Shown one piece after another: positions 1-54,067 of a stretch of 54,067 bases of DNA. How positions within the stretch are numbered: position 1 is the stretch's first letter; every line of letters begins with the position of its first letter. The notes below the pieces were generated by a model. The model was not told where the DNA came from, ran no database searches, and worked only from the letters and a program-made list of their open reading frames with translations. A program made the translations under genes and the position numbers. Source of the DNA: Crocinitomicaceae bacterium (GTDB taxonomy: Bacteria > Bacteroidota > Bacteroidia > Flavobacteriales_D > Parvicellaceae); NCBI GenBank assembly GCA_002716065.1, contig PAZE01000018.1, positions 1-54,067 of the forward strand, given 5' to 3'.

Positions 1-109
1 TCATTCGGGATATCTAAACATTCCAGCAAACCTGTTTTTTTCTCATAATAATGATGGGTGGTATACCGGAGTTTCTGTAGGATTTAACATTGCCAAAAAA
101 GAAAAGTAA
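1..109 (+). CDS. C-terminal end of a probable outer-membrane beta-barrel protein (partial)
   Basis: Only the last 35 codons are present, in the frame that starts at base 2 and stops with TAA at 107-109. The end reads GWYTGVSVGFNIAKKEK, which alternates aromatic and small hydrophobic residues like a final amphipathic beta-strand of a Bacteroidota outer-membrane protein. The family cannot be named from so little. A hairpin terminator lies about 120 bases downstream and probably ends its transcript. Confidence 0.5.
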   Translation, partial: HSGYLNIPANLFFSHNNDGWYTGVSVGFNIAKKEK

Positions 110-226
110 GTAAGCAACCTACACCAAAACTATTTGTTAACTTAATTTTTACGGCAACAATATATTCACCAAAAAATTAGTTAGTAGTATCAACACCCCT
201 ATAGTTATGTTTAATTTTTAAGTTTC

Positions 227-266
227 GCGGTAGCTTTATTCCCACAATAGAGCTACCGCTTTTTTC
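227..266 (+). terminator. Rho-independent terminator
   Basis: A 9-bp perfect stem (GCGGTAGCT at 227-235 with AGCTACCGC at 251-259) is followed directly by six T on the plus strand. It ends the transcript of the upstream partial outer-membrane gene and separates it from the gene at 333. Confidence 0.85.
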
Positions 267-332
267 GTTAAAAACACCCAATAAAATCGTTTACCCGTAT
301 TGCTTTTAGTTTTTTGTAGTACTTTTCTGCTA

Positions 333-806
333 ATGAAAACCGCGACCATAAAAGAGCTCAAAGATGAGCTCGGCCATTTCTCTAAGCAAGAGCTGTTGGA
401 ATACTGCCTAAGAATGGCGAAATTCAAAAAAGAAAACAAGGAGCTACTCACCTACCTTCTTTTTGAAGCTTCTAATGAAGCTTATTTCATTGAAGGCCTT
501 AAAGAAGTGATAGACCAGCAGTTCACCCAAATTAACACCAATAGCTACTACTACATCAAAAAAAGTGTTCGTAAAATACTTCGTGAAATCAAGAAGCATT
601 TGAGGTATTCTAAAAACAAGGAAACAGCTGTTGAGCTACTAATTTATTTCTGCAAAAAACTAGCTCAAATGCAGCCATCGATGAACAACAGTATCGCCCT
701 TAGAAACATCTACGAAAGGCAATTAATTCTAATTAAAAAAACCATTAAAACGCTGGATGAAGACCTGCAATACGACTACGGAGTAGAACTTGAAAATTTG
801 CCGTAA
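333..806 (+). CDS. Conserved hypothetical helical protein
   Basis: A 157-residue soluble protein rich in Lys, Glu and Leu with no signal peptide or membrane segment. The N-terminus (KELKDELGHFSKQELLEYCL) resembles small Bacteroidota helical proteins such as DUF6155, from memory only and with low certainty. I chose ATG 333 rather than TTG 300, because the extra residues from 300 look like an untranslated leader. It lies 17 bases before the DUF1456 gene, so the two are probably co-transcribed. Its function is unknown. Confidence 0.7.
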   Translation: MKTATIKELKDELGHFSKQELLEYCLRMAKFKKENKELLTYLLFEASNEAYFIEGLKEVIDQQFTQINTNSYYYIKKSVRKILREIKKHLRYSKNKETAVELLIYFCKKLAQMQPSMNNSIALRNIYERQLILIKKTIKTLDEDLQYDYGVELENLP

Positions 807-823
807 CTTGCACCCCAAAGCCA

Positions 824-1294
824 ATGAACAACAACGATATACTTAGAAGAATTCGCTACACTTTTGATCTTAATGACAATAAGATGATGGAGACCTTTGC
901 CCTTGGAGGATATGAAGCGACAAGAGCAGAAATTAGCGATTGGCTAAAAAAAGACGACCACCCTGAGCAAAAATCTCTTTACGATAAATCGCTAGCACAT
1001 TTCTTAAACGGCTTTATTGTAAAAAACAGAGGGGAAAAAGAAGGCGTAGTGATGGTAGCAGAAAAAACCTTGAACAACAATCTTATTTTACGCAAGCTTA
1101 AAATAGCACTTAACCTACAAGCAGAAGACATGATTGCAGTTCTTGGGCTAGCTGATTTATACATTAGTAAGCACGAGCTAAGTGCCTTTTTTAGAAAACC
1201 CACCCAAAAGCATTACCGGATTTGTAAAGATCAGTTTCTAAGAAATTTTCTTCATGGATTGCAGCTAAAGCACCGTCCTAAAACTCAGCAGTAA
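824..1294 (+). CDS. DUF1456 (YehS-like) protein
   Basis: The 156 residues match the length of E. coli YehS. The family layout is visible as two similar halves: NNDILRRIRYTFDLNDNKMM at residues 2-21 and NNLILRKLKIALNLQAEDMI at about 85-104. The duplicated helical repeat is typical of DUF1456, whose biochemical role is not known. It follows the gene at 333 with a 17-base gap and faces the ABC-F gene convergently. Confidence 0.9.
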   Translation: MNNNDILRRIRYTFDLNDNKMMETFALGGYEATRAEISDWLKKDDHPEQKSLYDKSLAHFLNGFIVKNRGEKEGVVMVAEKTLNNNLILRKLKIALNLQAEDMIAVLGLADLYISKHELSAFFRKPTQKHYRICKDQFLRNFLHGLQLKHRPKTQQ

Positions 1295-1425
1295 CCATTT
1301 TCTTCAGCAACTAAAAATTTGAAAATCACCTGATTTGTCGCAAAAAAAGCGGGTGTTGGACGAACGTCATTAAAATAGGGACGAAATTTTATTGCCCCTT
1401 AAGAAATAATTATAAAAAGAAACTT

Positions 1426-3057
<1,632 letters not shown>

Positions 3058-3069
3058 TTAAAATGGGTG

Positions 3070-3077
3070 CAAATATA
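3070..3077 (-). promoter_or_regulatory. -7 promoter element of the ABC-F gene
   Basis: The minus strand reads TATATTTG, a perfect match to the Bacteroidota -7 consensus TAnnTTTG, 25 bases before the ABC-F start codon. I see no convincing -33 TTG at the usual distance. Confidence 0.6.
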
Positions 3078-3127
3078 ACAATGTATTGGTAGCATAAAAA
3101 AAACAGTGCCAATGAAGAATTCTTGAA

Positions 3128-3158
3128 TCAAAAAAAAGCAGGCCCATCGGCCTGCTTT
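3128..3158 (-). terminator. Rho-independent terminator behind the mini-ORF
   Basis: On the minus strand a 10-bp perfect stem (AAAGCAGGCC with GGCCTGCTTT, plus-strand arms 3135-3144 and 3149-3158, loop of 4) is followed by a run of T. It lies 17 bases past the stop of the 22-codon ORF. There is no T-run on the plus-strand side, so the direction is clear. Confidence 0.88.
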
Positions 3159-3175
3159 AAAAATAAGGAGATGGT

Positions 3176-3241
3176 TTAGACAATACCACTATTAGGCACC
3201 ATCTGAATAACCATAACCTTGTAAAACTTTAAATTAATCAT
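3176..3241 (-). CDS. Possible 21-residue small protein with strong Shine-Dalgarno
   Basis: A 22-codon ORF (ATG at 3241, TAA at 3178-3176) encodes a mildly hydrophobic peptide that begins MINLKFYKVMV and ends VPNSGIV. The case for translation is an 8-base match to the anti-Shine-Dalgarno sequence (AGGAGGTG) six bases from the ATG, and an intrinsic terminator 17 bases after the stop. Other genes in this window lack such a site. It lies downstream of the ChaN/CPXCG operon and may belong to that transcript or have its own promoter. A 6-bp hairpin (3275-3290) sits just upstream. I do not recognise the peptide, and it could instead be a leader or a structured RNA. Confidence 0.45.
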   Translation of the reverse strand: MINLKFYKVMVIQMVPNSGIV

Positions 3242-3245
3242 CTGA

Positions 3246-3253
3246 CACCTCCT
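3246..3253 (-). promoter_or_regulatory. Strong Shine-Dalgarno site
   Basis: The minus strand reads AGGAGGTG, complementary over 8 bases to the 3' end of 16S rRNA, with 6 bases between AGGAGG and the ATG at 3241. Bacteroidota normally initiate without such sites because the anti-Shine-Dalgarno is sequestered on their ribosomes, so this match is exceptional here. Confidence 0.7.
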
Positions 3254-3348
3254 CTCTATATTAGTTAGTAAATTGATTGTTGTCACAATCTTGAACACTT
3301 AAATTTATAGACTTGTTTTTGCACTTTGATTCTTGTTTAACTAATTAT

Positions 3349-3531
3349 TTATTGTTCAATTGAATTGGCAGAAAAAAACGATATTTCCTGTGACTCAACA
3401 ACAAAATTAACTTGAATTGGATTGCAACAATTTTCACAATCTTCAATGTATTGTTGTCTAACAATTGAAAAATCTAAAAGCATTGAGATGTTTTGCCAGC
3501 AGTAAGGACATTCAAAAAATTGTTCAATCAT
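3349..3531 (-). CDS. CPXCG-type cysteine-rich protein
   Basis: A 60-residue cytosolic protein with two paired-Cys knuckles: CPYC at residues 8-11, then CENCC at about 33-37. The N-terminus EQFFECPYCWQ matches the CPXCG cysteine-rich family, although the second Cys is followed by Trp rather than Gly. Metal binding, probably zinc, is inferred from the four Cys. It begins 3 bases after the stop of the ChaN-like gene, so both are on one transcript. No function is known for the family. Confidence 0.8.
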   Translation of the reverse strand: MIEQFFECPYCWQNISMLLDFSIVRQQYIEDCENCCNPIQVNFVVESQEISFFSANSIEQ

Positions 3532-3534
3532 ACT

Positions 3535-4389
3535 TTAATGTGTTTTGGTCATGTTGTTGTCTACACATATAATGAAATCGGCACGACCAAGATGTTCCTT
3601 TTCTAGTTTACGAATGCTTTGCTGATTTACAGTAGAAATGGTTTTGTAATTTAAAGTAGGTCTAGCTTGTATCAAATACCATAATATCCCCTGAAAAAAA
3701 TCAGAATGGTAGGCCCCATTAAGGTGTAAAAAAATATGATTATCCTTTAAGTTTTCAGAAATAAAATGAGCCATTGTAGCGTCTTTAATGGCCTGAGCTT
3801 TTACGATATCAGGTGACCCATGCCCGCCCATAAACTCCAACATGTTTTTGTACTGAGAAAGCTCAGGGTCAAATAAAATTGGAAAAGGTGCAATGAATTT
3901 TTTTTCATTTTCAGAGATGTTATCCAATGCTTCAAAGCCTCCATTTCTATATACCATTCTAGCATACTTTCTTGGAATATTGGTGCAAACAACTTTACAT
4001 TTCTTTTCTTTGGCCATTTCAATTATTGGAGCATAATCAGTAGAATAATTGGACCAAAGCCTAGCTAGCGAATCAAGATCAGTATAGCTTATTTTGTCAT
4101 CCATATATTGGTTTAGAAAATGTTGATTATCAGACTCAAGCATTTCTAAACCGATAATTAATTTTTGTTGATTTATTAATTCACTTGCCAATTCAAATTG
4201 AAGCCAGTGGGAAATTGGATTGTCGTGATATTCTCCAAAAAGAACAACATCGGCTTTTACTGTTGATTTTACCATTTTGGAAAAACCTACTGATTTTCCT
4301 TTGTTATTAAAAATCTTGTATGCATACTGTTGGCTGTAATTTAGTAGAGTACTTGAAAATATAAAAAAAAATAAAGCTAGTTTTTTCAT
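3535..4389 (-). CDS. ChaN-like / Tiki-fold exported protein
   Basis: The 284-residue product starts at ATG 4389 with a signal peptide (KKLALFFFIFSSTLLNYSQ). A longer start at 4461 would bury the signal. The motif LFGEYHDNPISHWLQFEL, followed later by LGRADFIICVD near the C-terminus, fits the ChaN / haem-binding-uptake family (Tiki superfamily), which has conserved Glu and His residues. Family members have been linked to haem or iron handling and to metalloprotease activity. Which applies here is not visible. It heads a two-gene unit with the CPXCG protein. Confidence 0.8.
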   Translation of the reverse strand: MKKLALFFFIFSSTLLNYSQQYAYKIFNNKGKSVGFSKMVKSTVKADVVLFGEYHDNPISHWLQFELASELINQQKLIIGLEMLESDNQHFLNQYMDDKISYTDLDSLARLWSNYSTDYAPIIEMAKEKKCKVVCTNIPRKYARMVYRNGGFEALDNISENEKKFIAPFPILFDPELSQYKNMLEFMGGHGSPDIVKAQAIKDATMAHFISENLKDNHIFLHLNGAYHSDFFQGILWYLIQARPTLNYKTISTVNQQSIRKLEKEHLGRADFIICVDNNMTKTH

Positions 4390-4553
4390 GATTATATAAA
4401 GTTCATTTTTAATAACTTCAAAATTAACACATGCTAATAAGCTATTTAAACTGTTTTGCAACTTGTTTAATTATAATTCACCCTAACCTTCCAATTTTTA
4501 GTTAAACACTTACCAAAAAATAAATCAACCTATTCAAATTTGTATTAATAAAA

Positions 4554-4898
4554 ATGGATTTTATAGGTGCTAATACTATTTTAACCCTGTTTTCAGGTCT
4601 TGCTTTTATAGGTTATGGCCTTTCTATTTTTTTTTCAAGTAAAATGCAAAATGAATTCAATAGATTTAAACTACAAAAATACTCTGCATTGGTTGGTGTT
4701 TTAGAGCTTTTGGGAGGATTAGGTCTTTTAGTTGGGCTTTTCTATACTCCAGTTCTAGTCATCTCCTCTCTTGGTTTAGCACTTCTAATGTTTTTAGGAG
4801 TTGTTACTAGAATTCGAATAAAGGATACGGTAAAATCAACTATTCCCGCTGCTTTTTTCTTGTTTTTAAACACCTATTTATTTATACAAAATATTTAA
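4554..4898 (+). CDS. DoxX-like membrane protein 1
   Basis: The 114-residue protein has four predicted membrane helices: residues 7-27, 44-65, 68-86 and 97-113. The pattern VGVLELLGGLGLLVGLFYTP in helix two is typical of the DoxX/DoxD fold. A paralogue starts 10 bases after the stop, and superoxide dismutase follows that. A weak -7 element (CAAATTTG, one mismatch to TAnnTTTG) lies about 12 bases before the ATG. DoxX proteins are implicated in redox or quinone-linked membrane functions, but the activity here is unknown. Confidence 0.82.
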   Translation: MDFIGANTILTLFSGLAFIGYGLSIFFSSKMQNEFNRFKLQKYSALVGVLELLGGLGLLVGLFYTPVLVISSLGLALLMFLGVVTRIRIKDTVKSTIPAAFFLFLNTYLFIQNI

Positions 4899-4908
4899 AA
4901 AATAACTC

Positions 4909-5274
4909 ATGCTTGAATACCTTAAACTTGCCGCGCAAATTACTATAGCAATTTCTATATACAACGTTTGGTTTTTACGGTTTAACAAATCCACTATTTA
5001 TCGAGGGAAAGATGCTAAAAACATGAAAGATGAATTCATTTCTTATGGATTAAAAGGTCCGTTTGTATGGATTATTGGTTTTTTAAAAGTTACTCTTGCC
5101 ACCATGCTTATTGTTGGAATTTTCTACGATTCATTGATTTTTCCAGCAGCTGTTGGAATGGCCGTTTTAATGCTAGGTGCTATATTAATGCATCTTAAAG
5201 TTAAGGACCAACCGTTAAAATCTTTACCTGCAACAATATTTTTAATCTTATCTCTATCCATTGCATTTTTATAA
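4909..5274 (+). CDS. DoxX-like membrane protein 2
   Basis: The 121-residue protein has four hydrophobic helices, with the DoxX-like core GFLKVTLATMLIVGIFYDS in helix two and a basic loop (LKVKDQPLKS) before the last helix. It resembles its upstream neighbour in length and topology, so the two may form a hetero-oligomer or a tandem duplicate. Its last 14 bases overlap the start of the sodC reading frame, which suggests coupled translation. Confidence 0.82.
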   Translation: MLEYLKLAAQITIAISIYNVWFLRFNKSTIYRGKDAKNMKDEFISYGLKGPFVWIIGFLKVTLATMLIVGIFYDSLIFPAAVGMAVLMLGAILMHLKVKDQPLKSLPATIFLILSLSIAFL

Positions 5275-5821
5275 ATTCATACCCACTCTACTAATTGGTT
5301 TTCTTTTTTTTATTGATTGCTCATCAATTAATAGCTCCAAGAGTACAACAAAAAATATCTATGCCACTGCGCCAATTAATGCTGCAAGTGGAAGCTCCGT
5401 TTCTGGTTTAGTATCCTTCGTTGACTCTGCAGGTTCGGTATATTTAACAGCAGATGTAGATGGACTTTCTGAGGGAAAACATGCCATTCACATTCATGAA
5501 TTTGGTGATTGCAGCACTTTTGATGCAAAATCTGCTGGTGGTCATTGGAACCCAACGCATACCACCCACGGAGAATGGGATAATCATCATTTTCATTTGG
5601 GAGATATAGGCAACATTGATGCTGATACTTCTGGAAATGGAAAAATCAGTCTCAAAACAGACCTTTGGTGTCTTGGTTGTGAGGATTCCACCAAAAATAT
5701 TTTAGGTAAATCCATAATTATTCATGAAGGGGAGGATGATTTCACCTCACAACCCTCAGGAAACGCTGGACCTAGAGTAGGGTGTGGAGTTATCGTCTTA
5801 GACCAAACAGCTCTTAATTAA
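5261..5821 (+). CDS. sodC: Cu/Zn superoxide dismutase lipoprotein
   Basis: The enzyme dismutates superoxide in the periplasm or at the cell surface. The metal ligands are visible: His77 and His79 (HIHE), bridging His95 (GGHWNP), Zn ligands His103, His112 and Asp115, and Cu ligand His155. Cys84 and Cys175 fit the conserved disulfide. A hydrophobic leader ends at Cys20, so it is likely a lipoprotein. An extra Cys pair, WCLGC (137-140), is unusual. No ATG exists before the mature domain, and the start is TTG at 5261, inside the DoxX gene. Its end overlaps the convergent SDR gene by 8 bases. Confidence 0.93.
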   Translation: MHFYKFIPTLLIGFLFFIDCSSINSSKSTTKNIYATAPINAASGSSVSGLVSFVDSAGSVYLTADVDGLSEGKHAIHIHEFGDCSTFDAKSAGGHWNPTHTTHGEWDNHHFHLGDIGNIDADTSGNGKISLKTDLWCLGCEDSTKNILGKSIIIHEGEDDFTSQPSGNAGPRVGCGVIVLDQTALN

Positions 5822-6566
5822 ACTCTTTTTTCACCATTGTGCTTGATGCTTGTGCGGATGGAAATACCAACAAATCTGCAATGTTAACATGATCGGGGCG
5901 TGAAATGGCAAAGGCAATAATTTCTGCAATGTCTTCTGCTTGCAGTGCCTTGTATCCTTTATATACCATATCGGCTTGCTTGCCTCCTTTAAATCGCACT
6001 TTAGAAAACTCAGTTTCTACTAGGCCTGGATTAATGGCCGTTACTTTAATTCCATACTGGTTAAGGTCCATTCGCATTCCTGTGGTAAGAGCAACAACAG
6101 CGTGCTTACTCGCGCAGTAAACTGCTCCTTTTGGATACACTTCTTTTCCTGCAGAAGACCCAATATTAATGATATGACCACTGCTTCTTAAGGTCATTTG
6201 AGGAATAATGGCCTTGCTTACGTACAACAATCCTTTAACGTTAATATCCATCATGGCATCCCAATCTTCAATAGACCCTGTTTCTACCGGATCTAATCCG
6301 TGGGCATTACCAGCATTATTAATCAATATATCTACCTGCTGAAAGTCTTTAGGTAGATTGGAAATGCAATTATCAACTGCTTTTTGGTCTCTAACATCAA
6401 AACAAAGACTGGTTACCTGTGTAAGAGTAGATAGCTCCTTTTCGATTGCGATTAACCTCTGCTTTCTTCTTCCGCAGATAATTAATCTAAACTTGTTTTT
6501 TGCCAGCTCATACGCTGTTGCTTTTCCAATACCACTTGTAGCTCCTGTAATTAATACGGTTTTCAT
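5814..6566 (-). CDS. Short-chain dehydrogenase/reductase (YdfG-like)
   Basis: A 250-residue classical SDR of the Rossmann fold. The cofactor motif TGATSGIG is at residues 7-14, NNAG near 85, and the catalytic Ser-Tyr-Lys set is in GSSAGKEVYPKGAVYCASKH. The C-terminal NPGLVETEF is typical of the YdfG / serine 3-dehydrogenase branch, which oxidises 3-hydroxy acids or reduces malonic semialdehyde with NADP(H). The actual substrate is not deducible. It is convergent with sodC and overlaps it by 8 bases. Confidence 0.9.
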   Translation of the reverse strand: MKTVLITGATSGIGKATAYELAKNKFRLIICGRRKQRLIAIEKELSTLTQVTSLCFDVRDQKAVDNCISNLPKDFQQVDILINNAGNAHGLDPVETGSIEDWDAMMDINVKGLLYVSKAIIPQMTLRSSGHIINIGSSAGKEVYPKGAVYCASKHAVVALTTGMRMDLNQYGIKVTAINPGLVETEFSKVRFKGGKQADMVYKGYKALQAEDIAEIIAFAISRPDHVNIADLLVFPSAQASSTMVKKEFN

Positions 6567-6625
6567 TTTCTTTAGTTAGATGTACAAATTACTTTTAAAA
6601 GTACTACTTTGCACCATTATTTAAT

Positions 6626-6646
6626 GTATTTAAGCGGTTTAAATAC
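6626..6646. repeat. Inverted repeat upstream of the methyltransferase gene
   Basis: GTATTTAA and TTAAATAC form a perfect 8-bp inverted repeat around a 5-base spacer, ending 17 bases before ATG 6664. Its place in the intergenic region between divergent genes suggests an operator or a 5' leader hairpin. No regulator can be named. Confidence 0.45.
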
Positions 6647-6663
6647 ACAACACTTTTTATAGA

Positions 6664-7335
6664 ATGATTCAGGCATTAAAAAACATCAAAAGAAAAGCAG
6701 TTCGTTTTTTTCAAACTCCTCAACAACGCAGACACGCCCTTGTTGGCCCTGCTCATTTATGGAAAATGAAGCAAGATTTTCAAATTTCCTTTTTAAAGAC
6801 TCAGGGGCTAGCTCCCGATCATAAATTTATGGACATTGGCTGCGGCACTCTAAGAGGGGGTATCCCTCTAATTGACTTTCTAGAGCAAGGGAATTACTGC
6901 GGAATAGAAGTTAGAGATGCCGTCTTACAAGAGGGTAAAAATGAGCTTGCAGAACATGGTTTACAGGATAAAAACCCTCAGCTTATTTGCTTTAAAGAAT
7001 TTAGTGAGCTTTCTTTTAACAACAAATTCGATGTGCTGTTTGCTTTTTCAGTTCTTATTCATATGAAAGATGAAATTGTAGAAAAATGCATTGCTTTTAT
7101 TTCTTCAGTTATTGCCGATAGTGGAGCGTTTTATGCCAACGTAAACATTGTTAGCTATTCGGATAACAATTGGCAAGGTTTCCCGGTAGTATTTCGTTCT
7201 ATGGAGTTTTATGAAAATCTCGCCAAAAAAAATGGCCTAACCGTTTCTGCTGTAGGCACACTTGCTGAGCTAGGGCACATTTCCGGCCAGGAACTGGGCG
7301 ACAAGCAGGTAATGCTTTGTTTTAAAAAACAGTAG
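6664..7335 (+). CDS. Class I SAM-dependent methyltransferase
   Basis: The 223-residue protein has SAM-binding motif I FMDIGCGTLRGG (about 55-66), an acidic motif II end (YCGIEV), and a post-motif hydrophobic strand FDVLFAFSVLIHM. The basic, aromatic N-terminus (KNIKRKAVRFFQTPQQRR) may bind membrane or nucleic acid. It lies 18 bases before the MBOAT gene and is probably its operon partner. Modification of a surface glycan or lipid would fit, but that is inference from context. Confidence 0.85.
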   Translation: MIQALKNIKRKAVRFFQTPQQRRHALVGPAHLWKMKQDFQISFLKTQGLAPDHKFMDIGCGTLRGGIPLIDFLEQGNYCGIEVRDAVLQEGKNELAEHGLQDKNPQLICFKEFSELSFNNKFDVLFAFSVLIHMKDEIVEKCIAFISSVIADSGAFYANVNIVSYSDNNWQGFPVVFRSMEFYENLAKKNGLTVSAVGTLAELGHISGQELGDKQVMLCFKKQ

Positions 7336-7353
7336 CAGCAACTCACAAGTAAA

Positions 7354-8772
7354 ATGGTATTTAGCTCTATTTTATTTTTAAGTTTTTTCTTACCACTATT
7401 TCTTGGGGCTTTTTACCTAAGTCCAAAGGGATTAAAAAAATGGGTGATTGTTTTTTTTAGTCTTTTTTTCTATGGTTGGGGAGCGCCTATTTTTATTTTT
7501 TTCTTGTTGGGAAGCACCATCATTGACTTTCAGCTTTGTAAGCATTTTGGTAAGGAAAACCCAAATCGAAAAAAATTTCTAATCGGCTCTTTAATCTTAA
7601 ATGTTGGATTGCTTTGCTACTTTAAGTACGCTAACTTTTTCTTAACCAACCTGTTTTACGCTGGTGAGCAATTGGGTTTTAGCGCGATTTCTTTTAAGGA
7701 AATTCTTCTTCCCATTGGCATTTCCTTTTTTACATTTCAGAAAATCTCCTACGCTTTAGATGTATACAGCGGCAACAACAAAAAACTTGATAGCTTTTTA
7801 GACTATCTGTTATATATTATCATGTTTCCCCAATTAATTGCCGGTCCCATAGTTCGATTTAAGGATGTTCACCAACAGCTTTTAGGGTTCTCTAACAACC
7901 CATTCGACCAAAAGCTACACGGTCTATATCGTTTTATTATCGGCCTTAGCAAAAAGGTTTTTATAGCCAATACTTTTGCTGTTGTTGTAGCTCAAATCAA
8001 CGCCCTAGGCATTGACACAATGAATAGTGCAGATGCTTGGCTAGCCACCATTGCTTACTGTTTTCAAATTTACTTTGACTTTGCTGGATACTCCGATATG
8101 GCCATTGGGCTAGGGTTAATGATGGGATTTAAATTTCCAGAAAACTTCAACTTTCCCTACCTCTCCAAAAGCATTACAGAATTTTGGAAACGCTGGCACA
8201 TGACCCTTGGGCTTTGGATGAGAGACTACCTGTATATTCCTTTGGGGGGAAATAGGAGCTCAAGCTACCGAACCTACATCAACCTAGGTTTGGTGTTTTT
8301 AATTTCTGGGCTTTGGCATGGTGCCAACTGGAACTTTTTGATTTGGGGAGCCTACCACGGTTGCTTTTTAATCTTAGAGCGTCTTTTTCTATCGAAAATA
8401 TTGAAGAAAATCCCTGGATTTTTACGCATTACCTACACCTTATTTGTGGTGCTTATTAGTTGGGTGTTTTTCTCAATGGATTTAGATGCCGCCTTACTAT
8501 TCTTAGAAAAGATGATGGATTTTTCTAGCCTTCAGCTCAGCATTGACATTTCTAACAAAACCCTAACAATACTCATTATCGGAATTATTTGCTCTTTTAG
8601 TGCAGTAAATAAACCCATTGAAAATTATGCCAATTCGCTTCCAGAAAAATTAGCTCAGGTTGGATGGAAAGGTAGCTTGGCTGTATTTCCACTTATGCTA
8701 GCACTCTTATCTATGGCGTATGTATGGCTAATGAACGCTGGCTTTAATCCTTTTATCTACTATCGCTTTTAA
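7354..8772 (+). CDS. MBOAT-family membrane O-acyltransferase (AlgI-like)
   Basis: A 472-residue protein with about ten or more hydrophobic helices that matches the AlgI/DltB branch of membrane-bound O-acyltransferases. The family motif SKSITEFWKRWHMTLG and the catalytic His of SGLWHGANWNFLIWGAYHG are clear. AlgI-type enzymes move acetyl groups across the inner membrane for O-acetylation of polysaccharide or peptidoglycan. Its stop shares one base with the ATG of the SGNH partner (TAATG), so translation is coupled. The acceptor polymer is unknown. Confidence 0.92.
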   Translation: MVFSSILFLSFFLPLFLGAFYLSPKGLKKWVIVFFSLFFYGWGAPIFIFFLLGSTIIDFQLCKHFGKENPNRKKFLIGSLILNVGLLCYFKYANFFLTNLFYAGEQLGFSAISFKEILLPIGISFFTFQKISYALDVYSGNNKKLDSFLDYLLYIIMFPQLIAGPIVRFKDVHQQLLGFSNNPFDQKLHGLYRFIIGLSKKVFIANTFAVVVAQINALGIDTMNSADAWLATIAYCFQIYFDFAGYSDMAIGLGLMMGFKFPENFNFPYLSKSITEFWKRWHMTLGLWMRDYLYIPLGGNRSSSYRTYINLGLVFLISGLWHGANWNFLIWGAYHGCFLILERLFLSKILKKIPGFLRITYTLFVVLISWVFFSMDLDAALLFLEKMMDFSSLQLSIDISNKTLTILIIGIICSFSAVNKPIENYANSLPEKLAQVGWKGSLAVFPLMLALLSMAYVWLMNAGFNPFIYYRF

Positions 8773-9917
8773 TGAAACTTAGAACAAACATATTGTTTTG
8801 TATTGGTCTTGGGATCCTGTTTGTTCCGCTGGTGGTTCAGCTTTCTGTAGCTAAAAAAAGCATTAATCCTTTAAAAGGAGCATATGAAAAAACAGATACG
8901 CTAAGGCTTTCTTTAGAAAATGTAATCAGCAAAAAATGGCAGCAAAACTGGGAAGACATTTTCCAAAACAACCTTACCCTAAAGCCTACGGTAGTTCGAA
9001 TTGGCCATGAAATCGATTACCGACTTTTTGGAGAATATCATATGGGGGATTTACTAGTAGGCAAAAGCGGGGTGCTGTTTAGTAAAAGCTGGGCAAAATC
9101 ACGTTGCTGTGAAAATCATTTACATGAAGATTCGCTAGCTGTATTTACTGAAAAGCTGGAAAAACTTTCTGAGTTAATGAAAAAAAATAATCAATATTTT
9201 AAGGTGATTATACCCCCCTCTAAAGAAGAAATTTACCAGTCTTTTCTTCCCAAAGAGTACAAAAAGGAGCACCATCATTCTGATTATAACTTACTAATAA
9301 ATCAGCTTAAAGCAAATGGTGTTGCCTATTGGGATTTGCTGGATTACTACCAAAACGCAATGGACACCAGTCGGTTTCCTTTGTACAGTAAAACTAGTGT
9401 GCATTGGACAACCTATGGAGCACATTTTACGTTGCTTAAACTTCTTGAAGACATGAATGGTTTTTTTGATGATCAGCTGCCTAGCTTAGCGGTTGAGAGT
9501 ATTAGCACTTCTTTATTTAAGGGGGGTGATGGCGATCATGAGACTACCCTTAACCTATTTTCCAGAATTGACCATTCAAAATTTGCCTATCCAAAATATA
9601 CCGTAGATTCTAGTGGTGGTAAAAACTTTCGTCCAAAAATTATCACCCTTGGAGACAGCTTCTATTGGGGCATTAAGAGTTGTTGGATGCTACCCTATAT
9701 TTTTGACAAAGACTCCAAGTACTTATACTATTTTAGCAAGGTGCATTACAACAATTCTACTATTGAGTCTCACCCAATTGATGAGCTAGCTATTGCAAAT
9801 GAAATTGCCAATTCCGATGGGTTAATTATCCTTAACAGCAGTCATAACTTAAAAGGTTTTCCATACGGATTGGAAAATAAAATAGATGCTTTAATTAATA
9901 TTTTGGAAAATGAATAA
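8772..9917 (+). CDS. AlgJ/AlgX-like SGNH acetyltransferase
   Basis: The 381-residue protein has an N-terminal signal anchor (NILFCIGLGILFVPLVVQL) and a periplasmic SGNH domain. The nucleophile block is ITLGDSFYWG near residue 300, and the Asp/His-type motif KTSVHWTTYGAHF lies near 210. This is the AlgX/AlgJ layout, in which the SGNH protein receives acetyl groups from the MBOAT partner and places them on a glycan. It overlaps the MBOAT gene by one base and the DJ-1 gene by 8 bases. Confidence 0.85.
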   Translation: MKLRTNILFCIGLGILFVPLVVQLSVAKKSINPLKGAYEKTDTLRLSLENVISKKWQQNWEDIFQNNLTLKPTVVRIGHEIDYRLFGEYHMGDLLVGKSGVLFSKSWAKSRCCENHLHEDSLAVFTEKLEKLSELMKKNNQYFKVIIPPSKEEIYQSFLPKEYKKEHHHSDYNLLINQLKANGVAYWDLLDYYQNAMDTSRFPLYSKTSVHWTTYGAHFTLLKLLEDMNGFFDDQLPSLAVESISTSLFKGGDGDHETTLNLFSRIDHSKFAYPKYTVDSSGGKNFRPKIITLGDSFYWGIKSCWMLPYIFDKDSKYLYYFSKVHYNNSTIESHPIDELAIANEIANSDGLIILNSSHNLKGFPYGLENKIDALINILENE

Positions 9918-10494
9918 AATGAAAGTAGGCATATATATTTTTGATGGTGTGGAGGTGCTAGACTTCGCGGGTCCATTTGAAGTTTTTTCTCGGGCAACAC
10001 TAAAAGGCCAGAACTTATTCGAAGTATTTACCATTGGCAAAACCAATACTCAAATTAACACCTACAACAACCTTAAGCTAATTCCTGAAAAATCCTTTAG
10101 CGATGCCTTAGCTTTAGATGTTCTTATTGTTCCTGGGGGTAGTGGCATTCAAAAGCATGAATTACAAGACTCCAATACGCTTGACTGGATTAAAGCACAA
10201 AGCAAAAAAGTGCCCGTTATTGCCTCTGTTTGTACTGGTGCATTGCTGCTTGGAGCCTGTGGTCTTTTAAATAACAAAAAAGCCACCACACATCACGAGC
10301 ACCTAGAGGAATTAAAATCCATTTGCCCATCAGTTGAGCTTGTAAAAAATACACCATTCGTAGATCAGGGCAATGTGCTTAGCTCAGCTGGAATTGCTAC
10401 GGGAATAGACCTTAGCCTACACCTTGTTGCTAGACTTTTTGGAGAAGCTGTTGCTGTTGCAACAGCAGAAAAAATTGCCTACAAAAAATCATAA
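9910..10494 (+). CDS. DJ-1/PfpI family protein, isonitrile hydratase-like
   Basis: A 194-residue DJ-1/PfpI-fold protein. Asp18 in the motif LDFAGPFEVF and nucleophile-elbow Cys108 in ASVCTGALLLG match the isocyanide hydratase branch and the related sensor domain of GATase1-like AraC regulators, and no AraC DNA-binding domain is attached. It may hydrate isonitriles or act on reactive carbonyls. Two start codons are possible: ATG 9910, which overlaps the upstream gene, or ATG 9919, just after its stop. Confidence 0.85.
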   Translation: MNKMKVGIYIFDGVEVLDFAGPFEVFSRATLKGQNLFEVFTIGKTNTQINTYNNLKLIPEKSFSDALALDVLIVPGGSGIQKHELQDSNTLDWIKAQSKKVPVIASVCTGALLLGACGLLNNKKATTHHEHLEELKSICPSVELVKNTPFVDQGNVLSSAGIATGIDLSLHLVARLFGEAVAVATAEKIAYKKS

Positions 10495-10559
10495 TTTCAT
10501 CACTTGGTTTTGTTGCTATTCACTTTTTTTCTACTTTTTAACTTTAAAACTGAATTAAG

Positions 10560-11768
10560 ATGCAAAAATTACCCCTACTCTTTTGCCTTATCGGGCTTTT
10601 TTCTAATCCATTTTTTGGCCAATACTCCACTACTATAGACTCTCTTTGCTACGGAAGATACAACGTAGGACACCAGGTGGAAACCTATTTCAATTCTTCC
10701 ATTGATTACCAGCTTAACCCCTATAAAGGTGCTCTGCCTTTTCAGGTGAGCATATGGTTTCCATCTGCAGAAGATGGTCAGCAGCCGCTCACTAGAGACA
10801 ATTACCTCTCTGGCAAGCTAGATGCTAAAATGAAACAAGTTAGCGACAGTTTAGATTTCTATGCAAGGGAAGGGTTATTGAACTACGGGATCTGCATTAA
10901 CTACAAAAATTTAAGTCTTCGAAAGCCCACTCAAAAAGACCAGCTTCTTAAAGATGCCATTTTAAATTTACCTTGTAAGGCATCTTCAAGCACAACTCCT
11001 AAATCAGGAAAATGGCCTTGTGTTTTCTATCATCATGGAGCCGGTGGTGACGCCTTGGAGAATTTAATCTTATGTGAATATCTTGCCAGCTATGGTTTTG
11101 TTGTGGTAAGCAGTAATTTTAACTGGCCCTCTGAAACAAAAAACACTGAGATTTCTGTTTCTTCAGATTACGAAAAAGAAAACACCCTTTTTGTTTTAGA
11201 CAAAATTAAGCAGCTAAATTATGTAGACAGCGAACAAATCTATTATGTTGGCCATAGCTGGGGAGCGCAGGTGGGTCTTGCCCTTAACAACAAAACCAGT
11301 CTTTTTAATGCCTTTATTATTTTAGAAACTACTCTTGAGCACGCTCAAATGTCTGAAATCCCTAAATACTGGCCTGATTTACATGAACACATTGAAAGCA
11401 ATAAAGCCAATATGGTACGACCAAACTATGTTTTCTGCAGCAAAACCTTTTGGTCTAAAAGAAAATGGGTAACCCCCAGATACGAATACTTTAGAACCTT
11501 AGAAGCTACTCCTCAAACTTTTATTACCTACTCCACTCCTTTAGGCCATGCTGCCTATACCGACTGTGGAGTAATTAGAGCTGAATTTGCCGATACCCAC
11601 AAACAAAAGGATGCAAAAATCATTAGAGACCAATACAATGTCTATTTAGAAATGTGTTCTATGATCAAGCTAATTCTTCAGCAGTCGGTTAAAGGACAGC
11701 AGACGGATTTCTCTAGACATCCAAAGTTTATCATTGAAGAGCTTCCACAAAAAACATATGGAATATAA
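10560..11768 (+). CDS. Secreted alpha/beta-hydrolase
   Basis: The 402-residue protein starts with a signal peptide ending near FFGQ (residue 20-21). The hydrolase core shows an oxyanion-type loop FYHHGAGGD (157-164), nucleophile Ser233 in GHSWG, and a likely catalytic His in PLGHAAYTDCG near 337. The N-terminal region with FQVSIWFPSAE resembles platelet-activating-factor acetylhydrolase-like or PET-hydrolase-like dienelactone families. The substrate is unknown. It stands alone, 65 bases after the DJ-1 gene. Confidence 0.75.
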   Translation: MQKLPLLFCLIGLFSNPFFGQYSTTIDSLCYGRYNVGHQVETYFNSSIDYQLNPYKGALPFQVSIWFPSAEDGQQPLTRDNYLSGKLDAKMKQVSDSLDFYAREGLLNYGICINYKNLSLRKPTQKDQLLKDAILNLPCKASSSTTPKSGKWPCVFYHHGAGGDALENLILCEYLASYGFVVVSSNFNWPSETKNTEISVSSDYEKENTLFVLDKIKQLNYVDSEQIYYVGHSWGAQVGLALNNKTSLFNAFIILETTLEHAQMSEIPKYWPDLHEHIESNKANMVRPNYVFCSKTFWSKRKWVTPRYEYFRTLEATPQTFITYSTPLGHAAYTDCGVIRAEFADTHKQKDAKIIRDQYNVYLEMCSMIKLILQQSVKGQQTDFSRHPKFIIEELPQKTYGI

Positions 11769-11824
11769 AAAAGCCATTAATTGGGGCTAATTTTTAAACT
11801 CAACAAAAAAATTAACCGATATTT

Positions 11825-11845
11825 AACCCTTAAAAATTAAGGGTT
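11825..11845 (+). promoter_or_regulatory. Hairpin that contains the start codon of the next gene
   Basis: AACCCTTAA and TTAAGGGTT pair over 9 bp around a 3-base loop. The last two bases of the right arm are the first two of the only plausible start codon, TTG at 11844, of the membrane protein that follows. No T-run follows, so it is a poor terminator and a better candidate for control of translation. Confidence 0.5.
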
Positions 11846-12431
11846 GGGTGAGTTACTTATATACTTAGAAGAGCCTATTGGGTATTTGGCATCGGTGCTT
11901 ATTTTTTTTGGTCAGCTAACCTATTTTAGGGATGTTTGGAGTAAGAAAATTGCGCCTTCTGTTTTATCGTGGTACGGCTGGGCGCTACTTATGGGAACCC
12001 TTATTGTAGTGCAAGTAATTAGCACGGGTTGGGACTGGAGCTTAATGAGCATTACCAGCTGTACGTTTGGCTGTGTTGCCATTGGCACCGTTTCGCTGGC
12101 AAAAAGAAGCTATCAGCTGTTAAAGCAAGACTGGTGGTTTTTAATTTTAGGCCTTTTTTGTGGGGTGCTCTACATGCTCTCTAAAGACCCTTGGCTAACT
12201 ACTTTCTTTGCGGTGATTTCCGATTTTATTATTGGTTTTCCCACCATCGTTAAGGCGTATAAAGACCCCAAAAATGAAAAAACCAAGGCTTGGATTATTT
12301 CTCTTTCTTGCTGGTCGCTAACCTGTCTAATTAGCTTTAACCACAACCTTATTTACGCTGTTTTTCCCGTTTATGTGTGCCTTTACTCCATGTATATTGT
12401 GTACCTAACCTACTTGCGAAAAGCTTCTTGA
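11844..12431 (+). CDS. Polytopic membrane protein, PQ-loop/SWEET-like
   Basis: A 195-residue protein with six to seven predicted helices. The first repeat (GYLASVLIFFGQLTYF, then KKIAPSVLSWYGWALLMG) resembles PQ-loop/SemiSWEET-type proteins. A second related stretch is VISDFIIGFPTIVKAYKDP near 128-146. The start must be TTG 11844: an in-frame TAA lies two codons upstream, at 11838-11840, and no ATG precedes the first helix. Transport of a sugar or amino acid is possible but unproven. Confidence 0.65.
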   Translation: MGELLIYLEEPIGYLASVLIFFGQLTYFRDVWSKKIAPSVLSWYGWALLMGTLIVVQVISTGWDWSLMSITSCTFGCVAIGTVSLAKRSYQLLKQDWWFLILGLFCGVLYMLSKDPWLTTFFAVISDFIIGFPTIVKAYKDPKNEKTKAWIISLSCWSLTCLISFNHNLIYAVFPVYVCLYSMYIVYLTYLRKAS

Positions 12432-12497
12432 TTTTTACCTAAAGATTACTTTAGAAACTTAAGTATTGGTTAAAGTTAAGCTATTAATGTAAAAAAA

Positions 12498-12854
12498 TTA
12501 GTAATTCCCTATAGAAAGCATCACTAGCGTGCAAGCCTCTAGACACTCAATACCTTTAGCTTTGGCAAGAGCAGACAGCTCAGAATTTTCAGCCCCAGGA
12601 TTAAAAATAATTCTTCTTGGGTGTAACCTTAGCAACTGATCGTAATACGGAATTTGGTTGGATTTTCCTAAATAGATAGTTACCGTATCTATATCTTTTT
12701 CGGGCAGATTTTTTCTAATCTGAACACCATGAGCGACACCTTCCTTGTTGCCTACAGCAACTACCTTATGGCCATTTTGAATTAGCTGAAAAATAGCTCT
12801 GTTGGAATACCGTTCACTTTTTAAGCTTGCCCCAAGGACTAGTGTTTTTTTCAT
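12498..12854 (-). CDS. CoA-binding domain protein (YccU-like)
   Basis: The 118-residue protein is a single Rossmann-like CoA-binding domain. It opens KKTLVLGASLKSERYSNRA, with the glycine turn of the family, and has the PGAENSELSALAKAKGIECLEACTLVML block that is conserved in YccU/CoA_binding_2 proteins. Its role in the cell is not established. It is convergent with the membrane gene on its left and divergent from the large secreted protein on its right. Confidence 0.88.
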   Translation of the reverse strand: MKKTLVLGASLKSERYSNRAIFQLIQNGHKVVAVGNKEGVAHGVQIRKNLPEKDIDTVTIYLGKSNQIPYYDQLLRLHPRRIIFNPGAENSELSALAKAKGIECLEACTLVMLSIGNY

Positions 12855-12983
12855 AGTAAAGGTAAAAATAACGCTTTTTCATTGTTTTAAAACCGTACTA
12901 TTCAATGTGTTAAAACAAGTAAATAAACAAAACGATTTTTTGCTACATTTATGAGCTATTTATTTAAAAAACACCCTATTACT

Positions 12984-15900
12984 ATGAAAAATCTTACGCT
13001 ATTAGCTATTGTATTATCGTTAACTCTTTCTGTTAACTCCTTTATTTCTCAAGACAAAAAAGAAGACAAGGTTTCTCTTTCATCTGCCCTTTCAGGTTTT
13101 AAATTTAGGAGCGTTGGGCCTGCTTTTATGTCGGGAAGAATAGCAGACATTGCTATTGATCCTACCAACGAAAATACCTGGTACGTAGCGGTTGGTTCTG
13201 GTGGAGTTTGGAAAACTACCAATGCAGGAACCACATGGACGCCACTAACAGACAATATGCCCTTTTACTCTACTGGATGCATAACTATAGACCCAAGCAA
13301 CAACGCATCTATATGGCTAGGTACGGGAGAAAATGTTGGTGGAAGACACGTAGGTATTGGACACGGAATTTACCACAGCACTGATGGAGGTAAATCGTGG
13401 AAAGATAAAGGACTTAAAAAATCTGAGCACATTTCAAAAATTATTGTTCATCCCAACAACTCCAACACCATTTGGGTTGCTTCTCAAGGTCCACTATGGA
13501 GCTCTGGTGGAGAAAGAGGGTTATATAAAAGTACTGATGGTGGGGCAACTTGGGAAAACACTCTACAGGTAAATGAATGGACAGGAGTTACCGATCTTGT
13601 AATCGATCCTACCAATCCAGATGTGCTCTACGCTGCCACCTGGCAACGACACAGAAATGTTGCTGCTCTTCTTGGAGGAGGACCTGGAACATCCATCTAC
13701 AAAAGCATCGATGGAGGAGATTCATGGGTTAAAATAAATAAAGGCCTTCCCGGCTCAACAATGGGAAAAATTGGCCTTGCTATTTCACCAATGAAATCCA
13801 ATGTACTCTATGCTGCAATTGAGCTAGAAAGAAGAAAAGGTGCCGTATACAGAACCGATAATAGCGGAGGGAGCTGGACTAAAATGTCGGAAACAGTTTC
13901 TGGAGGAACAGGACCCCACTATTACCAAGAGTTGGTTGCTTCTCCACACGTTTTTGATAAAATTTACCTAATGAATGTACGTGTTTTGATCTCTGAGAAT
14001 GGTGGGAAAAAATTCTATACCATGAGCGAGAAAAGCAAGCACTCAGACAATCACGCTCTTACCTTTAAAAAAGGAGATCCTAACTATATGCTTGCTGGTT
14101 CCGATGGTGGGGTATATGAATCATTTGACAATTCTAAAACGTGGAAGTTTGTAGGGAACCTACCCGTTACTCAATTTTATAAACTTGCCGTTGATGATGC
14201 TGAGCCATTTTACAACATATATGGTGGAACTCAAGACAACAGCACCCAAGGAGGTCCTTCTAGGACAGTAAGAAGAAACGGAATTACGAACTCTGATTGG
14301 GAGATTGTTCTTGGAGGTGATGGACACCAGCCGGCTACAGAACCGGGAAATCCAAACATCGTTTATGCACAATCGCAAGAAGGATACATTCACCGAATAG
14401 ACCGCACCAATGGTGAGATTGTAAACATTCGTCCTAGAGCTGGAATTGACGAGCCCTATGAGCGATTTAACTGGGACTCTCCAATTTTAGTTAGCCACCA
14501 CGATTCCAAAAGAATATACTTTGGATCCCAGCGCGTATGGCGATCCGAAAATAGAGGCGACAGCTGGAAAGCCGTTTCTAAAGACCTTACCAAAAACCAA
14601 GAGCGTTTAGCGCTTCCGATTATGGGTAAGGTACAAAGCTTTGAAAATGCGTGGGACGTTTACGCCATGTCTACCTACAATACCATTACCTCACTAGCAG
14701 AATCTAAAGTGAACGAAAATGTATTGTATGCTGGAACCGATGACGGGATTATTCAGCTTACCAAAGATGGAGGGGCTTCATGGAAAAAAATGACCGTAGA
14801 CAAACTACCCAAAACTCCTGCTACTGCTTTTGTAAACGACATTAAAGCAGATTTATTCAATGAGCAAACGGCCTATGTAGCCTTGGATAATCACAAATTT
14901 GGAGACTACCAACCCTACCTTTTTAAAACCACTGATGGCGGTGAAAAATGGACTTCAATTACTGAAGGTATTCCTGATGGAACGCTTATTTGGAGAATTG
15001 TTCAAGATCACATCAATCCTAAGCTATTGTTTTTAGGAACCGAGTATGGTGTATATGTTAGTGTGAATCAAGGTGAAAAATGGCATAAATTTTCTGCTGG
15101 ATTACCTACTATTCCGGTTAGGGATTTAGCCATTCAAAAAAGAGAAAACGATCTAGTGTTGGCTACTTTTGGAAGGAGCTTTTACGTGCTAGACGACTAT
15201 AGCCCACTAAGGGAACTTAATGAAAAATCCATTTCTGATCAAGCGCTATTGTTTGCTCCTAGAAAAGCCCTTCAGTACAATCAAATGAATGGAGGTTCTG
15301 GAAGTAGCGGTGGAGCAACCTATAGTGCAAAAAACCCTCCTTATGGAGCCGTTTTTACCTACTATCTAAAAGAAGGGTTTACCTCGAAAAAAGCCAAAAG
15401 ACAAAAGGCAGAAACTTTTGATAAAGCAGACCCATCATTGCTAGAAAAACTTTCTGAAGCGGGGTACAAAACACCCAATAGCATATTAAAAGAAGACCTT
15501 AAAAAACTTGCTAAAAAAACTGATATTGAGCTTAAGAAGCTTACCAAGCTGGCAAAGGCTCTTGAAGATCAAAAAAGCAAAGATATTCCTTTCCCAGGAT
15601 GGAAAGCATTAGATGCTGAGCTAAACGAATCCAAACCAGAAATTGTGCTGGTAATAAAAAATAGTAGTGGAGAAACTGTAGAGCAATTATCGGCTCCTTT
15701 TAAAAAAGGAATTAATAGAGTCAGCTGGGGGTTAAATGTAAAATTACCCACTGCTGTTAAAGCAACAGCTAAAAACAACTACTCTGATATTTGGACCATG
15801 GCAGAGCCTGGAACCTACACGGTATCAATGTACAAAAGAGTTGAAGGAGCTCTGACTGATTTAGGCTTAAATCAACAATTTGAAGTGGAACGAATTCGAA

Positions 15901-16370
15901 AAAACACCCTTACCAACCCGATGGCAAGCAAGCACAAGGCTTATTACGAGTCTATTGCTGAGCTTACCAAAAAAGTAAGAACTTACCAGCACAAGCTTAA
16001 CAAAGCAAACAATCGTGTAGAAGCATACCAAAAAAACTTAAAGTACATTAATGGAGATCGGGCAGCTCTAACAAAAGAAGTTTACGATTTAACCGATAGA
16101 ATGAACGCCTTAAAAAGAGAAATCGGTGGTAGTCCATCAAGAGCTGAAGTAGGAGAGAAAGACAACGTAACACTTACCAGCAGACTCTACAATGCAAGGG
16201 GAGGTTGGTACCCTAGCTCTTATGGGCCAACTGAACTTCATATGGAAAGCTTTAAAATGGCTACTGAACTTTTTAACCGTCTACAGCCTAAAGTAGAAGC
16301 CTACATTGAAAAAGTAACGTCTGTGGGTAAACAGCTCGAAGATGCTGGAGCTCCTATTTTGTTGGATTAA
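12984..16370 (+). CDS. Large secreted BNR/Asp-box beta-propeller protein
   Basis: The product is 1128 residues from ATG 12984, which starts the signal peptide KNLTLLAIVLSLTLSVNSF. The alternative ATG 12951 overlaps a promoter-like TACATTTA. At least nine Asp-boxes of the form S/T-x-D-x-G-x-x-W are visible, such as TTNAGTTWT, STDGGKSW, STDGGATW, SIDGGDSW and TTDGGEKW. They build sortilin/VPS10-like propellers in residues of about 35-720. The C-terminal 350 residues form a Lys-rich helical region. Such proteins are often named glycosyl hydrolases, but no catalytic set is evident. A role in binding exported proteins or polymers is a guess. Confidence 0.85.
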   Translation: MKNLTLLAIVLSLTLSVNSFISQDKKEDKVSLSSALSGFKFRSVGPAFMSGRIADIAIDPTNENTWYVAVGSGGVWKTTNAGTTWTPLTDNMPFYSTGCITIDPSNNASIWLGTGENVGGRHVGIGHGIYHSTDGGKSWKDKGLKKSEHISKIIVHPNNSNTIWVASQGPLWSSGGERGLYKSTDGGATWENTLQVNEWTGVTDLVIDPTNPDVLYAATWQRHRNVAALLGGGPGTSIYKSIDGGDSWVKINKGLPGSTMGKIGLAISPMKSNVLYAAIELERRKGAVYRTDNSGGSWTKMSETVSGGTGPHYYQELVASPHVFDKIYLMNVRVLISENGGKKFYTMSEKSKHSDNHALTFKKGDPNYMLAGSDGGVYESFDNSKTWKFVGNLPVTQFYKLAVDDAEPFYNIYGGTQDNSTQGGPSRTVRRNGITNSDWEIVLGGDGHQPATEPGNPNIVYAQSQEGYIHRIDRTNGEIVNIRPRAGIDEPYERFNWDSPILVSHHDSKRIYFGSQRVWRSENRGDSWKAVSKDLTKNQERLALPIMGKVQSFENAWDVYAMSTYNTITSLAESKVNENVLYAGTDDGIIQLTKDGGASWKKMTVDKLPKTPATAFVNDIKADLFNEQTAYVALDNHKFGDYQPYLFKTTDGGEKWTSITEGIPDGTLIWRIVQDHINPKLLFLGTEYGVYVSVNQGEKWHKFSAGLPTIPVRDLAIQKRENDLVLATFGRSFYVLDDYSPLRELNEKSISDQALLFAPRKALQYNQMNGGSGSSGGATYSAKNPPYGAVFTYYLKEGFTSKKAKRQKAETFDKADPSLLEKLSEAGYKTPNSILKEDLKKLAKKTDIELKKLTKLAKALEDQKSKDIPFPGWKALDAELNESKPEIVLVIKNSSGETVEQLSAPFKKGINRVSWGLNVKLPTAVKATAKNNYSDIWTMAEPGTYTVSMYKRVEGALTDLGLNQQFEVERIRKNTLTNPMASKHKAYYESIAELTKKVRTYQHKLNKANNRVEAYQKNLKYINGDRAALTKEVYDLTDRMNALKREIGGSPSRAEVGEKDNVTLTSRLYNARGGWYPSSYGPTELHMESFKMATELFNRLQPKVEAYIEKVTSVGKQLEDAGAPILLD

Positions 16371-16416
16371 GCATACAATAATTGTAAAGAATTATCGTAC
16401 TACTTAAAAAAGTTCT

Positions 16417-17307
16417 ATGATGAAAAACAACTTATTGTTCTTAATAATTGCTTCAATTGTTTTGTTAGGATGTAGAAAAAACAACCAAAACAATGGAGAT
16501 GGTTGCTACTTGAATTCAACCGCTCGTTCCATTACTCATGATGGACTAAACAGAGAATACATAGTGTACGTGCCTAACTCCTATAATGGATCTTCTTCCG
16601 TTCCATTGTTGCTAAATTTTCATGGTTTTGGTGGTAGTGCAAGTGAATATATGTTAGATGCAGATTTACGATCTTTAGCTGAATCTGATACATTTATTGT
16701 AGTTTATCCTCAAGGAAGTTGTTTAAACAATTCTTCACATTGGAATGCTTGTCCAATTGGTGGAGACAACAAAAGCAGTGCAGATGATTTTGGTTTTGTT
16801 GAAGCTATGGTCAACGAAATTTCGAATAATTATGCTGTTGATTTACAACGAATTTATGCTTGTGGGTATTCCAATGGAGGTATGATGGCTTATGGATTAG
16901 CCAATTACAAAAGTGATTTAATTGCAGCGGTAGGCTCTGTTTCTGGTGTAATGTTAGACTGTGCTGGAACCATAACTCACCCAATGCCTGTTGTTCATTT
17001 GCATGGAACAAACGATGGTGTGCTTCCTTACAATGGAAGTAACGATTACAGTTCCACACAAGATGTTTTAGATTATTGGATTGCTTTTAACAATACCTCA
17101 TCAACACCAATTGTAAATTCAGATAATAGTGGGGGAATGACCATCGAGCATTACCAATACAATCAAGGAGATAGTGCAGTTGCTGTTGAGCACTATAAAT
17201 ATATTGGGGGAGATCATGTTTGGTTTAACACTACCTATCAAGGTCAAAACACAGCAGAACTAATATGGAATTTTATATCCATGTATGACATTAATGGTCT
17301 AAGGTAA
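16417..17307 (+). CDS. Esterase lipoprotein, PHB depolymerase / LpqC type
   Basis: The 296-residue lipoprotein has lipobox VLLGC with Cys19. The alpha/beta-hydrolase core matches the LpqC/poly(3-hydroxybutyrate) depolymerase and feruloyl esterase group: LLLNFHGFGG (oxyanion region, about 64-73), Ser152 in GYSNGG, Asp near 203 in HGTNDGVLPY, and His near 273 in GGDHVW. It probably cleaves ester bonds at the cell surface, but the substrate cannot be told. It lies 46 bases after the large Asp-box gene. A second ATG at 16420 is possible. Confidence 0.85.
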   Translation: MMKNNLLFLIIASIVLLGCRKNNQNNGDGCYLNSTARSITHDGLNREYIVYVPNSYNGSSSVPLLLNFHGFGGSASEYMLDADLRSLAESDTFIVVYPQGSCLNNSSHWNACPIGGDNKSSADDFGFVEAMVNEISNNYAVDLQRIYACGYSNGGMMAYGLANYKSDLIAAVGSVSGVMLDCAGTITHPMPVVHLHGTNDGVLPYNGSNDYSSTQDVLDYWIAFNNTSSTPIVNSDNSGGMTIEHYQYNQGDSAVAVEHYKYIGGDHVWFNTTYQGQNTAELIWNFISMYDINGLR

Positions 17308-17397
17308 ATGATTAAAAAACAGAAAAATTCGATTAACTCCTTTAGTCTATAGTCCTCTTCTTAACAACAATGGGTAATTCAATTTTCTTTCTACAAA

Positions 17398-17412
17398 TGC
17401 AACAATGTTGCA
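17398..17412. promoter_or_regulatory. Palindromic operator candidate (possible Zur box)
   Basis: TGCAACAATGTTGCA is a perfect 6+3+6 inverted repeat, ending 9 bases before a perfect -7 element and so covering the -33 side of that promoter. The downstream receptor is ZnuD-like and a Fur/Zur-family gene lies 2.7 kb away, so a zinc-responsive repressor site is a reasonable inference. The regulator has not been shown. Confidence 0.6.
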
Positions 17413-17421
17413 ATTAAAATA

Positions 17422-17429
17422 TATATTTG
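17422..17429 (+). promoter_or_regulatory. -7 promoter element of the TonB-dependent receptor
   Basis: TATATTTG matches TAnnTTTG exactly and lies 22 bases before the TTG start, so the leader would be short, about 15 bases. Confidence 0.65.
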
Positions 17430-17451
17430 CGAGAAATTTAAAATTACTCCT

Positions 17452-19680
17452 TTGAAAAAAGTTTTTTTTCTTCTAACTACCCTAGTCTCCATTAGCCTAT
17501 CTGCACAGCAATTAAAGGGTACAGTATCAGATATGGATTCAGGAAACGGGATTCCTTTTGCTAAGATTTATTGTTTGGAAACTCAAAATGGGGCTACTGC
17601 GGACAGCTTGGGAAATTGGGTTTTATATAATGTTGTCGACAACCAAATGACGCTTCAAGTTACAGCTGCAGATTACGATAGCAAAATTATTAATGTTGAA
17701 GATGCCAGCTCTAGTATTTCAATCAAATTGAACTCCGCTCATATTCATTTAGATGAAGTTATTATATCTACAACAGATTCTAAGCTTCAGCGCTACAGCA
17801 CATTTCCTGTAGATTCAAGAAAGATTGCCGACTTAAACAAAATTGAGAAAACCAACCTTGTTGATGCACTTACCAATATGCCTGGAATTTATAACCAGTC
17901 TACTGGAAACGGAATAGCAAAACCTGTAATTAGAGGCCTTACAGGAATGCGTGTGCTTACCTCTTTAAATGGATTGCGTATTGAAAATCAACAATGGGGA
18001 GCAGATCATGGGTTTGCATTATTTAACCTTGGAATTGGTCGAGTTGAAGTAATTAAAGGTCCTAGCTCATTAATTTACGGTGCTGATGCACTTGGTGGTG
18101 TCATCTATCTTGCTGATGAGCCCTATGCTAATGCTAATGAATCAGAGCTATCCTTTGGTTCAAAGTTAGAAACAAATTCTATGGCAACAGTTAATAACCT
18201 TTCCTACAAAACCTCTAAAAACAACCTACGATTTGCGGTCTATGGGGGGTACTTTAACAGGGCGAATTACCGAGTTCCTGGAAATCAGTTTGTTCTGAAT
18301 TCTAAAAACAGCGGAGGTTCTGTAAAAACTGCCATTGGTTACAATAAAAAAAACTGGATTACCAATCTAAGATATCAGATGCTTTTCTTTCAAAATGGAC
18401 TTCCAGGACACACGCATGATGCTAACCCAGATGTTTCGAGTTTTTTAGGGGACAATCAAACTAGAAACTATACCATTCCTGCGCAAATAATTATGAATCA
18501 TTTAGCGCAATGGGAGAACAAATTTTATTTTAAAAACGATGAGGTAATTGCCCAAGTTGGATTCACCTCTAATGATCTTAAAGAGTATGGAGAGAGTCTT
18601 TTTAATCCTGGTATTGACATGACATTACAAAATTACTCTTACAACGTTCGTTGGAAACATCAATTTAACGACAAGTTTGAGCTTGTTACTGGTTCACAAG
18701 GGATGTTTCAAAGCAATTCAAATTCCCTGTCCGCTGAAGAAATATTGGTCAGAGATGCAAATTTTGTTGACCTAGGTGCCTTTTCTTTACTGAAAGGAAC
18801 ATTTGGCACTTGGAACGTTCAGGCTGGGGCAAGGTTCGATCAGCGTAGTGTTGAAACACTTGATACAACTAACTTTGATAAATCTTTTAGCGGTGTTAAC
18901 TTTTCTGCTGGAATTTCTAAATCTTCAGAAAATTTTACCGCAAGACTAAATGCTTCTTCTGGGTTTAGACCTCCACATATTTCTGAATTGCTTGCCAATG
19001 GGGTTCACCATGCTACTATGCAATACCTAGTAGGAGACATTAATCTAGAATCTGAAAGAGCCAACCAAATTGATTTATATTTTGGAACTCACTTTGATCA
19101 TCTGGAAATTGTCATTAATCCATTTATCAACCAAATCAACAACTACGTTTACAAGAGCCCCACCAATTCAACTGATTCCACATCTGGATTGGCAATTTTT
19201 GACATTCGTCAAACTGATGCCCTTCTTTCTGGCGGAGATATTGCCGTACATTATCATCCGCACATTGCTCACTGGTTGCACTTAGAAAGTAATTTTTCAT
19301 TGCTAAATGCCGAAGATCTTTCTGAAAACTCACTTCCTTTTACTCCTCAAAACAGACTAAACAATATTATTAAAGTAGATTTCAAAGGAGAAAAAAAACT
19401 AAAGATTAATAATTTATCTGCTCAATACGTCTACTTTTTTGAGCAAAACAACGTTGCCTCTTACGAGACTTCTAGTGATGCGTACCAGCTAATTAATTTA
19501 GGATGCTCTGGCTCATATACTGGCAAGCACAAAATAGATTTTTCATTTGGGGTAAATAATTTATTTAACATTGAATACATTGACCATTTATCTAGATTAA
19601 AGCCTTATGAAATACCCAATCCTGGAAGAAACTTTTATGTAAAAATTAATCTTTTACTTTCCAAGAAAAAAGGTAACTAA
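17452..19680 (+). CDS. TonB-dependent outer-membrane receptor, ZnuD-like
   Basis: The 742-residue receptor starts at TTG with signal peptide KKVFFLLTTLVSISLSA. A carboxypeptidase-regulatory-like domain (about 20-95) is typical of Bacteroidota receptors. The plug (about 105-220) includes RVEVIKGPSSLIYGADALGG, and a beta-barrel follows. Two features point to the ZnuD-type zinc receptor group: a His-rich loop GHTHD (319-323) and ELLANGVHHAT (512-522), which resembles the ELYAHGKHVAT stretch of neisserial ZnuD. Upstream is a palindromic operator, and downstream are a Cys/His-rich lipoprotein and a Fur-family regulator. Zinc as the substrate is inferred; heme or copper are alternatives. Confidence 0.88.
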   Translation: MKKVFFLLTTLVSISLSAQQLKGTVSDMDSGNGIPFAKIYCLETQNGATADSLGNWVLYNVVDNQMTLQVTAADYDSKIINVEDASSSISIKLNSAHIHLDEVIISTTDSKLQRYSTFPVDSRKIADLNKIEKTNLVDALTNMPGIYNQSTGNGIAKPVIRGLTGMRVLTSLNGLRIENQQWGADHGFALFNLGIGRVEVIKGPSSLIYGADALGGVIYLADEPYANANESELSFGSKLETNSMATVNNLSYKTSKNNLRFAVYGGYFNRANYRVPGNQFVLNSKNSGGSVKTAIGYNKKNWITNLRYQMLFFQNGLPGHTHDANPDVSSFLGDNQTRNYTIPAQIIMNHLAQWENKFYFKNDEVIAQVGFTSNDLKEYGESLFNPGIDMTLQNYSYNVRWKHQFNDKFELVTGSQGMFQSNSNSLSAEEILVRDANFVDLGAFSLLKGTFGTWNVQAGARFDQRSVETLDTTNFDKSFSGVNFSAGISKSSENFTARLNASSGFRPPHISELLANGVHHATMQYLVGDINLESERANQIDLYFGTHFDHLEIVINPFINQINNYVYKSPTNSTDSTSGLAIFDIRQTDALLSGGDIAVHYHPHIAHWLHLESNFSLLNAEDLSENSLPFTPQNRLNNIIKVDFKGEKKLKINNLSAQYVYFFEQNNVASYETSSDAYQLINLGCSGSYTGKHKIDFSFGVNNLFNIEYIDHLSRLKPYEIPNPGRNFYVKINLLLSKKKGN

Positions 19681-19688
19681 ATGATTTG

Positions 19689-19751
19689 TTTGAAAAAATC
19701 ATAGTGGGTTCTGTGATTTTTTCAAATTATAACTTAATTTTTAAGAACCCA
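19689..19751 (+). promoter_or_regulatory. Predicted H-type pseudoknot between receptor and mini-lipoprotein
   Basis: Stem 1 is 13 perfect base pairs (19689-19701 with 19714-19726). Its 12-base loop holds TGGGTTCT (19705-19712), which is complementary over 8 bases to AGAACCCA (19744-19751). The loops of 3, 1 and 17 bases can span the two stems, so both may coexist as a pseudoknot. The second stem alone, followed by ATTTTTA, would resemble a terminator. It ends 16 bases before the ATG of the next gene, so it may control that gene, or it may simply attenuate transcription after the receptor. Confidence 0.55.
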
Positions 19752-19767
19752 TTTTTAAAAAAAAACA

Positions 19768-19983
19768 ATGAAAAAAGTAGCAATTTTTTTAGGTGCTGTA
19801 GCTGTTTTTGGCTTAAGCGCATGCAACAAATGCCATGATTGTCACTATGATAGTCCTAATGGAGAAGTAGAACTAGGTGAATACTGCGGTGACGATGCTG
19901 AAGCATTAGAAGCTAGCGGATACGTTGATCCATCTGACACTACAGGAACTGTTTACACTGTTCACTGCGGAGAAGATCATTAA
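19768..19983 (+). CDS. Small Cys/His-rich lipoprotein
   Basis: The 71-residue protein has lipobox LSAC with Cys19. The mature part is only about 52 residues, but it carries four Cys (22, 25, 40, 67) and four His (23, 26, 66, 71) arranged as CHDCH, EYCGDD and VHCGEDH. A metal site or two disulfides are likely. It lies between a ZnuD-like receptor and a Fur/Zur-family gene, so a surface zinc-binding role is an attractive inference. It has its own strong terminator. I know no named function for it. Confidence 0.85.
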   Translation: MKKVAIFLGAVAVFGLSACNKCHDCHYDSPNGEVELGEYCGDDAEALEASGYVDPSDTTGTVYTVHCGEDH

Positions 19984-20001
19984 TCAGTAAATTGATTAGA
20001 C

Positions 20002-20039
20002 AGTCATCTTAGCTCATTTTGCTAAGATGACTTTTTTTT
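20002..20039 (+). terminator. Rho-independent terminator
   Basis: A 12-bp perfect stem (AGTCATCTTAGC at 20002-20013, GCTAAGATGACT at 20021-20032) with a 7-base loop is followed by eight T. It lies 18 bases after the mini-lipoprotein stop and separates it from the Fur-family gene. Confidence 0.93.
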
Positions 20040-20090
20040 GCGTTAAACTTTAGCTTGATTTCCTTGCTAAAATTTAATTCCTTTGTTTAT

Positions 20091-20516
20091 ATGAATACTA
20101 CTCAAATAAGAGAATTACTTCAAAAAAGAAAATTAAAAGCTACTACTACACGAATTAACTTATTGAGTAAAATGAGTAACTACGGCTCTGCGATGAGTCA
20201 TTCGTCCATTCAACAAAAGATGTCTCCAGTAGATCGAGTTACCCTCTACAGAACAATAGAAGCACTAAAAGAAAAAGGGGTTATTCATAAAGCATACCAA
20301 GACAACAATGAAATCTATTACGCTATATGTGATATAGACTGTTCCAAACAGCATCGCTGTCACGAACACATTCATTTTAAATGCACAGTTTGCGAAACCA
20401 TTCACTGCGAAGAGGTAGAAAATACCATAGAAATTTCACTGCCTAATTACAAAATCAATAAAGTTTCTATAAATGTTGAAGGCCTTTGTGAGACATGTAA
20501 TAAACAACAGTACTGA
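20091..20516 (+). CDS. Fur-family metalloregulator, probably Zur
   Basis: The 141-residue repressor has a winged-helix DNA-binding part (KATTTRINLLSKM, then VDRVTLYRTIEALKEKGVIHK) followed by a dimer/metal domain. Structural zinc ligands are CTVC (98-101) and CETC (133-136). A His/Cys-rich sensory segment, CDIDCSKQHRCHEHIHF, spans 80-96. ATG 20091 was chosen over TTG 20055 because the extra residues do not fit the family start. It probably represses the upstream receptor through the palindrome at 17398. Zinc specificity is inferred from context only. Confidence 0.88.
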   Translation: MNTTQIRELLQKRKLKATTTRINLLSKMSNYGSAMSHSSIQQKMSPVDRVTLYRTIEALKEKGVIHKAYQDNNEIYYAICDIDCSKQHRCHEHIHFKCTVCETIHCEEVENTIEISLPNYKINKVSINVEGLCETCNKQQY

Positions 20517-20537
20517 GACTAAGACTAATAATTAATA

Positions 20538-20981
20538 CTATAATTTATCAAATGAAATTATAGTCATTTCTGTGCCGGCTCCTTGAACCGAAGCTCCCCC
20601 AGCCTGTGAACTACCTACAGGGTTCATTAAGGTCATTTCTGATTTTGTTAATGTATTAATAGCAAAATCAAGAGTGTCTATAGTAATCATAAAACCGGTT
20701 GACGCACCTGAATTTTCAGATAATGTATAAGTACTAGTTTCAACAAGGTTTAAAGATCCGCTGTAAGTAGTAGTAACATTACAGGTGTTTCCCGATTCAC
20801 AAGACTGAAAATCCACAACCATATTGTTTTGTCCCAAAAGGTCGGTTGTTCCTCCGCTAGAATTATGAAATACATAAGAGCTTACATTCCATTGTCCAGA
20901 AATTCTTTTTAGTGTTTTCTTCTCTTTATTGCATGAAATAAGTATGAATAAAGCAAGAATTGAAATCAATATTTTTTTCAT
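20538..20981 (-). CDS. Small exported lipoprotein, lipocalin-like
   Basis: The 147-residue protein has signal peptide KKILISILALFILISC with lipid-attachment Cys17. The start of the mature part, LKRISGQWNVSSYVF, resembles lipocalin-like Bacteroidota lipoproteins that begin with a G-x-W motif. The rest is rich in Ser, Thr and Gly and probably folds as beta-strands. A CESGNTC pair may form a disulfide. It is convergent with the Fur-family gene. Its function is unknown. Confidence 0.75.
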   Translation of the reverse strand: MKKILISILALFILISCNKEKKTLKRISGQWNVSSYVFHNSSGGTTDLLGQNNMVVDFQSCESGNTCNVTTTYSGSLNLVETSTYTLSENSGASTGFMITIDTLDFAINTLTKSEMTLMNPVGSSQAGGASVQGAGTEMTIISFDKL

Positions 20982-21074
20982 AATAATTGGTTTAATTACA
21001 TATCAATTTAATTAAAATTAACTTATTGTCCAATTTTTAAATCCATACCTTAGTTTTAAAATTTACTAAATGAA

Positions 21075-21686
21075 ATGGATTTTGAAAGAAAATATCACTG
21101 GGAAAATATATATAAAACTAAAGCCCCTAATCAAGTTAGCTGGACCCAGATAGTACCTACTATCTCTCTTAATTTTATTCGTAATTGCAAACTAGATAAA
21201 TCCGCACAAATCATTGATGTGGGGGCAGGAGATAGCAAACTGGTAGATTATCTTTTAGCCGATGGATTTGAAAACATTACTGTTCTTGATATTTCTGAAA
21301 AGGCCCTTGAGAAGGCGCAAAAACGCCTTGGTAAAAAAGCTGAACAAGTAAACTGGATTCCCTGTGATATAACCACATTTAAACCAGAAAAACCATATGA
21401 TCTTTGGCACGATAGAGCAGCCTTTCACTTTTTAACTTCTGATGAGCAAATCAAAAAATACCAGACTATAGCAAAAACATGGGTAAAAGGGTACATGGTA
21501 ATTGGCACTTTTTCAACCAATGGCCCAACAAAATGTAGTGGATTAGAAATAAAACAATACAATAAAGAATTATTAAAAGGTGTTTTTAAAAATGAATTTA
21601 ATATAATTGAAAGCGAACAAGAAAATCACATCACCCCTTTTAATACCTCTCAAAATTTTATTTTCTGTAGCTTTAAAAAAAAATAA
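21075..21686 (+). CDS. Class I SAM-dependent methyltransferase
   Basis: A 203-residue cytosolic enzyme with motif I IIDVGAGDSKLVDYLL (about 45-60), motif II ITVLDIS, and a post-motif FLTSDEQIKKY helix. The N-terminus FERKYHWENIYKTKAPNQVSW is characteristic of a group of small-molecule methyltransferases related to thiopurine or tellurite-type enzymes. The DLWHDRAAFHFL block contains the usual motif IV residues. The substrate is unknown. The Tag gene follows after a 5-base gap. Confidence 0.87.
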   Translation: MDFERKYHWENIYKTKAPNQVSWTQIVPTISLNFIRNCKLDKSAQIIDVGAGDSKLVDYLLADGFENITVLDISEKALEKAQKRLGKKAEQVNWIPCDITTFKPEKPYDLWHDRAAFHFLTSDEQIKKYQTIAKTWVKGYMVIGTFSTNGPTKCSGLEIKQYNKELLKGVFKNEFNIIESEQENHITPFNTSQNFIFCSFKKK

Positions 21687-21691
21687 ATCGT

Positions 21692-22234
21692 TTGGAAAAA
21701 CCTTCTACATATTGTGACTATGTTTCTGGACTTGCTAAAAATAACATCAACCGAATTTACCACGACACACAGTATGGTTTTCCAGTAACTTGCGATAATG
21801 AGCTTTTCGGAAGGTTAATTTTAGAAATCAACCAAGCAGGATTATCTTGGACAACTATACTTAATAAGCAAGAAAATTTCAGAAAAGCCTTCAGTAATTT
21901 TAACATAACTAAAATAGCTTCTTTTAAAGAAAAGCAAATTGCCGAATTACTCAACAACAAAGGAATTATTAGAAATAAGCTAAAAATTAACGCAGTTATT
22001 TACAACGCAAATCAAGTTATAGCCCTACAAAAAGAGCACGGATCATTTAAAAAATGGCTAGACAAAAACCATCCTAATTCCTTACCATATTGGGTAAAGA
22101 TTTTTAAGCAAACCTTTAAATTCACTGGAGGAGAAATTACAAGAGAATTTCTAACCAGTACAGGGTATCTTAAAGGAGCGCATATTCCCTCTTGTCCTAT
22201 TTACCAAAAACTTTTAGCTGTAAATAATCCTTAA
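21692..22234 (+). CDS. tag: DNA-3-methyladenine glycosylase I
   Basis: The enzyme removes 3-methyladenine from alkylated DNA in base-excision repair. The 180 residues match the family length. The zinc-snap ligands are visible: Cys8, His in IYHDTQYGFP, and His/Cys in GAHIPSCP near the end. The active-site block NELFGRLILEINQAGLSWTTIL contains the conserved Glu. The start is TTG 21692, since no ATG precedes the first zinc ligand. It forms a two-gene unit with the methyltransferase. Confidence 0.93.
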   Translation: MEKPSTYCDYVSGLAKNNINRIYHDTQYGFPVTCDNELFGRLILEINQAGLSWTTILNKQENFRKAFSNFNITKIASFKEKQIAELLNNKGIIRNKLKINAVIYNANQVIALQKEHGSFKKWLDKNHPNSLPYWVKIFKQTFKFTGGEITREFLTSTGYLKGAHIPSCPIYQKLLAVNNP

Positions 22235-22263
22235 GCATTCGAAACTATTCCTATTTTTAGGTT

Positions 22264-22659
22264 ATGAAAATTCAATCTCAACTTCGATGTATCTTGCTAT
22301 GGCTAATTTTAATCATTACAATGATTCTTCATTTCAACTACCATATTGGCGAACTATTTTATGGTATTGATGTAGCAAGAGAAAATGCTGATGGTACTGT
22401 ACCAATTGGCACACACCTAATTCGAAACGTATTCTACCATTTACCTATTGTATGGATTCTTCTTCTTATGCTTACGGACACTAAAATTATTCGTTTTGGT
22501 TTATTTGCAATAGCTCTACTATATACCCTTTCTCATTTAATGCATTTAATTGGAGAGATGAAAAATCCAGATCTTTCTCAGGGCCCGTTATTGTTTCTTA
22601 CCTTGTTGGTTTCGATACTTCTTTGCAAAGAGCATTTTAAATATTTAAAATCAAATTAA
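22264..22659 (+). CDS. Small polytopic membrane protein
   Basis: The 131-residue protein has four predicted membrane helices: residues 9-25, 55-74, 77-95 and 104-120. A short polar loop, YGIDVARENADGTVPIGTH, lies between the first two. The family is not recognised. It starts 29 bases after tag on the same strand and may share its transcript. It is the last intact gene before a decayed region. Confidence 0.7.
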   Translation: MKIQSQLRCILLWLILIITMILHFNYHIGELFYGIDVARENADGTVPIGTHLIRNVFYHLPIVWILLLMLTDTKIIRFGLFAIALLYTLSHLMHLIGEMKNPDLSQGPLLFLTLLVSILLCKEHFKYLKSN

Positions 22660-22769
22660 CAACATAAATCTTCTTGAAAAGAGCGATAAATAGTTGTTTT
22701 AAATGTCTTTTCCCAGATATTTTCACTAACTAAATGTGCTTACTTAACTTTATTTATTGTCCATTAGTT

Positions 22770-22907
22770 CTAATGTAATATGATGTGCTTCACTTCTACA
22801 ACACTTAAATTAGCATCAAGTATTTGTATATAATACAAACCATTTGAACCAAACTGACTAATGTCAATGGTAAAGATTTGTTGATTTACAGGTGAACTAA
22901 ACACAGG
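22770..22907 (-). pseudogene. Orphan C-terminal fragment of a T9SS-sorted protein
   Basis: In one minus-strand frame, 45 codons between an upstream stop (22910-22908) and TAG 22772-22770 read like the end of a type A T9SS sorting domain, with FTIDISQFGSNGLYYIQIL followed by a Val/Ile-rich strand and a terminal Leu-His. No start codon or catalytic domain precedes it, so this is a gene remnant. It occupies most of the 326-base gap between 22660 and 22985. The rest of that gap holds the palindrome at 22914 and no other gene. Confidence 0.65.
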
Positions 22908-22913
22908 TCAAAC

Positions 22914-22930
22914 ATTTTATGACATAAAAT
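22914..22930. repeat. 17-bp perfect palindrome, operator candidate
   Basis: ATTTTATGACATAAAAT is an 8+1+8 perfect inverted repeat. Its right arm runs into AAAATTTG, a one-mismatch TAnnTTTG -7 element, about 55 bases before the MORN gene start. The overlap suggests a repressor site, but the regulator is unknown. Confidence 0.5.
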
Positions 22931-22985
22931 TTGCACATATATATCTATTTGTTTTTAAACATTATAATAATTACTTTAAAAGAAA

Positions 22986-23693
22986 ATGAAATCGTTTCTA
23001 ACCTTCATATTAGTTTTTTTTCTAAGCTTTTCCTATTACATAAATAGCCAAACTTTTCTTTCAAGAGAGCAAGAAGGTTATGAAGTTTATCACAGATGTT
23101 GTTTGGAGGAGTTATTTTGCGTAGAATATCTTCCAATTTCTGACACTATTAATTTTGAAAAAGGTTCCGATCAATGGTTTTACAGTAGAGATATAAAAGT
23201 TGATTCCCTTTATGATAAAGACTCTAGTAGGTTTTATGCCATAGATGATGAAGGCAATAAATTTGTTCCAGACATAGACACTGATCTTGATTATATTGCT
23301 GATGATAACGGTTATGGATGGCTTAGTAAAAAAGGGTTTATCAAAAACAATACATTTGTTGTTTACACAATTAATTCTGGAACAGCATATGCTAAAATTG
23401 GAGTTACACCTGATTATATTTCATCTTGTTCAAGAGAGAAAATAGATGATTGTTGGAGTATAGATTATAACACATTTTTAGATGAAACTCCAGACACCTC
23501 AAATATTTGGGAAATCGAAGAGCATAAACCTATTGACGGTATTCCTCATGGTGAATACAAAGAGTGGAGTTTAAGTGAAAAAGGAGCATATTTTTTAAAT
23601 TGTAAAGGAAGGTACAATGAAGGCGAAAAATATGGTACCTGGGAGTATTATGATGAAGATGGTAATTTAACTCAGACACAAAATCATCACTAA
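22986..23693 (+). CDS. Exported MORN-repeat protein, probably truncated by frameshift
   Basis: The 235-residue product has a signal peptide (KSFLTFILVFFLSFSYYINSQ) and an acidic middle domain without recognised motifs. At the end come MORN_2/YwqK-type repeats, such as HGEYKEWS and RYNEGEKYGTWEYYDEDGN. The frame stops just after one repeat, but more repeats of the same type (SGLLHGKWDHGD, NGKPHGVW) continue in the +1 frame from 23671. A single frameshift near 23670-23693 would join them. The family is often labelled YwqK antitoxin by annotation pipelines, but a toxin-antitoxin role is not supported here. Confidence 0.65.
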   Translation: MKSFLTFILVFFLSFSYYINSQTFLSREQEGYEVYHRCCLEELFCVEYLPISDTINFEKGSDQWFYSRDIKVDSLYDKDSSRFYAIDDEGNKFVPDIDTDLDYIADDNGYGWLSKKGFIKNNTFVVYTINSGTAYAKIGVTPDYISSCSREKIDDCWSIDYNTFLDETPDTSNIWEIEEHKPIDGIPHGEYKEWSLSEKGAYFLNCKGRYNEGEKYGTWEYYDEDGNLTQTQNHH

Positions 23694-23997
23694 ATATTAT
23701 AAAAAAGTAAAGTATAAGTCACTTGACTCTGTAAACACTACTTTACATAAAAAATTAACTGGCTCAATTAAAATACCTATTTTGGGGATATCTTATTCCT
23801 ACAAAAGTGGTTTACTACATGGCAAATGGGATCATGGAGATATTATTCTTGGTGGGCAATTTGTAAGTGGGGAATTTATCAATGGTAAACCACATGGAGT
23901 ATGGTTATAACATAACATGGATGAAGGCTATATAAAAATAGAATACATTTATAATCATGGCTCTCTTAAGTCAATTTGCCGTTATAATTTTGATTGA
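23671..23997 (+). pseudogene. Downstream part of the broken MORN-repeat gene
   Basis: This frame has no start codon. It opens after a stop at 23668-23670, reads MORN-type repeats (YKSGLLHGKWDHGDIILGG, then FINGKPHGVWL), meets TAA at 23908-23910, and continues in the same frame for 28 more sensible codons (HNMDEGYIKIEYIYNHGS) to TGA 23995-23997. Tyr (TAT or TAC) is the expected codon at the internal TAA. It is best explained as the 3' part of the gene at 22986, with one frameshift and one nonsense change. Confidence 0.7.
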
Positions 23998-24004
23998 AAC
24001 ATGA

Positions 24005-24151
24005 GAACATTACCAAGTGGAGGCTTCACCTTCAGCTAGATTAAGGTTTATTGAAGGGTGTTTAAAATACATTCTACCTACAATTACAGTTGATAGTGAG
24101 CTAGATGAAATCATAGTGGAATTAGAACAAATCAAAGATGTCCAAACATAG
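24005..24151 (+). pseudogene. Start-less ORF fragment, possibly phage-derived
   Basis: 48 codons run from just after a TGA (24002-24004) to TAG 24149-24151, and none is ATG. The frame includes ASPSARLRFIEGCLKYILPT and ends in an acidic helix. Its tail overlaps the start of the ORF at 24138 by 14 bases, an arrangement common in phage gene blocks. The family is not recognised. The 444 bases between 23694 and 24137 hold only this and the MORN remnant. Confidence 0.4.
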
Positions 24152-24362
24152 GATTAATAGGATTAGAGAACTACTAGATGAACTTAATTCAATTAGGGAG
24201 CAAGTTATAGTTAGTAAAATATTTTACACTAATGGAGTTGATTATTTTGATGACAGAAACAAGACTATTAAGATTAGTAGGGAGTATATTAATGAGTTCT
24301 ATGAAATGGAAAGATTAAGGAGAAAGGTTAAGAAGGTCATTCCAATAATTGTAAAGCTTTGA
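24138..24362 (+). CDS. Small basic helical protein of accessory origin
   Basis: The 74-residue protein is rich in Arg, Lys, Glu and Ile and is probably a long helix pair (INRIRELLDELNSIREQVI, then INEFYEMERLRRKVKKVI). It has no signal peptide. It uses AGG for Arg at least five times, unlike the core genes around it, which suggests foreign origin. It overlaps the fragment at 24005. The function is unknown; a small phage-type protein is possible. Confidence 0.5.
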   Translation: MSKHRINRIRELLDELNSIREQVIVSKIFYTNGVDYFDDRNKTIKISREYINEFYEMERLRRKVKKVIPIIVKL

Positions 24363-24403
24363 AACTTTTTCTATCTTGAGAAAAACACTTAAAACTTAAT
24401 ATT

Positions 24404-24835
24404 ATGAATGCTTTATATGTGATTTTAGGAATTTCTTCTTTGGCTCTTTCAGTTTTTTTTGGAATACAAATAAGAAAATCAGGAATTGAAATCAAAAATG
24501 ATAAATTAAAGATGGCTGGTAATTTGTGGTTAATAATGAATGGAATATCAATTATTACTTCATTAATTATAATAGTTCCAATGTTAGGTTTAGAAAATCC
24601 ATTTAAATGGAAACCAACTGTTTGTAATTGTTATGAATTAGAAAAAGAAGCAGAAAAAATAGCTCAAGACTTTGATAGTCTTTCAGGTTTAAAAGAATAT
24701 TTTATGGGTGATAAAATCAGAAAAAATCTTCAAGAAGTTATGTCAAAGTCTTCTGATTGCCTTGATTTAGCTAGGGAAATAGGAATTGAAGTAGGTAAAT
24801 GGGAACAAGCTGAAGACTTTAAAGAATGTAATTAG
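24404..24835 (+). CDS. Two-helix membrane protein with Cys-containing tail
   Basis: The 143-residue protein has two hydrophobic helices (residues 3-21 and 41-65). An acidic helical C-terminal half carries a CNCYELEKEAEKIAQDF segment and two more Cys (SSDCLDL, FKECN). Four Cys in a soluble tail may bind metal or form disulfides. It lies in the accessory segment between phage-like small ORFs. The family is not recognised. Confidence 0.6.
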   Translation: MNALYVILGISSLALSVFFGIQIRKSGIEIKNDKLKMAGNLWLIMNGISIITSLIIIVPMLGLENPFKWKPTVCNCYELEKEAEKIAQDFDSLSGLKEYFMGDKIRKNLQEVMSKSSDCLDLAREIGIEVGKWEQAEDFKECN

Positions 24836-24873
24836 CTACAGTAAGAATTTAGATTAAATAACATAGAATAACT

Positions 24874-25152
24874 ATGCCATTTCAGAAGGGTAATAAATAT
24901 GGAAAAGGTAGACCTCCAAAGTCTGAGAATAAACTTTCACAGGAGAATAAGAAGTTTCTTAATGATTTACTGTTCAATCCTAAACAACTGAGAGAGGACT
25001 TCAACAATCTAGACATTAATGGTAGAATGGAGTTTAGATGTAGAATGGCAAAGTATATAATGCCAGAACAGAAACAACTAGAGGTTAATGAAACTAAATC
25101 AGCTTCAATAGATTTTAAAAGATTGATTTCTAATATTAAGGCTATTGATTAG
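24874..25152 (+). CDS. DUF5681-like phage/mobile-element protein
   Basis: The 92-residue protein begins with PFQKGNKYGKGRPPKSENK, the basic GN-x-x-G-x-G-R-P signature found in DUF5681 proteins and in small-terminase-like genes of phages and integrative elements. The helical remainder includes GRMEFRCRMAKYIMPEQK. It suggests that the segment between 22.7 and 25.5 kb derives from a mobile element. Its end overlaps the convergent lipoprotein gene by 11 bases. Confidence 0.65.
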   Translation: MPFQKGNKYGKGRPPKSENKLSQENKKFLNDLLFNPKQLREDFNNLDINGRMEFRCRMAKYIMPEQKQLEVNETKSASIDFKRLISNIKAID

Positions 25153-25459
25153 GAAATTTTGGTTCTGCAAAACCTTTATCATATTTATTAAACTTTAATA
25201 AACTTGTTTTGGTGTCATAGTGAACAGTAAAGTAAGTGGTGTCATCTAATCTTCCATACTTTTTAATACACTCATTCATAACAAAGTATCTATCATAAAC
25301 CCATTCATAATGATTTCTTCCTTCAACCCAATCAAAATAGATTGTTTTCTCATCAGGGAGAAGACTGTAATAATACAATCTACCTACATATTCATACCTA
25401 CCAACATCATTGGAACAGCTTGCAAATAAAACAACAAGAACAAATAATATCTTTTTCAT
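25142..25459 (-). CDS. Small lipoprotein
   Basis: The 105-residue protein has lipobox VLFASC with Cys15. The mature part is rich in Tyr and charged residues (RYEYVGRLYYYS, then DDTTYFTVHYDTKTSLLKF) and is probably beta-rich. The family is not recognised. It is convergent with the DUF5681-like gene, and the 9-nt repeat array starts 18 bases upstream of its start codon, where its promoter should lie. Confidence 0.7.
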   Translation of the reverse strand: MKKILFVLVVLFASCSNDVGRYEYVGRLYYYSLLPDEKTIYFDWVEGRNHYEWVYDRYFVMNECIKKYGRLDDTTYFTVHYDTKTSLLKFNKYDKGFAEPKFPNQ

Positions 25460-25477
25460 AATCCTAAGATACTAAAT

Positions 25478-25531
25478 TGTCCACAATGTCCTCATTGTCC
25501 ACACTATCCACAATGGACAGTCTGTCCTAAG
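25478..25531. repeat. Six-unit array with exact 9-nt period
   Basis: Units begin at 25478, 25487, 25496, 25505, 25514 and 25523. Four read TGTCC plus four variable bases, the fourth reads TATCCACAA, and the fifth (TGGACAGTC) has the core inverted. TCCTAAG occurs at 25462-25468 and again at the end (25525-25531). The array lies between a lipoprotein start and the tRNA-Ala terminator. Iteron-like protein binding, an integration-site feature or a decayed coding repeat are all possible. Confidence 0.7.
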
Positions 25532-25590
25532 TCATAAAATAGCCAAAATGATGTTTTTAGAAGGTGGTTTGTGAAAAATTTGTGAAAATC

Positions 25591-25622
25591 AAAAAGGGCT
25601 ATCATTCAAAAATAACCCTTTT
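25591..25622 (-). terminator. Rho-independent terminator of tRNA-Ala
   Basis: On the minus strand an 11-bp stem (AAAAGGGTTAT with ATAGCCCTTTT, including one G-U pair that is a mismatch on the plus strand) has a 9-base loop and ends in T-rich sequence. It begins 8 bases after the tRNA 3' end. Confidence 0.75.
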
Positions 25623-25630
25623 AACAGAGG

Positions 25631-25704
25631 TGGAGAAGATGGGAGTCGAACCCACGACCTCTTGACTGCCAGTCAAGCGCTCTAGCCAGCTGAGCTACAT
25701 CCCC
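25631..25704 (-). tRNA. tRNA-Ala (anticodon GGC)
   Basis: 74 bases fold as a cloverleaf: acceptor GGGGATG/CTTCTCC, D-arm GCTC/GAGC, anticodon stem CTTGA/TCAAG with loop CTGGCAG (anticodon GGC), T-arm GTGGG/CCCAT with TTCGACT, and discriminator A. G3-U70, the alanine identity pair, is present. The acceptor stem has a U6-U67 mismatch, which is unusual. CCA is not encoded. It marks the right edge of the decayed accessory segment. Confidence 0.95.
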
Positions 25705-25716
25705 AATTTTCAAGAA

Positions 25717-25724
25717 CAAACATA
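25717..25724 (-). promoter_or_regulatory. -7 promoter element of tRNA-Ala
   Basis: The minus strand reads TATGTTTG, a perfect TAnnTTTG match, 12 bases upstream of the mature tRNA 5' end. Confidence 0.6.
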
Positions 25725-25795
25725 GCAAAAAAGAATTATAATAATTTTAGAAAAGAAAGAAACTCTTATTTAAAAACACTAGACCAAAATCAAAA

Positions 25796-27229
25796 CTAAT
25801 ACTTTACCACTCGTTGAATTAAGCGTTTATTATCATGTTGAATTTCAACTATGTAAACACCTGTATCCCAAGATTCAGTAGACAAGTAAGTAGTTCCGCT
25901 AACAAGGTCACTAAAAACCTCTTGTCCTAAAACAGAAGTGATTTTCAACAGTCCATGACCTTTAAAATGGATAGTTAGCTGATCGTTTACAGGATTTGGA
26001 AAAGCAAAGGGTTTTTGTATGGAATTTACTTCACTTATTCCAGTAGCATTACACAATGTTCTTAACCCATCAAACCAATAATATGCTGCGATAAGAGCTG
26101 GGAGCACACAATCGTTGTGATCTCCAGTTCCCATATTAATTGCCTGAACATCATTAGCTCCATTGGCATTCATAGTCGCTTCTGCAGCAATTGCGTTTTG
26201 AAAGGTTACTTGCTCATCTCCGGTACAATAATACATTCGAATAGCTCGCTGAGGAGTCCAATCGTGATTATCGTTATCTAGTAAAGCTGTCCATAGCGGA
26301 TGATTGTAGGTGCTCATAGAATTCGAAAAATTAGCCACAACAGTATCCACCATTAATGTATCAATGTAACCCGAAAGCAAATTATTTAATGACCCCATTG
26401 CAAGGGTAGTGTTGTTGCCGTCAAAATAGGGAGGCACAATTGTGTCATAAGGAAAATTAAGCACATCAGAATATGAATTGTACAAGTTTCCATAAACCAT
26501 CTGATAAGCAGACAACAAATAAACCAAGTATCCGGGATTAGAGTAAGGATAAGGAGATAAAATAGTATCTGCCATTGCGCCAGACATTTCATAAGGTCCA
26601 GAACAAGGTGCTGATCCTAAAACATTAAATTCCGAGAGTAAGTTGTTCTCTTCAATGTATTTATGTGCTGCCATAGCTGCATGACCACCTTGTGAATAAC
26701 CAGTAAGAAAAAGCTCTCCGTTGTCAATCATATTTAGACTATCTGCAATAAATTCTCTTGCCGCTCTGATCATGTCTCTTGTTGCTGTTGCCTCAGATTC
26801 CCCGTGGCAATAAGGGTGAAGCCCTGGACTCTCTCCCATTCCTATGTAATCAGGCATTAAAACAAAATACCCACCTGCACCAAACACCCTTCCAATGGTA
26901 GTTTCGCCAACATCATTTGAGGGCACATCAATTTTTCTTAAACTAGTACCGTGATGATATACCAACATTGGAAAATCAACACAAGTTGTGTTTGAAGGGG
27001 CTAAAAAAGCACCAGAAGCTATGGTGGGTTGCCCTAACGCATCAACAGTATTGTATACCATTTTGTACATGTCTATATCGTACTGAAGTGTTAATCCTGT
27101 AGCCAAGCTAAGCCCTAATGGATTAGTAGTATTTACATATTCACAAGAAATCAAATATTGGCTATTAACAGAAGATTTACTTCCCATTAAAAACACTGAA
27201 ATCATAAACAATTGTAAAACTCTTTTCAT
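25796..27229 (-). CDS. Secreted lipase-like alpha/beta-hydrolase with T9SS sorting domain
   Basis: The product is 477 residues from ATG 27229, which begins the signal peptide KRVLQLFMISVFLMG. The fold resembles secretory lipases: LVYHHGTSLR (oxyanion region), VLMPDYIGMGES, nucleophile Ser in GYSQGGHAAM, an Asp candidate in YCTGDEQV, and His in MGTGDHNDCVLP. The last 80 residues (FAFPNPVNDQLTIHFKG to LIQRVVKY) are a type A T9SS C-terminal sorting domain, so the enzyme is exported through the T9SS and anchored or released at the surface. The substrate is unknown. Confidence 0.88.
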   Translation of the reverse strand: MKRVLQLFMISVFLMGSKSSVNSQYLISCEYVNTTNPLGLSLATGLTLQYDIDMYKMVYNTVDALGQPTIASGAFLAPSNTTCVDFPMLVYHHGTSLRKIDVPSNDVGETTIGRVFGAGGYFVLMPDYIGMGESPGLHPYCHGESEATATRDMIRAAREFIADSLNMIDNGELFLTGYSQGGHAAMAAHKYIEENNLLSEFNVLGSAPCSGPYEMSGAMADTILSPYPYSNPGYLVYLLSAYQMVYGNLYNSYSDVLNFPYDTIVPPYFDGNNTTLAMGSLNNLLSGYIDTLMVDTVVANFSNSMSTYNHPLWTALLDNDNHDWTPQRAIRMYYCTGDEQVTFQNAIAAEATMNANGANDVQAINMGTGDHNDCVLPALIAAYYWFDGLRTLCNATGISEVNSIQKPFAFPNPVNDQLTIHFKGHGLLKITSVLGQEVFSDLVSGTTYLSTESWDTGVYIVEIQHDNKRLIQRVVKY

Positions 27230-27382
27230 TTTAATTTTTTTTGGAAGCATAATTTACTCGTTTTTTTTGAGATTATTGATTTTCAACCATTTAAAAAAAT
27301 TAAACACAACGTGTCTCCTATTGCTTAGCAGAAGGGTTACCTATTCCTAAAATAACAAATTAAACTAATCAACTAAATCAAA

Positions 27383-27784
27383 TCAAAAATTCCAGTAACC
27401 AAGTATAAAAACGTTAACTATAAGTGTTATCAGAGTTAGAAGCACAGTAGATAGATGCAAAACAAACCACCTTTTATCTTTTGAATTGTCTTTGGCTTTA
27501 TTAATTATAGGGGTTATTGCATAACAGACTCCCATTAAAATAACACTTACAATTGAACCATATTTTAGCCCCTCTTGATTCATGCTACCAACATATATAA
27601 GCACTACAGAAACTAGCGATAAAAAACCTATAAGTAGAAAAAACTTTGGCCATAAATATCTCAACAAAATAGCTGCATCTTTTTTGTTAATCAGCTTGTT
27701 AATTGATGGTGCAATTAAAAAAGACTGAAATAAAATTAACCCACAAATAATTCCAGAAAGAAGAAAAGGTAAGATCTGAATCAT
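27383..27784 (-). CDS. DUF4149-like membrane protein
   Basis: The 133-residue protein has four helices (residues 5-25, 47-66, 76-95 and 112-131). The segment SFLIAPSINKLINKKDAAILLRYLWPKFF resembles the first loop of DUF4149/TMEM205-like proteins. Its function is unknown. The 153 bases between it and the lipase gene start contain no gene that I can see. Confidence 0.6.
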   Translation of the reverse strand: MIQILPFLLSGIICGLILFQSFLIAPSINKLINKKDAAILLRYLWPKFFLLIGFLSLVSVVLIYVGSMNQEGLKYGSIVSVILMGVCYAITPIINKAKDNSKDKRWFVLHLSTVLLTLITLIVNVFILGYWNF

Positions 27785-27842
27785 TGCTATTGTGTTTTTG
27801 TAAAACTACTAAAAACCCAACATTTTGTTTATTACTATACAC

Positions 27843-27868
27843 AAAAAAACCCCCACTATAAGTGGAGG
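27843..27868 (-). terminator. Rho-independent terminator of the CAU tRNA
   Basis: On the minus strand CCTCCACT and AGTGGGGG arms pair with one mismatch around a 3-base loop and are followed by seven T. It lies 6 bases beyond the tRNA 3' end. Confidence 0.8.
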
Positions 27869-27874
27869 CTTTTG

Positions 27875-27948
27875 TGGGCCCAGAAGGGCTCGAACCTTCG
27901 ACCCCCTGATTATGAGTCAGGTGCTCTAACCAACTGAGCTATGGGCCC
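27875..27948 (-). tRNA. tRNA with CAU anticodon (elongator Met or lysidine-type Ile2)
   Basis: A 74-base cloverleaf: acceptor GGGCCCA/TGGGCCC, D-arm GCTC/GAGC, anticodon stem CCTGA/TCAGG with loop CTCATAA, T-arm GAAGG/CCTTC with TTCGAGC, and discriminator A. It lacks the unpaired first base of initiator tRNAs, so it is an elongator. Sequence alone does not settle whether it is Met or the Ile2 species whose C34 is modified by TilS. Confidence 0.93.
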
Positions 27949-28014
27949 TATTCATTGATTTCAATGAAATTGGATGCAATTTTACATATTTGTATTGAAT
28001 AATCAAACTATTAA

Positions 28015-28647
28015 TTGAACGTGAATTCAATAAACGCCATAATATTTGACTTAGGAGGAGTAATATTAGACCTAGATTACGGATTAACCATTAATGGCTT
28101 CAATAAATTAGGATGCAAAGATTTTAATTCGCTTTACAATCAACAAAAACAAAATCAGCTCTTTGATGATTTTGAAACAGGAAAAATTTCAGCTGTAGAA
28201 TTTAGAAAAAATCTACAAAATCAAATGACTATTTCTGTTACTGACAAAGATTTTGATTCCGCTTGGAATGCAATGCTACTAAAACTACCTATAAAACGAA
28301 TTGAACTTCTTCAAAGATTAAAAAAGAACTATCCGATTTTTTTATTGAGCAACACCAACGAGATACACATCAAAGCATTTCAAAAAATTATTGCTTCATC
28401 AATTGGCTACACTACATTCACAAATTGTTTTAACAAGGTTTACTACTCATCGGAAATAGGACTAAGAAAACCTAGCGCAGCATGTTTTAAAATGGTCCTG
28501 AACGAAAATAATTTAACTGCAGAAAAAACACTATTTATAGATGATTCTGCTCAGCACATTAATGGTGCAAAAGCAATTGGAATTCGAACACATCTGTTGA
28601 AAAAACAAGAAGATCTTACGAGTCTTTTTCCTGACACAATTCTATAA
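28015..28647 (+). CDS. HAD-superfamily phosphatase (YihX-like)
   Basis: The 210-residue enzyme has HAD motif I IIFDLGGVILDLD (9-21), motif II LLSNTNE, the motif III Lys in LRKPSAACF, and motif IV FIDDSAQHINGA. Motif I has Gly where most HAD phosphatases have the second Asp, as in YihX-type FDLGNV proteins, which hydrolyse sugar phosphates such as glucose-1-phosphate. The start is TTG 28015 or GTG 28021. Its last 32 bases overlap the 3' end of the convergent epimerase gene. Confidence 0.88.
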   Translation: MNVNSINAIIFDLGGVILDLDYGLTINGFNKLGCKDFNSLYNQQKQNQLFDDFETGKISAVEFRKNLQNQMTISVTDKDFDSAWNAMLLKLPIKRIELLQRLKKNYPIFLLSNTNEIHIKAFQKIIASSIGYTTFTNCFNKVYYSSEIGLRKPSAACFKMVLNENNLTAEKTLFIDDSAQHINGAKAIGIRTHLLKKQEDLTSLFPDTIL

Positions 28648-29020
28648 GAACTCCTCCTGTAGACTTTGGGTGTAAAAAGCATACTTTCTTATTGTCTGCT
28701 CCATCCTTATAGTTGTCGTTAATTAAAACAAAGCCTTCACTTTTTAATCGATCCATCTCTTTTTCTATATCATCAACATGAAACGCTAAATGATGAACCC
28801 CTTGACCTTTTTTCTTAATATACTTACTTATTGGACTGTTTTCATTGGTAGCCTCTAACAGCTCTATTTTACTTTCACCTAATCTAAAAAAAGAAGTTTT
28901 AACACCTTCGCTTTCCACTGTTTCAATCTTATAATTGTCTTTACCTAATAGCTTGGCAAAAAGCGCATTAGAAACATCAATGTTTTCAACTGCAATTCCT
29001 ATGTGTTCAATTTTTTTCAT
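28616..29020 (-). CDS. mce: Methylmalonyl-CoA epimerase
   Basis: The 134-residue enzyme has the vicinal-oxygen-chelate fold and interconverts (R)- and (S)-methylmalonyl-CoA in propionate metabolism. It shows the conserved start EHIGIAVENID with metal ligand His, a GQGVHHLAFHVDDI block with the second His, and the terminal GGVLIELCQ with the Glu ligand. The length is typical. No mutase genes are nearby. It overlaps the HAD gene tail to tail by 32 bases. Confidence 0.93.
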   Translation of the reverse strand: MKKIEHIGIAVENIDVSNALFAKLLGKDNYKIETVESEGVKTSFFRLGESKIELLEATNENSPISKYIKKKGQGVHHLAFHVDDIEKEMDRLKSEGFVLINDNYKDGADNKKVCFLHPKSTGGVLIELCQEKDS

Positions 29021-29039
29021 GATTTATAGATAAAAAAAA

Positions 29040-29060
29040 TCCTCCAGAAAATGTGGAGGA
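29040..29060 (-). terminator. Rho-independent terminator
   Basis: TCCTCCA and TGGAGGA form a 7-bp stem around a 7-base loop, and eight T follow on the minus strand. It ends the gene at 29084 before the epimerase gene begins. Confidence 0.85.
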
Positions 29061-29083
29061 AATTAATACGTTGGTAAGGTGAG

Positions 29084-29887
29084 TTATTTTTTGTTAACTA
29101 CCTCTCCTGTTTTGGCATCGTAGTTAATGTAATAAAGCCCTTTCTTTAAGTTGGCTACACCAACAATTCCTTTAGTTGCAAAACCTTTTTTTACTAGGTT
29201 CCCATAAGTATCATAAATTTCATATAATGTTTCACCAGAAAATTCCAACTTGTCTTTAACTTTTGGAGTAGAGATGGATATTTGTGCAAGATCAGAAGAA
29301 TAATCTGCAGTGGGGGACATTCTAGGTTTACCAGTGTAATCTATTTGCTTTACTCTATACTTATTATCACCTGAATGAGGAGTAATTTTAAACTCATAAG
29401 ATTGCTCATCTGCATCTCCAATGCCGTCAACTTCTCCTGCTTTTACCCATTTACTCCATCTATATTGCTCTACAACAAAAGTGAGTTTTCCTTGTTCATT
29501 GGCCGTCTTCCAACGTAAAACTTGATCCTCTCCAACAGCAATACTTAATGTTTCAAAAGTACTTCTTGGTCTAAGTACTTCAGGATTTAAAACCTTAGGA
29601 AGACAATCTAATTTATGCTGAATTTTCACAGTAACAGGATCACCTACTTTAAGGCTTAAATTTCCAAAATCGATTTCAAAAGCACTTGAATTTACTTGAT
29701 CAGTGGTTACATCGCCATTAACATATACAGCAATAACACAAAACCCAACTCCAGAACCAGAAAAGGGATTTTGAACATATAAATTTTTGCCCTGATAATG
29801 TCCTTCATGGATAATACTTGTCTCGTTATTTTGACCCGATACAAGTAAGGTTAGTATAAGAAAAAGAATTAAAAGTTGACTTTTCAT
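29084..29887 (-). CDS. Exported protein with T9SS-like C-terminal domain
   Basis: The 267-residue protein has a signal peptide (KSQLLILFLILTLLVSGQ). An N-terminal domain includes NPFSGSGVGFCVIAVYVNG, and a fibronectin-like middle (LRWKTANEQGKLTFVVEQY, then YRVKQIDYTGK) follows. The tail LYEIYDTYGNLVKKGFATKG with KKGLYYINY matches the pattern of type A T9SS sorting domains. It resembles a family conserved in Flavobacteriales without assigned function. It has its own promoter and terminator, so it is a single-gene unit. Confidence 0.78.
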   Translation of the reverse strand: MKSQLLILFLILTLLVSGQNNETSIIHEGHYQGKNLYVQNPFSGSGVGFCVIAVYVNGDVTTDQVNSSAFEIDFGNLSLKVGDPVTVKIQHKLDCLPKVLNPEVLRPRSTFETLSIAVGEDQVLRWKTANEQGKLTFVVEQYRWSKWVKAGEVDGIGDADEQSYEFKITPHSGDNKYRVKQIDYTGKPRMSPTADYSSDLAQISISTPKVKDKLEFSGETLYEIYDTYGNLVKKGFATKGIVGVANLKKGLYYINYDAKTGEVVNKK

Positions 29888-29892
29888 TTAAA

Positions 29893-29900
29893 CAAAGCTA
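29893..29900 (-). promoter_or_regulatory. Promoter of the exported T9SS-like protein
   Basis: The minus strand reads TAGCTTTG (perfect TAnnTTTG) 5 bases before the ATG, with a TTG 18 bases upstream at the -33 position. The short distance predicts an essentially leaderless mRNA. Confidence 0.6.
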
Positions 29901-30104
29901 ATATAAACTTACTTTAAGCAACAATAATAAGTGCAATTTTAAACAAAACAAAATAATAAATCATCCTTTTTACTTAAAATTTATAATTAAAAAATGAAAC
30001 ATAACAAGATATTCTTACTTAACATCTTTGATAAATTCCAATTAAAGTGTATTCTTGTAGTATGTTACACGACATGAACGCTGTTCTCTTAAAGTACTTT
30101 GAAA

Positions 30105-31907
30105 ATGTATATTAAAATATTAAATAATCATCTTTTAGCTTTCTTTTTAATTATCTCTATTGTTTTTTTCGGTTGTCAGCAACAAGGTTCTGAAACAGCT
30201 GAAACAAACAATTCCACTAGAACAGCGATTGGAGATAATGCTGTTTATGGTGGTGTGCTATGTGTTTTAGATGAAGAATCTTTCAGGTCAATATTTCCTG
30301 GAAAAATTGAAGATGCTACATCTGCTAAAATTGCTGGTCAGATACATGATGGTCTTGTCGCTTTTAATCCTAAAGATTTAACAATTGTTCCATGTATTGC
30401 AAAAGATTGGTCAGTAAGTGAGGATCAAACCAATTACACCTTTGAGCTAAGATCAAATGTGTTTTTTCATGATGATGAGTGCTTTGAAAATGGAAAGGGA
30501 AGAAAAGTAACTGCACAAGACTTTAAATATTCTTTTGAGCTGCTTTGCTCCAACAAATTTGAAGTTTCCTACAACATGTTTATTGATAAAATTGCTGGAG
30601 CTAAAGAATTTAAAGCTGGCGAGACAGAATCACTTGTTGGTATTTCGGTTGTAAACGACTCCACAATTACCATTAAATTAAAAGAACCACACACTTCATT
30701 TATATACAACCTGGCAATGCCAAATAGCTCTGTTATTGCTAAAGAAGCTTATGAAAAATATGGTACTTCACTTACCATTGGCACGGGTCCTTTCAAATTT
30801 ACTGAATCACAAGATGAGCTAACCGACTTATATTTAGTTTACAACGAGAACTATTACATGACCGACAGTTATGGAAACCAACTTCCTTACCTAGATTCTA
30901 TTCATTTTCAGTTTATACCATCAAAAGTTGCTGAGTTAGAGCTTTTTAAAGCTAAAGACCTTTCCATAATTTATGGTCTTCCGCCAACTAAAATTGCTGA
31001 AGTATTTTCTGAAAACACCGCTAATTTTACCAATAGACCCCCTAAAACATATGTTAATCAAGAGCATGAGCTGGTGACTCAATATTATGAGTTTAATGCC
31101 AGCAAACCTCCCTTTGATGATGTTAATGTAAGAAAAGCTTTTAACTACGCTATTAATAAGAAAAAAATTATAGAATCGACACTTAATGGTCAGGGAGCTA
31201 TAGGAGATCAAGGGATTACACCAAAAGTAATGCTATTTAAAAAATACGATTATAGTAGAATAAATGGGTATCAGTTTGATCCATTAAAAGCTAGAAAATT
31301 ACTTGCTGATGCAGGTTATCCAAACGGAGAAGGCTTCCCCCCAGTTACTTTAGAGCTCAATCTTGGTGGAAATACCCATTTAATGGTTGCTCAAGAAATA
31401 CAACATCAACTCAAGTCTGTTCTAAATATTTGGATTGAATTTGAACAAGTAAGTTTCACTGATAAAATAGAACACTCTAAATATGGTAAATCTGAAATGT
31501 TTAGATCTGCATGGGTAGCAGACTATCCATCTCCAGAATCTTTCTTAAGTATTTTTCATGGTTTAAATGTTCCTGATTCTTTTGACGAACCTTCTTACCC
31601 AAATACAACTCGTTATGTAAATAGTCGTTTTGACTCTCTTTTTGTTGCAGCCACTAAAATGGAAGACGAAAGTTCTCGTTTTGAAAACTTCGCTGAAGCT
31701 GAAAGAATACTAATGGAAGATGCACCTATTATTGTGCTTTGGTACCAAGAGAACTACACTTTATATCACTCTGAAATTAGAAACTTCCATTATAACGCTA
31801 TTGATTACTTTGACTTTAGTGACGTTTACATTAAAACACTTACAGCAGAAGAGTTTGAAAAAATTGAAGCTGAATGGGCAAACCCTGACAATTCAAGGGT
31901 GAAGTAA
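30105..31907 (+). CDS. Peptide-type ABC transporter substrate-binding lipoprotein
   Basis: The product is 600 residues from ATG 30105; TTG 30099 would add two. The signal peptide ends at lipobox FFGC with the lipid Cys near residue 23. It is a family 5 solute-binding protein (DppA/OppA class), with AKIAGQIHDGLVAFNPKDLT near the start of the mature protein, DVNVRKAFNYAINKKKII and FDPLKARKLLADAGYPNGEGFP. It should capture peptides or similar ligands, but no permease or ATPase gene is in this window. It ends 6 bases from the convergent neighbour. Confidence 0.9.
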   Translation: MYIKILNNHLLAFFLIISIVFFGCQQQGSETAETNNSTRTAIGDNAVYGGVLCVLDEESFRSIFPGKIEDATSAKIAGQIHDGLVAFNPKDLTIVPCIAKDWSVSEDQTNYTFELRSNVFFHDDECFENGKGRKVTAQDFKYSFELLCSNKFEVSYNMFIDKIAGAKEFKAGETESLVGISVVNDSTITIKLKEPHTSFIYNLAMPNSSVIAKEAYEKYGTSLTIGTGPFKFTESQDELTDLYLVYNENYYMTDSYGNQLPYLDSIHFQFIPSKVAELELFKAKDLSIIYGLPPTKIAEVFSENTANFTNRPPKTYVNQEHELVTQYYEFNASKPPFDDVNVRKAFNYAINKKKIIESTLNGQGAIGDQGITPKVMLFKKYDYSRINGYQFDPLKARKLLADAGYPNGEGFPPVTLELNLGGNTHLMVAQEIQHQLKSVLNIWIEFEQVSFTDKIEHSKYGKSEMFRSAWVADYPSPESFLSIFHGLNVPDSFDEPSYPNTTRYVNSRFDSLFVAATKMEDESSRFENFAEAERILMEDAPIIVLWYQENYTLYHSEIRNFHYNAIDYFDFSDVYIKTLTAEEFEKIEAEWANPDNSRVK

Positions 31908-31913
31908 CGCAAA

Positions 31914-32537
31914 CTATTTGGCATTCATTGCTGAGCAGAGCATCTTACTTACAGTAGGTTTTCTAAAGTCCCCCATTTCATGACTTCTAAAAACAACATT
32001 GTTTCCATTAATTGTTCTAGCACAATAAAAATGAAAATTAGGAAGCATTGCTATCTCCTTATCATCTAGTGTAGTATTATCTGACTTTAGCAACTTAGAA
32101 TACAATAAAAGATGATCCGTTTTTTGGTGGTATTTAAACTCAAAAATGCCCGTCTGAAAATCGTGCTCTTCCAATTCTTTTTCAACACCAAAAGGCTGTT
32201 TACCCATATCTTCAATAACCAAATGCCATCTTTTATCTCCTGGAACCTTTATTTCCCATCTTGCCTCTCCATCATTATGAATAATTTCAGGTGGAGTGAA
32301 ACGAGGCAAATCATCTTCATCTGTATAATAAAGTTCAGGAATATATATGGTAACATTTAGCTCATAATCTTCCAGAGAAAATTCACGAAGCCCCTTTATT
32401 GGCCACTCCTCTTCAGGTTCAACTTTAGCAACTTCAACCTCTTGATTATTATTGTTAACATCCTCACTTTCAGAATTTCCGCAAGAAAACAAAATGGGAA
32501 GACAAATAATGAAAAGGCTGTGTTTTACTTTTATCAT
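31914..32537 (-). CDS. Hypothetical acidic lipoprotein
   Basis: The 207-residue protein has signal peptide SLFIICLPILFSC with lipid Cys near residue 19, then a disordered acidic linker (ESEDVNNNNQEVEVAKVEPEEE). The folded part has beta-like segments (YELNVTIYIPELYY, then RWHLVIEDMGKQPFGV). The family is not recognised. A perfect -7 element lies 22 bases upstream, so it is probably monocistronic. Confidence 0.72.
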   Translation of the reverse strand: MIKVKHSLFIICLPILFSCGNSESEDVNNNNQEVEVAKVEPEEEWPIKGLREFSLEDYELNVTIYIPELYYTDEDDLPRFTPPEIIHNDGEARWEIKVPGDKRWHLVIEDMGKQPFGVEKELEEHDFQTGIFEFKYHQKTDHLLLYSKLLKSDNTTLDDKEIAMLPNFHFYCARTINGNNVVFRSHEMGDFRKPTVSKMLCSAMNAK

Positions 32538-32559
32538 AACAATGGGTGTTTTTTTTAAT

Positions 32560-32567
32560 CAAATATA
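32560..32567 (-). promoter_or_regulatory. -7 promoter element of the acidic lipoprotein gene
   Basis: The minus strand reads TATATTTG, a perfect TAnnTTTG match, 22 bases upstream of the start codon at 32537. Confidence 0.6.
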
Positions 32568-32587
32568 TACAATAATCAACACCAACA

Positions 32588-33856
32588 CTACCTTAGAACA
32601 TAGCGAAGAGTTGATCTACTTCTTTGTTTAATTAAGACTTTTTTTGTTTTTAATTTTTCTGGAAACACATGGTCCTTATAATGTCTAATGGTAAGTAAAT
32701 CAACATCTTCATTATATTTCACATTGAACTTTTCTGAAAGATTATCAATTAACCCCTTAAGCATTGTTTTTTTCATCGTTGCACAAACAGAAAAACTCAA
32801 TGCGGAGTTTTGCATTAGATGAACCTTTACTCCAGTCAATGAAAAAACACTAAAAATCTCACTTATGTGATCTTCTAGAATAAATGAAAAATCTTTTGGG
32901 CTTATAGAAATAAGCAGCTGATTTCTTTTATAAATGTAGGAGGCTTGTTGGTAGTCAGCGCTTTCATCAGAATCTATAATAGTTCCTTCTGCCTTAGGGT
33001 CCACAAATGATTTAATCAATAGTGGAATATTACTATTCTGAAGAGGCTTAAGTGTTTTTGGGTGAATAACAGAAGCACCAAAATAACTAAGCTCAATGGC
33101 CTCCTTATAAGAAATTCGATCAATTTTTATAGTGTTCTCAAACTCCTTAGGGTCAGCATTTAAAAGACCCGGAACATCCTTCCATATTAAAACCTGTTGG
33201 GCGCTTGTTGCCCAAGCTAAAATAGCGGCAGAAAAATCACTTCCCTCACGCCCAAGTGTTGTAGTTTTTCCATTATTGGCATGACCAATAAAACCTTGTG
33301 TAACTACACATTTTAAGCCCATATCTTTCTCAAATGCTGATAAAATAGTGCTTTTTACCAAGTCTTTGGTTTTGGGCCAATCTACTCTAGCCTCTTGAAA
33401 ATGATTCGTGGTTCGAATAATTTTCCTAGCATCCATCCACTTCGCATTTACTTTATAGGCGGCTAAAGCCCCAGAGAAAATAATAGTAGACCACAATTCG
33501 CCATATGAAACAATTTGATCATATTCATAGGCCATATTTTCACTAGGCTCTTTTTCCAAGTAGTTGCTTAGCTTTGATAAAGATTCATTAAATAATTTAG
33601 CTGAACTAGATTGTTCTTGAAACAATTCTACTAGCAATTGATTATGAAATTCAACAAGCTTATTCAATGATTTAGAGATGGTTTTTTCATCTCTTTTAAC
33701 AAATGCAGACCATAGCTCCTCTAAAGAATTGGTTGTTTTTCCCATTGCTGAAACCACAACAATAAGTGGCCCCTTATAAGATTGGGTAATTTGAACAGCG
33801 TTTTTTATAGCTGTTGCATTTTTTACTGATGCTCCACCAAATTTAAATACCTTCAT
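32588..33856 (-). CDS. lysC: Aspartate kinase
   Basis: The enzyme phosphorylates aspartate, the first step towards lysine, threonine and methionine. The 422 residues start at ATG 33856 with [11 protein letters not shown], the family's nucleotide-binding signature. TTTLGREGSDFSAAILAWA and the LIWKDVPGLLNADP block confirm a monofunctional aspartokinase. The C-terminal 130 residues fit a pair of ACT-like regulatory domains for feedback control. Its start overlaps the GNAT gene by 14 bases, so translation is probably coupled. Confidence 0.93.
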   Translation of the reverse strand: MKVFKFGGASVKNATAIKNAVQITQSYKGPLIVVVSAMGKTTNSLEELWSAFVKRDEKTISKSLNKLVEFHNQLLVELFQEQSSSAKLFNESLSKLSNYLEKEPSENMAYEYDQIVSYGELWSTIIFSGALAAYKVNAKWMDARKIIRTTNHFQEARVDWPKTKDLVKSTILSAFEKDMGLKCVVTQGFIGHANNGKTTTLGREGSDFSAAILAWATSAQQVLIWKDVPGLLNADPKEFENTIKIDRISYKEAIELSYFGASVIHPKTLKPLQNSNIPLLIKSFVDPKAEGTIIDSDESADYQQASYIYKRNQLLISISPKDFSFILEDHISEIFSVFSLTGVKVHLMQNSALSFSVCATMKKTMLKGLIDNLSEKFNVKYNEDVDLLTIRHYKDHVFPEKLKTKKVLIKQRSRSTLRYVLR

Positions 33857-34328
33857 CTTTTTTTGCATTTAAGTCTTTTTCAAAAAGCCTACCATTTAGC
33901 CAACTACCATCAAGAAAAGCCTGTTGTTTCTTGTAAAAATCAATAGCACTCTTATTCCAATCTAGCACCTGCCAATCTAAGCGTTTAACTTTTTTTTGCT
34001 TTGCAATATTAACAATCTCTTTAAACAATTTCTCACCAATTCCTTTATTTCTGTAGGGTTCTCGAACCATAAGGTCTTCCAAATATAGTGTAACTCCTTT
34101 CCAGGTAGAATAACCCTCATAAAACAAAGCATAACCACATACCTGATTTTGGTGCTCAGCAATTAAAGCCTCAAAATAAGACTTTCCTCCAAATCCATCT
34201 TTTTGAAGTTGCTCGACTGAATTCTGAACCTGTTCTTGTGCCTTTTCAAACTTTGCCAATTCGGTTATCATAGACAACAATTGTTGCATATCAGATTTTT
34301 TTGCTTTTCGAATGACTAAATCTTTCAT
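33843..34328 (-). CDS. GNAT-family N-acetyltransferase (diamine acetyltransferase-like)
   Basis: A 161-residue GNAT protein with acetyl-CoA-binding motif [15 protein letters not shown]. The layout resembles spermidine/spermine or diamine acetyltransferases: [18 protein letters not shown] at the start, [16 protein letters not shown], and [19 protein letters not shown] near the end. The acceptor amine is not certain. It precedes and overlaps lysC on the same transcript and is divergent from fbp. Confidence 0.88.
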
Positions 34329-34385
34329 TCTTTCTACTTTTTTTCGATAATTTACTTAAATTCTTCGATATTTGAATACAAATTT

Positions 34386-35402
34386 ATGGGCACAATGAAA
34401 AACAAAACTTTAGGTGAGTTTATTATAGATAATCAAAATGATTTTCCTGGATCAACTGGTGAACTATCAAAAATATTAAGCTCTATTCGACTTGCTGCCA
34501 AGCTGGTAAGTCACGAAACCAACAAAGCTGGTCTTGCAAAGCATATTCTTGGTGCTGCTGGAACCGAAAACATCCAGGGAGAACAACAGCAAAAACTAGA
34601 TGTCTATGCAGACCACCAGTTTATAGAAGCCCTAAAAGCTAGAGAAGTAGTATGTGGAATAGGTTCAGAAGAAAATGATGATTTTGTGTCTTTTGATGAA
34701 GAAAAATGTAAAAAAGGGAAATATGTTGTTCTAATGGATCCATTAGACGGTTCGTCAAATATAGATGTGAAGGTTTCTATAGGAACCATTTTTAGTGTCT
34801 TTGAAAGATGCTCAGCAATAGGTAACCCAGCAGAACTAAAAGACTTTTTGCAAAAAGGGGTAAAACAAGTTGCTGCTGGATACGTTATTTACGGGTCATC
34901 AACTATGCTCGTATACTCTACTGGAAATGGGGTTAATGGATTTACTTTTGATCCTAGTATCGGTGTTTTCTTTCTATCTCATCCAAATATGAAATTTCCT
35001 TCTAGCGGAAGCATTTACTCGATGAATGAAGGTAACCTTAACCACTGTTCAGCTGAAATTCAAGATTACATTTCCTTCTGTAAAGGAAATAATACAGCAA
35101 CAAAAAAACCATATACGGCAAGATATATCGGCTCTTTAGTGGCTGATTTTCATAGGAATCTAATAAAAGGTGGTATTTATCTTTACCCTTCAACAACAAC
35201 AGCTCCTAATGGAAAACTGCGGTTGTTATATGAATGTTCTCCATTGGCTTTTTTAGCTGAGCAAGCGGGAGGTATGGCAATTAGTGATAAGGGTAGAGTT
35301 TTAGATATTCAACCTGAAGAATTACACCAAAGAGTACCTTTTTATATAGGCTCTAAAGAAATGGTAAAAGAGCTAGAAGTTTTCTTACAGGGTGGAAATT
35401 AA
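34386..35402 (+). CDS. fbp: Class 1 fructose-1,6-bisphosphatase
   Basis: The enzyme hydrolyses fructose 1,6-bisphosphate to fructose 6-phosphate in gluconeogenesis. The 338 residues match class 1 length. Metal and phosphate motifs are visible: GSEENDD (about 97-103), [20 protein letters not shown] and [31 protein letters not shown] is the conserved substrate-side segment. A one-mismatch -7 element (GATATTTG, 34367-34374) lies 11 bases upstream. Its last 11 bases overlap mfd. Confidence 0.95.
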
Positions 35403-38400
35403 TTCAATTAAAAATTACTACGGCTCAGCAGAATCGGTTAAGAAAATTGCTTCTGAAGCTCAAAAAAATGTTGCCAGAATTCATGTTTTGGGTACTGCTG
35501 GTAGCTCAGATGCTTTCATTGCTGATGCGGTAAGTCAGCAAATCGGAGGAAATCATTTGTTTGTTCTATCCGATAAAGAAGAAGCCGCCTATTTTTATAA
35601 TAATCTAGAAAATATAACTTCAGGTAAAAGAGGAACTACACTGCTTTTTTATCCAGCCTCCTACAGAAGACCTTATCAAATTGAGGAAATCGACAATGCA
35701 AACATCATTCAGCGGACTGAAGTTCTTTCGATTATTAGAAAAAAGAGAAAGAACATTATGGTGGTTACTCACCCTGAAGCTATTGTAGAAAATGTGGTAA
35801 CAAGAAAATCACTAGAAAAAAACACATTAGAGATTCAGCAAGCAGAAGAGTATTCATTAGACTTTATTAATGAGCTACTAATTGAATATGAATTTGAAAA
35901 GTTAGACTATGTATATGCACCAGGACAATTCTCAATAAGAGGGGGAATTGTAGACATTTATTCTTTTAGTAATAGTGAGCCTTTTCGAATTGAATTTGAT
36001 GGTGATCAAGTAGAATCCATACGTTTGTTTGACCCATCAACACAACTGTCCATAAAAACTTTATCTAAAATTCAAATCGTTCCCAACATTCAAACAAAAG
36101 CAATGTTGGAAAACAGGGAGTCATTTTTAAGTTACATCCCTTCAGATTCAAAAATATGGATAAAAGATTTTGAACTTTCTAAAGGAAAAATTGAAAAAGG
36201 TTTTGAAAAAGCAAGCTATGTTTTTAATAAGCTTGAAAGCACTATTGATCGGCTTTCTCCAAACCAGCTATATTTAAATCCTGAAGACTACCAAAATCAA
36301 ATTTCTAATTTTTCACTTCTTGAATTTGGATTACACACCTATTTTAAGCCTACATTTTCCGTTTGCTTAAATATAAATCCTCAGCCTCCATTTAATAAAA
36401 ACTTTGATTTATTAATTAGCAAGCTCAAAGAAAATAGTGAAAATGGATACGAAAATTTTATTTTTTCAGAGCAAGAAACACAGCTTAATAGACTAGCAAC
36501 CATCTTCAAAGATATAGGGACGGATGTTGAATTTAAATCAATTAACCTTGGCCTTCATGAAGGTTTTATCGATAATGATTTAAAAATTTCTTGCTTTACC
36601 GACCATCAAATCTTTGAGCGCTATCATCGTTTTAAACTAAAAAAAGGCTATCAAAAATCACAACAATCCTTCACTCTTAAAGAAATCTATAATCTTAAAA
36701 AAGGAGACTTCGTAGTTCACATTGACCACGGCATTGGTGAATTTTCGGGGTTGGAAAAAATAGATGTAAACCAAAAAAAACAAGAGGCAATACGATTAAC
36801 CTATAAAGGAGGTGATATTTTGTATGTAAGCATTCACTCTCTTCATAGAATAAGTAAATATACAGGGAAAGATGGCACTCAGCCTAAATTAAACAAATTG
36901 GGTTCTCCTGCTTGGAATCTTGCTAAGCAAAAGACCAAAAAGAAAATAAAAGAAGTTGCTTTTGATTTAATTCAACTTTATGCTAAAAGGAAACTAAGTA
37001 AAGGAATTGAATATTCTCCAGACACCTATTTACAAAATGAGTTGGAAGCATCATTTATATATGAAGATACTCCCGATCAGCTAAAAGCAACACTCGATGT
37101 GAAAAAGGATATGGAAAGCCCTGCTCCTATGGACAGGTTAATTTGTGGTGACGTAGGATTTGGCAAAACAGAAATTGCTATTCGAGCAGCATTTAAAGCT
37201 GTTGCCGACAACAAGCAAGTAGCCATACTGGTTCCTACTACTGTACTTGCCTTCCAGCATTACAAAACCTTTTCGGAAAGATTAAAAAACTTCCCTTGCA
37301 CAGTAGATTATCTTAATCGATTTAAATCTAGAAAAAAGGCCACTCAAACATTAGAATCTTTAAAACTAGGGAAGGTTGATATTATAATTGGAACACATAG
37401 ACTTATTGGAAAAGACGTAACTTTTAAAGATTTAGGACTGCTAATTATTGATGAAGAACAGAAATTTGGCGTTTCCGTTAAAGACAAGTTAAAAACCCTA
37501 AAAAATAATGTAGACACCTTAACACTAACGGCCACTCCTATCCCTAGAACATTACAGTTTAGCTTAATGAACGCTAGAGATTTGTCGATTATCAATACCC
37601 CGCCACCTAATCGTTTTCCAGTTGAAACAACCGTACAGTTATTTTCAGAAGAAACCATAAGAGATGCTATAACCTATGAAGTGCAAAGAGGCGGTCAGGT
37701 GTTTTTTATTCACAATAGGGTTCAAAACATAGAAGAGGTAGCTGGAATGGTTCAGCGATTATGTCCAGATATTCGTGTTGGAATTGGACACGGTAAAATG
37801 GAGGGTCAAAAACTTGAAGCTATTGTTCTTGATTTTATTGAAGGGCTATACGATGTTTTGGTTGCAACAACAATTGTTGAATCTGGAATTGATATTCCAA
37901 ACGCCAACACCATAATCATTAATAACGCCAATCACTTTGGCTTAAGTGACTTGCATCAGCTTAGAGGTAGGGTTGGCAGATCAAACAAAAAAGCTTTTGC
38001 GTATCTTTTTACCCCGCCCGCTCATCATCTTTCTGATGATGCAAGAAAACGACTAAAAGCAATTGAACAATTTTCAGATTTAGGAAGTGGTATGAATATT
38101 TCTATGCGCGATCTTGACATAAGAGGTGCTGGAGATTTATTAGGAGCTAACCAAAGTGGTTTTATAAATGAAATTGGCTTTGAAACTTACAAAAAGATTC
38201 TTAATGAAGCCATTCAAGAATTAAAAGAAAATGAATTTAAAAGTGTTTTTAATAAGGAGCTAAAACAACCTTCAAGCTTTGTAAAAGATTGTATTCTCGA
38301 AACAGATTTAAACTTGGTTATACCCGATGATTATGTTAATCTTATCTCAGAAAGAATAAATCTATACAAATCACTTGATGAAGCCAACGATGAAAAAGTT

Positions 38401-38733
38401 CTTTGTGAATTTGAAAACACGCTTATAGATCGATTTGGCCCCATTCCTACTGAAACAGCAGAACTCATTAAAACCATTCGTCTTCGTTGGGTTGCTAAGG
38501 AAGTAGGTTTTGAAAAGTTAATATTAAAAAGAAATGTTCTTATTGGCACTTTCGTTAGTAACCAAAAATCACCTTATTATCAATCAGAACAATTTTCTAA
38601 AGTTTTAAACTATGTTCAGCACGAAAAAGCAAGTTCTAAAATGACCGAAAAAAACAACAAGCTACGTCTTCGTTTTGAAGACATAAAGAGTGTACAACAA
38701 GCAATAGAAAAATTAAGACTCGTACTAAATTAA
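35392..38733 (+). CDS. mfd: Transcription-repair coupling factor
   Basis: Mfd removes stalled RNA polymerase and recruits UvrA to the lesion. The 1113 residues include a UvrB-like N-terminal part ([23 protein letters not shown]), a CarD-like RNA-polymerase-binding domain ([20 protein letters not shown], about 440-460), helicase motifs with Walker [10 protein letters not shown] (586-594), DEEQ (687-690), TATPIPRTL and QLRGRVGRS, and the C-terminal UvrA-binding domain. The GTG start lies inside fbp, so the two genes are translationally coupled. It ends 2 bases from accC. Confidence 0.96.
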
Positions 38734-38735
38734 GA

Positions 38736-40073
38736 CTATTTAATTTCAAAAGTCTCCATAAATTTAGTAGTGAAATTCCCTTTCTTGAATTCCTTATCAT
38801 CCATAAGTTGCAAATGAAAAGGAATGGTCGTTTTAACCCCCTCAATTATATATTCCTCTAATGCTCTTTTCATTTTAGTTATGGCCTCTTCCCTTGTTTG
38901 AGCAACCGTAATTAATTTCGAAATCATAGAGTCATAAAAAGGAGGAATAATATAACTAGCATATACATGCGTATCTATTCTTATCCCATGCCCACCAGGA
39001 GTGTGGTAGTTGGTAATCTTTCCTGGAGATGGCATAAATCCTTTATGAGGATCTTCTGCATTTATTCTACATTGAATAGAGTGAAGCATAGGGAAATAAT
39101 CATTTCCAGAAATTTTATCTCCAGCAGCAATCTTAATTTGTTCTTTAATTAAATCATGGTTAATAACTTCTTCTGTAATGGTGTGTTCAACTTGAATTCT
39201 AGTGTTCATTTCCATGAAATAAAACTTTCTATGCTTGTCAACTAAAAATTCAACCGTTCCAACACCCTCATAATTAACAGCTAGAGCTGCTTTCTTAGCA
39301 GCTTCACCCATTTTCTTTCTAAGGGCATCTGTCATAAAAGGTGACGGTGTTTCCTCTACAAGCTTTTGATGTCTTCTTTGAATAGAACAATCTCTTTCAG
39401 AAAGGTGACATACGTTACCAAACTGATCGGCTGCAATTTGAATTTCTATGTGTCTAGGTTCTTCAATGTATTTTTCCAAGTACATCCCATCATTACCAAA
39501 AGCAGCGGCAGATTCCTGTCTTGCAGAGTGCCAACCCTCTTCTAATTCTTTATCGTTCCAGCACAAACGCATTCCTCTTCCTCCACCACCAGCAGTAGCT
39601 TTGAGAATTACCGGATATTTAATTTGATTTGCAATTTTTTTTGCTTGAGGGAAATCTTTTAAAAGTCCATCTGATCCAGGAATGGTAGGAACCTTAGCTT
39701 TTTTCATGGTTTCTTTAGCGGAAGCCTTATCACCCATTCCCTCAATTTGTTCTGGAAGCGCTCCTATGAACTTAATTTTATGCTCATCACAAATCCGAGA
39801 AAATTTAGCGTTTTCAGATAAAAATCCATAGCCAGGATGAATGGCATCTGAATTGGTTATCTCAGCAGCAGCAATAATATTGGGAATCTTAAGGTAGGAC
39901 TCTGTGCTAGCAGCAGGACCAACACAAACCGCTTCATCTGCAAAACGAACATGCAGACTATCCTTATCTGCAGTTGAATAAACCGCAACTGTTTTAATTC
40001 CCATCTCTTTACATGTACGTATAACCCTAAGAGCTATTTCTCCTCGATTAGCAATCAATATCTTTTTAAACAT
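38736..40073 (-). CDS. accC: Biotin carboxylase subunit of acetyl-CoA carboxylase
   Basis: The ATP-grasp enzyme carboxylates biotin on AccB. The 445 residues open with [20 protein letters not shown] and contain the ATP-grasp glycine loop [29 protein letters not shown] and the metal-ligand motif [14 protein letters not shown]. It is the last gene of the run from the YceD-like gene through rpmF, plsX, fabH and accB. The carboxyltransferase subunits are not in the window. Confidence 0.96.
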
Positions 40074-40105
40074 GTCTTTAGAATTTAATGACTATTAAAC
40101 TAGTT

Positions 40106-40630
40106 TTATGAAGGATCTACTAAAAATAGTGGTTGATCAAACTCAACTGGACTTGCATCATCCACCAAAACCTTAACAATTTTACCCGAAATGTCAGATT
40201 CTATATCGTTAAAAAGTTTCATGGCTTCAATAACACAAATGTTATCTCCCTCTTTAATAGTATCTCCAACCTCAACATAAGGAGGCTTATCAGGGCTTGG
40301 AGCCCTGTAAAAAGTCCCAATCATTTGGGCTTTAATAGTAATGTGTTTGCTGTCCTCAGCTTGTTGAGGAGCTTCTTTTTGTTCTGCTTTTGCAGCAGCT
40401 GGAGCTTCAGTAGCAACAGGTTGTTCAACTTGTACCGCTTGAGCAGCTGGCATAGAAGCCATTGGTATAGTTTGTTGAACTATTGTCGGCTCCTCCTTAA
40501 AATTAGATTTCTTCTTGGCCAAGTAATCTGACTTTATAACCAACTTAAAGTCTTTTTGTTCAATTTCAACTTCATTGACACCGGCTTTAGCCACAAATTT
40601 TATTAATTCTTGAATTTCATTTAAGTCCAT
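40106..40630 (-). CDS. accB: Biotin carboxyl carrier protein
   Basis: The 174-residue protein carries the biotin that AccC carboxylates. The biotinyl site is Lys138 in VIEAMKLFND. The N-terminal helix MDLNEIQELIKFV is followed by a flexible Ala/Pro/Gln linker (about 55-92) and the C-terminal lipoyl-like barrel with the GTFYRAPSPDKPPYVEVGD thumb segment. It is 32 bases upstream of accC and 82 bases downstream of fabH on the same strand. Confidence 0.96.
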   Translation of the reverse strand: MDLNEIQELIKFVAKAGVNEVEIEQKDFKLVIKSDYLAKKKSNFKEEPTIVQQTIPMASMPAAQAVQVEQPVATEAPAAAKAEQKEAPQQAEDSKHITIKAQMIGTFYRAPSPDKPPYVEVGDTIKEGDNICVIEAMKLFNDIESDISGKIVKVLVDDASPVEFDQPLFLVDPS

Positions 40631-40712
40631 ATAAATTAGATTTTTGAATTCGTTTAAGTAAACGAAGGTATAAAAATTTTACGCTTTAGTTTAAATATTT
40701 ATTAACTGAAAA

Positions 40713-41699
40713 TTAGTAGGCCCATTTTAAATAGATGGAACCCCAAGTAAAGCCACCACCAAAAGCAGCTAAAACAATATTATCCCCTTTTTTTAACTTC
40801 TTTTCCCATTCCCATAAACAAAGTGGAATAGTTCCAGATGTAGTGTTTCCGTACTTGGAAATGTTAATCATTACCTTATCTTTTGTAAGGCCCATTCTAT
40901 TGGCAGTTGCATCAATTATTCTCAAGTTAGCTTGATGAGGAACCAGCCAATCAACATCTTCACTAGTAAGGTTATTTTTTTCCATTATTTCAGCAGAAAC
41001 ATCGGCCATATTAGTAACAGCAAATTTAAAAACTGTCCTTCCTTCTTGAAAAGCATACGCTTCAGGCGATTCAGCATTCTCTTTTGTAATTGGAAAAGCC
41101 GAACCTCCTAATTTCTGAAGCAAAAACTCCTTTCCAGATCCATCAGATTTAAGTATAGAATCAACAATACCATATCCTTGATCATTGGGTTCTAGTAAAA
41201 CACCACCACCACCATCACCAAAAATAACACAGGTATTTCTGTCTTTATAATTGATGATGGAGGACATTATATCTGCTCCTATAACTATCACTTTTTTACA
41301 TTGTCCAGATAAAATAAACTGCTGACCAGTAACTAATGTGTATAAGAATCCAGAGCAGGCAGCACTAACATCAAAACCCCAGGCGTTAGTCGCCCCACTT
41401 TTATGACAAATTAAATTTGAAGCACTTGGAAATCTATGGTCTGCTGTAATTGTCCCAACGACAATCATATCTATTTCTTCAGGTGAAATGCCTCTTTTTT
41501 CACATATTCCAGCAACAATATCTGCACCTAAATCTGAAAGCGTTCTTCCTTTTTCTATGATTCTTCTTTCTCTTATACCCGTTCTTGATATAATCCATTC
41601 GTCATTGGTATCCACCATTTTCTCCAAGTCTGAATTGGACAACACCCTTTCAGGTACTGCTCCATGAACAGCAGTAATAGCCGCCTGTAACTTTTTCAT
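40713..41699 (-). CDS. fabH: 3-oxoacyl-ACP synthase III
   Basis: FabH condenses acetyl-CoA or a branched starter with malonyl-ACP to begin fatty acid synthesis. The 328 residues hold the catalytic triad Cys115 (DVSAACSGFLY), His255 (WLVPHQANLR) and Asn285 (YGNTTSGT). Its start codon overlaps the plsX stop by 4 bases, a common plsX-fabH arrangement. It is probably transcribed from the promoter ahead of the yceD-like gene. Confidence 0.96.
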   Translation of the reverse strand: MKKLQAAITAVHGAVPERVLSNSDLEKMVDTNDEWIISRTGIRERRIIEKGRTLSDLGADIVAGICEKRGISPEEIDMIVVGTITADHRFPSASNLICHKSGATNAWGFDVSAACSGFLYTLVTGQQFILSGQCKKVIVIGADIMSSIINYKDRNTCVIFGDGGGGVLLEPNDQGYGIVDSILKSDGSGKEFLLQKLGGSAFPITKENAESPEAYAFQEGRTVFKFAVTNMADVSAEIMEKNNLTSEDVDWLVPHQANLRIIDATANRMGLTKDKVMINISKYGNTTSGTIPLCLWEWEKKLKKGDNIVLAAFGGGFTWGSIYLKWAY

Positions 41700-42634
41700 T
41701 TAAATGCTTTTTTAATTTTATTAGGTAAATCTGCCTGAGCTAGATTAAGCGACAAATTTAACATGTTCTTGATTGCTTTTGCATTGCTAATTCCGTGACC
41801 TATTAACACATTGCCGTTAACACCTAATATAGGTGTTCCGCCATAATTTTCGTAATTAAACCTACTAAAATAATCGTCTAGCAAACCTCTTTTAGCAATC
41901 AATGAATAAAATGCTTCAGCTTCTTTAAGGATCACATTTCCAGTGAATCCATCACAAACTACAACATCTGCCTTGTCGTTAAAAATATCTCTTCCTTCAA
42001 TATTGCCAACGAAGTTAAAATCATCAGTTCCTTCCATTAACTCATGTGTAGCTTGGGCAAGAAGGTTTCCTTTTTCTTTCTCCTCTCCAATGTTTAAAAG
42101 CCCCACCTTTGGGTCTTTAACATTAAAAACAAACTCAGCATAGAGTGAACCTAGAATTGCAAATTGATACAGTACATCTGGCTTACAGTCAGCATTTATT
42201 CCAACATCTAAAATTACTCCAACTCCACCAGATTCTTTGGGTAAAACTGAAGTAATACATGGGCGAATAACTCCCGCGATTGGTCGAACAGCAAACATAG
42301 AACCAATTAACATGGCCCCAGAATTACCTGCACTAGAAAAAGCATCTAACTTTCCCTGACTCAATAATTTAAAACCAACATTTATACTGCTGTCTTGTTT
42401 AGCCCTCATTGCTTTAGTAGCATGATCGGCCATTTCAATTACTTCTGTAGTATGAACAAATGAAAAAAGAGAAGAATTCACTCGTTCTCTTTCTAAAATT
42501 TTCTTGGCAGCAACCGAATCTCCAACAAGTGTTATGGTGTGCTCTGAAGGGATTTCTTTTTGTGCTTCAATGGCTCCGAGCACAATTTCCTCAGGGGCAA
42601 AATCACCCCCCATAATATCTAATCCGATATTCAC
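41696..42634 (-). CDS. plsX: Phosphate acyltransferase PlsX
   Basis: PlsX converts acyl-ACP to acyl-phosphate for phospholipid synthesis. The 312 residues begin NIGLDIMGGDFAPEEIVLGA, the family signature, and contain AMRAKQDSSINVGFKLL, FSSAGNSGAMLIGSMF and VVCDGFTGNVILKEAE. It lies between rpmF and fabH, as in many bacteria, and overlaps fabH by 4 bases. Confidence 0.96.
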   Translation of the reverse strand: MNIGLDIMGGDFAPEEIVLGAIEAQKEIPSEHTITLVGDSVAAKKILERERVNSSLFSFVHTTEVIEMADHATKAMRAKQDSSINVGFKLLSQGKLDAFSSAGNSGAMLIGSMFAVRPIAGVIRPCITSVLPKESGGVGVILDVGINADCKPDVLYQFAILGSLYAEFVFNVKDPKVGLLNIGEEKEKGNLLAQATHELMEGTDDFNFVGNIEGRDIFNDKADVVVCDGFTGNVILKEAEAFYSLIAKRGLLDDYFSRFNYENYGGTPILGVNGNVLIGHGISNAKAIKNMLNLSLNLAQADLPNKIKKAFK

Positions 42635-42685
42635 GGAATAAATTTAAGTTGAATTTTTATATTAAAGTCAATAAAAAAAGAAATC

Positions 42686-42877
42686 TTATGCAGAAACTTC
42701 TTTTTCCATCACTACTTTACCCTTGTAGTAAAGTTTACCTTCAGACCAAAATGCTCTATGATAAAGATGTGTTTCTCCAGTTGTTGGACAAGTTGCCAAC
42801 TGCTGAGATTCAGCCTTATAGTGAGTCCTTCTTTTGTCTCTTCTTGTCTTGGACTGTTTTCTTTTAGGATGTGCCAT
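42686..42877 (-). CDS. rpmF: 50S ribosomal protein L32
   Basis: The 63-residue basic protein begins [20 protein letters not shown], the L32 signature. Only one Cys is present ([14 protein letters not shown]), so it lacks the four-Cys zinc ribbon of some L32 forms and needs no zinc. It sits between the YceD-like gene and plsX, the usual context for rpmF. Confidence 0.96.
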
Positions 42878-42905
42878 TTTATATTTATTTACTATCTATT
42901 TACTA

Positions 42906-43451
42906 TTACTTTTTGTTTTTTAATTCCTTTAACTTATCCCATCGAGAATCAATTTCATCATTTTCTTTCGTTTTCTCATTTACCTTCTCTTTAGTTAGTA
43001 AATACTGTTCAAGAATTTGAATGTTTTCTTGATTACAGTCCTGTATTTTTTGATGAATTTTCTTCTTTGGCATAGACAATAAACAATATTCAAAAAGATA
43101 AGGAGCTATGTTGATTTCATAAGAGTTTAATGAAAGAAACTCTAACTCATCTTTAAATACATCCTGCTCATTTTCAACAAACTTTATAAGTTGCCTAAAC
43201 TCATTATTGAGCTTTAATTTTAGATTGTCCATGCATCTATCGCAAAGTGATATAACCTCTCCTAAAATTGTGAAATTCATGTCAAGCATTGTTTCACTTT
43301 TAATAAGCGATAAATCTACTTTGAAAGAACAATCTATAAATTCTTCCCAGTTAAAGGTTTCAAAGAACGATCTATTTAATTCAAAACTAAATAGGTTTTT
43401 TCCATTTTTCAAGCTTGAAAACGGTATAGTATACTCCTTTAATGTTTTCAT
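42906..43451 (-). CDS. DUF177 / YceD-like protein
   Basis: The 181-residue protein matches the DUF177 family found next to rpmF, which is linked to 23S rRNA accumulation. The family hallmark is a beta-rich N-terminal half followed by a Cys pair, here LCDRCMD, and a CNQENIQIL segment in a variable, charged C-terminus. It leads the operon toward rpmF, plsX, fabH, accB and accC. A perfect -7 element lies 19 bases upstream. Confidence 0.88.
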   Translation of the reverse strand: MKTLKEYTIPFSSLKNGKNLFSFELNRSFFETFNWEEFIDCSFKVDLSLIKSETMLDMNFTILGEVISLCDRCMDNLKLKLNNEFRQLIKFVENEQDVFKDELEFLSLNSYEINIAPYLFEYCLLSMPKKKIHQKIQDCNQENIQILEQYLLTKEKVNEKTKENDEIDSRWDKLKELKNKK

Positions 43452-43469
43452 TGGCTATAAAATAGTCGG

Positions 43470-43477
43470 CAAATTTA
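43470..43477 (-). promoter_or_regulatory. -7 promoter of the yceD-rpmF-plsX-fabH-accBC operon
   Basis: The minus strand reads TAAATTTG, a perfect TAnnTTTG match, 19 bases before the first start codon of the operon. The -33 element is not obvious. Confidence 0.6.
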
Positions 43478-43511
43478 AAACAATTGAATGGAAAATAAAA
43501 ACTTTACTGCT

Positions 43512-44423
43512 TTATTCGAAAACAATAAACTTTTCAGGGTCAAGAGCAACCCCATTATACCACAACTCAAAATGAAGATGAGGCCCAGTAGATAATGTGC
43601 CGCTATTACCGACAATAGCGATGGGCTCTCCAGCAGAAACTCGATCTCCTGTTGATTTAAGTAAAATAGAATTGTGTTTATAAATTGATATGAGGTTTCT
43701 GTTGTGTTGGACTTGAATAATGTGACCATTTTCTGGAGACCAATCCGAAAACAAAACCGTTCCTTCTAAAACTGCTTTCACAGCTTCATTTTTAGAAGCA
43801 ATTATATCAATTCCATTGTGTCCTGTTTTTAAATTAAATCGATTGGTTACTTCTCCAATCAATGGTGAGAAAAATAAAATTCCCTTCAAGTTATCATCAT
43901 TACTTCCTATTTGATCAATAATAGAAATATCGTATTTCTCTCTTTCGTTGATTTTTTGTCTTAGCAGAGAGTCACTTTGTGTTTTAGAAAAATCGATTTC
44001 ACTAGTGTCAAGGTTAAAGACACTTGAATCACTAACTAATAATGAGTCATTCATAAATCCACCTTGAAGCACCTTCTCTAAATTAGAATAATAAAGGTAA
44101 TTAGCTTCCATCTTTTTCTCTAGCTCAGAGAGCTTAATTATATCGTCAATATATTTTGTTTTCAACAGTTCCTGTTCAACTGTATTAGGATATCCAGGAA
44201 TCCATTTTTTTAAAGATGTTACCGAAATCAAAATAAAAACTAGAGCAAGCAGCACAATAAGACTAAATAAAAAGTAGATTATGATTGATAGCTTAGAGAG
44301 AATAATTGCTCCTTTCTCTTCATAAGACTCATTGTCCAAAAAAACTAACCTATACTTATCCGACAGATTTTTTATAAATGTCTTTTTGTTGGTACTTGTA
44401 TTTGAACCCTTTCCATTATTCAT
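43512..44423 (-). CDS. M23 family metallopeptidase, membrane-anchored
   Basis: The product is 303 residues from ATG 44423. The upstream start at 44438 would overlap a -7-like GATATTTG. A basic cytosolic tail is followed by one membrane helix (LSIIIYFLFSLIVLLALVFILI, about 45-67), a coiled-coil-like segment and a C-terminal LytM domain. Zinc ligands are visible in KTGHNGIDI and HLHFELWYNG. It is probably a cell-wall endopeptidase or an activator of one. It is divergent from sprE, a pairing I recall from flavobacterial genomes. Confidence 0.88.
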   Translation of the reverse strand: MNNGKGSNTSTNKKTFIKNLSDKYRLVFLDNESYEEKGAIILSKLSIIIYFLFSLIVLLALVFILISVTSLKKWIPGYPNTVEQELLKTKYIDDIIKLSELEKKMEANYLYYSNLEKVLQGGFMNDSLLVSDSSVFNLDTSEIDFSKTQSDSLLRQKINEREKYDISIIDQIGSNDDNLKGILFFSPLIGEVTNRFNLKTGHNGIDIIASKNEAVKAVLEGTVLFSDWSPENGHIIQVQHNRNLISIYKHNSILLKSTGDRVSAGEPIAIVGNSGTLSTGPHLHFELWYNGVALDPEKFIVFE

Positions 44424-44542
44424 TAGTGCAAATATCAATAAAAATATTTATGCCCACTTTCAAATGACCTCTTTTAAATTAACTATAGAAAAAAAATAAA
44501 ATAAATTTGAATTAATCTAGTTAATATTGCACCTAATTAACC

Positions 44543-47251
44543 ATGCAAAAATCTCCCTTAAGAATATTATTTTCTATTATAGCTCTTTTAATAGGAGGTG
44601 TAATTTTAACACATTGTTCAACCGAAAAGGATGCTTTTTTAAATCGATCCTATCATGATGTAACGGCAAAATACAATGGTTATTTTAATGCTAATGAGTT
44701 AATTAATGAGTCGTTATTTCAATTTAGAGAATCTAGAGAGGAAAATTACTATGAAATAATTCCTGTCTATCAATATCCAAATTCAGATGAATCTAAAGGA
44801 CTTTACGCCCCAATGGATACTGCTGCTGCAAAATGTGAAATTGTTATTGGAAGACATTCCATGCCTAAGAAAAAAGTAGGCAGATACAGTAAATCAGAGT
44901 GGTGCAGTTGGATAGACGACAACTGGATTACTATTGGATGGTCACAGTTTTATAAAAGAGATTTTGAAAGTGCAATGGAAAAATTCGAATATATCGAAAA
45001 ACAATACACTAAAAACGACATTGTTTACTCGGCAAAATTTTGGAAAGCAAAAACACTAATTGAAATAGAAGATTACTTTTCTGCTGAAGAAATCCTTCTT
45101 AAGCTAATTGAAAAAAAGAACGAATTAGATGAGCTTGAAAAAGAAGAAAAATTAAACCTCAAAAAAATAAAAGAAAAATTAAGCTCTTCAAAAAAGAAAA
45201 AAAGAAAAAAGAAAAAAAAGAAGGATGACGATGAAAAAATAGCTGGATTTCCAAAAGGGCTTGAAAACCAAATTTATCCAACTCTTGCAGATCTATACAT
45301 TAGAACTAAAGAATACAACAAGGCTATTGATGCGTTAAACAAAGCAATATCCCTTAAACAAAAAAGGGAGTTTAAAACACGCTTAATTTTTATTCTCGCT
45401 CAAATTTATCATGAGCTTAAAAACAATGCAGCCTCAGCGCTATACGAAGAGGTAGTTAAAAGAAATCCAGATTATGAAATGGCTTTCCAAGCCAAAATTA
45501 ATCGTGCGCTAGCCTTTAGTGGTTCCGACAACAAGAGCATAAAAAATCAATTGTTGAAAATGCTTAAAGATGATAAGAATATTGACTTCTTTGATCAAAT
45601 TTACTACGCCTTGGCAGAAATTGCACTTAAAGAAGATAATCGACTTAAAGGTATTGAATACCTAGAACTATCTATTGAATCAAGTGTCAATAATGCTTAC
45701 CAAAAAACAACTTCTTTAATTCGGCTTGCGGATCTTTACTACCTTGAAAGAAACTACAGAAAAGCAAATGAATACTTTGAAACTACAATGAATGTAATTC
45801 CAAAAGAGCATGAGCAATATCAACTCATTAAAGCAAAGAATAAAAACCTTGCTGATTTAATTCAACAGCTAAATACTATTCAACATAGCGATAGCATTAT
45901 CAACCTATGTGAACTTCCAGAAAAAGAAGTGTTGGCTCTAATTAAAGACATAATCGATAAAAAACGTGAAGAGCTTGAAAAAAAACAAGAACAAAAAGAA
46001 CTTGATGCTCTTTTTGCTAGTAATGATTTTGGTAAAACAGGTAGCCCAGGAACTAGCAGAAAATTGTTTATATGGGATCAAAACTTAAGGGGCTTGGGCT
46101 TTAACGAGTTTAAAAAAATATGGGGTGATATTAAGTTAGAAGACAACTGGAGAAGATCAAATAAAAGTGCCTCTTCCCTAGATTTAGAAGTTTCATCCAC
46201 CAACGACTCTTTAGTACAAAAAGAGCTTTCAATTGATTTTTATTTAGATCAGCTTCCCTGTGGAGATGAGCAACAATTATCTGCGCTTAAAGACAGCTTA
46301 ATGAACGCACTTTACAAAGCAGGAAACATTTATTTGCATAAACTTGATGACCCTGAAGAATCTATTTCAATGTACAAAAGAGTTTCTGCTGAATTTTTAC
46401 CCAATGAAAAAGCTATTGCAGGTTTATATCAGCTCTACATTATTTTCAAAGAAAAAAATAAACTAGCTGAATCAAATTCCTACAAATCGACAATCGTTAA
46501 CGATTATAAAAACAGCGAGTATGCTAAACTAATTTTAAACCCCAATTACAAGGAGGGGCAGCGCTTACAACAACAGCAAGAAGCCATAGATTATGCTTTA
46601 ACCTATCAGCAATACAAAAACAATGCTTTCCATAAGGTGATAGAAGCCTGTTCAGAAATTATAAAAAACGACACCTTGAATTCATTTTATTGTAAATATT
46701 GCTACTTAAACGCCTTATCTTTTGGACATTTAGCTTACGATACTACTTACAAAAAACGCTTTGAGCTAGCGCTTTCTAAAACAGTAAAGGAATGTAAGGG
46801 GTCCGAATATTATCAACCAGCAAAAAATTTACTCAATAGGCTTCGAAATGAACAATCCCTTGAAGCTGCTAAAGCTGGAAAAAGTTCTTTTATATTTGAC
46901 AATACAGCACCACACAAATTTGTTGTGTTTTTCCCTAAAGATGCAGGAAACATCAACTCTATCAAAAACAAACTATCTAACCTAAATAAATCCTCTTTTT
47001 CAAAATCCTCCCTTAAAACGTCTAATCAATTCCTAAATAGTGAAGATCAGATGATAATTGTTCAATCATTCGTAAATGTTAGCTCTGCAATGGATTATTA
47101 TGATGCCATACGACTAAATAAAGGAGCATTAAAAACACTCTTTAAAGATTTCAGCTGCTTTACAATTAGTGAAAAGAATTTATCCGTCTTGTATTTAGAA
47201 AAAAACCTTGAAAGCTACCTTACCTTTTTTAACGCTAATTACCTCGAGTAA
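44543..47251 (+). CDS. sprE: T9SS / gliding motility lipoprotein SprE (PorW-like)
   Basis: The 902-residue TPR lipoprotein has a hydrophobic leader ending HCSTEKD (Cys26). The start of the mature protein, FLNRSYHDVTAKYNGYFNANELI, is a strong SprE/PorW signature. TPR-like repeats span about 120-480 and 600-760. A run of lysines, KKKKRKKKKKKDDDEK (about 217-232), interrupts the first block. SprE/PorW is required for T9SS secretion and gliding in Flavobacterium and Porphyromonas. Its neighbours, an M23 peptidase and bactofilin, support the call. A one-mismatch -7 element (TAATATTG, 44522-44529) lies upstream. Confidence 0.9.
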   Translation: MQKSPLRILFSIIALLIGGVILTHCSTEKDAFLNRSYHDVTAKYNGYFNANELINESLFQFRESREENYYEIIPVYQYPNSDESKGLYAPMDTAAAKCEIVIGRHSMPKKKVGRYSKSEWCSWIDDNWITIGWSQFYKRDFESAMEKFEYIEKQYTKNDIVYSAKFWKAKTLIEIEDYFSAEEILLKLIEKKNELDELEKEEKLNLKKIKEKLSSSKKKKRKKKKKKDDDEKIAGFPKGLENQIYPTLADLYIRTKEYNKAIDALNKAISLKQKREFKTRLIFILAQIYHELKNNAASALYEEVVKRNPDYEMAFQAKINRALAFSGSDNKSIKNQLLKMLKDDKNIDFFDQIYYALAEIALKEDNRLKGIEYLELSIESSVNNAYQKTTSLIRLADLYYLERNYRKANEYFETTMNVIPKEHEQYQLIKAKNKNLADLIQQLNTIQHSDSIINLCELPEKEVLALIKDIIDKKREELEKKQEQKELDALFASNDFGKTGSPGTSRKLFIWDQNLRGLGFNEFKKIWGDIKLEDNWRRSNKSASSLDLEVSSTNDSLVQKELSIDFYLDQLPCGDEQQLSALKDSLMNALYKAGNIYLHKLDDPEESISMYKRVSAEFLPNEKAIAGLYQLYIIFKEKNKLAESNSYKSTIVNDYKNSEYAKLILNPNYKEGQRLQQQQEAIDYALTYQQYKNNAFHKVIEACSEIIKNDTLNSFYCKYCYLNALSFGHLAYDTTYKKRFELALSKTVKECKGSEYYQPAKNLLNRLRNEQSLEAAKAGKSSFIFDNTAPHKFVVFFPKDAGNINSIKNKLSNLNKSSFSKSSLKTSNQFLNSEDQMIIVQSFVNVSSAMDYYDAIRLNKGALKTLFKDFSCFTISEKNLSVLYLEKNLESYLTFFNANYLE

Positions 47252-47273
47252 ATAGGAAAAAAGTAAAATTTTA

Positions 47274-47281
47274 TATCTTTG
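47274..47281 (+). promoter_or_regulatory. -7 promoter element of the bactofilin gene
   Basis: TATCTTTG is a perfect TAnnTTTG match located 24 bases before ATG 47306, so bactofilin and the Atp accessory pair have their own promoter separate from sprE. Confidence 0.6.
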
Positions 47282-47305
47282 CACTGATTAATACAACTAA
47301 AGAAG

Positions 47306-47761
47306 ATGTTTAAATCTGAAAAATCTAATTTATCTAGTACCGTGAAAACAAATATAAATTCTCCAGAACTACTAAACAGAATTGTTGAAGGCACCACTAT
47401 TGAAGGTCAGATTAACTCTAAATCAAATATTAGAGTTGATGGTTTTCTAAAGGGAACCATTATTACACAAGGCCGATTAGTCTTAGGCCCAGAAGGTAAG
47501 GTTGAAGGAGAAATACAATGTAATAATGCAGATATTGAAGGAACATTAAACGGAACCATTCAAGTAAAAGAACTGCTTACACTTAAAAGTTCTGCTAAAT
47601 TACAAGGAGACATTTCTACAAATAAACTTGCCATTGAACCTGGTGCTGTTTTTTCAGGAACATGTAGCATGGGTGGAATTCTTAAAGATTTGAATCAACC
47701 TAATAAAGAAACAAAAGCAGAAGAACTAGTAGCTACAAAAGTTAGAGAACAATCTGCTTAA
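47306..47761 (+). CDS. Bactofilin (polymer-forming cytoskeletal protein)
   Basis: The 151-residue protein has the bactofilin core of about six short beta-helix turns (residues about 28-125). Examples are IVEGTTIEGQINSKSNIRVDG, LVLGPEGKVEGEIQCNNADI and LLTLKSSAKLQGDISTNKLA. Disordered tails flank it. Bactofilins self-assemble without nucleotide into filaments on the membrane and help position cell-envelope enzymes, often M23 peptidases, one of which lies about 3 kb upstream. It is followed by AtpZ. Confidence 0.92.
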   Translation: MFKSEKSNLSSTVKTNINSPELLNRIVEGTTIEGQINSKSNIRVDGFLKGTIITQGRLVLGPEGKVEGEIQCNNADIEGTLNGTIQVKELLTLKSSAKLQGDISTNKLAIEPGAVFSGTCSMGGILKDLNQPNKETKAEELVATKVREQSA

Positions 47762-47788
47762 CTCCAACCCCAATCTTCTAAAGACCAT

Positions 47789-47995
47789 ATGAAAAAAAAG
47801 AATTTATTGGCCCTTGCCGGGTCTGGAGGCCTTATGGGAGCATATATTTTTGTAGGTTCTTTTGGGGGAGATTATTTAGACAGCTCTTTAAATAACAACA
47901 AACCTGTTTTTACAATTATTGGCGCTCTGTTAGGAGTTTTCTTAGGGCTTTATCAGCTTTTTAAATCAATTAAAAAGTTTTCTAATGAAAAATAA
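47789..47995 (+). CDS. AtpZ/AtpI-family membrane protein
   Basis: The 68-residue protein has two membrane helices with the family pattern GGLMGAYIFVGSFGGDYLDS, then GALLGVFLGLYQLFKSIKK. It belongs to the small AtpZ/AtpI group that accompanies the F0 sector of ATP synthase and has been linked to rotor assembly and ion (Mg, Ca) supply. It overlaps the next gene by 11 bases. The ATP synthase genes expected behind it are absent from this locus. Confidence 0.88.
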   Translation: MKKKNLLALAGSGGLMGAYIFVGSFGGDYLDSSLNNNKPVFTIIGALLGVFLGLYQLFKSIKKFSNEK

Positions 47996-48350
47996 ACCAT
48001 TTCTTATGCCTGTAGTGGCAGGTATAGTTTGTTTTGCTCTTCACTTTACTATTGGTGGTTATTTTTTTCCTAGACTTATTAAATTATTTATAGTAATCCA
48101 TGTATTTCTTTTCATCTGGTCCTTAATTTACATGTTTACACTACGGAAAATTCAAGTAAAATTCCCAAAAATGGTCATAAGTGGTTTTATGGTTCTGACC
48201 ACTATAAAAATGCTTCTTTCTATTGTTTTTTTACTTATATTGAAAAATTATTTACCAATACTTACAACGACAATTATCATTAATTTTTTCATTGCTTTTT
48301 TTATTCACCTATTTTTACAAGTGTATTATTCGATTATATTACTGCGATAA
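47985..48350 (+). CDS. Four-helix membrane protein, ATP synthase subunit I-like
   Basis: The 121-residue hydrophobic protein has four helices (residues 6-24, 31-52, 63-88 and 91-116) and basic loops. Its topology and its overlap with the AtpZ gene match the AtpI-like protein that usually precedes atpB in Bacteroidota. Sequence conservation in this group is weak, so the assignment depends on context. The next gene is a universal stress protein rather than atpB. Confidence 0.68.
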   Translation: MKNKPFLMPVVAGIVCFALHFTIGGYFFPRLIKLFIVIHVFLFIWSLIYMFTLRKIQVKFPKMVISGFMVLTTIKMLLSIVFLLILKNYLPILTTTIIINFFIAFFIHLFLQVYYSIILLR

Positions 48351-48354
48351 ATTG

Positions 48355-48362
48355 TACATTTG
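48355..48362 (+). promoter_or_regulatory. -7 promoter element of the usp-lysS unit
   Basis: TACATTTG is a perfect TAnnTTTG match 18 bases before ATG 48381, so the stress protein and lysS have a promoter separate from the bactofilin unit. Confidence 0.6.
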
Positions 48363-48380
48363 CACTAAATTTTATAAACC

Positions 48381-49211
48381 ATGCATACTAAACTATTAGT
48401 TCCAACCGATTTTACTGAAGTAGCTCACACTGCCATTAATCATGCAGCTAGGCTAGCAGAAACTACTAAAGGAGAGGTGGTTTTGCTTAACGTTGTAGAC
48501 GACAAAGATGGGGTTGCTCAAGCAAACAAAAAAATGTTAGAAGAAGAAAAAATTGCTAAATCTTTTTACCCAGACTGTCCCGTAAGTTCAATTGTTCGAA
48601 TTGGAAACATATTCGATGTTATTGGTCAGGCCGCAACAGAAATTGGAGCAAATATTATTATTATGGGGACTCATGGTGCAAGTGGTTGGCAAAAAGTAGT
48701 TGGGAGTCACGCACTAAAAGTAATTACCAATTCTTCTGCTCCTTTTATTGTTGTTCAGAAACAAATTATGCGTCCTTCTGGATATGACCACATTGTTGTT
48801 CCTTTAGACCTTCATAAACAAACCAAGCAAAAATTAGAGCTTGTTGGAAGCATGGCGTTGTACTTTAACTCAAAAGTTCATCTTATCTCCCCTTATGAGT
48901 CAGATGAATTTCTACTGAATAAACTAAAAGCTAATATTGCATGGGCTAAAAAATATCTTGCTGCAGAAGGGGTTAAATCTGATGCTCACATCGGAAAGAA
49001 GGGAGCAAATTTCATTAATGAAATATTAAATCTTGCTTCGGATGTAGATGCGGATTTAATTTCTATAATGAATTTGCAAAAAAATTCTCTTATGGGAATG
49101 TTGGGAAGCACTTATGAGCAATCACTAATTACCAACGATTTGCAAACACCTGTTCTATGTGTAAATCCACTAACTAATACAGTTGCTAGTGGAAGTATTC
49201 TTGTAAGATAA
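48381..49211 (+). CDS. Universal stress protein with two UspA domains
   Basis: The 276 residues hold two UspA folds in tandem. The first (1-135) has the start KLLVPTDFTEVAHTAINHA and the ATP-loop pattern GTHGASGWQKVVGSHALKVI. The second (about 140-270) keeps the fold (HIVVPLDLHKQTKQKLELV) but its loop, SIMNLQKNSLMGMLGSTYEQ, is altered, so only the first domain is likely to bind ATP. Such proteins respond to stress or energy limitation. lysS follows after 8 bases. Confidence 0.9.
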   Translation: MHTKLLVPTDFTEVAHTAINHAARLAETTKGEVVLLNVVDDKDGVAQANKKMLEEEKIAKSFYPDCPVSSIVRIGNIFDVIGQAATEIGANIIIMGTHGASGWQKVVGSHALKVITNSSAPFIVVQKQIMRPSGYDHIVVPLDLHKQTKQKLELVGSMALYFNSKVHLISPYESDEFLLNKLKANIAWAKKYLAAEGVKSDAHIGKKGANFINEILNLASDVDADLISIMNLQKNSLMGMLGSTYEQSLITNDLQTPVLCVNPLTNTVASGSILVR

Positions 49212-49219
49212 CCTTTCTT

Positions 49220-50923
49220 ATGCAATTGTCCGAACAAGAAAACATTAGGCGAGAAAGCTTAAAAAAGCTAAAAGCCTATGGAATAGAACCATTTCCTCAA
49301 CATTTATATCCAGTTGAAGATTATGCTAAAAATTTAATCGAAAATTTTTCTGAAGATAAAACAGTATGTATAGCAGGAAGATTAATGAGACGAAAAATAC
49401 AAGGCAAAGCTAGCTTTGGAACCATTCAAGATTCTTCTGGGAAAATACAAGTATACTTTAATCGCGATGAAATATGTAATGGTGAAGACAAATCGCTATA
49501 CAACGATGTCTTTAAAAAATGGCTTGATTTAGGAGACATTATTGGAATTAGAGGGAGCTTGTTTAAAACTAGAGTGGGTGAAATTTCTATATTGGTCAAA
49601 GAATTTACATTACTTTCCAAATCACTTAAACCTCTTCCTCTTCCTAAAACCGATAAGGAAGGTAATACATATGATGCGTTTACAGATCCTGAATTGCGCT
49701 ATAGACAACGCTATGTAGACCTTATTGTAAATTCTCATGTTAAAGAAACGTTCATTAAAAGAACTCAGATTATCAATAGCATGAGAGATTTCTTTAACTC
49801 AAAGGGCTATCACGAAGTGGAAACACCTATTCTTCAGCCTATTCCTGGTGGAGCTGCTGCACGACCATTTATTACTCACCACAATGCACTAGACACTCCA
49901 TTATACCTAAGAATTGCCAATGAACTTTACTTAAAAAGATTAATTGTTGGTGGGTTTGATGGGGTTTATGAATTTGCCAAAGACTTTAGAAACGAAGGGA
50001 TGGATAGAACACACAATCCAGAATTTACTGTCCTTGAAATTTATGTTGCCTATAAGGACTACAATTGGATGATGGATTTTACTGAATCTATGATTGAAAA
50101 CACAGCCTTAAAAGTTTTTGGAACTACAGAATTCACTGTTGGTGAAAACACCATTTCTTTTAAAACACCTTTCAAGAGACAATCCATGAGAGATGCTATT
50201 TTAGAGCACACTCAACTTGACATTGATGGAAAAAGCGAACAAGAGCTTAGAAATTGGTGCCTAGACAACAATATTGAGGTAGATAAAACCATGGGAAAAG
50301 GAAAGTTGATAGATGAGATTTTTGGTGAAAAATGCGAAGGAAATTACATCCAGCCTACCTTCATCAAAGATTACCCTATTGAAATGTCTCCACTTTGTAA
50401 AAAACACAGAGAAAATCCTGAGCTTACCGAACGCTTTGAGCTTATGGTAAATGGAAAAGAATTGGCAAATGCTTATACAGAGCTTAACGACCCTATTGAC
50501 CAAAGAGAACGCTTTCAAGAACAGCTAAAGCTTTCTGAAAAAGGTGACGATGAGGCCATGTTTATCGATCAGGATTTTTTAAGATCCTTGGAATATGGAA
50601 TGCCTCCAACATCTGGAATGGGCATTGGAATTGATCGGTTGGTTATGCTGCTTACCAACCAAAGCTCTATTCAAGAGGTTTTACTTTTTCCGCAAATGAA
50701 GCCTGAAAAATGGGATTCCGGACCTGATTTAGAAGCTTTTAAAAACTGTGGTATTCCGGAGGAATGGTTAGAACACGTTTATAATGCTGGCTTTAACTCT
50801 GTAGAGGATTTAAAAGAAGCAAAAAAAACTGCCATTCATCAAAAGCTTAATGGCTTTAGAAAAAAGAATAAACTTGATATTCCAGCTCTTCAACTAGAAG
50901 ATATTGAAAATTGGTCGGTTTAA
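49220..50923 (+). CDS. lysS: Lysyl-tRNA synthetase, class II
   Basis: The enzyme charges tRNA-Lys. The 567 residues start with an OB-fold anticodon-binding domain (AGRLMRRKIQGKASFGTIQDSS), followed by the catalytic core with motif 2 FAKDFRNEGMDRTHNPEFT and motif 3 GMGIGIDRLVMLLTN. A C-terminal extension of about 60 residues (GIPEEWLEHVYNAGFNSVED to the end) is longer than E. coli LysS and resembles a helix-hairpin tail seen in Bacteroidota. It ends 4 bases inside the convergent DUF3078 gene. Confidence 0.96.
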   Translation: MQLSEQENIRRESLKKLKAYGIEPFPQHLYPVEDYAKNLIENFSEDKTVCIAGRLMRRKIQGKASFGTIQDSSGKIQVYFNRDEICNGEDKSLYNDVFKKWLDLGDIIGIRGSLFKTRVGEISILVKEFTLLSKSLKPLPLPKTDKEGNTYDAFTDPELRYRQRYVDLIVNSHVKETFIKRTQIINSMRDFFNSKGYHEVETPILQPIPGGAAARPFITHHNALDTPLYLRIANELYLKRLIVGGFDGVYEFAKDFRNEGMDRTHNPEFTVLEIYVAYKDYNWMMDFTESMIENTALKVFGTTEFTVGENTISFKTPFKRQSMRDAILEHTQLDIDGKSEQELRNWCLDNNIEVDKTMGKGKLIDEIFGEKCEGNYIQPTFIKDYPIEMSPLCKKHRENPELTERFELMVNGKELANAYTELNDPIDQRERFQEQLKLSEKGDDEAMFIDQDFLRSLEYGMPPTSGMGIGIDRLVMLLTNQSSIQEVLLFPQMKPEKWDSGPDLEAFKNCGIPEEWLEHVYNAGFNSVEDLKEAKKTAIHQKLNGFRKKNKLDIPALQLEDIENWSV

Positions 50924-51942
50924 AAATTCAAGCTGATTCCTAGACCCATTGCTTGTTTAAATTGTGTTATTGGTCCTTTTGCCTGAATTCTCTGACCATC
51001 AGCATCTAAATAAAAAGATCCATCGACTCTTTGATAATAGATAGGCTGAATTCCATCTCTTTCAAACCTTGGAATCTCTATATCATGATCATAAATAAGG
51101 TAGGTAGACAAAGTAAGGGAAAATGTTTTTCCAATCTTAAGACTTGTTAATGTTTCCCAAGTAACATCAATATTTTGAGGTTCATTGATGTAATTACTAA
51201 ACAAGGTAAGGTTGCTTTTAAAGGAAACGTCCTTAATGTTAAAGGGTTCTTTTTTAGTAAATGCAAATTTAACATATCCCCCCACTTCAGATCGGATAGA
51301 CTGTCCTGGGTCAACACCAAAAGCACCTAAAGAAGATAAGGAGTCATCTAAAACAAAAGTATTTTTTATTGTAATGGGCGATATAAAACAAGTCAGCTGA
51401 TCGTTTGGTTTATTATCCAATCCTAGAGCAATAATTCCATAAGCTGGGGCAAATAAATTGGAAAAATAATTATCGTTTAATTTTTCTTCAACTGTATTGT
51501 AGCCATAGGTAAATTGGGTTCTAAAATTCACAAGTCCAGAGTAGTACCAAGTCTTGTTTAGTTTGTGTCCAAGTTTTGAATTAAACTCTATTCTATCGTC
51601 ATTTTTAAACCAAGGAATATCTGCTCCAACTCCACTTTTAATTACACCAAAGGCAACATCAAAATTATTGTCCCAGCTGGTTTTATTGAAAAAATAATTT
51701 GCGTATAAACTCACCAATCCTTGAACTGAAATTGAATTTTGACCGCCACCAGCCCAATTGGTTAATCCTACGCTGTTAAATCCTAAATTAACTATTGACC
51801 CCTTTTTCCAAACCAATGAGTCTTGCTTGGAAACCTTAGAGGTGGTCTTTAATTTTTTTTCAATATCTAAATCGATTTGTGCTTGATAGACAGAAACTCC
51901 AAAAACAAGTGCAATAAAGGTGGTCAAATAATTTATTCGCAT
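50920..51942 (-). CDS. DUF3078 outer-membrane beta-barrel protein
   Basis: The 340-residue protein has a signal peptide (RINYLTTFIALVFGVSVYQAQ) and a DUF3078 layout. The early block WKKGSIVNLGFNSVGLTNWAGGGQNSISV is typical, followed by alternating amphipathic strands (SWDNNFDVAFGVIKSG, then WYYSGLVNFRTQF) and a terminal aromatic residue in MGLGISLNF, an outer-membrane insertion signal. The function is unknown. It is convergent with lysS and divergent from the LysM gene. Confidence 0.88.
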   Translation of the reverse strand: MRINYLTTFIALVFGVSVYQAQIDLDIEKKLKTTSKVSKQDSLVWKKGSIVNLGFNSVGLTNWAGGGQNSISVQGLVSLYANYFFNKTSWDNNFDVAFGVIKSGVGADIPWFKNDDRIEFNSKLGHKLNKTWYYSGLVNFRTQFTYGYNTVEEKLNDNYFSNLFAPAYGIIALGLDNKPNDQLTCFISPITIKNTFVLDDSLSSLGAFGVDPGQSIRSEVGGYVKFAFTKKEPFNIKDVSFKSNLTLFSNYINEPQNIDVTWETLTSLKIGKTFSLTLSTYLIYDHDIEIPRFERDGIQPIYYQRVDGSFYLDADGQRIQAKGPITQFKQAMGLGISLNF

Positions 51943-51960
51943 AACTTAAAGAATTAATAA

Positions 51961-51980
51961 AAAGTAGTTAAAAGTAGTTA
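51961..51980. repeat. Perfect 10-bp tandem duplication
   Basis: AAAGTAGTTA occurs twice in direct succession, 18 bases upstream of the DUF3078 start codon, in the region between divergent genes where the promoters should lie. Confidence 0.6.
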
Positions 51981-52077
51981 ATTGGAATAACTTTTGCTTT
52001 TCCATTTTAAATTGTTCAAAAGATATTCCTCACCAACAGAAGATGCAGTTAAATAAAGCTGATTTTTATACGTTATA

Positions 52078-53352
52078 ATGAACATCCAAACTAAAATAGT
52101 TGTTCTTTGTTTGAGCTGGATAAATTGCCTTTCTGGTAATTGTGCTTTTAATCCAATTAACAACACTGTTTTAGAAGCATTTAAAAAGTCTTCTATTGAA
52201 CTAAAGGGAAATTACCCAAAAACTGAATTTTCCCAGCCTAATTTCTTAGAGGGGTCCTGGATTGATTACAAACAGTACTATGTGTACTTTACCCAGAAGG
52301 AAATAAAAAAAACAACAACACTATTTAATTGGAAAAGCACCAAGTGCTCATTTATCAATCAAATTCTAACTCAAAACTCTGTACCTAAACAATTTTCTGT
52401 TCTACCTATTTTGTTAAGCGGAGGAAACTCTAGCTATAAAAATAAAAATGGCGGGGTTGGTATTTGGGGGCTTAACTACCCATCAGCAAAAAGATACGGG
52501 CTACAATTAAACCAATTTGTTGATGAAAGATGCTTAGACTCCCTTTCTACTATTGCAGCGGCAAAACATTTAAATCACCTACTGAGTATTTACAATCAAA
52601 ATATAGACTACACTTTTCTAGCCTATATCTCAAGCCCTTCATTAGTGAATAAAGCAATTAAAAGAGCAAATCATAAATCACTAGATAGTGTGTTGCTAAA
52701 AATGGGAGGTAATTATATGGATTGGCTAAAAGCATTTCATGCGCTAGCAAAAATTAACAACCAGTTTATCATTACACACAAAAAAGAAACACATACTGTT
52801 TTAGCAGGTTTAGTTTTGGAAAAACCTCTTCTTTTTGAAGCAATTAATCATTCTATTGATTTTAACACCAATCGATTTCAAGAGTTAAATCCTCAAATTA
52901 GAAAAAATAAAATCCCTGAAAACTACACTATTTTTTTAGATTCTGTTGAACATCAAAATCTATTAGATAATTTAGATTCGATTTATTTCTTTCAAGATTC
53001 TGTACTACTAAATCCGTTTTTCAATGAAGCATTTGAATTCACTAAGATGCTTGTTTACAAGGTGCGATCAGGTGATTACCTTGGTAAAATTGCTGAATTA
53101 TATGAAGTTACTGTTGGTGAAATTCAATCTTGGAATGAATTAAATAGCACAAGAATAAATGTTGGTCAAGAATTGATTATTTACACACCCGACTCAGACA
53201 CTACCAAATACTTTGTGTATAAAGTAAAAGAAGGCGATTCTTTAGGTTCAATAGCAAAAAAGTTTCCAGGAGTTACTGTAGATTCTCTTAAACAATTAAA
53301 TCCCAATCAACCCATTAAACCCGGTCAATTATTAAAACTGAAAAAGAAATAA
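52078..53352 (+). CDS. LysM protein with degenerate lytic-transglycosylase domain
   Basis: The 424-residue protein has an N-terminal hydrophobic leader, then an MltD-like transglycosylase fold (about 90-215). The G-x-G-x-W motif is kept as GGVGIWGLNYPSAKRYGL, as is VDERCLDSLSTIAAAKHLNHL. The catalytic Glu normally in the ES-x-x-N motif is missing: the segment reads LPILLSGGNSS, with Leu113 at that place. Two LysM domains (about 328-371 and 378-423) bind peptidoglycan. It is probably a non-catalytic scaffold or sensor of cell wall. An SGNH protein gene follows directly. Confidence 0.85.
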   Translation: MNIQTKIVVLCLSWINCLSGNCAFNPINNTVLEAFKKSSIELKGNYPKTEFSQPNFLEGSWIDYKQYYVYFTQKEIKKTTTLFNWKSTKCSFINQILTQNSVPKQFSVLPILLSGGNSSYKNKNGGVGIWGLNYPSAKRYGLQLNQFVDERCLDSLSTIAAAKHLNHLLSIYNQNIDYTFLAYISSPSLVNKAIKRANHKSLDSVLLKMGGNYMDWLKAFHALAKINNQFIITHKKETHTVLAGLVLEKPLLFEAINHSIDFNTNRFQELNPQIRKNKIPENYTIFLDSVEHQNLLDNLDSIYFFQDSVLLNPFFNEAFEFTKMLVYKVRSGDYLGKIAELYEVTVGEIQSWNELNSTRINVGQELIIYTPDSDTTKYFVYKVKEGDSLGSIAKKFPGVTVDSLKQLNPNQPIKPGQLLKLKKK

Positions 53353-53378
53353 AACCAAGCTACACACTGTTTTTTTTA

Positions 53379-54067
53379 GTGCTGTTATTTGCATTAATTA
53401 ATCTCTCTATGGCTGTTTTTCCAGAAAAGGGGATTCGATTAGCTGGATTAGAAGTTAACTTTCCCTCCTTGGAAGAGTTTTACGGTCTTAAAGCAGACAC
53501 TTTAGTTTACGACAATAAAGATAAAGAGCTTGAAGAATTGATAAAACAACTTAAACAGGATAGCATTAGGGTAGATCAGCAAATTAGAAAACAGTTAAGA
53601 GATTCCATTGAAAGAGCTTGGAAGAAACTTCAATATCCCAATAATGACAAAACCGTGCTTTATGATTTTTTCAACAAATTAGAAAATGCTAAAAATGAAA
53701 AAGTGAGAATTATGCATTTTGGTGATTCTCAAATTGAAGCTGACAGAATTACAAGTTATGTTAGAAATGAACTGCAAAAACTTTTTGGAGGAAATGGTGC
53801 TGGATTGTTTTCAATTGAACAGGTTACTAGAAAAATGAGCGTTAAGCAAACACACTCAACCAACTGGCAGCGGTATGCTGGTTTTGGTAGAAAAAAAGAC
53901 ACTTCCATAAAACACACCAAATATGGAGCACTTTTAGCCATTTGTAACTACTCCCCTTTAAACAACAATTCGGATACTACTACGTATGAATCTTGGGTGT
54001 CAATTAAAAAACCTACCGCCTCATTCAGTAAAACTAAAAACTACAAAGAGCTTTCTATCTTTTATGG
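53379..54067 (+). CDS. SGNH-hydrolase-like membrane-anchored protein (partial)
   Basis: The frame is open to the window end. A hydrophobic anchor (YTLFFLVLLFALINLS) precedes a charged helical stretch (DKELEELIKQLKQDSIR) and an SGNH domain start, MHFGDSQIEADRITSYV, where the GDSQ Ser is the nucleophile. The family sits beside MBOAT genes in other Bacteroidota and is thought to add or remove O-acetyl groups on wall polymers. No ATG lies upstream of the anchor. GTG 53379 is the first standard start and ATG 53409 the next, so the true start is uncertain. It follows the LysM gene with no gap. Confidence 0.75.
   Translation, partial: MLLFALINLSMAVFPEKGIRLAGLEVNFPSLEEFYGLKADTLVYDNKDKELEELIKQLKQDSIRVDQQIRKQLRDSIERAWKKLQYPNNDKTVLYDFFNKLENAKNEKVRIMHFGDSQIEADRITSYVRNELQKLFGGNGAGLFSIEQVTRKMSVKQTHSTNWQRYAGFGRKKDTSIKHTKYGALLAICNYSPLNNNSDTTTYESWVSIKKPTASFSKTKNYKELSIFY

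Follow-up and report, generated by a model that had tools for sequence, protein, structure and literature searches.

A small conserved gene with an extended Shine-Dalgarno sequence and a predicted self-occluding RNA in the Flavobacteriales

Background

The ribosomes of marine flavobacteria as a rule disregard Shine-Dalgarno (SD) signals. Strong SD sequences are favoured by bS21-lacking ribosomes in F. johnsoniae, as reported by McNutt et al. (PMC9976891), who also argued, from annotated genes, that SD control in the Flavobacteriales is limited to rpsU. The element described here resembles this extended-SD autoregulation of rpsU, the gene for bS21 (PMC9976891), in that an SD of about -21 kcal/mol is found in an SD-less lineage and that the ribosomes reading it presumably have their 16S tail free. 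It differs from rpsU in that it encodes a peptide of 20-21 amino acids and is a stand-alone structured RNA, the SD of which would be occluded by its own ORF and by a mimic of the 16S tail.

Other small RNAs share parts of this layout. Leader-peptide attenuators (erm, tna and ABC-F leaders) also consist of a short ORF, alternative hairpins with a common strand and a terminator, whereas the element is without a conserved downstream gene. In the hok- and AapA-type mRNAs of type I toxins the SD is occluded by long-range pairing; the element is likewise a small mRNA with an SD predicted to be hidden in this way, although its peptide is polar and an unsystematic look saw no antitoxin RNA. Dual-function small RNAs of the SgrS/SgrT type are also small, terminated RNAs in which a tiny ORF is combined with conserved structure, but for the element no trans target was identified and the strongest pairing is that of the SD to the 16S tail.

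Results and discussion

The unit and its copies

The window, which is the whole stretch of 54,067 nucleotides that was analysed, carries the unit on its minus strand (Table 1). The layout proposed in a preliminary description (SD, ATG, 21 codons, stop, 17 bases and terminator) was borne out by the sequence at 3260-3131, and conservation beyond close strains, on which that description had made its case depend, was found in the presence of the unit in other genera. Three genera of the window's family (g1, g4 and g9) carry it according to blastn against 60 relatives, as do at least dozens of marine Flavobacteriaceae/Flavobacteriales MAGs according to a pattern scan of GTDB genomes, with one copy per genome and varied gene neighbourhoods. 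The analysis set comprised 73 distinct copies among the matches listed, after duplicates, incomplete copies and chance hits had been dropped. In most loci the identities of the SD, the GACA loop and CGATGG are partly by construction, as the SD and the TGACAAYA loop were specified in the scan pattern and only copies with the CGATGG terminator loop were retained afterwards; neither step constrained the promoter box, the ORF, the codon bias, the pairing of the stems or the post-stop segment. The p values overstate independence because the copies are related, and the claim of conservation leans on the other copies since the alignment of covariance model R2 already contained that of the window. The window copy is among the more diverged ones, with one start-codon pair broken and a promoter-like box that is weak and spaced differently from that of the family. 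From this comparison of sequences we regard it as almost certain that the unit is a conserved gene of ~170 bases and not a chance ORF.

Table 1. Coordinates of the element and its parts, and of the neighbouring ABC-F gene, in the window
Feature	Position	Strand	Basis or remark
ABC-F family ATPase gene	1426-3045	same strand as element	own TATATTTG box between element terminator and start
Whole RNA element	3128..3292	(-)	covariance model R2: 122 bits, E 6.5e-21; predicted transcript ~165-170 nt
Degenerate promoter-like box TAAATTTA (consensus TAnnTTTG)	3300..3307	(-)	sequence
5' hairpin GATTGT-GACA-ACAATC	3275..3290	(-)	covarying stem, cells 100% paired; loop identity partly from search pattern
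Extended Shine-Dalgarno UAGAGAGGAGGUGU	3245..3258	(-)	13 bp with 16S 3' tail, -21.9 kcal/mol
SD core AGGAGGTG	3253-3246	(-)	sequence
Start ATG	3241-3239	(-)	sequence
21-codon ORF MINLKFYKVMVIQMVPNSGIV, stop TAA	3176..3241	(-)	ORF kept in 72/73 copies
Stop TAA	3178-3176	(-)	17 bases on to terminator
GGUGCC (RYRYCC segment)	3195..3200	(-)	partner is SD GGUGUC or local downstream arm
Local hairpin, ORF end	3178..3204	(-)	fold; family synonymous-codon null z -3.34; swap test 0/300
Post-stop segment CUCCUUAUUU, 16S-tail-like	3161..3170	(-)	pairs with SD 5' half; weak in window copy (z -0.7; family mean -2.69)
Intrinsic terminator AAAGCAGGCC-GAUG-GGCCUGCUUU + U run	3131..3158	(-)	10-bp stem at 3158-3135

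Nothing in Rfam reached the gathering threshold on the element, either in the window or in six carrier loci, and low-threshold matches to enterobacterial sRNAs were attributed to chance. NCBIfam gave no match for the element peptides, and a description of the element was not found among the literature titles and abstracts listed. Searches of 399 order-level and 395 class-level genomes outside the carrier groups gave weak model matches (~30-47 bits) but no convincing one. Of the weak ones, five were read and proved to be ordinary terminators, three of them with a CGAT loop and none with an SD-ATG unit; phage and viral collections returned one weak phage match, and viral pattern matches without the features of the element. 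Terminators with a CGAT loop on a GC-rich stem recur elsewhere in the Bacteroidia, apart from the element (L285, L343, L282). The signature GGTGTC-nn-ATG was present in ~13 genomes of a 397-genome sample from the family of one carrier, and one further match, in G912, was rpsU, not the element.

The extended Shine-Dalgarno sequence

The preliminary description placed the SD six bases from the ATG in a genome otherwise without such sites. The spacing holds if counted from AGGAGG; counted from AGGAGGTG it is four bases (TCAG). The short SD match by itself is not significant, because AGGAGG-N(3-10)-ATG was found once in the 54-kb window versus 2.3 times expected by chance, and AAGGAGGT-N(3-9)-ATG occurred 12 times in the window's assembly (G000), fewer than the 16 of a reversed-pattern control. 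It is the 13-bp complementarity to the 16S tail, together with its conservation, that stands out, and a tiny ORF with a strong SD, standing alone in an SD-avoiding lineage, is indeed what was found. The consensus SD pairs at -21.8 kcal/mol and that of the window at -21.9 kcal/mol, below the -13 kcal/mol used to recognise bS21-regulated SD genes of Bacteroidia; in the same comparison an SD-bearing rpsU reached -21.0 kcal/mol, and the rpsU genes of the window's family ~0. As the window's assembly lacks the 16S gene, the tail used, GGCTGGAACACCTCCTTTCTAG, was taken from three element-carrying relatives. The 16S tail (L224-L228) reads CCTCCTTTCTAG in element-carrying genera (three genomes) and CCTCCTTTTTAGA in two genera of the family in which no copy was found (two genomes).

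RNA structure and alternative pairings

For 48 copies RNAalifold predicted, besides a 5' hairpin and the terminator, a hairpin that joins the SD and start codon to mid-ORF codons. In this consensus structure 98.2% of cells pair and double changes occur in 14 of 25 pairs, a covariation approached by 0/500 shuffles and by no slid version. Outside the consensus, alignment-free analysis recovered two more pairings. One (mean z -2.69) joins the 5' half of the SD to the post-stop segment, which resembles the 16S tail and is called the mimic here; the other forms a local hairpin where the ORF ends (z -2.54, negative in 72/72 copies). Against a synonymous-codon null the local hairpin reached z -3.34 (69/69) and the pairing of the SD with the ORF z -2.05 (68/69). 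Swapping hairpin arms between copies weakened the local hairpin (0/300; 0/500 with one copy per distinct 5' arm), and the V/I/T/A codon preceding Pro was purine-ended in 60 of 60 cases, with 22 expected.

The two helices sharing RYRYCC are mutually exclusive, because the same segment pairs either with the SD or with an arm of the local hairpin. Mid-ORF bases have therefore either the SD or the local hairpin as partner, and this alternative pairing suggests a switch. The SD of the full RNA was less accessible than that of the nascent RNA reaching as far as codon 8 in all 11 folded copies; the drop was slight in L010 (0.50 to 0.46) and larger in the others. Neither the self-occluding structure nor the mimic, nor the SD-less rpsU of the window's family discussed below, figured in the preliminary description. 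Long-range occlusion of the SD is a feature that would also be expected of a type I toxin mRNA of the hok or AapA type. We consider this identification highly improbable, as the peptides, rather than being hydrophobic membrane peptides, are mostly polar with no membrane-helix pattern by eye, and no antisense gene was seen in the unsystematic look.

Reading frame and peptide

The ORF has 20 codons in 45 of the 73 copies, 21 in 24, and 26 in three that are without the usual stop; in L003 a single-base insertion, which is either real or a read/assembly error, breaks the ORF after 7 codons. Gaps in the ORF alignment are three-base gaps except in one copy, and pN/pS is ~0.5 for Flavobacteriaceae copies and 0.67 for those of g4. 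These comparisons indicate that the reading frame is kept and that constraint on the peptide is weak. By the preliminary description's own standard, RNA structure in the absence of a kept frame would have counted against it; it survives, since structure and frame are both conserved. The predicted product, of which MSYDNHLRNSRQQVPTNGPL is one type, is not bS21 or another ribosomal protein but a peptide of 20-21 amino acids, rpsU being at a separate locus. Flavobacteriaceae peptides follow an MSY-N-LR / QQ-P pattern, and between genera the peptides differ, with almost no common residues except Pro.

Both the pN/pS value of ~0.5 and the Flavobacteriaceae pattern would be accounted for by a functional microprotein gene with a merely structured mRNA, for which ribosome state would be irrelevant. 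This seems quite unlikely to us in view of the extended SD within an SD-depleting lineage and the near lack of residues common to genera, and also because base pairing, and not the residue, sets the codon before Pro. Perhaps, instead, the RNA itself acts as a sponge that binds or holds subunits whose 16S tail is free, be they immature or bS21-deficient, with the peptide as a by-product, which would be consistent with a weakly conserved peptide and with the SD and structure being the most conserved parts. We think this unlikely, given that a sponge needs no ORF, that the SD is buried in the fold, and that the frame is kept through three-base indels with the stop position nearly fixed.

Gene neighbourhood and promoter

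Most Flavobacteriaceae carriers have ribE and a CPA1-like Na+/H+ antiporter gene upstream of the unit on the same strand. The unit lies between a CaCA-type exchanger gene pointing away and a gene facing it in g4, and between a CPXCG gene and an ABC-F gene in the window's genus (the names antiporter, exchanger and ribE were read from sequence, with no family search). Genes downstream of the element vary and are often convergent, and no conserved regulated gene, as an attenuator would have, was found in the same transcript. Of 72 copies, 55 have a TAnnTTTG promoter box at a fixed distance 5' of the 5' hairpin, versus 3.8 expected. The element is, as far as its sequence can tell, a stand-alone gene.

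In the window and in G002 the next gene downstream, on the same strand, is the ABC-F gene, and the short ORF could then be the leader peptide or attenuator of that gene, as in antibiotic-responsive ABC-F genes. We give this reading hardly any credence and rejected it, as the arrangement is not conserved beyond the window's genus, other genes, often convergent, follow the element elsewhere, and the ABC-F gene has a TATATTTG box of its own.

Proposed mechanism

The reading that we favour, tentatively and somewhat short of calling it probable, is that of a mini-mRNA that occludes its own SD and is translated for the most part by subunits whose 16S tail is free, i.e. bS21-deficient ones. Its parts, pairings and frame come from the comparison of copies, and from these we infer which subunit binds, when it does so, and what the peptide or the occupancy does. 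The SD and start codon would pair with mid-ORF codons and the mimic, hiding the SD, and the RNA would open only on binding of the SD by a 30S subunit that exposes its 16S tail (bS21 being missing or displaced), probably during synthesis of the RNA. The free 16S tail would compete for the SD with the built-in mimic and the mid-ORF strand, and bound free-tail subunits would translate the ORF, the outcome being a small peptide and/or the occupation of such subunits. Being translated by free-tail subunits, the element would sense bS21-deficient ribosomes as rpsU does, via a separate gene. The earlier proposal that translation of the ORF reports ribosome state is made plausible, by analogy, by the published bS21 mechanism (PMC9976891).

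Relation to rpsU

The rpsU genes that were read in the window's family are without an SD, and hence do not have the extended one that typifies the Flavobacteriales (G000:C7:1720-1878; loci L050-L064), with a pairing of ~0 kcal/mol in G000 and G013, and consequently the extended SD in this family sits on the tiny ORF. Most, but not all, of the Flavobacteriaceae carriers checked have an SD ahead of rpsU. The sRNA-like unit with its terminator and its anti-SD-like mimic might be taken for a trans-acting small RNA, the mimic pairing for example with the SD of rpsU. This is very unlikely in our view, considering that the mimic has its partner in the SD of the element itself and that rpsU of the window's family does not offer the SD target.

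The element is thus a predicted second extended-SD gene in the Flavobacteriales, and an unannotated one, which in one family persists though rpsU has lost its SD. More speculatively, though well within what seems possible, the self-occluding mini-mRNA might be riboswitch-like, with the 16S rRNA tail as its ligand: it would gauge how large the pool of ribosomes exposing their anti-SD is, the tail competing with the built-in copy, respond by making a peptide or holding subunits, and form a second branch of specialised-ribosome control beside rpsU. If confirmed, the second extended-SD gene would allow direct tests of specialised ribosomes with a part of 170 nt and provide a natural reporter for bS21-deficient ribosomes. 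One carrier genome, G314, has two copies of rpsU (L245 and L250), both without an SD.
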